Source of the DNA: Candidatus Hadarchaeum yellowstonense
Lineage (GTDB): Archaea > Hadarchaeota > Hadarchaeia > Hadarchaeales > Hadarchaeaceae
Length of the DNA stretch: 37,878 bases
Reading direction: 5' to 3'
Assembly (NCBI GenBank): GCA_001515205.2
Contig: LQMQ01000057.1
Location: 1-37,878, forward strand
Notes under the pieces: model-generated
Told to the model about the DNA's origin: nothing
What the model saw: the letters and a program-made list of their open reading frames with translations, nothing else
Database searches by the model: none
Shown here: piece by piece, positions 1-37,878 of the stretch
Layout: the number at the start of each line of letters is the position of its first letter
Position numbering within the stretch: position 1 is the first letter of the stretch
Made by a program: the position numbers and the translations under genes

Positions 1-285
1 CAAAAGTGGACAATAGACAAATGTGGACATGGGCAAAACGTGAGAGTTCGTTAAAACACACACCTGAAATAAAAACAGCAGATTAATTTAAAAAATTTCA
101 TAAAACGCGTCTTTTTGCCACATAGGCCGCATAAAAATTCCTTTAAAAGAAAGCCGAAAATCAATCAATTTGATCTTATTTGTCGTGAATATGCAACAAA
201 ATTTAGTTTTTTTATAAAAATGGACAAATGTAGACAAAAGCAATTAAGCTTAAATACTTAGACATAAATTGACAAATGTGGACAT
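1..285. repeat. Phased GACA direct repeats upstream of HTH/ATPase module
   Basis: An AT-rich 285-base non-coding stretch carries eight copies of a GACA core in three clusters: 8-12, 15-19, 25-29; 222-226, 232-236; and 260-264, 270-274, 280-284. Within clusters most copies are exactly 10 bases apart, so they fall on one face of the helix. A 15-mer (GACAAATGTGGACAT) occurs exactly at 16-30 and 271-285 and with two mismatches at 223-237. The last copy abuts the ATG at 286. The array may continue left of the window. The likely ligand is the HTH protein encoded immediately downstream, either as an operator or as an iteron/centromere-like site; that role is inferred. Confidence 0.7.
249..260 (+). 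promoter_or_regulatory. TATA box for the HTH/ATPase operon
   Basis: The sequence TTAAATACTTA lies about 30 bases before the ATG at 286, which would give a start of transcription near 280 and a nearly leaderless mRNA. The third repeat cluster (260-285) sits between TATA and the start codon, where a bound protein would block initiation. A second TATA-like stretch (TTTATAAAAA) is at 211-220. Confidence 0.5.
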
Positions 286-879
286 ATGGAGAAACTGTAC
301 ACTTTGAAAGAGGCCAGAGAAATCCTTAGAGTATGTACCAAAACGATCCAAAGATGGGATAAAGAGGGAAAAATTAAATGTATTCGCACACCGGGGAACC
401 GGAGGCTTATTCCTGAAAGCGAAATTTTGAGGATAATTGGAAAAATAAACCATTTAAAAGTTGAAAATGCTGAAAATAAATCTTTAATTACCGGAACCGA
501 GACTAAAAAGGAAGAAACAGTCCTCAAAACAAAAATTGAACCCAAAGAAATTAAAATCAAGGAAGCTGCAAAAATTGAAAAACCAGTCGAACCAATTCAA
601 GAAGCGAAAGAATCTCCAGAAAAATCAAGCAAGCCAAAGGAGATGACGCGTTATGAGATGCTCGACGCCCTTGAACCACCAGGACTTGCGATCCGCGCGG
701 CATTCGGCGATCTGCTCTCGGCCGCCATCCTCTTAAAAAAATTCACCGGTAAAGACCTCTCTGCTCGGGCGCGTTGTCCCGAATCAGTTGTAAACCTGTT
801 TTGCCAGCGCATGCTCTCGTTAGGATATGTCGCGGAAAAGAACGGGGTTTTTGAGTTACTAGTTGAGGTTATCAGATGA
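286..879 (+). CDS. MerR/excisionase-type HTH protein with basic-acidic linker
   Basis: 197 aa. Residues 4-48 ([30 protein letters not shown]) form a helix-turn-helix of the MerR/HTH_17 type, as in excisionases and IS607-like resolvases. Residues about 62-122 are a Lys/Glu-rich, probably disordered linker. Residues about 125-197 form a separate compact domain I cannot name; its helical pattern followed by a short strand end could be a winged helix. No resolvase catalytic domain is present. The gene overlaps the ATPase gene by ATGA (876-879), so the two are probably translated together. The phased GACA repeats upstream suggest it binds its own promoter. Whether it is a regulator, a partition adaptor or a transposition accessory factor cannot be settled from sequence. 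Confidence 0.8.
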
Positions 880-1754
880 CGACTTTTGATGAAAAAATTG
901 GCCGAGATCAGCGCTTTGAAGCCTTTATTCAGCGATGGGGGTTACAAAAAGACCCTTTTAGCTTTGAAATGCCTTCTATTGACGCCTTTGCACCATCGCA
1001 GCAAGAAGATATCCGAAAAATCAAACAATTACTTCAGGAAGGCAAAGTGGGGGTATTGACCGGAGATCTAGGAATGGGAAAGACCACGCTTTGCGAATTT
1101 TTAGTTTCTGCTTTAAGGGAAGAAAGTCTAGCAACCCCAGATCCGGCCAAACAGGTCATACCGGTTTTTGTGCATGGAGCGGCTTACAAATCCTCCGGGG
1201 AGATCATCAGGGCGATCCTGCTGGCCCTTGAAATGCCTGTGGATAGGGATGACGCGAGCCTTTTTGATGTTCTGAGGAGATGGCACCAAGACCACCAAGA
1301 GCGGCTGGTGATTATCATCGACGATATCCCGGAAAGTGGGGCCAACGTCCTCGAAATAGGCGAATTTCTGCGCGTTCTTTCCGATATCCCCAACATTTCC
1401 ATTCTCATCAATGGAGAAAAAACCCAGATGCAACGTTTTTTAGACAAAGTTCCCTCCTTGAGAGACAGGGTCCAGCTACACGTCGAGCTCAAACCCATGG
1501 GCAAAGAAACCATAAAAGACCTGTTGAAACTGCGATTAAAGAGCGCCGGATGCCTGAATTACGACGCTTTAATAACCCCGGATGGTTTTGACGCAATTTA
1601 CAAACTCAGCAACGGCAACCCCCGGCTGGCTCTCAAGGTCGCCGACAACGCTCTGCACCTGGCCGCAGCGCTGGATGTCCCGATCAACGAGCGTGTGGTG
1701 AAAAAGGCAAACAAAGTACCCTTCTGGAAGCGGCTGTTTGGCTCACGAGGTTAG
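876..1754 (+). CDS. ExeA/TniB-like AAA ATPase
   Basis: 292 aa. The N-terminal [10 protein letters not shown] stretch (residues 21-30) matches the conserved lead-in of ExeA/Orc-like ATPases. Walker A is GDLGMGKT at 63-70, Walker B is LVIIIDD at 144-150, and a GNPRLA sensor-2-like motif lies in the C-terminal lid. Relatives include ExeA of type II secretion, the transposition ATPases TniB/MuB, and Cdc6-like initiators, so the family alone does not fix a role. No transmembrane segment or peptidoglycan-binding domain is visible, which speaks against secretion. It is coupled to the HTH gene by a 4-base overlap. The pairing of an HTH protein, an ATPase and upstream repeats suggests a DNA-directed ATPase acting through the HTH partner; that is inference. 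Confidence 0.82.
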
Positions 1755-1779
1755 CCCGCCCATCGACAACCTTTTATTT

Positions 1780-1802
1780 TTGTTTCCTAAAATAGGAAAC
1801 AA
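1780..1802. promoter_or_regulatory. 10-bp inverted repeat, likely operator of the downstream HTH gene
   Basis: A perfect inverted repeat, TTGTTTCCTA and TAGGAAACAA separated by AAA, ends five bases before the ATG at 1807. A TATA-like CTTTTATTTT (1771-1780) immediately precedes it. The arrangement TATA, palindrome, start codon is a typical archaeal repressor target and implies that the third gene also has its own promoter. The following protein has a DNA-binding motif, so autoregulation is the simplest reading. Confidence 0.55.
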
Positions 1803-1806
1803 GGAG

Positions 1807-2217
1807 ATGACGGGCTTGGAAGGCGAGGAAACGCTGAAAGCGGAGAGCTGGCTGCGCAATAACCTCTTGGCTAAGGTGCTGTTGGAGCGATCCCATTTGG
1901 ATGAAAAAACCTTGAAAGCCCTGCTGCTTTATTACTGGTCTGAAAATCCAACTTTCGAAGATATTGCCAAAAAACTCAAAATTAACAGGTCTGGCGCCTG
2001 GAAAAGGTGGAAAAAAGGCCAAAACGCCATAATGCGCTCTTTTTACACCATTGAGCTGGCAATTTATTCCGGAATTTTGGAAAAGGAAACGGCTGAAATC
2101 CTGATTGACGACTTGATTGACTACAGCGAGCTGGCAAAGGGTGCCGGAAATGTCGAAGAGATCAGGGACAGGATCGAACGCCGAATGGTCCAACTGGCGA
2201 GAAATCTGCGCGGTTAG
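1807..2217 (+). CDS. Sigma-70 region-4-like HTH protein
   Basis: 136 aa from the ATG at 1807. The frame is open from 1738, but that start would overlap the ATPase gene and encode the TATA-like stretch and palindrome at 1771-1802, so 1807, preceded by AAGGAG, is preferred. The central part (EDIAKKLKINRSGAWKRWKK) reads as a helix-turn-helix of the sigma-region-4/transposase-like class, preceded by a helix with LDEKTLKALLLYY. The C-terminal half is helical and acidic/basic with no recognised domain. It follows the ATPase gene by 52 bases on the same strand. It is probably a DNA-binding regulator or accessory factor of the upstream pair. Confidence 0.7.
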   Translation: MTGLEGEETLKAESWLRNNLLAKVLLERSHLDEKTLKALLLYYWSENPTFEDIAKKLKINRSGAWKRWKKGQNAIMRSFYTIELAIYSGILEKETAEILIDDLIDYSELAKGAGNVEEIRDRIERRMVQLARNLRG

Positions 2218-2244
2218 GGCCCACACAAAACCCGACAACGAAAG

Positions 2245-2293
2245 GTATTTATTGCCTCGGGAGTGAAGAAAAACTACAAACAACCTAAGGAGG
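2245..2293 (+). promoter_or_regulatory. TATA box and ribosome-binding site of alba
   Basis: GTATTTATTG at about 2245-2254 is a TATA candidate 49 bases before the start. AAGGAGG at 2287-2293 is a near-perfect Shine-Dalgarno nine bases before the ATG at 2303, the strongest in the window, fitting an abundant chromatin protein. Confidence 0.6.
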
Positions 2294-2302
2294 CAAAAAA
2301 CT

Positions 2303-2590
2303 ATGGCAGAACAAAAAACCGCCGAGAATGTGGTTTTTATTGGAGTGAAACCAGTGATGAACTATGTTCTGGCAGTGATAACGCAGTTCAATCAGGGCAT
2401 CAACGAAATTACCCTCAAGGCACGAGGCAAAGCGATTAGCAGGGCCGTCGATGTTGCTGAGATCGTCAGAAACAGATTCCTGCAGAACATGGTGGTGAAA
2501 AACATTTCCATAGGAACCGAAACCATGCAAGGAGAAGGCGGTACTACAAACGTTTCGACTATAGAAATTGTGCTCGGAAAGGGGCAATAA
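2303..2590 (+). CDS. albA: Alba DNA/RNA-binding chromatin protein
   Basis: 95 aa, the usual Alba length. The signature region [11 protein letters not shown] (residues 14-24), the following [13 protein letters not shown] and the helix [12 protein letters not shown] align along the whole family. Alba dimers coat DNA and bind RNA. In Sulfolobus Alba the first lysine of the GKKPVMNY motif (Lys16) is the reported acetylation site; here that position is Val15, and only the second lysine (Lys16 in this protein) is kept. The gene stands alone between its own promoter and a T-rich terminator. Confidence 0.95.
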
Positions 2591-2603
2591 ACTCTTTCCG
2601 TGC

Positions 2604-2617
2604 CTTTTTTATTTTTT
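2604..2617 (+). terminator. T-rich terminator after alba
   Basis: A run of T with a single interrupting A (TTTTTTATTTTTT) begins 14 bases after the alba stop. Archaeal termination at U-rich tracts needs no hairpin, and none is obvious here. Confidence 0.55.
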
Positions 2618-2692
2618 GTTCCATTCCGCTCAGATGGCAGAACATCTCCCATTGTTCTGAGTTAATTTAAAAGGTAAGTAGCCTAATGACTA

Positions 2693-3205
2693 TTGATTAG
2701 CTTGCAGACGCCGATTTGCAAAATCTGCCTGAAAAGCGGCATACTCTGCCAAGGCTGCAGCCAGAAACTTCAAGAGGGGAAAATATCAAAATTAGAGCTC
2801 GACATCTCGCTCGCCCTTTTTGAACTTTCAAAGAAACACAAGGAGCTGGACCAACTCATTTTCAAACGCGCGGTTGACTCCGATGGCTTGGTCATTTTGG
2901 TGGTGGGGCCGGGACAAATTCCACTTCTCGTCGGCCGGAAAGGTAGGATCGTCCAAGAGCTGGAGAATATTTTGAAAAGTAAGGTTAGGATTGTGGAAGA
3001 AGGATCCACCGAGAAAAAACTCATTCAGGACCTTCTCACTCCGGCCGATGTGCTGGGGATCAACATACTTTACACCAAATCCGGAGACGAGTATAGAATC
3101 CGGGTGCCGCGCCAGCACATGAAGAGATTGCCCAAAAACAAGGAGAAACTTGAAGCGGCTCTGAGCAAGCTAACTAATAAGAACTACACCATCATATTTG
3201 AGTAG
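2693..3205 (+). CDS. Zinc-ribbon and KH-domain NusA-like protein
   Basis: 170 aa. The N-terminus has paired cysteines (CKIC, then CQGC, residues about 8-22), a small zinc-binding motif. Residues about 55-115 form a KH RNA-binding fold with the GxxG loop as GRKG in LLVGRKGRIVQELE. This matches archaeal NusA-like KH proteins thought to act in transcription elongation/termination or RNA binding. The first usable start is TTG at 2693; the ATG at 2686 runs into a stop in its own frame. A TATA candidate (TTAATTTAAAA, 2662-2672) would put transcription start close to 2693, so the message may be leaderless. Its stop lies just before the aspartyl-tRNA synthetase start. Confidence 0.8.
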   Translation: MISLQTPICKICLKSGILCQGCSQKLQEGKISKLELDISLALFELSKKHKELDQLIFKRAVDSDGLVILVVGPGQIPLLVGRKGRIVQELENILKSKVRIVEEGSTEKKLIQDLLTPADVLGINILYTKSGDEYRIRVPRQHMKRLPKNKEKLEAALSKLTNKNYTIIFE

Positions 3206-3212
3206 TGATTTT

Positions 3213-4526
3213 ATGAAGCTCGATGATCTGGGCAACTGGCGACGCACTCATAAATGCAGAGAGATAACCGAGCAGCTGGATGGCCAAGAAGTCATTGTCA
3301 TGGGAAGAGTTGGGGACATCCGAGATCTGGGCGGGATCAAATTCTTTATTCTCCATGACATCAGCGGCTCCATCCAGATCACCGCCTCGCGAAAAAAGAC
3401 AGACCCAGAAACTCTTTCCAAGATGGACGCCCTTACCCAGGAGTCCTCAGTAGCGGTCAGGGGGAAGGTGGTGAAGGCCAGACAGGCCCCCCGCGGCGTC
3501 GAGGTGGTTCCTTCCGAGATCAGAATACTCAACCTGGCCGCGACCCCGCTACCGCTCGATCCCGGCGGCAAGGTCAAAGCCAACCTGGACACACGGCTTG
3601 ACGCCAGAGGGCTGGACCTGCGCCGGGCCGAGGCAATCGCAATATTCAAGATTCGAAATCAGGCTCTGAAAACCATCAGGGATTACCTCCTTTCCCAAGG
3701 ATTCATCGAGGTCCAAACGCCAAAAATCGTGGCCACGGCAACTGAAAGCGGCGCCGCCCTGTTTCCCATCTCTTATTTTGACCGGGAAGCCTTTCTCAGC
3801 CAGAGCCCCCAGCTTTACAAGGAGGTACTAACGGGCGCCTTTGACAGGGTGTTTGAGGTGGGGCCGATCTTCAGAGCTGAAGAACACGACACCCCCCGGC
3901 ATCTGAACGAGGCAACATCGATCGATATTGAAGCAGCCTATCTGACGGCCGGCGACGTGATGGAGATACTTGAGGAGCTCATCTGGCGTGCCTTCGACAG
4001 CGTGAAAAGGAACTGCGCTGAGGAGCTGAGAATACTCAATCACAGGCTCGAGATGCCTGAAAAACCTTTTCCCCGGATCACCTACGATGAAGCCATTGAG
4101 AAATTGAACGCCGCAGGAATAAACATCAACTGGGGGGAAGACCTGTCCACTCCTGCGGAAAGGAAACTGGCTGAAATCATCGGCGGGGCATATTTCATCG
4201 TTGACTGGCCGCTTGCGCTCAAGCCCTTCTACACCCTTCCCAAAGGCGATAAACTGGGCGATGCCTTTGACCTAATGTACCGGGAACTGGAGCTGGCCTC
4301 TGGAGGATCACGCATCCATTCTGAGGAGATGCTGGTGAAGCAGATGAAGGAGAAGGGGCTGAACCCTGAAAACTTTGAATCCCATCTCCTGAGCTATCGC
4401 TACGGCCTGCCACCACATGCGGGATTTGGTCTGGGTCTCGATCGCCTGACAATGGTCCTCACCGGGGCGGAAAATATCAGGGAGTGTGTCCTCTTCCCGC
4501 GCGACCGGAGAAGACTGACTCCATGA
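3213..4526 (+). CDS. aspS: Aspartyl-tRNA synthetase (archaeal type)
   Basis: 437 aa class II synthetase charging tRNA-Asp. An N-terminal OB fold (residues 25-110) is followed by motif 2 (FRAEEHDTPRHLNE) and motif 3 (GFGLGLDRL), with GGSRIH and QSPQLYKE active-site blocks. The ATG at 3213 is chosen over a TTG at 3198 that overlaps the previous gene; AGTGAT before the ATG resembles the GGTGAT ribosome-binding motif used elsewhere in this window. In the OB fold the positions that hold Trp24/Trp26 in Thermococcus (a discriminating enzyme) are Arg32 and Gly34, so recognition of tRNA-Asn as well as tRNA-Asp is possible. Seven bases separate it from the KH gene, suggesting co-transcription. Confidence 0.95.
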   Translation: MKLDDLGNWRRTHKCREITEQLDGQEVIVMGRVGDIRDLGGIKFFILHDISGSIQITASRKKTDPETLSKMDALTQESSVAVRGKVVKARQAPRGVEVVPSEIRILNLAATPLPLDPGGKVKANLDTRLDARGLDLRRAEAIAIFKIRNQALKTIRDYLLSQGFIEVQTPKIVATATESGAALFPISYFDREAFLSQSPQLYKEVLTGAFDRVFEVGPIFRAEEHDTPRHLNEATSIDIEAAYLTAGDVMEILEELIWRAFDSVKRNCAEELRILNHRLEMPEKPFPRITYDEAIEKLNAAGININWGEDLSTPAERKLAEIIGGAYFIVDWPLALKPFYTLPKGDKLGDAFDLMYRELELASGGSRIHSEEMLVKQMKEKGLNPENFESHLLSYRYGLPPHAGFGLGLDRLTMVLTGAENIRECVLFPRDRRRLTP

Positions 4527-4696
4527 GTGCTCAACCTAGCGCTGGCCCACAGAAAGCAATAACAACAATAACGGCCCAATATTTAGACGAAAGCTGCGGG
4601 TGATGCCTGGTCATGAAGCATTCCAAAGGCTGGAACGAAAAAAATGAAAACATCACATCAAACGGGGCCAAATCTGGAAATTACAGGTGATTTTTC

Positions 4697-5452
4697 ATGA
4701 TAGCTGAAGGCGAACGGATAGTGCTGATAGATGAAGAGGGGAGAAAATATCTGGTTCAAGTCGGGGAAAGAAAACTCCACACCAAGCTGGGGGTTGTGGA
4801 CCTTGCAGAAGTCATCGGGAGGGAACCGGGAACGAGAGTAAAATCTCACCTGGGGAAGGAGTTCATCGTGTTTCGACCATCTATAGTCGATTATCTGCAA
4901 AAGCTCCGTCGTGTCCCCCAGATCATGCTGCCCAAGGACGCCGGGCAAATAGCGGCCTACACCGGGGTTGGCCCGGGCAGTCTGGTGGTCGACGCTGGAG
5001 CGGGATCTGGAGCTCTGGCTATTTTTCTAGGAAACTTGGTGCGGCCAAACGGCTGGGTGGTAAGTTATGAGGTGCGGGAGGATTTCGCCAAAATAGCCGA
5101 GGAGAACATCAGAATGGCTGGGCTCAACGACATCGTGAGGGTGAAAAACAAGGATATTTATCAGGGCATAGACGAACGTGAGCTCGACCTGATCACCCTG
5201 GATCTGCCGCAGCCAGAGCTGGTGCTTCCGCACGCCCAGCAGGCCTTAAAACCAGGTGGATATCTTGCCGCCTTCACACCCTGCGTGGAACATCTGCAGC
5301 GGCTCTACCGGGAGTTCCCAAAATTTAATTTCACCGACATCAAGACCATTGAATGCTTGGTCAGGGACATCGAGGTCAGCTATAACTGCACGAGACCGAG
5401 CACGCGCATGATCGCCCACACCGGCTATTTAACCTTTGCCAGGCGCGCCTAG
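4697..5452 (+). CDS. trmI: tRNA (adenine-57/58-N1)-methyltransferase TrmI
   Basis: 251 aa. SAM-dependent methyltransferase that makes m1A in the T-loop of tRNA. The N-terminal beta domain (residues 1-75) is followed by the Rossmann fold with the SAM motif VVDAGAGSGALAIFL (about 96-110), a VVSYEVRED acidic motif, and LDLPQPE for the catalytic region. Length and layout match archaeal TrmI. AGGTGAT at 4685-4691 is the ribosome-binding site. The 170-base gap after aspS holds a TATA candidate (CAATATTTAGAC, 4577-4588) and a 25-codon reading frame (4613-4690) without other support. Confidence 0.92.
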   Translation: MIAEGERIVLIDEEGRKYLVQVGERKLHTKLGVVDLAEVIGREPGTRVKSHLGKEFIVFRPSIVDYLQKLRRVPQIMLPKDAGQIAAYTGVGPGSLVVDAGAGSGALAIFLGNLVRPNGWVVSYEVREDFAKIAEENIRMAGLNDIVRVKNKDIYQGIDERELDLITLDLPQPELVLPHAQQALKPGGYLAAFTPCVEHLQRLYREFPKFNFTDIKTIECLVRDIEVSYNCTRPSTRMIAHTGYLTFARRA

Positions 5453-5478
5453 AATAGGACCCAAAAATCGGGAAGAGT

Positions 5479-5871
5479 TCAAACTTTCCTGAACTTGAAT
5501 CCGTAGTAAATGACTCCATCTTCATTGTCTGAGCCGATGCGCCTGAAGACCAGCTCCACCTCATCCCCTATCTTTACCTCATTGGGATCGCAGTCCACCA
5601 CCTGCGTCGTGAGGCGGGGCCCATCCTCAAGCTCCACTATGGCCAAAACATAGGGCACCTGATCCTCAAAACCTTCGGGGGCCACATGAACCACGCCATA
5701 AGTGACTATTTTGCCGCGCCGGCTTAGCTTGTAGGGTTCAAGTTTTCCCATCCTCCGGCAGTGGGGACAAATGTAGCGCGGGGGGAAGAGAACTTTATTA
5801 CAGTTGCCGCACTTGGTGCCGATGAGATTATACCTGTTCGGAATTTCCCTCCAGAAACGCGGCGCGGCCAT
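5479..5871 (-). CDS. DUF35 OB-fold/zinc-ribbon protein of the thiolase-HMGCS complex
   Basis: 130 aa. A rubredoxin-like zinc ribbon (Cys21, Cys24, Cys35, Cys38) is followed by an OB fold (residues about 48-130), the DUF35 architecture. In archaea this protein bridges acetoacetyl-CoA thiolase and HMG-CoA synthase so the intermediate passes directly between the two sites; that role is established for the methanogen complex. Here its ATG begins at the base next to the thiolase stop, making it the third gene of the operon HMGS-thiolase-DUF35. Nothing suggests that it has catalytic activity of its own. Confidence 0.9.
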   Translation of the reverse strand: MAAPRFWREIPNRYNLIGTKCGNCNKVLFPPRYICPHCRRMGKLEPYKLSRRGKIVTYGVVHVAPEGFEDQVPYVLAIVELEDGPRLTTQVVDCDPNEVKIGDEVELVFRRIGSDNEDGVIYYGFKFRKV

Positions 5872-7038
5872 TCAGTCACCTCTTTTGAAGATATGGACCA
5901 CGGCAGTGCCACCCGTCCCGCCAACGTTGTGCGTCAGTCCAATCTCCGCCCCCTTAACCTGTCGCTTTCCCGCCTCTCCACGGAGCTGCTGAACGATCTC
6001 CACCACTTGGGCGATTCCGGTGGCTCCAACCGGATGTCCCTTACCCTTAAGCCCCCCGCTGGTGTTCACAGGTATTCTCCCGCCGATCTCCGTCTGCCCC
6101 TCCTCAGTAAGCTTGCCGCCCTCTCCCTTCTTACAAAAACCAAGATCCTCTATCGCCATGATCTCAGCGATGGTGAAGCAATCATGGACCTCCGCCACAT
6201 CGATGTCGTTCGGCCCCACTCCCGCCATTTTATATGCCATCCTCGCCGCCTCCACGGTTGCCCTCAGCCCGGTGAGCGACTGCCGGCTGTGAAGTGATAT
6301 TGTGTCGCTGGCCTGCCCCGTTCCCGCGACCAACACCGGGACCCTATCCATCTTTCTTGCCTTCTCCGCCGGGGCCACCACGACACAGGCCGCACCATCT
6401 GTGATCGGTGAGCAGTCGAGCAGCTTGAGCGGCAGGACCACCGGCGGTGATTTCAGCACATTTTCCACCGTAATCTTCATGTGATATTGGGCGCAGGGAT
6501 TCATGCAAGCGTTGCTGTGGTTTTTCACCGCAACCATCGCCATCTGTTCTTCGGTGGTGCCAAATTCATACATGTGGCGGCGGGCCATCAAAGCGTAGAG
6601 CCCGGGGAAAGTCGCCCCGGCGTAAACCTCCCATTCCTGGTCGGCCGCTGTAGCCAGAGCACCGGTGGCCTGCTCAGACATGACATCAGTCATCTTTTCT
6701 ATGCCCGCTGCCACGACAAAATCGTGGATTCCCGAGGCCACGGCAATCACGGCCTGGCGCAGGGCCAGACCCCCTGAAGCACAGGCCCCTTCAACCCTAG
6801 TGGATGGTATCGGCACCAGGCCCGCGTGATCGGCAATCAGGGAGGCCGTATGCTCCTGGCTTATGAACTGACCTGAAGACATATTTCCCACGTACATGGC
6901 ATCTATCTGCTTGCCATCGATGTTGGCGTCCTCCAATGCCCGAGCGCCGGCTTCTATGATCATCTGCCGGAAGGAAAGGTCCCAGAGCTCACCGAATTTT
7001 GTCATCCCGACGCCAATGATGGCCACTTCTCGCATCAT
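5872..7038 (-). CDS. Acetyl-CoA C-acetyltransferase (thiolase)
   Basis: 388 aa. Condenses two acetyl-CoA to acetoacetyl-CoA, the first step of the mevalonate pathway. The nucleophile is Cys86 in VEGACASGG; the C-terminal block has the HDCF and [10 protein letters not shown] motifs, the latter with the catalytic histidine. The length and the missing extra loop fit the archaeal thiolase class that works with DUF35. The start overlaps the end of HMG-CoA synthase by four bases, and the stop directly abuts the DUF35 gene, indicating tight translational coupling. Confidence 0.94.
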
Positions 7039-8081
7039 CTCACCAGCAAACCTCTGTACTTGATATATGTGGGGTAATCGATGTAAATTTTGTTATTGAA
7101 AAAATCGTCGACCTTCGGTGCCGAATCACGCTTTGCCTCTATCGCTTCCTTAACCTGAATGCTGAAGGCATCGCTGCCGGCACCCGAGCCATATGAAACA
7201 ACGAGAATTCTCTCCCCCGGCTTGGCCTTGTCGAGAACCGCCGCCAAGCCTATCATCGTGGACCCGGAATAGGTGTTACCTATTTTCGGCACCACCAGCC
7301 CGCAGACTATCTGGGACTTGGAAAAACCGAGTTCTTCCGCCACCTGGCAGGGGAACTTTCCATTGGGCTGATGGAAGACGGCATGAGCAAAGTCCTGGGG
7401 GGTGAGCTTCAGCTGCCGGAGAATGCCGTGGGCGGCGGAAAGCACGTGCCGGAAATAGGCTGGTTTTCCTGTAAACCTGCCACCGTGCTTAGGATAGGGC
7501 CGCATCTCACGGCGCCAAAAGTCCGGTGTGTCGGTAGTGTAAGAATAGGTTCCCTCAATCTCGGCTAAAGCCTCGTCGTTATTCTTCCCGACGATGATGG
7601 CCCCGCCACCGGCAGCCGCAGTGTACTCCAGGGGGTCTCCCGGAGCCGCCTGCGCGGTGTCGGCGCCTATTGAAATTCCGTACTTTATCATTCCCATTTC
7701 AACCAAGCCGGCGCAGGCCTGAATACCGGCCGTCCCCGCCTTGCAGGCAAACTCCATATCGGCCGCGGTGAGGTTGGGCGTGGCCTCAATGGCCTCGGCA
7801 ACTATGGTCGCGGTGGGCTTCACTGCGTAAGGGTGCGATTCTGAGCCGACGTAAATGGCCCCGATGTCCTGGGGTTTTATCTTCGCCCTTTTCAACGCGT
7901 TTCGTGCCGCTTCCACGGCTATGGTCGCGGTATCCTCATCCGGTGCTGGAACTGATTTTTCCTCGATCATCAGACCCTGTTTGATTCGAGATGGGTCCTC
8001 GCCCCAAACCTTGGCAATTTCCTCCACCCTGATGCGATACCTAGGAATGTAAACACCATAGCCAATAATGCCAACATCCAC
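7035..8081 (-). CDS. Hydroxymethylglutaryl-CoA synthase
   Basis: 348 aa. Adds acetyl-CoA to acetoacetyl-CoA, giving HMG-CoA for isoprenoid lipid synthesis. The catalytic Cys113 lies in [10 protein letters not shown], and FHQPNGKFP supplies the active-site histidine region; GSGAGSD is the C-terminal glycine-rich loop. The start is a GTG at 8081, with GGTGAT six bases upstream (8087-8092). It leads the operon with thiolase and DUF35. Archaeal HMGS is shorter than the eukaryotic enzyme, and this length is normal. Confidence 0.95.
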
Positions 8082-8130
8082 TATGAATCACCATCTATTT
8101 CCGTTCCATTAGTGTTTACGCCGATTTAGC

Positions 8131-8141
8131 CGTTTAAAAAG
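8131..8141 (-). promoter_or_regulatory. TATA box of the mevalonate operon
   Basis: CTTTTTAAACG on the minus strand, about 50 bases before the HMG-CoA synthase GTG. It implies a short leader that includes the GGTGAT ribosome-binding site. Confidence 0.5.
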
Positions 8142-8193
8142 TTTTTGTTTGTCGTGGAAAACAACGGCATTTGCCGAAATATTAATTTAAAAT

Positions 8194-8910
8194 TCAGGAG
8201 GAGCACTTTCTGAGCCCTGAAAGAAGCTCGTTGACGGTGGGAACCTTGGCGATGACCAAGGGAACCTTAAGTATCTCTGCTATTTTTATCCCGAGATCAT
8301 CAACTGCCTTGAGATCTCCGTGCAAAATGACCATTCCCGGGGTGATGCCAATGACCTTGACGGCGACGAGAGGCGACCGGCCAGTGGTCACCCCGGTGAA
8401 AACCAACGCTCGCTCGGTGGTCAGTCCGTAAAGGCGCCGGAAATCATCGGCCGAAAGCGCCAGTATCGCCTTATGGCTGTCGATAACAGTGTAACCAAAG
8501 ATCTTTCGGTCAAGCAATTCTTTATTCGCAACTGCCTCTCCAGCCACGGCTTTGACCACCGCCCGGCCATCGACGGGGGTGGTGTATTCCCTGATCTCAA
8601 GGACCACCTCCGGAGGCAGCTGTGTGCCAAAGACCTGGGAAAAGACATTGAACATTTTTCCACCATGCTGCTCGTCGACCTCCAAAAGGGCCTCGACGAT
8701 CCTTTTTATAGTGGCGGCGCCGGGTGATTTTCTTCTGCCGGCCTCATAATCGCTTATGACCGACGGGGAAACCCCCATCACTTTGGCCAGCGCCGGTTGA
8801 TTGACGCCGAACCTCTCCCGCCACAGCTTAATGGCTGCTCCGGGAGAATCGGCCAAAGTGATATCACCGGCTATCCAGCGAGCGATCCTGTCCCTGATTT
8901 CCTCAGCCAT
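8194..8910 (-). CDS. XRE-type HTH regulator with archaeal C-terminal domain
   Basis: 238 aa from the ATG at 8910; a TTG nine bases upstream is less likely. Residues about 25-80 are an XRE/HTH_3 helix-turn-helix (QPALAKVMGVSPSVISDYEAGRRKSPG). The C-terminal 130 residues form an alpha/beta domain found in a family of archaeal regulators (COG1709-like) that, as I recall, is often encoded beside HMG-CoA synthase. It sits 112 bases upstream of that gene on the same strand, with a promoter between them, so control of the mevalonate operon is plausible. The small-molecule or protein signal sensed is unknown. Confidence 0.83.
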   Translation of the reverse strand: MAEEIRDRIARWIAGDITLADSPGAAIKLWRERFGVNQPALAKVMGVSPSVISDYEAGRRKSPGAATIKRIVEALLEVDEQHGGKMFNVFSQVFGTQLPPEVVLEIREYTTPVDGRAVVKAVAGEAVANKELLDRKIFGYTVIDSHKAILALSADDFRRLYGLTTERALVFTGVTTGRSPLVAVKVIGITPGMVILHGDLKAVDDLGIKIAEILKVPLVIAKVPTVNELLSGLRKCSS

Positions 8911-8948
8911 AAAATTCAACTGATTCTTTGGTGTGAACCCTTTAAAGG

Positions 8949-9518
8949 CTAAGGCTTCATCGCCAGCTTGAAGACATCCGCCTTGGTGATTATGCCGACC
9001 GGTTTTCCATGATCCACAACTAAAACCGCCGGCGCGTGCTCGAGTATGTGGTAAACGATGTCCACGTCAGCATCCCTAGAAACGGTGGGGAAGGGGTCAT
9101 CCATCACCTCACCCACGTTGCGGCGCAGCAACTTGGCCATGTTTTCCCCCGAGGCTATCCTTTGCACAATGCTGGTCTCGGAGATTGAACCCACTTGGAC
9201 GTCCCGATCCAGAACAGGCAACTGTGAGATCTCGTGGGCTTTCATTGCCTTGATGGCGGTTTCCACCTTATCTCCAGGCCTTATGAAGACTATCGGCGCG
9301 GACATTATGCGATCGGCCAGGACCTGCCTGCCCTGCGTCCCCGCCTGTTCCAAGACCCGGGAAATCCTCTCCAGCGTGGAAAATCTGGGATCAGCCTTTC
9401 CCGACTCTATCTTGGCAATGTAGGCCTGGGTGACACCGGCCAGCTTGGCCAGCTTTGACTGGCTGAGCCCCAGCCGCATTCTCATGGCCTTGACCTCAGA
9501 AGGCTTGATAATGCCCAT
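8949..9518 (-). CDS. HTH regulator with paired CBS domains
   Basis: 189 aa. An XRE HTH (residues about 8-60, QSKLAKLAGVTQAYIAKIESGK) is followed by two CBS domains (about 68-185), a layout known from archaeal regulators that may sense adenosyl ligands such as AMP or SAM. It is divergent from metK, whose product is SAM. CBS domains can bind SAM, so regulation of metK or of the downstream mevalonate genes is a reasonable but untested idea. A TATA candidate at 9538-9547 suggests an almost leaderless mRNA. Confidence 0.85.
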   Translation of the reverse strand: MGIIKPSEVKAMRMRLGLSQSKLAKLAGVTQAYIAKIESGKADPRFSTLERISRVLEQAGTQGRQVLADRIMSAPIVFIRPGDKVETAIKAMKAHEISQLPVLDRDVQVGSISETSIVQRIASGENMAKLLRRNVGEVMDDPFPTVSRDADVDIVYHILEHAPAVLVVDHGKPVGIITKADVFKLAMKP

Positions 9519-9537
9519 AGAAATCCTTCATTCCTGT

Positions 9538-9570
9538 GAGTTATATTGTCTGGGAAACCTATAAATATAA
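9538..9570. promoter_or_regulatory. Divergent promoters of CBS regulator and metK
   Basis: Two TATA boxes lie side by side: ACAATATAAC read on the minus strand (9538-9547) for the HTH-CBS gene, and TATAAATATAA on the plus strand (9560-9570) for metK. Being only about 20 bases apart, the two preinitiation complexes would compete, and one operator could control both. Confidence 0.6.
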
Positions 9571-9607
9571 ACGTGACCTGTTAGAATCTAAATTCACGGG
9601 GCATGAA

Positions 9608-10819
9608 ATGATGAGAAACATCGTTGTCGAGGAGATCAAACAGGTCCCCCTGGTGGAACAAAATCTGGAAATAGTCGAAAGAAAAGGAATTGGGCACCCG
9701 GACTCGATCTGTGACGCAATCCTTGACCGTGTTTCGGTCGAGCTTTGCAAGGAATATCTGAAGAGATTTGGCGTCATCATGCACCACAACACTGACAAAT
9801 CTCTTTTGGTGGCCGGGAAGGTGGTGACCAGATTCGGCGGGGGCGAGGTCAAAGAACCGATGCTTTTGATTTTTGGTGACCGGGCAACCGATGAGGTGGA
9901 AGGAGAGAGGATAGATGTCGCCAAAATAGCGATAGAGGCCGCAAAGAAATGGATCAGGAGCAACCTCAGATACGTTGACCCGGAGAAACACCTGCGCTAC
10001 CAAGTGGAGCTAAAGCCGGGGTCGGCTGCCTTGACCGACATTTTCAGGAGAAAGGGAAAGGTCCTCAGCGCGAATGACACCTCGGCCGCAGTTGGCTACG
10101 CCCCCATGACTCCTACCGAAGAGATGGTGCTTAAAGTCGAACGCTATTTGAACTCGAAAAAATTCAAAAAGGAGTTCCCGGAATCTGGCGAGGACATAAA
10201 GGTGATGGGCTTTCGAAAGAACAACGATCTCTCGTTGATGATCGGCATGGCCTTCGTCGACCGGCACGTTAAGGATGAGAGGGATTACTTCCGGAAAAAG
10301 GATGAAATTCTGGAGCAAACTAGGCGGTTTGTGGAGGAAAACTCGGACTTTAATAAAGTTGATCTCAAACTCAACACACTGGATACCCCGGGAAGAGGAG
10401 TTGATGGAGTTTATCTGACGGTCTTGGGCACCAGCGCTGATGGAGCCGACTCGGGACAGGTGGGCAGGGGCAACAGAAGCAACGGTGTGATCCCGTTGAA
10501 CAGACACGTGGGATCTGAAGCTGCGGCGGGCAAAAACCCGGTGAGCCACGTGGGGAAGATCTACAACCTCCTGACACACAAAATAGCCAACGAAATTTAT
10601 CGGAAGGTAGATGGATTGAGTGAGGTTTACGTCTGGCTTGTTAGCCAGATAGGGAGCCCGATCGATCAACCCGCGATCGCTGCAGCCAGGGTGCTTACCA
10701 AGCCGGGCGTCAAACTGGAGAGCGTGAAAAAAGAAATTTTTGAAACAATTGAAAAAGAGCTGGAAAACATCAATGAGTTCACCAAATGTCTGGCCCGGGG
10801 AGATTTCCCAGTCTGTTGA
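9608..10819 (+). CDS. metK: Archaeal S-adenosylmethionine synthetase
   Basis: 403 aa. Makes SAM from methionine and ATP. It is the archaeal AdoMet synthetase family, unrelated at first sight to bacterial MetK: GHPDSICD near the N-terminus, GRGNRSNGVIPLNRHVGSE and GKNPVSHVGKIYN in the centre. The open frame extends upstream to 9536, but the TATA box at 9560-9570 lies inside that extension, so the ATG at 9608 (or 9611) is the start; family members begin at this MRNIVVE stretch. The transglycosylase gene follows after 27 bases. Confidence 0.94.
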   Translation: MMRNIVVEEIKQVPLVEQNLEIVERKGIGHPDSICDAILDRVSVELCKEYLKRFGVIMHHNTDKSLLVAGKVVTRFGGGEVKEPMLLIFGDRATDEVEGERIDVAKIAIEAAKKWIRSNLRYVDPEKHLRYQVELKPGSAALTDIFRRKGKVLSANDTSAAVGYAPMTPTEEMVLKVERYLNSKKFKKEFPESGEDIKVMGFRKNNDLSLMIGMAFVDRHVKDERDYFRKKDEILEQTRRFVEENSDFNKVDLKLNTLDTPGRGVDGVYLTVLGTSADGADSGQVGRGNRSNGVIPLNRHVGSEAAAGKNPVSHVGKIYNLLTHKIANEIYRKVDGLSEVYVWLVSQIGSPIDQPAIAAARVLTKPGVKLESVKKEIFETIEKELENINEFTKCLARGDFPVC

Positions 10820-10846
10820 AAAACAGGTAAAATTTTTTGCCATGCC

Positions 10847-12376
10847 GTGCCTCGGAGATATGGTGATCACATTTTCCAGATACTGAAACGTGACGGCATG
10901 GGCAGAATCGGCAGGGTGACAACCGCCCACGGCGATTTCACCACACCCACTTTGATGCCCGTCATTGACCCCACTGATATCGTTTTGAAGCCGAAGGAGA
11001 TGAGGCGAGAGTTCGGCTCGGAGCTGGTGATAACAAACGCCTACCTGACCCTGCTTCACTTTGGGAAAAATCCTGAGCTAAAAATTCATGAGGTCTTGGA
11101 TTACGATGGGCCAATCATGACCGACAGCGGTGGTTACCAAATTCTGCGCTACGGGAACATCGATATCTCACCTGAGGAGATAGTCAGGTACCAAGACGCC
11201 ATCGAACCGGACATTGCCACCATACTGGACATTCCCACGGGGATTAACGCGTCAAGAGAATACGCGGCCGAAACGGTACGGATAACTCTGGAAAGAGCAA
11301 GACAAGCGATAAAGATACGCTCCAACCCTAAAGTCCTGTGGTGCGGCCCCATACAGGGTGGACTTTTCACTGACCTCGTGGAGAAGTCCGCGAGAGAAAC
11401 GGGCGAGCTGGATTATCACTTCCATGCCATCGGCAGCCCCGTGGAGCTGCTGAACAATTACAGGTTTGCGGAACTCGTCGACCTGGTCATGGCGGCGAAG
11501 AGAAATCTCCCACTGAACCGGCCCGTCCATCTCTTTGGCGCTGGCCACCCGATGATGTTATCGCTCGCCGTGGCCATGGGGTGTGATCTATTTGACTCAG
11601 CGGCTTACATTCTCTTCGCAAGAGATGGAAGGTACCTGACCCCTGAAGGCACCCTGCACCTAGACGAGCTTTCTTGTCTCCCCTGTGAGTGCCCTGTATG
11701 CACCAGCACCACGGTGGAGGAATTAAAACGCGAAGAGGAGGGGGAAAAAGTCAAACTGCTCGCGCGTCATAACCTACACGTAACCTTCGGCGAAATTCGA
11801 AGAATCCGGCAGGCAATAGTCGATGGTAGATTGTGGGAACACGTCCAGATAAAATGCAGATCACACCCCAGCCTTTTAGAAGCGCTAAAGAAATTTCTAA
11901 GCTATGGCGATGTGATAGAAAGATTCGACCCGGTAACTAAGAAATCGGCTTTTTATTACTCGGGCAGTGAATCGATAAAACGCCCGGAAGTAATTCGCCA
12001 CAAGCTCAGGATGAAAAAAAGATATCAGCCCCCGCCGCTGGAAACATTGGTCATCTTGTCAAAACCAGATTTGGAAGAAATACCGGTGGAGGCTGAAAAT
12101 TACCACATTGTGAAGTTAGTACCACCGTTTGGTGTTGTACCTGAAGAGATTGAGGAGATATATCCGCTGTCCCAAAACCAAGCGCCGGAAGAACTGGACG
12201 CCGATGTCATCAAATCGGTTGCCGAGTCTTTGGAGAGCTACCTACAAAGTCACGGTGGCGTCTACAAACGAGTTATTTTACTCAATGACAAAGATCGGTG
12301 GGGCGACTCACTGGAAAAGGCTTGTCGGCCGGTTGTGGAGAAGCTGGAAGTGATTCAGCTCGGTGAAAAAATTTAA
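10847..12376 (+). CDS. tgtA: Archaeosine tRNA-guanine transglycosylase, without PUA domain
   Basis: 509 aa. Exchanges guanine-15 of tRNA for preQ0 on the way to archaeosine. Catalytic aspartates are Asp93 (MTDSGGYQ) and Asp250 (CDLFDSAAY), and zinc is held by Cys280, Cys282, Cys285 and His308. Usual full-length archaeal enzymes are near 580 aa and end in a PUA RNA-binding domain; here the protein stops after the C1/C2 region, and the following sequence has no PUA-like reading frame. A separate PUA/ArcS protein may supply that part. The start is a GTG at 10847; the ATG at 10842 is out of frame. Confidence 0.93.
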   Translation: MPRRYGDHIFQILKRDGMGRIGRVTTAHGDFTTPTLMPVIDPTDIVLKPKEMRREFGSELVITNAYLTLLHFGKNPELKIHEVLDYDGPIMTDSGGYQILRYGNIDISPEEIVRYQDAIEPDIATILDIPTGINASREYAAETVRITLERARQAIKIRSNPKVLWCGPIQGGLFTDLVEKSARETGELDYHFHAIGSPVELLNNYRFAELVDLVMAAKRNLPLNRPVHLFGAGHPMMLSLAVAMGCDLFDSAAYILFARDGRYLTPEGTLHLDELSCLPCECPVCTSTTVEELKREEEGEKVKLLARHNLHVTFGEIRRIRQAIVDGRLWEHVQIKCRSHPSLLEALKKFLSYGDVIERFDPVTKKSAFYYSGSESIKRPEVIRHKLRMKKRYQPPPLETLVILSKPDLEEIPVEAENYHIVKLVPPFGVVPEEIEEIYPLSQNQAPEELDADVIKSVAESLESYLQSHGGVYKRVILLNDKDRWGDSLEKACRPVVEKLEVIQLGEKI

Positions 12377-12379
12377 ATA
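12370..12379 (+). promoter_or_regulatory. TATA box of the Lrp-type regulator gene
   Basis: AATTTAAATAG directly at the end of the transglycosylase gene, about 50 bases before the regulator ATG, which separates its transcription from the upstream genes. Confidence 0.5.
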
Positions 12380-12423
12380 GATTATGATGACGAATTTAGC
12401 GCAGAGTTGGATTGGGATTTTGA

Positions 12424-12864
12424 ATGGACAGCGTGGACCTTAAACTCTTGAAGATGCTGGCTGAAGATGCCCACACACCACTTCATAAAATGGGCCGGGA
12501 AGTTGGCCTCAGCCCCTCGGGAGTGAGAAGGAGGATAAAACTGCTGGAGAAAAACGGTCTGATAAAAAAATACTCCGCCATCATAGACCCGAAAAAATAT
12601 GGATTTGGGGTGACGGCATTTATCAGCGTGGACGCCGATTCTCGTGAGCTGGGGGGAATAACCAACTCGCTCTTGCGCCGCCACGAGGTATGTGAACTCC
12701 ACCGCACCACGGGAGGGCATGACCTGATGATTAAGGTCCGAGTCAAAGACGTCGACAGCCTGAACAAGTTTGTTGACAACTACATAAGGTGTTTTGACTC
12801 AGTAAAAAGCGTGAGGATTACCCTGGCCATGGAAACGATCAAAGAAACTTTTGTCAATCCATAG
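12424..12864 (+). CDS. Lrp/AsnC-family transcriptional regulator
   Basis: 146 aa. An N-terminal winged HTH (residues about 1-52, VDLKLLKMLAEDAHTPLHKMGREVGLSPSGVRRRIKLLE) is followed by a RAM/AsnC ligand-binding domain (about 62-143) with the GGHDLMIKV segment. This is the common archaeal Lrp layout, which binds DNA as dimers or octamers and usually responds to amino acids. The target is unknown; its nearest neighbours are a small helical protein and ribose-1,5-bisphosphate isomerase. Confidence 0.92.
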   Translation: MDSVDLKLLKMLAEDAHTPLHKMGREVGLSPSGVRRRIKLLEKNGLIKKYSAIIDPKKYGFGVTAFISVDADSRELGGITNSLLRRHEVCELHRTTGGHDLMIKVRVKDVDSLNKFVDNYIRCFDSVKSVRITLAMETIKETFVNP

Positions 12865-12872
12865 GTGTCTTG

Positions 12873-13112
12873 ATGAAGGAAGAGCTCAAGAAGATCATGA
12901 TCGAATCTCTCTACTCAGTAATGCCCTACATCGCCTACCTGGGTGAGCTCAAAGAATTCATTGAAAAGGAAGCGGATGAATGCGAAAACATTGAAGCGTT
13001 CATTGAAAAACTGAAAAAGCTGAATGAAAAATCGGATATCATCCGCAGAACCGACGGGCAAATATTCCTCTCCGAACTGAGGCGCAACCTCGCCAAACTC
13101 GGCTCCGATTGA
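12873..13112 (+). CDS. Small helical protein of unknown function
   Basis: 79 aa from the ATG at 12873, with AGGTG (12863-12867) as ribosome-binding site overlapping the end of the regulator gene. The sequence is charged and almost entirely helical (IEAFIEKLKKLNEKSDI), without cysteines other than one or any membrane segment. I recognise no family. Close spacing (8 bases) to the Lrp-type gene suggests the two are made together, perhaps as partners. Confidence 0.65.
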   Translation: MKEELKKIMIESLYSVMPYIAYLGELKEFIEKEADECENIEAFIEKLKKLNEKSDIIRRTDGQIFLSELRRNLAKLGSD

Positions 13113-13149
13113 TTTTAATTCTGGCAGCTGAATTTAATCTTGGATTCAG

Positions 13150-14118
13150 ATGGTCAGCGACAGAATCGAAAAAATAGCGAAAGACATCAAAACCATGCGC
13201 ATAAGGGGGGCGGGGAGAATCGCCCGCGCGGCCGCAAGCGCCCTGAAAATGGCCGCCAGAGAATCCCAGGCCAAAACCCCGGCTGAATTTTCTGCCGAAA
13301 TGGAAAAGGTATCAAAAATTCTGCTGGAAACTAGACCCACTGCCGTTTCCTTACCCAACGCGGTGAGATACATTTTACTGGGTTTGAAGCAAGCGCATGG
13401 TGCCGACCTGTGGACGATGAAAAAAGTGGTTATTTCCCGAGCAGATGAGTTCATCAGAAACTCAATCGAGGCCGTCAAAAAGATCGGGGAGATAGGGGCC
13501 AACCGCATCTCCGACGGCGACGTTATTTTAACCCACTGCAACAGCCAGTGTGCGCTGTCGATAATAAAGACGGCTTTCAGGCAGGGAAAAAGGATCGAGG
13601 TTTTCACGACAGAATCTAGACCAGTGTGGCAGGGGCGCCTCAGCGCAAAAGAGCTGCTCAAGGAGGGGATACCGACGACCCTGATAATAGATTCCGCCGT
13701 GCGCCACTTTATCCGGGATGTAGATAAGGTGATAGTCGGCGCGGATAGCATTGCAGCAAACGGGGCGGTGGTAAACAAGATCGGCACCTCAAGCATTGCT
13801 CTGGCAGCACACGAAGCTAGGGTGCTCTTTTTCGTTGCCGCCGAGACATACAAGTTCCACCCGGAAACTTTGGTCGGGCGTTTGGTGGAAATAGAAGAAA
13901 GGGATCCCAATGAGCTGATAAATCTGAAAAAATATCCGGGTCTAAAAGTCAGAAACCCAGCCTTTGATGTAACTCCTCCCGAGTACGTGGACCTGATTGT
14001 CACCGAGCGCGGGATAATACCACCCTACGCCGCATACGCCATCATCCAAGAAATATTCGAATGGAAGCCGGGTGAAAGAACCAGTCACCTCGGCGACAAA
14101 CTAAGGCCATTAATTTAA
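13150..14118 (+). CDS. Ribose-1,5-bisphosphate isomerase
   Basis: 322 aa, the same length as the Thermococcus enzyme. Converts ribose-1,5-bisphosphate into ribulose-1,5-bisphosphate in the archaeal AMP/nucleoside pathway, whose product is fixed by type III RubisCO. It belongs to the eIF2B/methylthioribose-1-phosphate isomerase fold. Catalytic candidates are Cys130 in THCNS and Asp199 in VGADSIAANG, matching Cys133 and Asp202 of the studied enzyme, and N-terminal RGAGRIARA binds phosphate. eIF2B-type regulatory subunits are the alternative reading, but the catalytic pair and length favour the isomerase. A TATA candidate (AATTTAATCT) is at 13131-13140. Confidence 0.88.
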   Translation: MVSDRIEKIAKDIKTMRIRGAGRIARAAASALKMAARESQAKTPAEFSAEMEKVSKILLETRPTAVSLPNAVRYILLGLKQAHGADLWTMKKVVISRADEFIRNSIEAVKKIGEIGANRISDGDVILTHCNSQCALSIIKTAFRQGKRIEVFTTESRPVWQGRLSAKELLKEGIPTTLIIDSAVRHFIRDVDKVIVGADSIAANGAVVNKIGTSSIALAAHEARVLFFVAAETYKFHPETLVGRLVEIEERDPNELINLKKYPGLKVRNPAFDVTPPEYVDLIVTERGIIPPYAAYAIIQEIFEWKPGERTSHLGDKLRPLI

Positions 14119-14187
14119 ACGGAAAAATTTCAGAACCCAGATAAAACTAACCCGAAGGGAAAAGCTTACCGGACGTGTTTAAGGAAC

Positions 14188-14448
14188 CTAGGTAATTTTG
14201 TAGACCAGATCTCCTTCCCGAACCTTCTGCTGAACTTTAAGTCCTATGGACTGGCCCGCCCTAGCGCTGCTCAAATTTTTATGCTCAATTTGCATCGACT
14301 CCACGATCTGTTGGAAGTTTGTGGTGGTGCCTTCAATCGAGATCTTGTCCCCAACGTTCAAATCGCCGCTCAGCTCAACAACTGCCACACTTATCTTAGA
14401 ATAATAGTGAGCCACTTTTCCCACAAGCTTTTTCTCTCCCGCTTCCAT
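14188..14448 (-). CDS. EF-Tu domain-2-like small protein
   Basis: 86 aa from the ATG at 14448. The sequence reads as a single beta-barrel like domain 2 of translation GTPases: GKVAHYYSKISVAVVEL, then LNVGDKISIEG and RAGQSIGLKV...REGDLVYKI. Such free-standing archaeal proteins are usually 80-95 aa and have no assigned function. The frame is open upstream to 14637, but a TATA-like CATTTAAC lies at about 14479-14486, inside the extension, and GAGG precedes the ATG, so the short form is preferred. An ATG at 14478 is a further alternative. Confidence 0.72.
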   Translation of the reverse strand: MEAGEKKLVGKVAHYYSKISVAVVELSGDLNVGDKISIEGTTTNFQQIVESMQIEHKNLSSARAGQSIGLKVQQKVREGDLVYKIT

Positions 14449-14623
14449 CAACCTCGCCCAATTAAAGGTGGACCGCATAGTTAAATGCCTTTTCGGTAGG
14501 TGTCGCCGCCAGAAGCCAGACCAAAGAACCGACTCCTGTGAAGAAAAATTTGATGTTAAAATTACTCGCGCGCGGACCTCGCTGATCGAAAAATCATCGA
14601 GAACAAGAGAAACAGAATGATAA

Positions 14624-14664
14624 TATTTATATAGCAAAAAATATTACTCGTATCGAGCCAATAT
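14624..14664 (+). promoter_or_regulatory. cbiM promoter with inverted-repeat operator candidate
   Basis: A strong TATA box (ATATTTATAT, 14624-14633) lies 30-40 bases before the cbiM ATG, placing transcription start near 14657. An imperfect inverted repeat (ATATT-A-CTCG-TAT-CGAG-CC-AATAT, 14641-14664) covers that start and the first base of the ATG. NikR is encoded at the end of this gene cluster and binds inverted repeats, so this is a candidate NikR site; the match is positional, not by known consensus. Confidence 0.5.
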
Positions 14665-15298
14665 GCATATCCCTGATGGGTTTTTAAGCTTTGAAGTCTG
14701 GGCGCCGCTGTGGGCAGTGGCAGCACTTATCATCGCCCTTGCCGTGCGGAAGACCAACAAAAAACTCAGCGACCGACATGTTCCATTGCTCGGCATCTTG
14801 GCGGCTTTCGTCTTCGCAGCGCAGATGTTAAACGTCCCGGTGGCTGGTGGTACAAGTGGACACTTTCTGGGAGGAGTGCTCACCGCCATCTTCGTTGGAC
14901 CGCTAGCGGGATCGCTGGTGATGAGTTCGATTTTTGTCATACAGGCCATTTTCTTCCAAGATGGAGGAATAACCGCGTTAGGTGCAAATATCATCAACAT
15001 GGGGCTCATCGGAACGATTATTGGATTTTATATCTACCTTGGCTTCACCAAATTGCTAAAAGGAAAAAGGGGCATGATCACCGGTGCCGCGGTGGCCGCT
15101 TGGATCTCGGTGGTTTTCGCCTCTGCCGCGTGTGCCCTGGAGCTGGCGGCCTCAGGGACCTCGCCAATTCAAATCGCCCTGCCGGCAATGGTGGGTATTC
15201 ATGCGATCATCGGCATCATCGAAGCGGCCATTACCGTTACTGTGATCGGTTTCGTGATGAAAACAAGGCCCGATCTGCTCAACTTGCCAAAAATTTAG
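14663..15298 (+). CDS. Nickel/cobalt ECF transporter substrate-binding subunit CbiM/NikM
   Basis: 211 aa membrane protein. It begins MHIPDGFLS; in CbiM/NikM the N-terminal Met1-His2 inserts into the protein core to hold the metal, and a second conserved histidine is present in GGTSGHFLGG (about residue 67). Six or so hydrophobic segments follow. It is the specificity component of an energy-coupling-factor importer. Cobalt and nickel versions are not separable by sequence eye alone; the NikR gene at the end of the cluster favours nickel. Confidence 0.92.
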   Translation: MHIPDGFLSFEVWAPLWAVAALIIALAVRKTNKKLSDRHVPLLGILAAFVFAAQMLNVPVAGGTSGHFLGGVLTAIFVGPLAGSLVMSSIFVIQAIFFQDGGITALGANIINMGLIGTIIGFYIYLGFTKLLKGKRGMITGAAVAAWISVVFASAACALELAASGTSPIQIALPAMVGIHAIIGIIEAAITVTVIGFVMKTRPDLLNLPKI

Positions 15299-15306
15299 GT
15301 GAAAAA

Positions 15307-15606
15307 ATGAGAGGAGAGAAGTGGTGGGTCACCGGGCTGGTCGTCGCTGTGTTCATGGCCTGTGTGCTCTCTCTTTTTGCCTCCCCAGAACCTGACGGGC
15401 TAGAAAGGGTCGCCGAGGATCAGGGATTTGCCGAAAAGGCTGAGGGCCAAGAGGTCATACGGGCCCCGATACCGGACTATGTTGTCCCGGGAGTGGAAAA
15501 CGAAAAGCTTGGTACAGCACTTGCCGGTCTAATCGGAGTCCTGATAATCCTTGCGCTGACGATGAGCTGGGCAAAGATATTGAAAAATAGAACTGAGACA
15601 AAATGA
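15307..15606 (+). CDS. PDGLE-domain transporter subunit (CbiN/NikN-like)
   Basis: 99 aa. An N-terminal membrane helix (residues about 7-27) leads into PEPDGLERVAED, the PDGLE motif, and a second helix lies near the C-terminus (about 68-90). These small proteins replace CbiN beside CbiM and are needed for metal uptake. The start is the ATG at 15307, in a frame different from cbiM. Its last four bases overlap the CbiQ start (ATGA at 15603-15606). Confidence 0.85.
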   Translation: MRGEKWWVTGLVVAVFMACVLSLFASPEPDGLERVAEDQGFAEKAEGQEVIRAPIPDYVVPGVENEKLGTALAGLIGVLIILALTMSWAKILKNRTETK

Positions 15607-16355
15607 GGCACAGTTTTCTTGACCGTTACAGCAGCCTCAGCAGCCCGATTCATAGGCTGGATCCCCGGGCAAAAATAGTGGCGCTTTTTTCTTTTCTCTT
15701 GATCGTAGTCTTCACCCCGATAACACTGGGGCAAAAATTTGCCCTCTACGGCGCGCTGGTTTTTTCGCTGGTAGTGATCTCCAAAGTGCCGGTGAAATTC
15801 GTGATCAAAAGATCCTTGGTGATAATCCCATTCGTCGGCTTGGTGGCCATAGGGCTGCCTTTCTTAGGGAACGACGGCGGTTCATTGAACCTCGGTGTTT
15901 TCGCCATAACCCCATCCGCCCTGCTGCTCTTTTTAAATGTTATCGTGAAATCTTGGCTCTGCGTGGTGGCCATGATCGTGCTCACTTCCACAACGCCTTT
16001 TTCCAGGCTCTTAAGGGGTCTTCAGGGGTTAAAAATGCCTACCGTCTTTGTGATGATCCTCTCGTTCATGTATCGATTTACCTTTATTCTGGAGGACGAG
16101 CTGGAAAGAATGGTCAGGGCACGAGAGGCCAGAAGCTTCAAGCCGACTTGGCTGCAATCCGTTAAAGCCGCCGGAAACATCATCGGAAACTTGCTCGTGA
16201 GGAGTTATGAAAGAGGGGAAAGGGTCTATGCGGCAATGAGATCTCGGGGTTATGATGGGGAGATAAAATTGATCAGTGAACTTAAGATGAACAGCCACGA
16301 TGCCCTTTTCATCACCATATTTTTATCCCTGCTGATCCTGATACTGGTGGTCTGA
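15603..16355 (+). CDS. cbiQ: ECF transporter transmembrane subunit CbiQ
   Basis: 250 aa. T component joining the substrate-binding subunit to the ATPase. The family signature regions are DPRAKIVALFSFLLIV near the N-terminus and the cytoplasmic coupling helices ARGxR-like segments (MVRAREARSF and YERGERVYAAMRSRGYDG). Five or more hydrophobic segments are visible. It overlaps the PDGLE gene by four bases and the ATPase gene by one (TGATG). Confidence 0.92.
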   Translation: MRHSFLDRYSSLSSPIHRLDPRAKIVALFSFLLIVVFTPITLGQKFALYGALVFSLVVISKVPVKFVIKRSLVIIPFVGLVAIGLPFLGNDGGSLNLGVFAITPSALLLFLNVIVKSWLCVVAMIVLTSTTPFSRLLRGLQGLKMPTVFVMILSFMYRFTFILEDELERMVRAREARSFKPTWLQSVKAAGNIIGNLLVRSYERGERVYAAMRSRGYDGEIKLISELKMNSHDALFITIFLSLLILILVV

Positions 16356-17056
16356 TGCTGGCAGTGGAAGTAAGGAACCTGCATTACAGATACCCGGACG
16401 GCACCATCGCCTTGCGCGGCGTTGACCTGAGGGTAAAGAAAGGCGAACGGGTCTACCTGATAGGCCCCAACGGTTCGGGAAAATCAACGCTGCTCTTGCA
16501 CTTGAATGGAATCCTAAAACCGCAAAGGGGGAAAGTCGTGATTCTTGGAATTGATGCAAATGAGGAGAATGGCGAGCTGAAGAAAAAAGTTGGCCTTGTC
16601 TTCCAAAACCCTGACGATCAGCTTTTTATGCCAACTGTCTTTGAAGATGTGGCCTTCGGACCGGTGAACCTGAAACTGGGCGAGGCGGAGGTCAAAAAAA
16701 GGGTAAAAATGGCCTTGGAGATGGTGGGCTTGACCGGTTTTGAAAACAGGAGCCCTCACCACCTGAGCTACGGCGAAAAGAAAAGAATTGCGATAGCCAC
16801 AGTGCTGGCCATGGATCCCGAGATACTGGTATTCGACGAACCAACCCTTTCCCTTGACCCGTGGATAAAAAGAAACTTCATGGAGTTGCTGAAAACCCTC
16901 GGAAGAAATCGAACGATCGTGATTTCCGGTCACGACCTGGATCTGATGAAGCTGTGCGACCGCACCTACTTAATGAGGGATGGCAGAATAATCGGCGAAA
17001 TTAAGAACAGGAGGGAAATTTTCCAGGATAGCAAAACCGGCGCCTCTCGTCGTTAA
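16355..17056 (+). CDS. cbiO: ECF transporter ATP-binding subunit CbiO
   Basis: 233 aa ABC ATPase. Walker A is GPNGSGKST, the Q loop FQNPDDQLFMPTV, the signature LSYGEKKRIAIA, Walker B ILVFDEPT, and the H-loop ISGHD. The QNPDDQLF block is typical of cobalt/nickel ECF ATPases. A single ATPase gene in the cluster implies a homodimer. It ends 54 bases before the nikR promoter/leader region begins in earnest. Confidence 0.94.
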   Translation: MLAVEVRNLHYRYPDGTIALRGVDLRVKKGERVYLIGPNGSGKSTLLLHLNGILKPQRGKVVILGIDANEENGELKKKVGLVFQNPDDQLFMPTVFEDVAFGPVNLKLGEAEVKKRVKMALEMVGLTGFENRSPHHLSYGEKKRIAIATVLAMDPEILVFDEPTLSLDPWIKRNFMELLKTLGRNRTIVISGHDLDLMKLCDRTYLMRDGRIIGEIKNRREIFQDSKTGASRR

Positions 17057-17075
17057 GGATGCCAAATCTAACAGA

Positions 17076-17083
17076 TTTTATAT
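17076..17083 (+). promoter_or_regulatory. TATA box of the nikR leader
   Basis: TTTTATAT about 165 bases before nikR. Transcription would start near 17106, leaving a leader of about 138 bases, unusually long for this window, and placing the start just before a 46-codon reading frame at 17111. Confidence 0.5.
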
Positions 17084-17110
17084 CAGGCAGTGGAAAGTAA
17101 ATCCGATGAA

Positions 17111-17251
17111 ATGGTGAAAATAAACATAATTGTTTTTACGCTTGACATGGAAACAAGCGCATCTTTCCTGAAAGCAATTGAACTATTGGAGAAGGCAAAG
17201 TTCCTGCCAGGGCAAGTAGATAATCAAAAATGTGGGGGAGAAAATGGCTGA
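17111..17251 (+). CDS. Candidate 46-aa leader ORF overlapping nikR
   Basis: An open frame of 46 codons from ATG at 17111 to TGA at 17249-17251, overlapping the nikR start by eight bases. The translation begins MVKINIIVFTLDMETSASFL and continues with a helix-like KAIELLEKAKF and a single late cysteine. Codon use looks like that of neighbouring genes, and the TATA box at 17076 would give a nearly leaderless message. No family is recognised. It might be a true small protein, a translated leader tuning nikR expression, or chance. Confidence 0.4.
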   Translation: MVKINIIVFTLDMETSASFLKAIELLEKAKFLPGQVDNQKCGGENG

Positions 17252-17654
17252 AAAATTAACGCGAGTAAGTTTAACCCTTCCGGAGGAGTTACTGAAGGAG
17301 CTTGACGGTTCCCTTAAAGCCCGCGGTTATGCGAGTCGATCGGAGGCAATCAGGGATTCACTCCGGGACTTCCTGGCGGATTACAAATATCGCAAGGGAC
17401 TGAAGGGACAGATTGTCGGCGTCCTCGTCCTAGTCTACGAGCATGACGTCAGGGGGCTAACCGACGCAATAATTGACATCCAGCACTCCGCGGGGGAAAT
17501 TGTAAGTACCGTCCAGCACATTCACCTGGACGCCAAGAACTGCCTGGAAACTTCGGTACTCAAGGGACCGGCTGAAAAAATTGAAAAACTCGTGGAACGA
17601 CTTGAGGGTCTAAGGGGCGTCAAACAGGCGAAATTGATGATAATAAAAAAATGA
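17244..17654 (+). CDS. nikR: Nickel-responsive regulator NikR
   Basis: 136 aa from the ATG at 17244, with GGGGGAG (17234-17240) as ribosome-binding site; a GTG at 17232 is an alternative. Ribbon-helix-helix DNA-binding domain (residues about 4-48, TRVSLTLPEELLKELD) followed by an ACT-like metal domain. The four nickel ligands of Escherichia coli NikR are all present: His81, His92, His94 and Cys100. It lies after the four transporter genes, so it very likely represses nickel uptake when nickel is sufficient. Confidence 0.94.
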   Translation: MAEKLTRVSLTLPEELLKELDGSLKARGYASRSEAIRDSLRDFLADYKYRKGLKGQIVGVLVLVYEHDVRGLTDAIIDIQHSAGEIVSTVQHIHLDAKNCLETSVLKGPAEKIEKLVERLEGLRGVKQAKLMIIKK

Positions 17655-17660
17655 AAAGAA

Positions 17661-18266
17661 ATGGTGGTCGAGACGAAACTTAGCAACTTATTGCTGAAGC
17701 TGAACCGCTTAAAACTTATGCCGCGCACGGGTTGGCTCCTTTGCGGTGTCACACCAGCCGCCGCCGAGGATGTAGCCCAGCACTCCTTTGAAGTAGCCGC
17801 CATCACCATGTTCCTCATCGAAGGGCTCTCAAGGGAGGGGGGGAAAATTGACCGCGAACGTGCCCTCAGCATGGCGATCCTGCACGACTGGGCCGAGGCG
17901 GAGGTGGCCGATTTTCCCTACACTGCCCGAAAGTATCTGAAGCCAACCGGCGCCAAGGAGCAAATGGAACAGGCTGCCTTGGTGGATCTGTTGCGGGGAC
18001 TGCCCGAAAGGGAGAAATTCCTGGAACTTTGGAAGGAGTACCGCGAGGGAAAAACAACCGAGGCAAAGCTGGTTCATGCCGCCGACTACCTTTCAATCAT
18101 GGTGCAGGGCATCAGGTACCGGGAACAGGGCATTCGATCCCGGGAAATAAAGGAACTCTGGCAAGCGGTGAAACGTGATTTGAAACCATACGCCAAAGAG
18201 TTCAAGAACATTGATCAACTCATCAAGGAACTAAACCTAGCCTTTTTCTCACCGTCAACTTTTTAA
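17661..18266 (+). CDS. HD-domain hydrolase (YfbR-like nucleotidase)
   Basis: 201 aa. Metal-binding histidines and aspartates are in QHSFEVA (about residue 41) and ILHDWAEAEVAD (about 73-84), with a late AADYLS motif supplying the final aspartate. The order H...HD...D fits HD hydrolases of the YfbR/HDDC2 group, which remove phosphate from deoxynucleoside monophosphates. Substrate is not predictable with certainty. The start lies six bases after nikR, but a shared nickel role is not implied. Confidence 0.82.
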   Translation: MVVETKLSNLLLKLNRLKLMPRTGWLLCGVTPAAAEDVAQHSFEVAAITMFLIEGLSREGGKIDRERALSMAILHDWAEAEVADFPYTARKYLKPTGAKEQMEQAALVDLLRGLPEREKFLELWKEYREGKTTEAKLVHAADYLSIMVQGIRYREQGIRSREIKELWQAVKRDLKPYAKEFKNIDQLIKELNLAFFSPSTF

Positions 18267-18268
18267 AA
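18258..18268 (+). promoter_or_regulatory. TATA box of acetyl-CoA synthetase gene
   Basis: ACTTTTTAAAA overlaps the stop of the HD gene and lies about 33 bases before the ATG at 18296, giving a short leader. Confidence 0.5.
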
Positions 18269-18295
18269 GCTCAATTATATGTAGTTGAGGATACT

Positions 18296-20287
18296 ATGAA
18301 AGGCATCAAATGGGTAGTGGAAGACCCCGTGGAAAAGGAAGTTTGGTGGCCATCCGAGGAACTCAAGCGAAGAGCTTGGGTAAACGATCCATCAATATAT
18401 GAAGAAGCCGATAAAGACCCGGTCGCATTTTGGGAAGCACGAGCCAGGGAAGGCCTGGAATGGTTCAAGACCTGGGACAAAGCCTATGAAGAAAACCTGC
18501 CTTATTTCAAATGGTTCATCGGAGGAAAAATTAACGCCTCCTACAACGCAGTGGACCGGCACGTGAAGGCGGGCAAGGGCAATAAACCAGCGATAATCTG
18601 GGTTCCCGAGCCTCCGGAGGAGCCCGACAGAGTAATAACCTACCAGCAGCTTAAGGATGAGGTCAGCCGCTTTGCCAACGTCCTGAAAAAACTTGGGGTT
18701 AAGAAAGGCGATCGGGTGAGCATATACCTTCCCCTCATCCCTGAAGTTCACATCGCCATTATGGCCTGTAACCGGATCGGCGCTGTTCACAGCGTTGTCT
18801 TTTCCGCTTTCACCGGGGATGCGTTAAGAGTTAGGCTCGAAGACGCGGAATCCAAGGTTTTGATAACCGCCGATGGCTATTATCGCAGGGGCAAAGTCGT
18901 CAATCTGAAGGAAAACGCTGACGAGGGGATCAAGGGCACCAGTGTTGAAAAAATAGTTGTGGTCAAAAGGGCCGGCAACGAGGTAAACATGGTAAAAGGA
19001 AGGGATTTCTGGTGGCACGAGCTGATGAGGGAAGTCGAACCCGAATGTGAACCAGAACACATGGACAGCGAAAGCATGTTGTTCTTGCTCTATACTTCGG
19101 GAACAACGGGAAGACCAAAAGGTGTAATTCATACCACAGGCGGTTATCTCACCCAGGCTTACTGGACCACGCGCTGGGTGTTTGACCTACACGACGACGA
19201 CATATACTGGTGCACCTCCGACATCGGCTGGATTACCGGACATACCTACATGTGCTATGGCCCGTTGCTCAACGGCGCCACGCTCATAATTTATGAAGGA
19301 TCACCTGACTACCCGGCGATAGATCGCTGGTGGGAGATAATAGAAAAATACAAGGTAACGATATTCTACACTGCTCCCACGGCAATTCGCATGTTCGTAA
19401 GAGCGGGGGAGGAGTGGCCAAGAAAACACGATCTCAGCAGCCTCCGCCTGCTTGGAACTGTTGGGGAACCGATTGACCGTGAAGCCTGGATGTGGTATTT
19501 CAACAACATTGGTGGCGGAAGGTGCCCGATAACGGACACTTGGTGGCAAACCGAGACGGGCGGCACACTGATGATGAGCCTGCCCGGCATCGGCCCGTTC
19601 ATCCCCACTGTTTCCGGAAGACCCTTCCCGGGGACCAGGAATGCTATCGTTGACGAAGAGGGCAATCCATCTCCACAGGGGGGTTACCTAGTGCTCGTCC
19701 CGCCGATGCCGCCAGGGATGTTGCGGGGTCTTTACAAGGCTGACGAAAAATACCGCGAGACCTACTGGAGCCGGTACGCCAACAAATATTACTTCACCGG
19801 AGACGGCGCCAGAGATGTGATTAACGAGCATGCACCCCACATCAAAGAAAGGGGAAAAATCAAACACTTCATCCGGGTTACTGGCAGGGTTGATGATGTC
19901 ATGAAAGTCGCGGGACACAGGTTATCCACCGCTGAGCTTGAGGATGCGCTCAACCGCCACCCGGCCGTGACGGAAAGCGCCGTCGTCCCGCAGCCGGATC
20001 CCATGAAGGGAGAAGTGCCTGTCGCCTATGTGGTGCTAAAAAGCGGCTACCGAGGATCGGAAGAGCTGAGCAAAGAGCTGGTAGAACACATCAGCAAGAT
20101 GGTGGGGCCGATAGCCAAGCCAAAGCAAATATTCTTCGTTGATGAACTGCCGAAGACCAGAAGTGGAAAGATCATGCGCCGGATCCTGAAGGCTCTGATC
20201 ACCAGAGACAAAATCGGCGACACGACAACGCTGGTCAACCCTGAAGTCGTCGAAAGCTTGAAGAAAATAGTCGGGTATCCTGATTAA
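18296..20287 (+). CDS. acs: Acetyl-CoA synthetase, AMP-forming
   Basis: 663 aa. Activates acetate with ATP and CoA through acetyl-AMP. The phosphate loop is YTSGTTGRPKGV (266-277), TWWQTETG carries the tryptophan that limits the pocket to acetate-sized acids, and the C-terminal catalytic lysine is Lys625 in RSGKIMRR. In bacteria this lysine is switched off by acetylation through GNAT enzymes; a GNAT-fused acyl-CoA synthetase lies at 30669 in this window. Length is normal. Single gene with its own promoter and a T-run after it. Confidence 0.95.
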   Translation: MKGIKWVVEDPVEKEVWWPSEELKRRAWVNDPSIYEEADKDPVAFWEARAREGLEWFKTWDKAYEENLPYFKWFIGGKINASYNAVDRHVKAGKGNKPAIIWVPEPPEEPDRVITYQQLKDEVSRFANVLKKLGVKKGDRVSIYLPLIPEVHIAIMACNRIGAVHSVVFSAFTGDALRVRLEDAESKVLITADGYYRRGKVVNLKENADEGIKGTSVEKIVVVKRAGNEVNMVKGRDFWWHELMREVEPECEPEHMDSESMLFLLYTSGTTGRPKGVIHTTGGYLTQAYWTTRWVFDLHDDDIYWCTSDIGWITGHTYMCYGPLLNGATLIIYEGSPDYPAIDRWWEIIEKYKVTIFYTAPTAIRMFVRAGEEWPRKHDLSSLRLLGTVGEPIDREAWMWYFNNIGGGRCPITDTWWQTETGGTLMMSLPGIGPFIPTVSGRPFPGTRNAIVDEEGNPSPQGGYLVLVPPMPPGMLRGLYKADEKYRETYWSRYANKYYFTGDGARDVINEHAPHIKERGKIKHFIRVTGRVDDVMKVAGHRLSTAELEDALNRHPAVTESAVVPQPDPMKGEVPVAYVVLKSGYRGSEELSKELVEHISKMVGPIAKPKQIFFVDELPKTRSGKIMRRILKALITRDKIGDTTTLVNPEVVESLKKIVGYPD

Positions 20288-20296
20288 ACTGAAAAC

Positions 20297-20304
20297 TTTT
20301 TTTT
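20297..20304 (+). terminator. T8 terminator after acs
   Basis: Eight consecutive T begin ten bases after the acs stop, between two convergent genes. Confidence 0.5.
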
Positions 20305-20340
20305 GACTCCGCTGCTGGCGCTGGCTTCAAGAGGGAGGAC

Positions 20341-21021
20341 TCAAGAGTAGCTGATGGCAATAGATCTGATGATGTCGCTGACGTCCTCGCAGAGGTCCGC
20401 GATGCTTTCCATATTTTCCGTAATCTCTTTCAGCAGCATTGATTGTCCTATGTCCTTGACCTTTCTGTACCACTTTAAAAGTCCTGGCGTTAGCTCCTCG
20501 GCACGCAAATCGTCTATCTTTTCCTCCAGCTTCTCCACCTCGTGCGAAAATGCTATCGCCGTCTTGGGATCCTTTTCCAGGGAAACGAAGGTCTCATGAG
20601 TTCTGATCGTTATTTCCAAAACTGCTGTGGAGTAAGTTCTCATTGTCTTCTTCAGGCTCTCCGGAAGCTTTCTGGCGTCAATGTACTTCAACTTTCTGGC
20701 GGCCGCCTTGGCATTGGCAGCTATCTCGTCGGCGGTCATCGTCAGCCGGATTATCTCGTCCCGGTTTATCGGATGAAAGATTCCTTTGGAAAGTTCCTCC
20801 AGGATGTTCCTCTTGATGACATCGGCATCGCGCTCGCTCTTGAAGGCCTCTTGAAACCCCTCATCCCTTTTCTTCACATCGAGATCACAAAAGGCTTGGA
20901 CGGCCTTGTTCATGCCGGCAACTGTCTTGACAATCCTTTTGATGTGCTCATCGCAGATTTCCAGAATTTTTCTTTCCCTTGATTCAGCCATCCAAGTTAA
21001 CGGACCTTTTGACGCCATCAT
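20341..21021 (-). CDS. DUF47/PhoU-like phosphate transport accessory protein
   Basis: 226 aa, all-helical. The pattern of acidic helices (DADVIKRNILEELSKGIF, RDEIIRLTMTADEIAANAKAAARKL) fits the DUF47 family, which is PhoU-like and commonly encoded with PiT transporters. Acidic clusters may bind metals, and the protein probably controls the transporter at the membrane. Its start overlaps the PiT stop by four bases. Confidence 0.88.
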   Translation of the reverse strand: MMASKGPLTWMAESRERKILEICDEHIKRIVKTVAGMNKAVQAFCDLDVKKRDEGFQEAFKSERDADVIKRNILEELSKGIFHPINRDEIIRLTMTADEIAANAKAAARKLKYIDARKLPESLKKTMRTYSTAVLEITIRTHETFVSLEKDPKTAIAFSHEVEKLEEKIDDLRAEELTPGLLKWYRKVKDIGQSMLLKEITENMESIADLCEDVSDIIRSIAISYS

Positions 21022-22226
21022 ATCCCCATCATTTTACTGATTAACCAAAACAACGACATACTAATTAAGATTACTGCTGGGATGGTTAAGATCCAAAACA
21101 GGATAATTTTACCTGTAACTCCCCGACTAACCCCCGCCAACCCCCTCGTCGCCAAACCAACCCCGATCAAAGATCCAACCGAAGCGTGCGTCGTAGATAT
21201 CGGCAGGCCAAAACCAAAAAACAGCGAGGGCAAAACAGTGAAAAGAAAAACCACGATTGCGTTCGCATATTCGGCGGCGGCTCCATTCAGCGTGTCGAGC
21301 CTAGTTACCTTATAGGCGGTGACCTCCAGGACTTTGTATCCCCAGGTGAAAGCCCCCAGCGCTATTCCCGCCGAGCCGAGAAGTGAAAGCAGCAGCATTG
21401 TACCAAAAGTCGGATTCCCCGTGATCTTTTGGGTGGGTGTCACGAAAACTCCAGTGGCGTTAGCCATGTCGTTAGCACCGAAGGAAAAAGCGGAAAAACA
21501 AAGCCCAATTATCAGAAGGACATAAAGAAAGTTGGAAACCCCCAACCTGCCATATCTGGCCCGGAGAACGTACGCGAGAATGGAGGAAAAAACAAGCGCT
21601 ACTGAAAGCGCCACTAAGACGCTAACAAATGGCCCTAGGCCAAGTGTTTGGTAGGAGATCATGAGCACGGCGGAAAAGGCCAGGGTAAAAACCAAAAGGA
21701 AAATTAATGCCAAATTTGCTCTCTCCGTCCTCTCCCGGCTAAAATAATTCTTCAAAAAGAGGTACAACCCGGCCGCCATAACTAAGGCCAAAACTGGGGA
21801 GATGATTAAACTCACGATAACCAAGTAGAGATTGCTCCACCTCATCGGGGCCGAGCTTATCAGTCCAAAACCAATGACCCCACCAATTATTGAGTGGGTT
21901 GTCGATACAGGCATGCCTTTGTAGGTGCACAAAGTTATCCAAATTCCGGCCGATAAACAGGCGGTGAAACTCCCCACAGTCAAAACCTCCAAACTCAAAC
22001 TTTCCCTATCCACCAAACCGCGATCAACCGTCTTCATGACCATGGGGCCCAGGAGAATGCCACCAGCAGCGGCAAAAATGGCAAATAGGGTGATGGCTTT
22101 TCGCATGCTCAGTGCTCCGGCGCCAACAGCGCAATCAGTGGGGTTGGCGGCGTCGTTGGCACCCAGGCACCACGCGATATAAAAGGACAGCGCCAACCCA
22201 ACGCCGTAGATCACCAGCTCCAACAT
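21018..22226 (-). CDS. pitA: PiT-family inorganic phosphate transporter
   Basis: 402 aa from the ATG at 22226 (GTG at 22232 is possible). Ten or more membrane segments. Both family repeats carry the signature GANDAANPTD near the N-terminus and GANDMANATGVF in the second half, with matching PVSTTHSIIGG and PISTTHASVGS blocks. Cotransports phosphate with H+ or Na+. A TATA box (TTTTTATATTC on the minus strand, 22262-22272) lies about 40 bases upstream. Forms a two-gene operon with the DUF47 gene. Confidence 0.94.
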   Translation of the reverse strand: MLELVIYGVGLALSFYIAWCLGANDAANPTDCAVGAGALSMRKAITLFAIFAAAGGILLGPMVMKTVDRGLVDRESLSLEVLTVGSFTACLSAGIWITLCTYKGMPVSTTHSIIGGVIGFGLISSAPMRWSNLYLVIVSLIISPVLALVMAAGLYLFLKNYFSRERTERANLALIFLLVFTLAFSAVLMISYQTLGLGPFVSVLVALSVALVFSSILAYVLRARYGRLGVSNFLYVLLIIGLCFSAFSFGANDMANATGVFVTPTQKITGNPTFGTMLLLSLLGSAGIALGAFTWGYKVLEVTAYKVTRLDTLNGAAAEYANAIVVFLFTVLPSLFFGFGLPISTTHASVGSLIGVGLATRGLAGVSRGVTGKIILFWILTIPAVILISMSLFWLISKMMGI

Positions 22227-22301
22227 CTGCACACTTCCAGCTCAAACGTTCCTTAAGAAATGAATATAAAAAGACATCGGCGATAATTGTCCTTCCCGAC
22301 C

Positions 22302-22721
22302 TCAATCGACACCGCCTTTTTCCGATCTCCGGCGTCGTTCATTTTTCTCCAACAGGTTGTCAAAACCGCGAGCTGAAATCATCCTCTTTATTTCTTCCTC
22401 AGAAGTTTCGAGCCAAGGGGCCGGCGGCGGCGTTCTTCCAAAAAGCTTGGCTCTAAAAACCCCAATCACTTTTCCCAAAATAAGGGAGTAAACCAGCACA
22501 ACGAGCATTAAGAAAACCGGCTCGAGGTTGAGAAATGTGGAGGTCACTATGGCCAAGACGACTATCAGAAATCCCAGCAAGAAAGCGGCGCCCAGGGTTG
22601 CCCCCCTGTGGCGCCGGTAGATGAGCAAAAGTTTACCTCCAAAACCGACAAACATGGCCTCTAAACCAAAGGCCAAAGAACCCAGCAGGAGCATGATGTA
22701 GATGGTATCAATGGTGCTCAA
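22302..22721 (-). CDS. Small membrane protein, unknown
   Basis: 139 aa if started at TTG 22721, 130 aa from ATG 22694. Three hydrophobic segments are visible: residues about 5-30, 42-65 and 68-90, followed by a charged cytoplasmic tail (SEEEIKRMISARGFDNLLEKNERRRRSEK). The open frame runs to 22931, but that part is antisense to endonuclease III and contains the promoter. No family is recognised. It is divergent from endonuclease III and shares an AATTTAAAT TATA region with it. Confidence 0.6.
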   Translation of the reverse strand: MSTIDTIYIMLLLGSLAFGLEAMFVGFGGKLLLIYRRHRGATLGAAFLLGFLIVVLAIVTSTFLNLEPVFLMLVVLVYSLILGKVIGVFRAKLFGRTPPPAPWLETSEEEIKRMISARGFDNLLEKNERRRRSEKGGVD

Positions 22722-22752
22722 ACTGCCCACAGACCAACTTAAACGCGCTGAG

Positions 22753-22761
22753 AATTTAAAT
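22753..22761. promoter_or_regulatory. Palindromic TATA element between divergent genes
   Basis: AATTTAAAT reads nearly the same on both strands. Downstream on the plus strand the endonuclease III ATG begins 16 bases later; on the minus strand the membrane protein start is about 32 bases away. One element may serve both directions. Confidence 0.45.
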
Positions 22762-22776
22762 GCCGAGCGGCAGCGC

Positions 22777-23454
22777 ATGGAGGCCATCCTAAACCAGTTG
22801 AACGGGGTTTTCAAGCCCTGGCGCCTCCGAGAAAAAGATCCTTTTCTCTTGCTGGTCGGGACCGTCTTATCACAAAATACCAATGATCGCAACAGCTTTG
22901 CCGCCTTCAAGAGTTTAACATCCCGATTCACAACACCGGAACAGATAGCAAGCGCCAGCCTCCGGGAGATCGGGAAGCTGATAAAGATCGGCGGGCTTTA
23001 CAGGGAAAAGGCCAAAAGACTGAAGGAAATTTCAAAGCTGGTTTGGAAAAAATACGGGGGAAACATGAATTTAATCCTCCAAAAACCAGCTGTGGAGGCA
23101 AGAAGGGAGCTGCTCTCCTTGCCCGGCGTGGGGCCAAAAACGGCCGATGTGGTGCTAGCCTTCGGGGCCGGCCATGACGTTTTTCCCGTGGATACTCACG
23201 TCTTCAGAGTGTCAAAAAGACTGGGTTTTGCCGAGCCAAAGGACGGTTATGAGGAAGTGAAAAGGAAACTTGAGAGAGTAACTCCACCTGGAAGAAGGAT
23301 TGAAGGCCATGTTCTGCTGATCCAGCTAGGAAGAAACTATTGTCGCTCCAGAAACCCAAACCACAAGGAGTGCCCCATCAATCGATTCTGTCCAGTTGGA
23401 ACTCGCTATGCAGGGCCCTCACTGCCTTTACGGCGTCGCGCTCATCAACCGTGA
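22777..23454 (+). CDS. nth: Endonuclease III-like DNA glycosylase/lyase
   Basis: 225 aa from the ATG at 22777; upstream in-frame codons to 22702 contain the TATA region, so the short form is preferred. Helix-hairpin-helix LPGVGPKTADVV has catalytic Lys121, and VDTHVFRV has Asp139. It removes oxidised pyrimidines and cuts the abasic site. The C-terminal cluster loop has Cys189, Cys199 and Cys205 at the usual places, but the second ligand position holds His196 rather than cysteine. The last 77 bases overlap the convergent aspartate kinase gene, producing a basic, proline-rich tail not seen in the family core. Confidence 0.9.
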   Translation: MEAILNQLNGVFKPWRLREKDPFLLLVGTVLSQNTNDRNSFAAFKSLTSRFTTPEQIASASLREIGKLIKIGGLYREKAKRLKEISKLVWKKYGGNMNLILQKPAVEARRELLSLPGVGPKTADVVLAFGAGHDVFPVDTHVFRVSKRLGFAEPKDGYEEVKRKLERVTPPGRRIEGHVLLIQLGRNYCRSRNPNHKECPINRFCPVGTRYAGPSLPLRRRAHQP

Positions 23455-24793
23455 AGGAGATATTGAGCTCAGAAGAACCTTGGGCTATCGTTAGGATGTT
23501 TATCCCGTTACGCCCCATTGTGCCGAAGACCCTGGCGGCAACCCCTGGTGTGCCCTTCATCCCGGCACCGATGGCCGCGATAACGCTGACATTTCTTTCA
23601 CAGTTAATGTTCCAGTCAATATGGCGTTTTTCAAACTCGGATCGTAGGGCATGAAGGGCGACATCCGCTTCCTTGCGGTCAACAACAAAGCTTATGTCCG
23701 CCTGGGAGGAACTCTGCGAAATCATCAGAACTTTCACTCCGGCACGACCAATGATGTCAAAAACTGTTGCGGCAACTCCTGGAACTCCTATCATCTCTGC
23801 CCCGCCAACGGTTATCAGGGAGACATTTCTGCTCATCGTGATAGACTTGACTATATCCTTGGCGCGGTTCGGTTTTCTAATGATCAAGGTGCCGCCCTGG
23901 TTGGGCTTGAAGGCGTTAAGAACCCTGACGGGTATATTAGTGTCCATCGCTGGCCTAATCATCCTAGGGTGGAGCACCTTGGCCCCAAAGTAGGCGAGTT
24001 CTGTGGCCTCTATGTAGGAGATGGCCTTGATCACCCTTGCTTTTGGCTCAACTTTGGGATCAGCGGTCATTATTCCATCAACGTCGGTCATTATCCAGAT
24101 TTCGTCCACCCCTAAAGCCGCGCCAAGTATGGAAGCGGTGTAATCAGAGCCACCGCGGCCCAGCGTGGTTATGATCCCGTCTTTGGTGCCACCAATAAAG
24201 CCAGTTATGACTGGGATCTCTTTATCAGCCCATATTTTGTTAATCCGTTGTTTTGCCAGCTTGCGAATTCTGTCCATCAGCGGGCGCGCCTCAGTAAAGT
24301 GGTCATCCGTGATGATGCCGGCTTCAAAACCGGTCAAGAACCGGGACGGGACACCCAGAGACTCAATGGCCCCGGCCAAGATAGGGGCGGAAAGTCTCTC
24401 GCCGAAGGATAAAATAAGATCTTGGGAACGCGGCGACAGTTCACCCAGGTAAGAAACGCCAATGAGGGCCCGTTCCAAAAGGTCGAGCGTCTCCTTGACC
24501 ACCCGGGTGGTCCTGCTCAAGACTTCTTTGTTTTTTATTGCGTCTTGACACGCCTGAAAGTGCCTTACCGAGATCTGCCGCATGAAGTCGGGGATCTGCC
24601 GTTCGGGGTTGGCTTGGGGTTCTATCAACCTGTTGGCAATATTCAGAAGTTGATCCGTCACCCCAGCCATCGCTGAGGTCACTACTGCAACCTGGTCCCC
24701 CTTTTTATATCGGGAAACAACGAATTCGGCGTCATTTCGGATGCTCTCGCCGTCCTTGACTGGCACACCACCAAACTTGATAACGAGCTTCAA
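23378..24793 (-). CDS. lysC: Aspartate kinase
   Basis: 471 aa. Phosphorylates aspartate at the entry to lysine, threonine and methionine synthesis. An amino-acid kinase domain (residues 1-305, with LGRGGSDYTASILGAAL, IMTDVDGIMTADP, and KVLHPRMIRPA) is followed by two ACT regulatory domains (about 318-390 and 395-470). The normally invariant KFGGTSV start motif reads KFGGVPV here (Val10, Pro11), a change in the phosphate/aspartate loop. The remaining catalytic blocks look intact, so activity is still likely. Its 3-prime end overlaps nth by 77 bases. Confidence 0.92.
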   Translation of the reverse strand: MKLVIKFGGVPVKDGESIRNDAEFVVSRYKKGDQVAVVTSAMAGVTDQLLNIANRLIEPQANPERQIPDFMRQISVRHFQACQDAIKNKEVLSRTTRVVKETLDLLERALIGVSYLGELSPRSQDLILSFGERLSAPILAGAIESLGVPSRFLTGFEAGIITDDHFTEARPLMDRIRKLAKQRINKIWADKEIPVITGFIGGTKDGIITTLGRGGSDYTASILGAALGVDEIWIMTDVDGIMTADPKVEPKARVIKAISYIEATELAYFGAKVLHPRMIRPAMDTNIPVRVLNAFKPNQGGTLIIRKPNRAKDIVKSITMSRNVSLITVGGAEMIGVPGVAATVFDIIGRAGVKVLMISQSSSQADISFVVDRKEADVALHALRSEFEKRHIDWNINCERNVSVIAAIGAGMKGTPGVAARVFGTMGRNGINILTIAQGSSELNISFTVDERDAVKAVRALHSEFQLDRID

Positions 24794-24814
24794 ATGATCG
24801 CCCTTCCAAAATGA

Positions 24815-25159
24815 TTACTCTGGTTCAACCACATAATAAGAATTGAGTGCCTGACATATGTTCTTCGCCAGGGCATGATAACACATGTCAACTCCCGCCT
24901 TACCTGTTGATATATTCATAACATAGTCGCTGCAGGTGCAGAAATTTTTCACCACCTCATATTCATCGTTTTTTCCCCGGACAAACCAGCGCTGCCCCCG
25001 CCGGATCACCCGCCGCCCCTTTATCGCTTCCAACGCACGCTTGCCCCGGCCCTGATAAACCTCAACTATTTCTCGCTCAATATCCGGATTGAGCACCGCT
25101 GCGCTCTGCAACTTTTTGAAAAGACGCTCCCTGGCCAGCTTAAAAGACTCGGAAATCAT
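24815..25159 (-). CDS. SWIM zinc-finger protein
   Basis: 114 aa from the ATG at 25159, with TGGAGG as ribosome-binding site and TATA (GTTATATACT, minus strand) at 25192-25201. The C-terminal half has the SWIM pattern: CTC (CxC), then DMCYH (CxH) about 17 residues later. SWIM domains bind DNA or protein. The N-terminal half is helical with a basic patch (GRGKRALEAIKGRRVIRRG). Archaeal proteins of this size are mostly uncharacterised. It is divergent from ksgA. Confidence 0.82.
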   Translation of the reverse strand: MISESFKLARERLFKKLQSAAVLNPDIEREIVEVYQGRGKRALEAIKGRRVIRRGQRWFVRGKNDEYEVVKNFCTCSDYVMNISTGKAGVDMCYHALAKNICQALNSYYVVEPE

Positions 25160-25203
25160 TTTCCTCCAAATGTCAAAATAGCTGATTGGAGAGTATATAA
25201 CTG

Positions 25204-26037
25204 ATGTTGAAGGAAACAAGAGAGATCCTGAAGGAGCACGAGGCCTGGCTGAGCAGAAGAATGGGACAGAACCAAGTCATTGACCCCTCTTTTCTCAAAA
25301 AAATGATCGATTATGCCAACGTAACCGAAAGGGACGTGGTCCTGGAAATCGGGGCGGGTGTCGGCAATTTAACGCTCATGCTCGCCGGCCGGGCCAGAAC
25401 AGTCATCGCCGTGGAGAAAGATGAAAAACTGGTCGAAATCCTGCGCAAACGCCTCAAAGGACGGACAAACGTCAGGCTGCTCCAAGGCGACTTCCTAGAT
25501 ATGGACCTGCCCGAATTCAACAAAATAGTCTCCAATCTACCCTATTCAATATCATCGGAAATAATGTTCAGGCTGCTGGAGTTCAATTTTGATCTAGCCG
25601 TGCTGATGTTCCAGAAGGAGTTTGCGGAAAGGCTGGTCGCGAAACCCGGGTCGGAAAATTATGGTCGCCTGACCGTCAACACATACTACCGGGCGGAGGT
25701 GGAATTGCTAGAGGAAGTCCCGCCCACGGCATTTTTCCCCCAGCCAAAGGTGAGCTCAGCAATCGTCAGGCTGAAGCCCCGCAAGCCTCCGTTCACGGTC
25801 AAAGAAGAAAAAGTTTTTTCAGATGTCGTCCGAGCTTTGTTTCAGCATCGAAGGCAACTGGTGAGAAATGCCCTCCTGCATTCATTTTCAGAAATCTTTC
25901 CGGGGAAAAAGATGGACAAGAGTGAAATAAGGTCCTTTCTCAATGAATCGCTGCCAAGAAAACTTTTGGAAACAAGGGTTGTGGACCTGACTCCTGAGAA
26001 CTTTGGTGAAATAGCCAATCTGATTACTTCTCCATGA
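25204..26037 (+). CDS. ksgA: 16S rRNA dimethyladenosine transferase KsgA
   Basis: 277 aa. Dimethylates two adjacent adenines near the 3-prime end of 16S rRNA. SAM motif I is VVLEIGAGVGNLTL (about residues 44-57), motif IV is SNLPYSIS (about 113), and the C-terminal helical domain is present. The motif usually GQNFLID reads GQNQVID. The only strong TATA-like sequence (25192-25199) is too close to the ATG to serve this direction and probably belongs to the SWIM gene. Its 3-prime end overlaps the convergent EF-2 gene by 14 bases. Confidence 0.94.
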   Translation: MLKETREILKEHEAWLSRRMGQNQVIDPSFLKKMIDYANVTERDVVLEIGAGVGNLTLMLAGRARTVIAVEKDEKLVEILRKRLKGRTNVRLLQGDFLDMDLPEFNKIVSNLPYSISSEIMFRLLEFNFDLAVLMFQKEFAERLVAKPGSENYGRLTVNTYYRAEVELLEEVPPTAFFPQPKVSSAIVRLKPRKPPFTVKEEKVFSDVVRALFQHRRQLVRNALLHSFSEIFPGKKMDKSEIRSFLNESLPRKLLETRVVDLTPENFGEIANLITSP

Positions 26038-28213
26038 ACTCCTCGGGCCGCGGCGGCTCTGGCTTCAGCCCCTTGCGCTTGCGGGTATCTCTGATGACCT
26101 GTTCCTGAAGCTCCTTCGGCAACACGTCAAACTTCTCAAACTCCGTGGCCCAGATGGCCCTCCCCTCCGTCTCGGAACGGAGCTCAGCAGCCAGACCAAA
26201 GGAATTAGCCACGGGCAGCGAAGCCTTTATTATTGTGATGTCTTCCTCAGCCTCCATGCTCAAGATCTTTCCGCGGCGGCCTTGAATGACCTTGGTAGCT
26301 CCACCCATGAACTCCTGCGGAACTCGCACCTCCAGCCTGAGCAGCGGTTCCAGCAGGGTTGGCTCCGCCAGAAGAATGGCGGCCTGGATCGGTCGCCTCA
26401 CCGCAGGTATTATCTGCGCCGGGCCTCTGTGCACCGAGTCCTCATGCAGGGTGGCATCCACGATCATGGCCTTTAAGCCGCGCATGGGCTCACGCATGAT
26501 GGGGCCCTCCTCAACCACTTCTTTGAAGGCCTCGATGATGTAGTCCTCAACCTCGTTCATGTACTGGACCCCTTTAGTAGCGTCAACCAGGACATTGGGG
26601 CCGATGATGGTGACAATGTTACGGGCCTCATGAGTTTCCCAGCCCAGCTCCCGCAACAGGTTGGCGCGCTCCTTTCTCTCCTGTTTGTCGGTGATCTTGC
26701 CCTCTTCAATGGCCTTGATGACCTCCGGCTCCAGTGGCTCGACAACGATCTGGAAGCGGTTGTGCTTGTTCGGTGACTTGCCTTCCACGGGGCCTGCTCG
26801 CTTGGTTGGCGTCTCACGGTAAACCACAATCGGCTCAGATGTCTTAACCTCAAGCCCGGCCTTTTTCAGCTTGTATTCAACTATCTCCAGGTGCACCTCA
26901 CCCATCCCGGAGACGAGATACTCCCCGGTCTCCTCGTTTATCTTCACCTTGACGTTGGGGTCCTCGCGGGATATTCTCTTCAGTTCATTGACGAGCTTGG
27001 GAAGATCCTGGAAGTTCTTGGGCTCGACGGCCACGGTGACAACGGGCTCGCTTATGTACCTCAGCTCCTCGAAACCCTTGCCCTCAACACCGGCCTCGAT
27101 CAAGGTTTCGCCAACGAAGGCCTCCTTCATTCCAATTATCGCCCCGATATTTCCGGCCGGAACCTTATCCACCATCACCCGATCGGGCCCCATGTAAATG
27201 TTGACCTGCTGGATGCGGGCTTCCTGACCAGAGCTCACCAGCCTAACCGTCTTCCCCTTTTCCAAGGTTCCTGAGAAAACCCTGCCTGTGGAGATCACGC
27301 CGGCCTGTTCATCGACGATAATGTCAGTGATAACCATGCAGATTTTTCCGTGAGGATTGGCCGTCATCATGTCGCGTCCCAGCTCGCTGTTGATGTCCCC
27401 CTTCCAAATAACGGGGATCCGGCTGGCCTGCGCCTCCTTGGGGTTGGGGAGGTGCCGGATCACCATGTCCAAAACTACCTCATAAACTGGGCTCTTCTTT
27501 GCAAGCTCAGCTTGTTTTCCTTCCCGGTAGGCGTTGAAGATATCCTTGAAGCTGATGTTTTTCTTTCTCATTTGAGGAATGGATAGAGCCCATTTTTCTT
27601 TAGCCGAGCCAAAAGCAACAGATCCCGCCTCAACGCTGACCAACCACTTGTCAGCGACGCTGGGGTGGGCATATCGTTTCACCAGCTCATTGAACTTTGT
27701 TATCAGCTTGACAAAGCGGGCCTGCATCGCTTCAGGGGTGAGCTTAAGCTCGTCGATTAGGCGATCGACTTTATTGATGTAAAGAACGGGACGCACCCGT
27801 TCACTCAGCGCCTGCCTCAGCACCGTTTCCGTCTGAGGCATGACGCCCTCCACCGCGTCCATCACCACAATCACGCCGTCAATGGCCCGCAGCGCCCGGG
27901 TCACGTCACCGCTGAAGTCAACGTGTCCGGGTGTGTCCAGAAGGTTAATCAAGTACTCCTGGCCGTCGAGGGTGTGGGAGAGACTAACAGCAGAAGTCTG
28001 AACTGTGATGCCTCGCTGCTGCTCAATGTCAAGGAAATCCGTGAAAAGCTGTTCGCCAGCCAGTTCAAAGCTTATTATTCCTGATGCGGCGACCAATGAA
28101 TCCGTGAGCGTGGTCTTGCCGTGATCGACATGGGCGACTATACCGATGTTCCTGATGTGTTCCGGCTCCCACATCAGCTTCTGGACATCGGCCAAGTGCT
28201 TGTATCTTCTCAT
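26024..28213 (-). CDS. fusA: Translation elongation factor EF-2
   Basis: 729 aa, standard for archaeal EF-2. GTPase motifs: AHVDHGKTTLTD (G1), RGIT (G2), DTPGHVDF (G3), NKVD (G4). Domains II-V follow. The tip of domain IV carries His595 in HEDSVHRGPAQ, the residue modified to diphthamide in archaea and eukaryotes. Catalyses ribosomal translocation. Begins MRRYKHLADVQKLMW, near the usual family start. Monocistronic by position. Confidence 0.96.
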   Translation of the reverse strand: MRRYKHLADVQKLMWEPEHIRNIGIVAHVDHGKTTLTDSLVAASGIISFELAGEQLFTDFLDIEQQRGITVQTSAVSLSHTLDGQEYLINLLDTPGHVDFSGDVTRALRAIDGVIVVMDAVEGVMPQTETVLRQALSERVRPVLYINKVDRLIDELKLTPEAMQARFVKLITKFNELVKRYAHPSVADKWLVSVEAGSVAFGSAKEKWALSIPQMRKKNISFKDIFNAYREGKQAELAKKSPVYEVVLDMVIRHLPNPKEAQASRIPVIWKGDINSELGRDMMTANPHGKICMVITDIIVDEQAGVISTGRVFSGTLEKGKTVRLVSSGQEARIQQVNIYMGPDRVMVDKVPAGNIGAIIGMKEAFVGETLIEAGVEGKGFEELRYISEPVVTVAVEPKNFQDLPKLVNELKRISREDPNVKVKINEETGEYLVSGMGEVHLEIVEYKLKKAGLEVKTSEPIVVYRETPTKRAGPVEGKSPNKHNRFQIVVEPLEPEVIKAIEEGKITDKQERKERANLLRELGWETHEARNIVTIIGPNVLVDATKGVQYMNEVEDYIIEAFKEVVEEGPIMREPMRGLKAMIVDATLHEDSVHRGPAQIIPAVRRPIQAAILLAEPTLLEPLLRLEVRVPQEFMGGATKVIQGRRGKILSMEAEEDITIIKASLPVANSFGLAAELRSETEGRAIWATEFEKFDVLPKELQEQVIRDTRKRKGLKPEPPRPEEFMEK

Positions 28214-28256
28214 TCAAATCACTCCACGAAATATGAATTCCATCATTTAAATAATA

Positions 28257-29432
28257 TCAACGTACTGGGAGATAAGTTGATTCAATCTCATCCTTTTTCT
28301 CCTCGGGAGGGGCGGGAAACTCCGCCGGTAACTCCTTGACGCTCTGACCAATGCCGATGGTATTCCCGATGCCGGCTACGATCACCGTGTCGCCCGGCTT
28401 GGTGCGTTGTCTTATGGCGTTCTTAACCCGTTCAACGGCCTCATCCACACCTTTCACCAATTTTTTATTGAGGGGCTTCAGCGACTCGGTGTAGGATTCC
28501 TTGATCACGATGGCGTCAACTGGTATCTTTCGCTTCACCGCTATTTCCTCTATCTTGTACTTTTCAGTCGGCGGGCCACCAATGGCGGCACCCACACCTT
28601 CAACGACATCGCCGCTGGCCTCACCCTCAAGTTTTCCAGCGGCATCGATCATGATGATGCGTGCCACCTTTCTTTTCTTAGCCAGCCTGGCTATCAGTTC
28701 ACCCGGTTTACCGACCCTGCCGCCGGGTCCTTTGGCCTTGACTATAATGAGCTTCCGCCCCTCAAATTCGGTTTCAGTGTAAACGGTGTCCTCCACCGGT
28801 TCGAGGAATTTGGCCTCTTTAACCAGCTTCACCACCGTCAAGGGACCAACGCCGTCACCTATCGGCTTGCCCTCGACGAACGCCTTGGTGGCGTCCACGA
28901 AGGCCTTGGCGTAGGTCCTCAGGAAAGGAATGTTCATCTGAACCAGCATGACAATCTGGATGTTTTTCGTCTTCTCGGCCAAAACTAAAAAGTGCCGAAC
29001 CAGCCGATAGAGGGTATAGTTGGCCATGGCCCCCTCCATCGCCATCTCCAAGTTGGCGGCGGTTTCGGGATCGGCATTGGGGGCCAGCCTGGCGATCGCG
29101 TCTTTGAAGCGTTTGTCTCGGACGTCCAGTATATGCTCGAGCCTTTTTAAAACTCCCACCGGATCCTCGCTGACGGGCTCGATGGCAAAGAAGTCCAAGA
29201 AATCATTGAACTCCTTCTCCACGTCCTGCTTGGGCTTACCATGCTTTATTATCGCCTTCAATGCTATCCTTCTGCTTTCCTTGGCCATGTTGTCCAGCTC
29301 GACGACTGCCTTTTTCATCTGAGTCAGCCCGGCGCGCGCCTGCAGCCACATCATCTGTGGACTCAAGAGAGTTACCACTGCAAAGAAGATGATGCTCGCC
29401 ACTATCCACCAGATGATGTCAATCTCGGGCAT
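28257..29432 (-). CDS. DUF1512 membrane-anchored archaeal protein
   Basis: 391 aa. One N-terminal membrane helix (residues about 5-28) anchors a large soluble domain. The region from about 215 on (GVGPLTVVKLVKEAKF, GPGGRVGKPGELIARLAKK, IIMIDAAGKLEGE) is conserved in the archaeal DUF1512 family, which may bind nucleotides but has no assigned function. A glycine-rich IVAGIGNTIGIGQ lies near the C-terminus, followed by a proline/acidic tail. It is 43 bases upstream of EF-2 on the same strand. Confidence 0.83.
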   Translation of the reverse strand: MPEIDIIWWIVASIIFFAVVTLLSPQMMWLQARAGLTQMKKAVVELDNMAKESRRIALKAIIKHGKPKQDVEKEFNDFLDFFAIEPVSEDPVGVLKRLEHILDVRDKRFKDAIARLAPNADPETAANLEMAMEGAMANYTLYRLVRHFLVLAEKTKNIQIVMLVQMNIPFLRTYAKAFVDATKAFVEGKPIGDGVGPLTVVKLVKEAKFLEPVEDTVYTETEFEGRKLIIVKAKGPGGRVGKPGELIARLAKKRKVARIIMIDAAGKLEGEASGDVVEGVGAAIGGPPTEKYKIEEIAVKRKIPVDAIVIKESYTESLKPLNKKLVKGVDEAVERVKNAIRQRTKPGDTVIVAGIGNTIGIGQSVKELPAEFPAPPEEKKDEIESTYLPVR

Positions 29433-29481
29433 AACATCCCCAAATTAATCTCCCTGTTTTTTGATAAAGGTTGTTGCTAAC

Positions 29482-29490
29482 CTTTAAAAC
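29482..29490 (+). promoter_or_regulatory. TATA box of tRNA-Leu
   Basis: CTTTAAAAC lies about 30 bases before the tRNA 5-prime end, the normal archaeal tRNA promoter spacing. Confidence 0.55.
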
Positions 29491-29514
29491 TTTGCTGTGA
29501 GAGGATTCAAGGGA

Positions 29515-29602
29515 GCGGGGGTAGCCAAGCCAGGTTGAAGGCGCTGGCTTCAGGAGCCAGTCCCGTAGGGGTTCGGGGGTTCAAATCCCCTCCCCCGCAC
29601 CA
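29515..29602 (+). tRNA. tRNA-Leu (anticodon CAG)
   Basis: 88 bases folding as a class II tRNA. Acceptor stem GCGGGGG pairs with CCCCCGC; anticodon stem CTGGC/GCCAG encloses the loop TTCAGGA, so the anticodon is CAG. The long variable arm (TCCCGTAGGG) is typical of leucine tRNA. T-loop TTCAAAT, discriminator A, and the CCA end is encoded. No intron. Confidence 0.93.
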
Positions 29603-29705
29603 ACAAATTCAATGCTCGTTCCCAGCTGCAGAAAACTCCAATCAGCGGTGAAGTATAATTGCAGTGTTCGATGCCGAAAAAGACCTCAGAAAGGATAATT
29701 TGAAA

Positions 29706-29912
29706 TCATTGGGCTTCGCTTTCCTCGGGAATGAAAATGTCGTCAACCCTCGCCTTGAAAAATCGCGCAATCTTGAAGGCGAGTTCAAGAGAGGGACAGT
29801 ACTTTCCTTTTTCAATGGCTATTATCGTCTGCCTCGTCACCCCCAACCTGGTCGCCAGCTCTTCCTGGGTTAAATCGTGCATCGCCCGGTAAATCCTGAG
29901 CTTATTTTTCAT
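29706..29912 (-). CDS. Small XRE-family HTH regulator
   Basis: 68 aa from the ATG at 29912 with GGGGAG upstream; a TTG at 29936 is rejected because it lies in the preceding gene. The whole protein is one HTH_3 domain (LTQEELATRLGVTRQTIIAIEKGKYCPSL, then LAFKIARFF). It follows the DUF2178 membrane gene after five bases; such pairs are common in archaea and bacteria and are probably a membrane sensor or partner with its regulator. Confidence 0.9.
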   Translation of the reverse strand: MKNKLRIYRAMHDLTQEELATRLGVTRQTIIAIEKGKYCPSLELAFKIARFFKARVDDIFIPEESEAQ

Positions 29913-29917
29913 AAAGG

Positions 29918-30316
29918 CTACTCCCCAAATTTCCAAGAATAATATCTGTAGAACATCAGGTACACCGCAAGCAAAAATATCGCCAGGTAAGTTAACGCCA
30001 TTCCAAAATCGGTCAATGCCGGATATCCGCCTCTACCCAGAACGATCATAATCAGGCCAACTATTGCGGTCACTGTGCCCACGACCTGGATGGTTCTCCG
30101 AGAGGCTTTCTCGCTTATTTTGAAGGCCCGCTCATCCACCAAAACCTGCTCGACCCTGCCTTTGATTGAGTACAAAATCAGCAGCCCTATGACCACGGAG
30201 GATATTGCCAAGGCAAACTCACCAGTAACGGCAGAGAGTCCAACGAGAAGGGCTACGGCGATCATTATTGCCCGCCGGTACAACTCATATCTTTTAACAT
30301 TCAATTTCTTCACCAT
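29918..30316 (-). CDS. DUF2178 membrane protein
   Basis: 132 aa with four hydrophobic segments: two before (about 14-50) and two after (about 73-125) a cytoplasmic VDERAFKISEKASR loop, the DUF2178 signature. Function unknown. A TATA box (GTTTAAATAAC, minus strand, 30336-30346) precedes it. Cotranscribed with the downstream XRE gene. Confidence 0.82.
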   Translation of the reverse strand: MVKKLNVKRYELYRRAIMIAVALLVGLSAVTGEFALAISSVVIGLLILYSIKGRVEQVLVDERAFKISEKASRRTIQVVGTVTAIVGLIMIVLGRGGYPALTDFGMALTYLAIFLLAVYLMFYRYYSWKFGE

Positions 30317-30430
30317 GTTAATTTTAGTTTACATTATGTTATTTAAACTTTACTATTTGTAAAAATAATTTTACGAAAAAAAGAGCGATTTAAAAACGAA
30401 CGAAAAATCAGGCATTTTCCATTTTCCGAA

Positions 30431-30661
30431 ATGCTTAGACGAATTATCAGGGGAAACAAAATTGAAAAGTTATTTTACCCCAGCAATGGATTAAACTTTC
30501 GGGGTGATGGTGTGGATGTCAAGCTCTCGGTAGACGGCGAGGAGATCGATCTGAACGAGTTCGTTGTAAAAATACTGAGCGGGGCCATCGTCGGGGCTGT
30601 GACCTCGCTGCGGGGGATAAAGAAGGACTGGAAGGAAATAGAAATTAGAGTGAAGAAGTAA
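30431..30661 (+). CDS. Small protein of unknown function
   Basis: 76 aa. The start ATG at 30431 has a TATA candidate (GATTTAAAAAC, 30388-30398) about 35 bases before it. Basic N-terminus (MLRRIIRGNKIEKLFY), a predicted beta hairpin (VDVKLSVDGEEIDL), a glycine/alanine helix (VVKILSGAIVGAVTSLRG) and a basic end. It lacks cysteines and a clear membrane span. I recognise no family. Confidence 0.68.
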   Translation: MLRRIIRGNKIEKLFYPSNGLNFRGDGVDVKLSVDGEEIDLNEFVVKILSGAIVGAVTSLRGIKKDWKEIEIRVKK

Positions 30662-30668
30662 TCTCTGC

Positions 30669-33335
30669 TCAGGTGAGGTTCAAAACAGCCACATAGCCCT
30701 CTTCAGACGGTTTGATGGTGAAGCCCATCTTCTGGGCCAGGCGAAGCATCTTCTTGTTTTCGCGCATGATGATGCCGTAAATGCTCTCGAGACCTTTTTC
30801 CTGAGCAATTTCAATGAGCATGTCCATCAGCTTGGTGCCCAGACCCTTGCCCTGATACTTGTCGGCCAGAACAATCGCGAACTCGCCACGCTTTTTACCC
30901 GGCTCGGTGATCAACCTCGCCACACCGATCTCCTTCTTTTTGTCCCCTTCCCGAAGCTCGGCGATTATCGCCATTTCCCGGTCATAATCTATGTTGCAGA
31001 AACGCACCAAGTCTTCATGGGACAGGTCCTTGATTACCCTGAAAAATCTGAACCTGCTGGTTTCCTCAGAAAGCCCCTTAATGAACTCATACTCTATCTG
31101 TTCATCCTCCGGTCGGATTGGCCTGAGGATCACCTCGGTTCCGTCCTTCAACCTCCACGGAACCACGTATTTGGTGGGATAAGGCAAAATGGAGAGGTGC
31201 CCGTAAGGATCGGTAAGACGCAACGCCTCAACATCAATGGTTGCCCTGGCATCGAGAGCGGTGATCTCGCCCTTTGAAGCCGCAAGCGGGTTTATATCGA
31301 TCTCGGCGAACTCGGGGAAGTCAACTATCAGGTTGGAAAACCGAACCACGATTTCCTCCAAAGCTTTCATATCCACCGGCGGCTTGTTTCTCAAGCCCCG
31401 GGAAATGGCGCGGTAAATCTTTGTTTCCTCCATCAGTCTCCGGGCCAGCGTCTGATTCAACGGCGGCAGGGCTATGGAGAAGTCCCTGTAGAATTCAACA
31501 CCAATTCCCCCCTGACCAAAGAGAATAACCGCGCCAAAGTCCTTGTCCTTTCTGGCGCCGAGGATCAGCTCATAATCAAACTTTTTCATCTTCTGAACGT
31601 AGACGCCATCCACTTTTGCCTGAGGCAAGGCTTTTTTAATTGACTCCATCATGGCCTTATACTCCTTCCTCAAGCTCTCCTCAGAATTGATGCCCACGAC
31701 AACTCCGCCGACATCGCTCTTGTGCACGATATCGGGAGAAGCCACCTTGAGCACAACCGGGTAGCCCAAGCGTGACGCAGCGGCGGCGGCCTCATCTTCA
31801 TTCTTTGCCAGATGAGCCTCAGGCCTAGGAATCCGGTAGGCATCAAAGAACTTGTCTATTTCCGCCTGGGTCAGGTTGGTCCTTCCCTCCGCAACCGCCT
31901 TTCTAATGATGAGCTTCAGGTGGCTCTTCGGCGGGGAAAGATCCACGGAAAGTTCCTCGGGCGTCTCATAAAGAAGTTCAAGGTTCCGCTTGTACCTGTA
32001 CATGTACATGTAGGTTTTGATGGCCTTTTCCGGTGTGGGGTAGGTGGGCACATCATTTTGATAAAATATCCTCCTGGCCTCCTCAACTTCATTTTCACCC
32101 ATCCAGACCGTCAGAATGGGCTTGATCTTTTTTCTCGCAATTTCGACAACCCTTTGCGCCAGTTCAGTGGACTTGGCAGCACCCTGAGGCGTGTAGAGAA
32201 CTACTACCCCATCAATTTTGGGGTCAGAAAGGCAGACTTCTAAGGTTTTACAATACCTTTCCACGTCGGCGTCCCCGAGGATATCAACAGGATTGCCCCT
32301 GCTCCACTGTGGGGGCAAAAACTTGTTTAGAGCGGCCACTGTCTCGCTGGAGAGATCTGCCAGCTCCCCGAGGTTGTCTATGATGGCATCGGCCGCGATC
32401 ACCCCGGGACCGCCAGCGTTGGTTATCACGGCAATGTTTGGTCCGGCCGGCAAATACCTTGAATCAAGAACGCTAGCGCAGTTGAAAAGATCCTCAATTT
32501 CATCGACCCTCACCACGCCCGCCCTTCTGAAAGCCGCCCGGTAAACCTCAAAATTCCCGGCCAAGGCGCCGGTGTGTGATTTAACCGCCTTGGCGCTCTC
32601 AACATACTTTCCGGGCTTTAAAATTATGATCGGCTTGGTCCGAGCAAAACCTCTGGCGGCGCTCATGAATTTTCTGGCCGAGCCAACGCCTTCCATATAA
32701 ATTATTATGCTCCGGGTGCGCGGGTCCTCACCAAGATAATCTATCAGGTCCCCAAAGTCGATATCCAACATAGATCCCAGGGAGGCAAACATGCTGAAGC
32801 CGATGTGAGTACTGACCGCCCAGTCCAGTATCGCAGCACCCAAGGCCCCACTTTGCGAAATAAAGGCTATCTCCCCAGGCTCAGGCTGGCTTCTTAAAAA
32901 AGTAGCATTCATGGACTCATGGGGCCTGATGAACCCAAGACAATTGGGGCCGAGAACTCTGAAGCCATATTTTTCCTGCAACCTCTTGATCTCTTGCTCC
33001 AGCTTCGCTCCCTCCTCCCCAGCCTCCCTAAACCCCGAAGAAATGATCACGATGCCATCCACACCGCTTCGCCCGCACTCCTCAACCACGGAGGGGACGC
33101 TTTTGGCCGGTATGGCTATCACGGCCAAATCAACGTGCTCCGGGACCTGAGTGATGCTGGGGAAACACTTTAAGCCCATCACTGTCTGGTGGTTGGGATT
33201 AATGGGGTAAATCTTCCTTTTTTCCTTGCCAATAAGTAGATTCCTCATGATCTGGTTGCCTACCGATCCCTCCTTCTCGCTCGCCCCTATTAGCGCCACG
33301 ACCTTGGGATTAAGCATGTTTTCCAGTTTGCCCAT
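30669..33335 (-). CDS. ADP-forming acyl-CoA synthetase fused to a GNAT acetyltransferase
   Basis: 888 aa from the ATG at 33335. A GTG at 33359 lies too close to the TATA box at 33369-33378 and is disfavoured. Order: CoA-binding Rossmann domain (about 1-130), ligase domain with the phospho-histidine His254 in KSHTGALAG, ATP-grasp domain (about 470-690), and a C-terminal GNAT domain (about 725-885, GKGLGTKLMDMLI acetyl-CoA loop). The same architecture occurs in bacterial Pat/PatZ protein acetyltransferases, where, as I recall, the histidine is lost; here it is kept. It may therefore make acetate and ATP, acetylate proteins, or both. Confidence 0.9.
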   Translation of the reverse strand: MGKLENMLNPKVVALIGASEKEGSVGNQIMRNLLIGKEKRKIYPINPNHQTVMGLKCFPSITQVPEHVDLAVIAIPAKSVPSVVEECGRSGVDGIVIISSGFREAGEEGAKLEQEIKRLQEKYGFRVLGPNCLGFIRPHESMNATFLRSQPEPGEIAFISQSGALGAAILDWAVSTHIGFSMFASLGSMLDIDFGDLIDYLGEDPRTRSIIIYMEGVGSARKFMSAARGFARTKPIIILKPGKYVESAKAVKSHTGALAGNFEVYRAAFRRAGVVRVDEIEDLFNCASVLDSRYLPAGPNIAVITNAGGPGVIAADAIIDNLGELADLSSETVAALNKFLPPQWSRGNPVDILGDADVERYCKTLEVCLSDPKIDGVVVLYTPQGAAKSTELAQRVVEIARKKIKPILTVWMGENEVEEARRIFYQNDVPTYPTPEKAIKTYMYMYRYKRNLELLYETPEELSVDLSPPKSHLKLIIRKAVAEGRTNLTQAEIDKFFDAYRIPRPEAHLAKNEDEAAAAASRLGYPVVLKVASPDIVHKSDVGGVVVGINSEESLRKEYKAMMESIKKALPQAKVDGVYVQKMKKFDYELILGARKDKDFGAVILFGQGGIGVEFYRDFSIALPPLNQTLARRLMEETKIYRAISRGLRNKPPVDMKALEEIVVRFSNLIVDFPEFAEIDINPLAASKGEITALDARATIDVEALRLTDPYGHLSILPYPTKYVVPWRLKDGTEVILRPIRPEDEQIEYEFIKGLSEETSRFRFFRVIKDLSHEDLVRFCNIDYDREMAIIAELREGDKKKEIGVARLITEPGKKRGEFAIVLADKYQGKGLGTKLMDMLIEIAQEKGLESIYGIIMRENKKMLRLAQKMGFTIKPSEEGYVAVLNLT

Positions 33336-33368
33336 TAACCCACCATTTTCACCATTCACTGGCGACCA

Positions 33369-33378
33369 ATTTATATAT
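33369..33378 (-). promoter_or_regulatory. TATA box of the ACS-GNAT gene
   Basis: CATATATAAA on the minus strand. It predicts a start of transcription near 33348, between the rejected GTG (33359) and the accepted ATG (33335). Confidence 0.6.
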
Positions 33379-33453
33379 GGGTATGTCTCAAAATCCTAGC
33401 TTCCGTCTTAGCCAGTCACGGGGCAAGCTTTTAAAGAAACGATGGCCTGAAGA

Positions 33454-36117
33454 TTAGGCTACGGTGTAAGACTTTGCTTCCTTTGACTTCAGCGCGGCGT
33501 GAGCGGCCGCCAGTCTTGCCACTGGTATTCGGAAGGGAGAACAGGAGACATAGTTCAACCCCAGCTCATGACAGAACTCGATTGAGGACGGGTCTCCGCC
33601 GTGCTCGCCGCAAATGCCTATCTCCAGATCAGGCCTTTTGCCCCTGCCCAGCTCCACCGCTATTTTCATGAGCTTGCCCACCCCTTTCCGGTCCAGCCGC
33701 TGGAAGGGATCTGCCTCAAGTATTCCTTTCTCAATGTACTGGAAGAGAAATCTGCCCTCGGCGTCATCCCGGGAGTAAGCGTAGACCATCTGGGTAAGAT
33801 CATTCGTCCCAAAGGAGAAGAACTCCGCATATTCCGCAATCTCGTCTGCAGTAAGCGCCGCACGGGGGACCTCGATCATGGTGCCGAACTTGTATTTCAG
33901 ATCCACACCATGTTTCTGCATCACCTCATGCGCGACCTTCTCCAGCTGCTCCCTGACCAGCTTCAACTCGTTGACATGGCCCACTAGTGGTATCATTATT
34001 TCCGGCTTGGGATTCTTGCCCTCGCGCTTGAGCTCGCAGGCTGCCTCAAAAATAGCCCTGACCTGCATTTCATTGATCTCCGGGTAGATGATGCCCAGCC
34101 TGCAGCCGCGAAGGCCCATCATGGGGTTGGCCTCGCGCATTCCTTCGACCCTCTTGAGCAGCTCCTCTTTCTCCCTGAGCTTCTCAGGATCAGAACCCCT
34201 GAGCCTGAGCTCGATTACCTCCTCCAGCAGTTTTTCGTATCTTGGCAGAAATTCGTGTAAGGGTGGGTCCAGCAGCCTGATGATCACAGGCAGACCATCC
34301 ATCACTTCCAAGATCTCCTTAAAGTCATTCTTTTGTATCTGGAGAAGCTTTTCTAAGGGTTTTTGCCTCTCCTCCTTGGTCTCCGCCAGGATCATCTCGT
34401 GAACAAGCGGCAGCCTGTCCTCTTCAAAAAACATGTGCTCGGTGCGGCATAACCCAATCCCTTGGGCCCCAAGCTCCCTAGCTTTTCTCGCGTCTCGCGG
34501 GTAATCGGCATTGGCCCAGTTTTGTAGCTTTTTCACCTCATCAGCGAAGGAAAGAATGGCCAGGAGCTCCGGCGACATCTTGGGCTCAATCAGGGGGGCT
34601 GCCCCTAAAATGACCTCCCCGGTGGTTCCGTTTATCGTTATCAAATCCCCCTCTTTAACCACCGTTCCGTCCACTTCAAAGAGCCTGGCATCGACGTCAA
34701 TCTTTATGCTCTCACAACCCACCACCGCCGGCTTGCCCAGTCCCCGCGTCACCACGGCTGCATGGCTGGTGACCCCACCTCTGGAGGTCAAGACACCCTG
34801 AGAAGCGATGATGCCACCAACGTCGTCGGGGCTGGTCTCTGGTCTCACGAGAATAACTTTTTCCCCAGCCTTGCCCATCTCCTTGGCCCGCTCGGAATCG
34901 AAAACCGCCTTACCTACCGCAGCCCCGGGGCTGGCGTTCAACCCCTTGGCTATGACGGTAACTTTGGCCTGGGGATCAACCTGCTTGTGCAGAAGTTGCT
35001 CGATGTGGCTCGGCTCAATGCGCAACAGGGCCTCCTCCTTTGTAATCAGGCCCTCCATCACCATGTCAACCGCTATCTTGACCGCCGCCTGCGCCGTGCG
35101 CTTGCCGGCTCTCGTCTGTAGCATGTAAAGCTTTCCCCGCTCAACGGTGAACTCAATATCCTGCATGTCCCGGTAGTGGCGCTCCAGCTTCTCCGCTATT
35201 TCCACCAGTTTATTGTAGATCTCAGGATACCTCCGTTTCAGGTCATCTATTTTGAGGGGGGTCCGTATACCGGCAACCACATCTTCTCCCTGAGCATTAA
35301 ACAAAAACTCACCAAACAGCTTGCGCTCGCCTGTTGATGGATCCCTGGTGAAAGCCACTCCTGTTCCCGAATCCTCGCCGATATTCCCGAAAACCATCGT
35401 TACCACGTTGACGGCGGTGCCGAGATAATCTGGAATCTTGTAAAATCTCCTGTATTCGATGGCTCGCTTGTTCTGCCAGGAAGCAAACACCGCTCCTATG
35501 GCCAACTCGAGCTGTTTAACTGGATCGCTGGGGAAATCTTGATGGGTCTCCTCCTTCACCAGCTGCTTGAACTTTTTAACAATCTCCTTGAGATCGGTGG
35601 CGGTGAGATCAGTATCAAACTTGGCGCCGACCTTTTTCTTCTGCTCCTCAAAGATCTCCTCAAATTTCTTGCCATCAACGCCCAAGACTATCTTGCCAAA
35701 CATCTGAATGAAACGACGATATGCATCATAGGCAAACCTCTCATTGTTTGTGAGCTTCGCCAGCCCCTCGACGGTTTCATCATTTAACCCGAGGTTGAGA
35801 ATCGTGTCCATCATACCCGGCATTGAATACATCGACCCGGAACGTATGGAAACCAGCAGCGGGTTTTTGGGATCACCGAAACCCTTGCCGGTGATCCTCT
35901 CCAGCTTTTTCATCGCCTCCATTACCTCATCCATCAGGCCGGCAGGAAGCTTTCCGCCGGCGTCATAGTACTGCTTGCAGACCTCAGTTGTAATTACAAA
36001 ACCCGGAGGCACGGGCAGTCCCAGCTGGGCCATGGTACACAGGCCGGCACCCTTGCCCCCCAGAAGCCTTTTGTTGGTGCCGTCTCCCTCGTCGAAAAAG
36101 TACAACCGCTTTGCCAT
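33454..36117 (-). CDS. ppdK: Pyruvate phosphate dikinase
   Basis: 887 aa from the ATG at 36117. The frame stays open to 36690, but that part is antisense to agmatinase and would contain the promoter, so it is left out. Interconverts pyruvate, ATP and phosphate with PEP, AMP and pyrophosphate. N-terminal ATP-grasp domain (LLGGKGAGLCTMAQLGLPVPPGF), swivelling phospho-histidine His452 in GGVTSHAAVVTRG, and the C-terminal PEP barrel with GICGEHGGDP. The length is normal. A TATA box (GACTTTTAAG) is at 36151-36160. Direction in the cell depends on energy state. Confidence 0.95.
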   Translation of the reverse strand: MAKRLYFFDEGDGTNKRLLGGKGAGLCTMAQLGLPVPPGFVITTEVCKQYYDAGGKLPAGLMDEVMEAMKKLERITGKGFGDPKNPLLVSIRSGSMYSMPGMMDTILNLGLNDETVEGLAKLTNNERFAYDAYRRFIQMFGKIVLGVDGKKFEEIFEEQKKKVGAKFDTDLTATDLKEIVKKFKQLVKEETHQDFPSDPVKQLELAIGAVFASWQNKRAIEYRRFYKIPDYLGTAVNVVTMVFGNIGEDSGTGVAFTRDPSTGERKLFGEFLFNAQGEDVVAGIRTPLKIDDLKRRYPEIYNKLVEIAEKLERHYRDMQDIEFTVERGKLYMLQTRAGKRTAQAAVKIAVDMVMEGLITKEEALLRIEPSHIEQLLHKQVDPQAKVTVIAKGLNASPGAAVGKAVFDSERAKEMGKAGEKVILVRPETSPDDVGGIIASQGVLTSRGGVTSHAAVVTRGLGKPAVVGCESIKIDVDARLFEVDGTVVKEGDLITINGTTGEVILGAAPLIEPKMSPELLAILSFADEVKKLQNWANADYPRDARKARELGAQGIGLCRTEHMFFEEDRLPLVHEMILAETKEERQKPLEKLLQIQKNDFKEILEVMDGLPVIIRLLDPPLHEFLPRYEKLLEEVIELRLRGSDPEKLREKEELLKRVEGMREANPMMGLRGCRLGIIYPEINEMQVRAIFEAACELKREGKNPKPEIMIPLVGHVNELKLVREQLEKVAHEVMQKHGVDLKYKFGTMIEVPRAALTADEIAEYAEFFSFGTNDLTQMVYAYSRDDAEGRFLFQYIEKGILEADPFQRLDRKGVGKLMKIAVELGRGKRPDLEIGICGEHGGDPSSIEFCHELGLNYVSCSPFRIPVARLAAAHAALKSKEAKSYTVA

Positions 36118-36213
36118 AGCATCCCTCAACAGGTTAAGCGTGCTACCAAACTTAAAAGTCTTTGCATCGATAGAGTTAAACATCAATGAAAAAAGGATGG
36201 TTTGTGAGAAAAA

Positions 36214-37095
36214 ATGAAATTTGAAGAAGTGACGCCGGTCAGACCGGGATTTGGCGGTTTTGATTTTCCCTACGAAAAGTCTCAAGTGGTCTTTCTGGGT
36301 GTACCTCTGGACATCACCTCGAGCTACCGTCCCGGCTATCGCTTTGCTCCGGCTAAAATAAGGGAAGCGTCGGCCAATATTGAAACCTATGTGATGTCGG
36401 CGGGTGTTGATGTCTTTGAGAAGCTTAACATTTCCGACCTCGGCGACATCGTCATCACGCCCACTGACCTGAAGCTGACTGGGGAAAAAATCACCCGGGT
36501 GGTTAAAAAAATTCTTCATGACGGGAAAATACCGGCGGTAATGGGGGGTGAACACACCATCTCCTATTTTGTCTTGAAGGCTTTTGACGATGTGACCGTC
36601 ATTCACCTTGACGCCCATAGAGATCTCCGCGATGAATACCTGGGCGACAGGCTGTGCCATGCGACGGTCATGCGCAGAGTGCTCGACCAACTGCCCGCTG
36701 ATCGGCTAATTCAACTGGGAGTGAGATCATGCTCCAAAGATGAAGCCGAATTTGCCGAAAATTCCGGAATCAGGGCCTATACTTCAGAACATCTGATTAA
36801 GGAGCCTGAAAAAATCATTGCCAATTTGAAAAAAATTGTGAAAAACTCAGAGGTCTACCTCTCCATAGACCTTGACGTTCTCGATCCGGCCTTTGCCCCC
36901 GGTGTTTCAACACCTGAACCCGGCGGAATATCCACAGTTGAACTTCTGCGACTTTTGCGGGAGCTGGGGAAGTTAAACATATCGGGCTTTGATGTCGTGG
37001 AACTGGTCCCACCACACGACGACGGAACGACATCCTTCGTCGCGGCAAGGATAATCTACGAACTGCTGGCCGCGCTCGGCTCTAAAAAACGATAA
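36214..37095 (+). CDS. speB: Agmatinase
   Basis: 293 aa of the ureohydrolase family. Splits agmatine to putrescine and urea. Manganese ligands lie in GGEHTIS, HLDAHRDL, and SIDLDVLDP. The combination with DEYLGDRLCHATVMRR fits archaeal agmatinases more than arginases. It diverges from ppdK across a 96-base gap and is followed at once by the convergent L10e gene. In archaea this step leads toward spermidine. Confidence 0.92.
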   Translation: MKFEEVTPVRPGFGGFDFPYEKSQVVFLGVPLDITSSYRPGYRFAPAKIREASANIETYVMSAGVDVFEKLNISDLGDIVITPTDLKLTGEKITRVVKKILHDGKIPAVMGGEHTISYFVLKAFDDVTVIHLDAHRDLRDEYLGDRLCHATVMRRVLDQLPADRLIQLGVRSCSKDEAEFAENSGIRAYTSEHLIKEPEKIIANLKKIVKNSEVYLSIDLDVLDPAFAPGVSTPEPGGISTVELLRLLRELGKLNISGFDVVELVPPHDDGTTSFVAARIIYELLAALGSKKR

Positions 37096-37096
37096 T

Positions 37097-37615
37097 TCAC
37101 TGGAGATATTCCTGGCCCTTTTCCACGATGATCTTCGCCTTGAAAGGAATTTTCAGATTGGCCCTGTGGAGAGCCTCCTTAGCCACCCTAGCAAACTCCT
37201 TTTTGCACCTCACCGTCATCAGTTTTTGACCAACGCTGACACGGGCAGCCGTCCCTATCGGCTTACCAAAGGCCTTTCTCATCCCATCGGAAACCCGGTC
37301 TGCGCCCGCCCCCATGACGATGGGATTCTCACGAAGAATTTGATGAGGGTAAACCCTGAGCTTTAAGTGGTAATTTTCCTTACCCACCTTTTGCTCCAAG
37401 AGCCGATTGGCAGCAACCCTTGCCGCCTCGAGGCTGTTGTGCCTTATCTGACCAGCCTCCGTCAGAACCAACGACATCTCCACATCAAATTCCCCTTTAG
37501 GATTACCCATGTCAAAGAAAGTCACTCGTGAAGCGGGCACTCCCTTGACAAACTCACGCCTGGTGTAAGCTGGACCGCTAAATCTTCTATAGCTCCTGGC
37601 CGGTCTCAATGGCAT
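37097..37615 (-). CDS. rpl10e: Large-subunit ribosomal protein L10e (uL16)
   Basis: 172 aa from the ATG at 37615, preceded by GAGGTG; a GTG at 37624 is disfavoured because it overlaps that ribosome-binding site. Starts [10 protein letters not shown] and carries the uL16/L10e core ([45 protein letters not shown]). Archaeal and eukaryotic type. Binds near the 5S rRNA and tRNA A site. Confidence 0.95.
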
Positions 37616-37648
37616 TTTTAGCACCTCTTCAACTCATAATCTTCTCCC

Positions 37649-37658
37649 TATTTAATAG
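37649..37658 (-). promoter_or_regulatory. TATA box of rpl10e
   Basis: CTATTAAATA on the minus strand about 35-40 bases before the L10e ATG; a second, stronger-looking GATTATATAC is at 37690-37699. Confidence 0.45.
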
Positions 37659-37731
37659 ACTTGCCGCCCTCAAACGTTGTGGTACTGGGTATATAATCTT
37701 TTTAGTTGGGAAAGCGAGGACCAGCCTGCCT

Positions 37732-37878
37732 TCACTGGGCGTGGAGCTCAACGATATCTTTATCACCCAGCACGTAATCCCGCGTCACCTGCTGTCCGGG
37801 AAACTTGGTCGACCCCCACACCCGGGCAAACTTCAAATTTTTGGCAAGATCCTTGTGAACGAAACGGGCGACATCCAT
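37732..37878 (-). CDS. DRG-family GTPase, C-terminal TGS domain (partial)
   Basis: The last 48 codons of a gene entering from beyond the window edge, ending in TGA at 37732-37734. The translation has DVARFVHKDLAKNLKFARVWG, continuing into KFPGQQVTRDYVL and DKDIVELHA. This is the C-terminal TGS domain of DRG/OBG-like GTPases, where the HKDLAKN-RVWG-PGQ-V-L-D-DIVE pattern is typical. The GTPase domain itself is outside the window. Confidence 0.8.
   Translation of the reverse strand: MDVARFVHKDLAKNLKFARVWGSTKFPGQQVTRDYVLGDKDIVELHAQ

Follow-up and report, generated by a model that had tools for sequence, protein, structure and literature searches.

The array of GACA repeats at the start of the analysed stretch of Candidatus Hadarchaeum yellowstonense DNA (37,878 nucleotides, contig LQMQ01000057.1, referred to below as the window) is probably a binding array for the helix-turn-helix (HTH) protein encoded directly next to it, in an operon that represses itself; array, promoter and HTH domain would all stem from the left end of an IS607 transposon. 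Sequence comparison strongly supports a link between array and HTH protein: the array has been conserved, the motif follows the class of the HTH domain, and matching repeats accompany related HTHs in IS607 elements. Binding as such, its cooperativity, the repression and the recruitment of the operon's ATPase are what we infer by analogy with better known systems. The mode of binding is a known one, and its repeated capture by an ATPase operon is undescribed as far as our searches outside subscription journals show; neither an IS607-derived operon of HTH and ATPase nor this locus in Hadarchaeota was found described there.

Within positions 1-285 of the window, GACA occurs eight times (at 9, 16, 26, 223, 233, 261, 271 and 281) in three clusters, and all but one of the steps inside the clusters (7 and 10; 10; 10 and 10) measure exactly 10 bases. 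A 15-mer, GACAAATGTGGACAT, has exact copies at 16 and 271, and the copy at 223 (GACAAATGTAGACAA) deviates by two mismatches; the last copy (271-285) abuts the ATG of the HTH gene at 286, downstream of a TATA-like TTAAATAC (250-257). The position listing and shuffles thereby confirmed a preliminary description, made from the letters alone, with respect to the clusters and their 10-base phasing, the near-threefold 15-mer and the placement of its final copy between TATA box and start codon. Neither eight GACA nor four GACA pairs at 10 bp were reached in any of 5000 dinucleotide-preserving shuffles of positions 1-285, and an exact 15-mer repeat arose in 3 of 2000; under a harsher control, in which any tetramer counts, four 10-bp pairs were reached in 142 of 5000 shuffles (2.8%).

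The suspicion that the array might run past the window edge, which is also a contig edge, proved correct. Contig C63 ends with the window's first 123 bases, and because of this identity its end is likely the left neighbour of the window (window 1-123 equals L003, on C63, 8559-8681; exactly 123 shared terminal bases are an assembly overlap). C63 adds copies 10 bp apart directly 3' of the hypE stop codon (gatGACAaaatatGACAaaag), so that the left cluster, whose end part occupies 1..33 on the forward strand (GACA at 9, 16 and 26, all GACA columns being the same in a congener, G001), continues leftwards to that stop codon with GACA at 8510 and 8520 and TACA at 8557 of C63. The whole hypE-HTH spacer measures ~346 bp and holds two array clusters, one 3' of hypE and the other around the HTH promoter; in the 46-kb join of C63 and window, GACA-N6-GACA on the window strand is confined to it. 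The promoter cluster consists of a GACA pair (223 and 233; 221..240, forward strand) immediately 5' of the TATA-like box and kept at -63/-53 in G001 and -65/-55 in G013, of the box itself (250..257, forward strand), with an equivalent position in L013, L016 and L027, and of a GACA triple (261, 271 and 281; 261..285, forward strand) in exact 10-bp steps that ends at the base before the ATG. The TATA-to-ATG distance would suit a leaderless or short-leader archaeal transcript. Directly 3' of the left cluster, window positions 36-51 carry AAAACGTGAGAGTTCG, which is not a GACA unit and is fully conserved in G001; a sequence resembling it, AAAACGTGGAGATTGC, was found upstream in L022.

All genes of the operon lie on the forward strand. 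The HTH gene (286..879) encodes a BldC/IS607-TnpA-like winged HTH (residues 1-54; Pfam HTH_17), followed by a disordered Lys/Glu linker and, in the predicted model, a C-terminal winged helix (residues ~118-197). Its stop codon is overlapped (ATGA) by the gene of an AAA+ ATPase (AAA_22; 876..1754), which is syntenic across families f1 and f2 and has a normal Walker A motif (GDLGMGKTT). The fold predicted for the ATPase (AF2 model with pLDDT 89, compared by Foldseek) is nearest to ORC/Cdc6, then to TnsC and MuB, with TM values of 0.6-0.7, and agrees with that of the ORC/TnsC/MuB clade of AAA+ proteins; TnsC (7rzy) was matched in the profile search as well, and the named relatives are Hadesarchaea. 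The third gene encodes a small HTH protein (1807..2217; weak Sigma70_r4), the frame being open from 1738 and homologues beginning near the ATG at 1807, and it adjoins the HTH-ATPase pair in f1, f2 and f3. The gene of an Alba chromatin protein (2303..2590; Pfam Alba, 1.2e-21) follows downstream in most (but not all) relatives. This order of HTH, AAA+ ATPase and small HTH, often with Alba behind it, shows synteny across most of the family's genomes and extends to one genome of a second family, and its neighbourhood is of a housekeeping kind (class II tRNA synthetase, TrmI-like, hypE-like and PHP genes); in G003 the ATPase is apparently missing, but the contig ends just 5' of the third gene, which makes the absence uninformative. 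The operon is chromosomal, and in the genera sampled its ATPase part shows vertical inheritance. Evidence for a current mobile element was not obtained: a plasmid search with the ATPase returned just distant AAA proteins (24-28% identity), and a scan of viral contigs returned nothing. Membership of a defence system was also considered and rejected, as matches were weak and at domain level only (mad1 HTH, ZorE HNH).

Conservation of spaced GACA upstream of orthologues was the point on which the array had been set in advance to stand or fall, and the pattern is conserved there. Compared with the congener G001, identity is complete in the GACA columns (40 of 40) and 58% (177 of 305) in the remaining intergenic ones. 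G004, of another genus, has the triple at -25/-15/-5 too, and G013 retains GACA pairs near the corresponding places. Overall, GACA is kept in three genera (g1, g4 and g9), and in other relatives the phasing is kept with a different core. Among the 23 genomes searched, GACA-N6-GACA-N6-GACA occurs once per genome and solely at this locus in G000, G001 and G004, with reversed-pattern controls near zero in such genome-wide array searches. Two loci of the window's HTH class (class A, below), L022 and L029, have eroded or off-register arrays. Left and right clusters are separated by 197 bp here and by 186 bp in G001; the two distances differ by roughly one helix turn, which, coming from two genomes, is only a hint of looping.

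The different cores seen in other relatives follow the type of HTH domain. Orthologues of the operon fall into two classes built on a common, vertically inherited chassis of winged-helix tail and ORC/TnsC-fold ATPase. Class A (the window, G001, G004, G005, G010 and G013) has Ser or Cys at HTH residue 17, a helix like CTKTIQRW or SVRTLQR, GACA arrays and no HNH domain, whereas class B (genera g2, g6 and g8, G009 of g9, and family f2) has His17, the helix HPNTIRRW, an HNH domain (Pfam HNH) between HTH and C-terminus, and arrays of GTTA/GTGA at exact 10-bp steps, with up to eight perfect units (G012). Four strict GTKA units in a row were found solely at the orthologous locus, in 3 other genomes of the 23 searched. 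By profile, the class B HNH (e.g., L014 2367-3131) is IscB/ZorE-like; exclusively in class B it forms an insert between HTH and winged helix, and by eye its catalytic residues look eroded in L024 and L028.

Comparison of the two gene trees reveals what has been exchanged. The HTH-domain tree separates A from B with 100/100 support, whereas the ATPase tree interleaves them, with four label changes, and 0 of 200 bootstrap trees have only one. A single genus holds both classes (G009 and G013), and L016 shares 77% of its ATPase but 54% of its HTH with L014, as opposed to 67% and 87%, respectively, with L012. The array therefore tracks the HTH class and not the ATPase lineage, i.e., the DNA-binding part and the array move or change together on a constant chassis. 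Joint transfer follows from their being adjacent, so that co-inheritance of HTH and array is partly physical linkage and selection is shown solely by conservation within classes; at this level, retention of the repeats within each class on a diverged background argues for a function. When three-unit chains were scored, 23 of 23 His17 rows favoured GTKA by at least 2 points, and 17 non-His17 rows divided into 13 favouring GACA, 3 ties and 1 leaning to GTKA by one point. The scores of His17 and other rows are fully separated (U = 0, p 7e-8); within the IS607 rows p is 5e-5, and within the system rows 7e-4. These p-values are optimistic, as the His17 rule was framed after some sequences had been viewed and many rows are near relatives. 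For the IS607 TnpA and BldC-like HTH families, which are large and little-studied, the separation yields a simple and testable code relating HTH residue 17 to a GACA or a GTTA/GTGA core.

A third array type is found in the sister family f3, where the ATPase and the C-terminal winged helix are kept and the N-terminus is a Cro/Xre-like HTH (weak matches). Its spacer 5' of the HTH gene (L030-L033) holds GTAGG/CCTAC repeats mostly 20-23 bp apart (a ~21-bp period), at a count reached in 0 of 1000 shuffles; GACA or GTTA chains were not found in the f3 upstream regions. Because f3 retains ATPase and winged helix yet has a different array, the constant element is a phased array in front of the operon, and the array sequence varies.

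The source of the GACA and GTTA/GTGA types is suggested by IS607. The nearest sequences of the HTH in other archaea are IS607-type TnpA-like proteins (up to 75% identity), and a plasmid search with the class B HTH matched IS607 transposases. Repeat units in these elements sit between TATA box and tnpA ATG: GACA at -23 and -13 before tnpA goes with class-A-like helices (L169, L171, L172 and L178), GTGA-type units go with His17 helices (L163-L166 and L160), and L150 has TAAC, i.e., GTTA reversed, at -46, -36 and -26. L171-L173 are near-identical in the TATA-to-ATG stretch and diverge further left, which is the pattern expected for a transposon left end. In a combined HTH tree of only 53 columns, class A is nested among the IS607 rows, and class B joins the IS607 of G042 (97/91); two label changes are needed, which points to two or more captures of an IS607 left end. 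That these went from IS607 to host, and not the reverse, appears the more natural reading in view of the breadth of IS607. If so, one cellular operon has adopted a transposon left end along with its matching binding domain on more than one occasion. The window's genome also has a remnant of another IS607-type HTH (L155; G000:C51:9-164), with a different helix (IHFVTLKKW).

The operon protein nevertheless differs from TnpA. What it shares with the IS607 left end and TnpA (IS1535, ISC1926) is the N-terminal HTH, at up to 75% identity in archaeal members, and short, helically phased direct repeats between TATA box and gene start, with a core that goes by HTH class. Unlike TnpA, it is without a serine recombinase catalytic domain and has instead a winged helix at its C-terminus, and its HTH is fused to this winged helix, linked to an AAA+ ATPase and conserved at one chromosomal locus; the IS607 model NCBIfam NF033518 scores 28 of 110 bits, below cut-off, and matches residues 8-57 only. 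The best PDB match of the HTH by both sequence and fold is the MerR-like winged HTH of Streptomyces BldC (6ama/6amk; TM by target 0.82-0.89, 38% identity), although the BldC model NCBIfam NF033787 is not passed (36.3 bits vs. a 77-bit cut-off). BldC stands alone at 68 residues and has many targets, with 9-bp units of the form AATTXXXX(C); the operon HTH carries an additional domain, has an ATPase as partner and is tied to 10-bp units at a single locus.

Both relatives indicate how the array might work. BldC oligomerises head to tail on direct repeats (PMC5859096), and IS1535 TnpA cooperatively coats four helically phased 9-bp direct repeats (PMC6188088). By analogy, the HTH domains of the operon protein probably occupy one 10-bp unit after another, in head-to-tail order and on a single face of the DNA; in doing so they would coat TATA box and gene start, and the operon of HTH, AAA+ ATPase and small HTH would be autorepressed. 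DNA looping may bring in the second cluster, ~200 bp upstream. Array and ORC/TnsC-fold ATPase are probably coupled by the C-terminal winged helix, because this element has stayed with the ATPase each time the DNA-binding part changed. The only requirements of this uncharacterised Hadarchaeota ATPase system that seem constant are an ORC/TnsC-like ATPase, a winged-helix adaptor and a phased array by its own gene. A role as global regulator was tried as well and rejected: two-mismatch matches to a 14-mer off the array (four) are not above the reversed-pattern control (five).

Of the roles that the preliminary description had left side by side (partition centromere, iteron origin, autoregulated operator), the last is the one favoured by the position of the array, which overlaps the HTH promoter from around the TATA box up to the ATG and has a motif that covaries with HTH class; the proposed link to the HTH protein was upheld by conservation, by this covariation and by the IS607 repeats, and the origin fared badly. 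Beyond autoregulation, we tentatively consider, as a possibility with the lesser chance of being right, that an ATPase system has repeatedly replaced its DNA address label (at least two captures of IS607 left ends, and another HTH and array in f3) and that the array nucleates a chromosome-organising or segregation structure, rather than being only an operator. The narrower idea of a centromere-like partition site, where the HTH protein loads on the array, the ATPase moves or positions the chromosome and autoregulation is a by-product, seems rather unlikely. In plasmid partition operons, the repeat array is an operator 5' of genes for a DNA-binding protein and an NTPase, a layout that the present operon shares, with one chromosomal array locus per genome, split in two clusters, and with array and DNA-binding domain exchanged as a unit beside a constant ATPase, in the manner of partition systems with exchangeable specificity (the other HTH and ~21-bp array of f3 would fit as well). 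Yet the ATPase is AAA_22, with a fold near ORC/TnsC/MuB, and of neither ParA nor tubulin type, the locus is chromosomal and not at a GC-skew switch, and extra array copies were not seen elsewhere.

An iteron replication origin, at which ORC-fold ATPase and HTH protein would open the AT-rich stretch between the clusters, is improbable. The ORC/Cdc6-like fold and the AT-rich spacer separating two clusters suit it, but it is disfavoured because a skew switch is not seen at the locus and ordinary ORC1/CDC6 genes are found on other contigs: in G023 the skew changes sign near C2:345-360 kb, with the locus at 266 kb (~80-90 kb off) and orc1 at 318 kb, and G009 shows no skew switch at the locus, in a test on draft genomes with partial sampling that is indirect for the window's array type, as the G023 locus is of the third type. 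With ORC/Cdc6 and TnsC/MuB the ATPase shares the predicted fold, at identities of ~20% or less; unlike theirs, its operon has no surrounding transposase or transposon ends, and it has no fused winged helix.

About equally improbable is a passive relic, i.e., an IS607 left end that was inserted once and whose repeats have no present role: kinship of array and HTH to IS607 is what such a relic would show, but GACA columns are fully kept where other intergenic columns are at 58% (G001), GACA persists in g1, g4 and g9, and the class B array has grown to 8 perfect units in G012. Periodicity arising by chance or from the composition of the AT-rich spacer (A-tract phasing), for which the 2.8% of the any-tetramer control might be invoked, is practically negligible given the 0 of 5000 for GACA pairs, the confinement of the array to one locus with near-zero controls, and its conservation.

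Two further observations concern proteins outside the family and the far end of the window. By eye, distant ATPases of the operon type with a C-terminal winged-helix-like extension occur in other archaea (L035 and L036), where they adjoin a membrane protein and a small PRC-barrel-like protein. At window positions 33454-36690, a PEP synthase/PPDK-like frame of 1078 aa, matched by PPDK_N in three stretches, seems long for its family.
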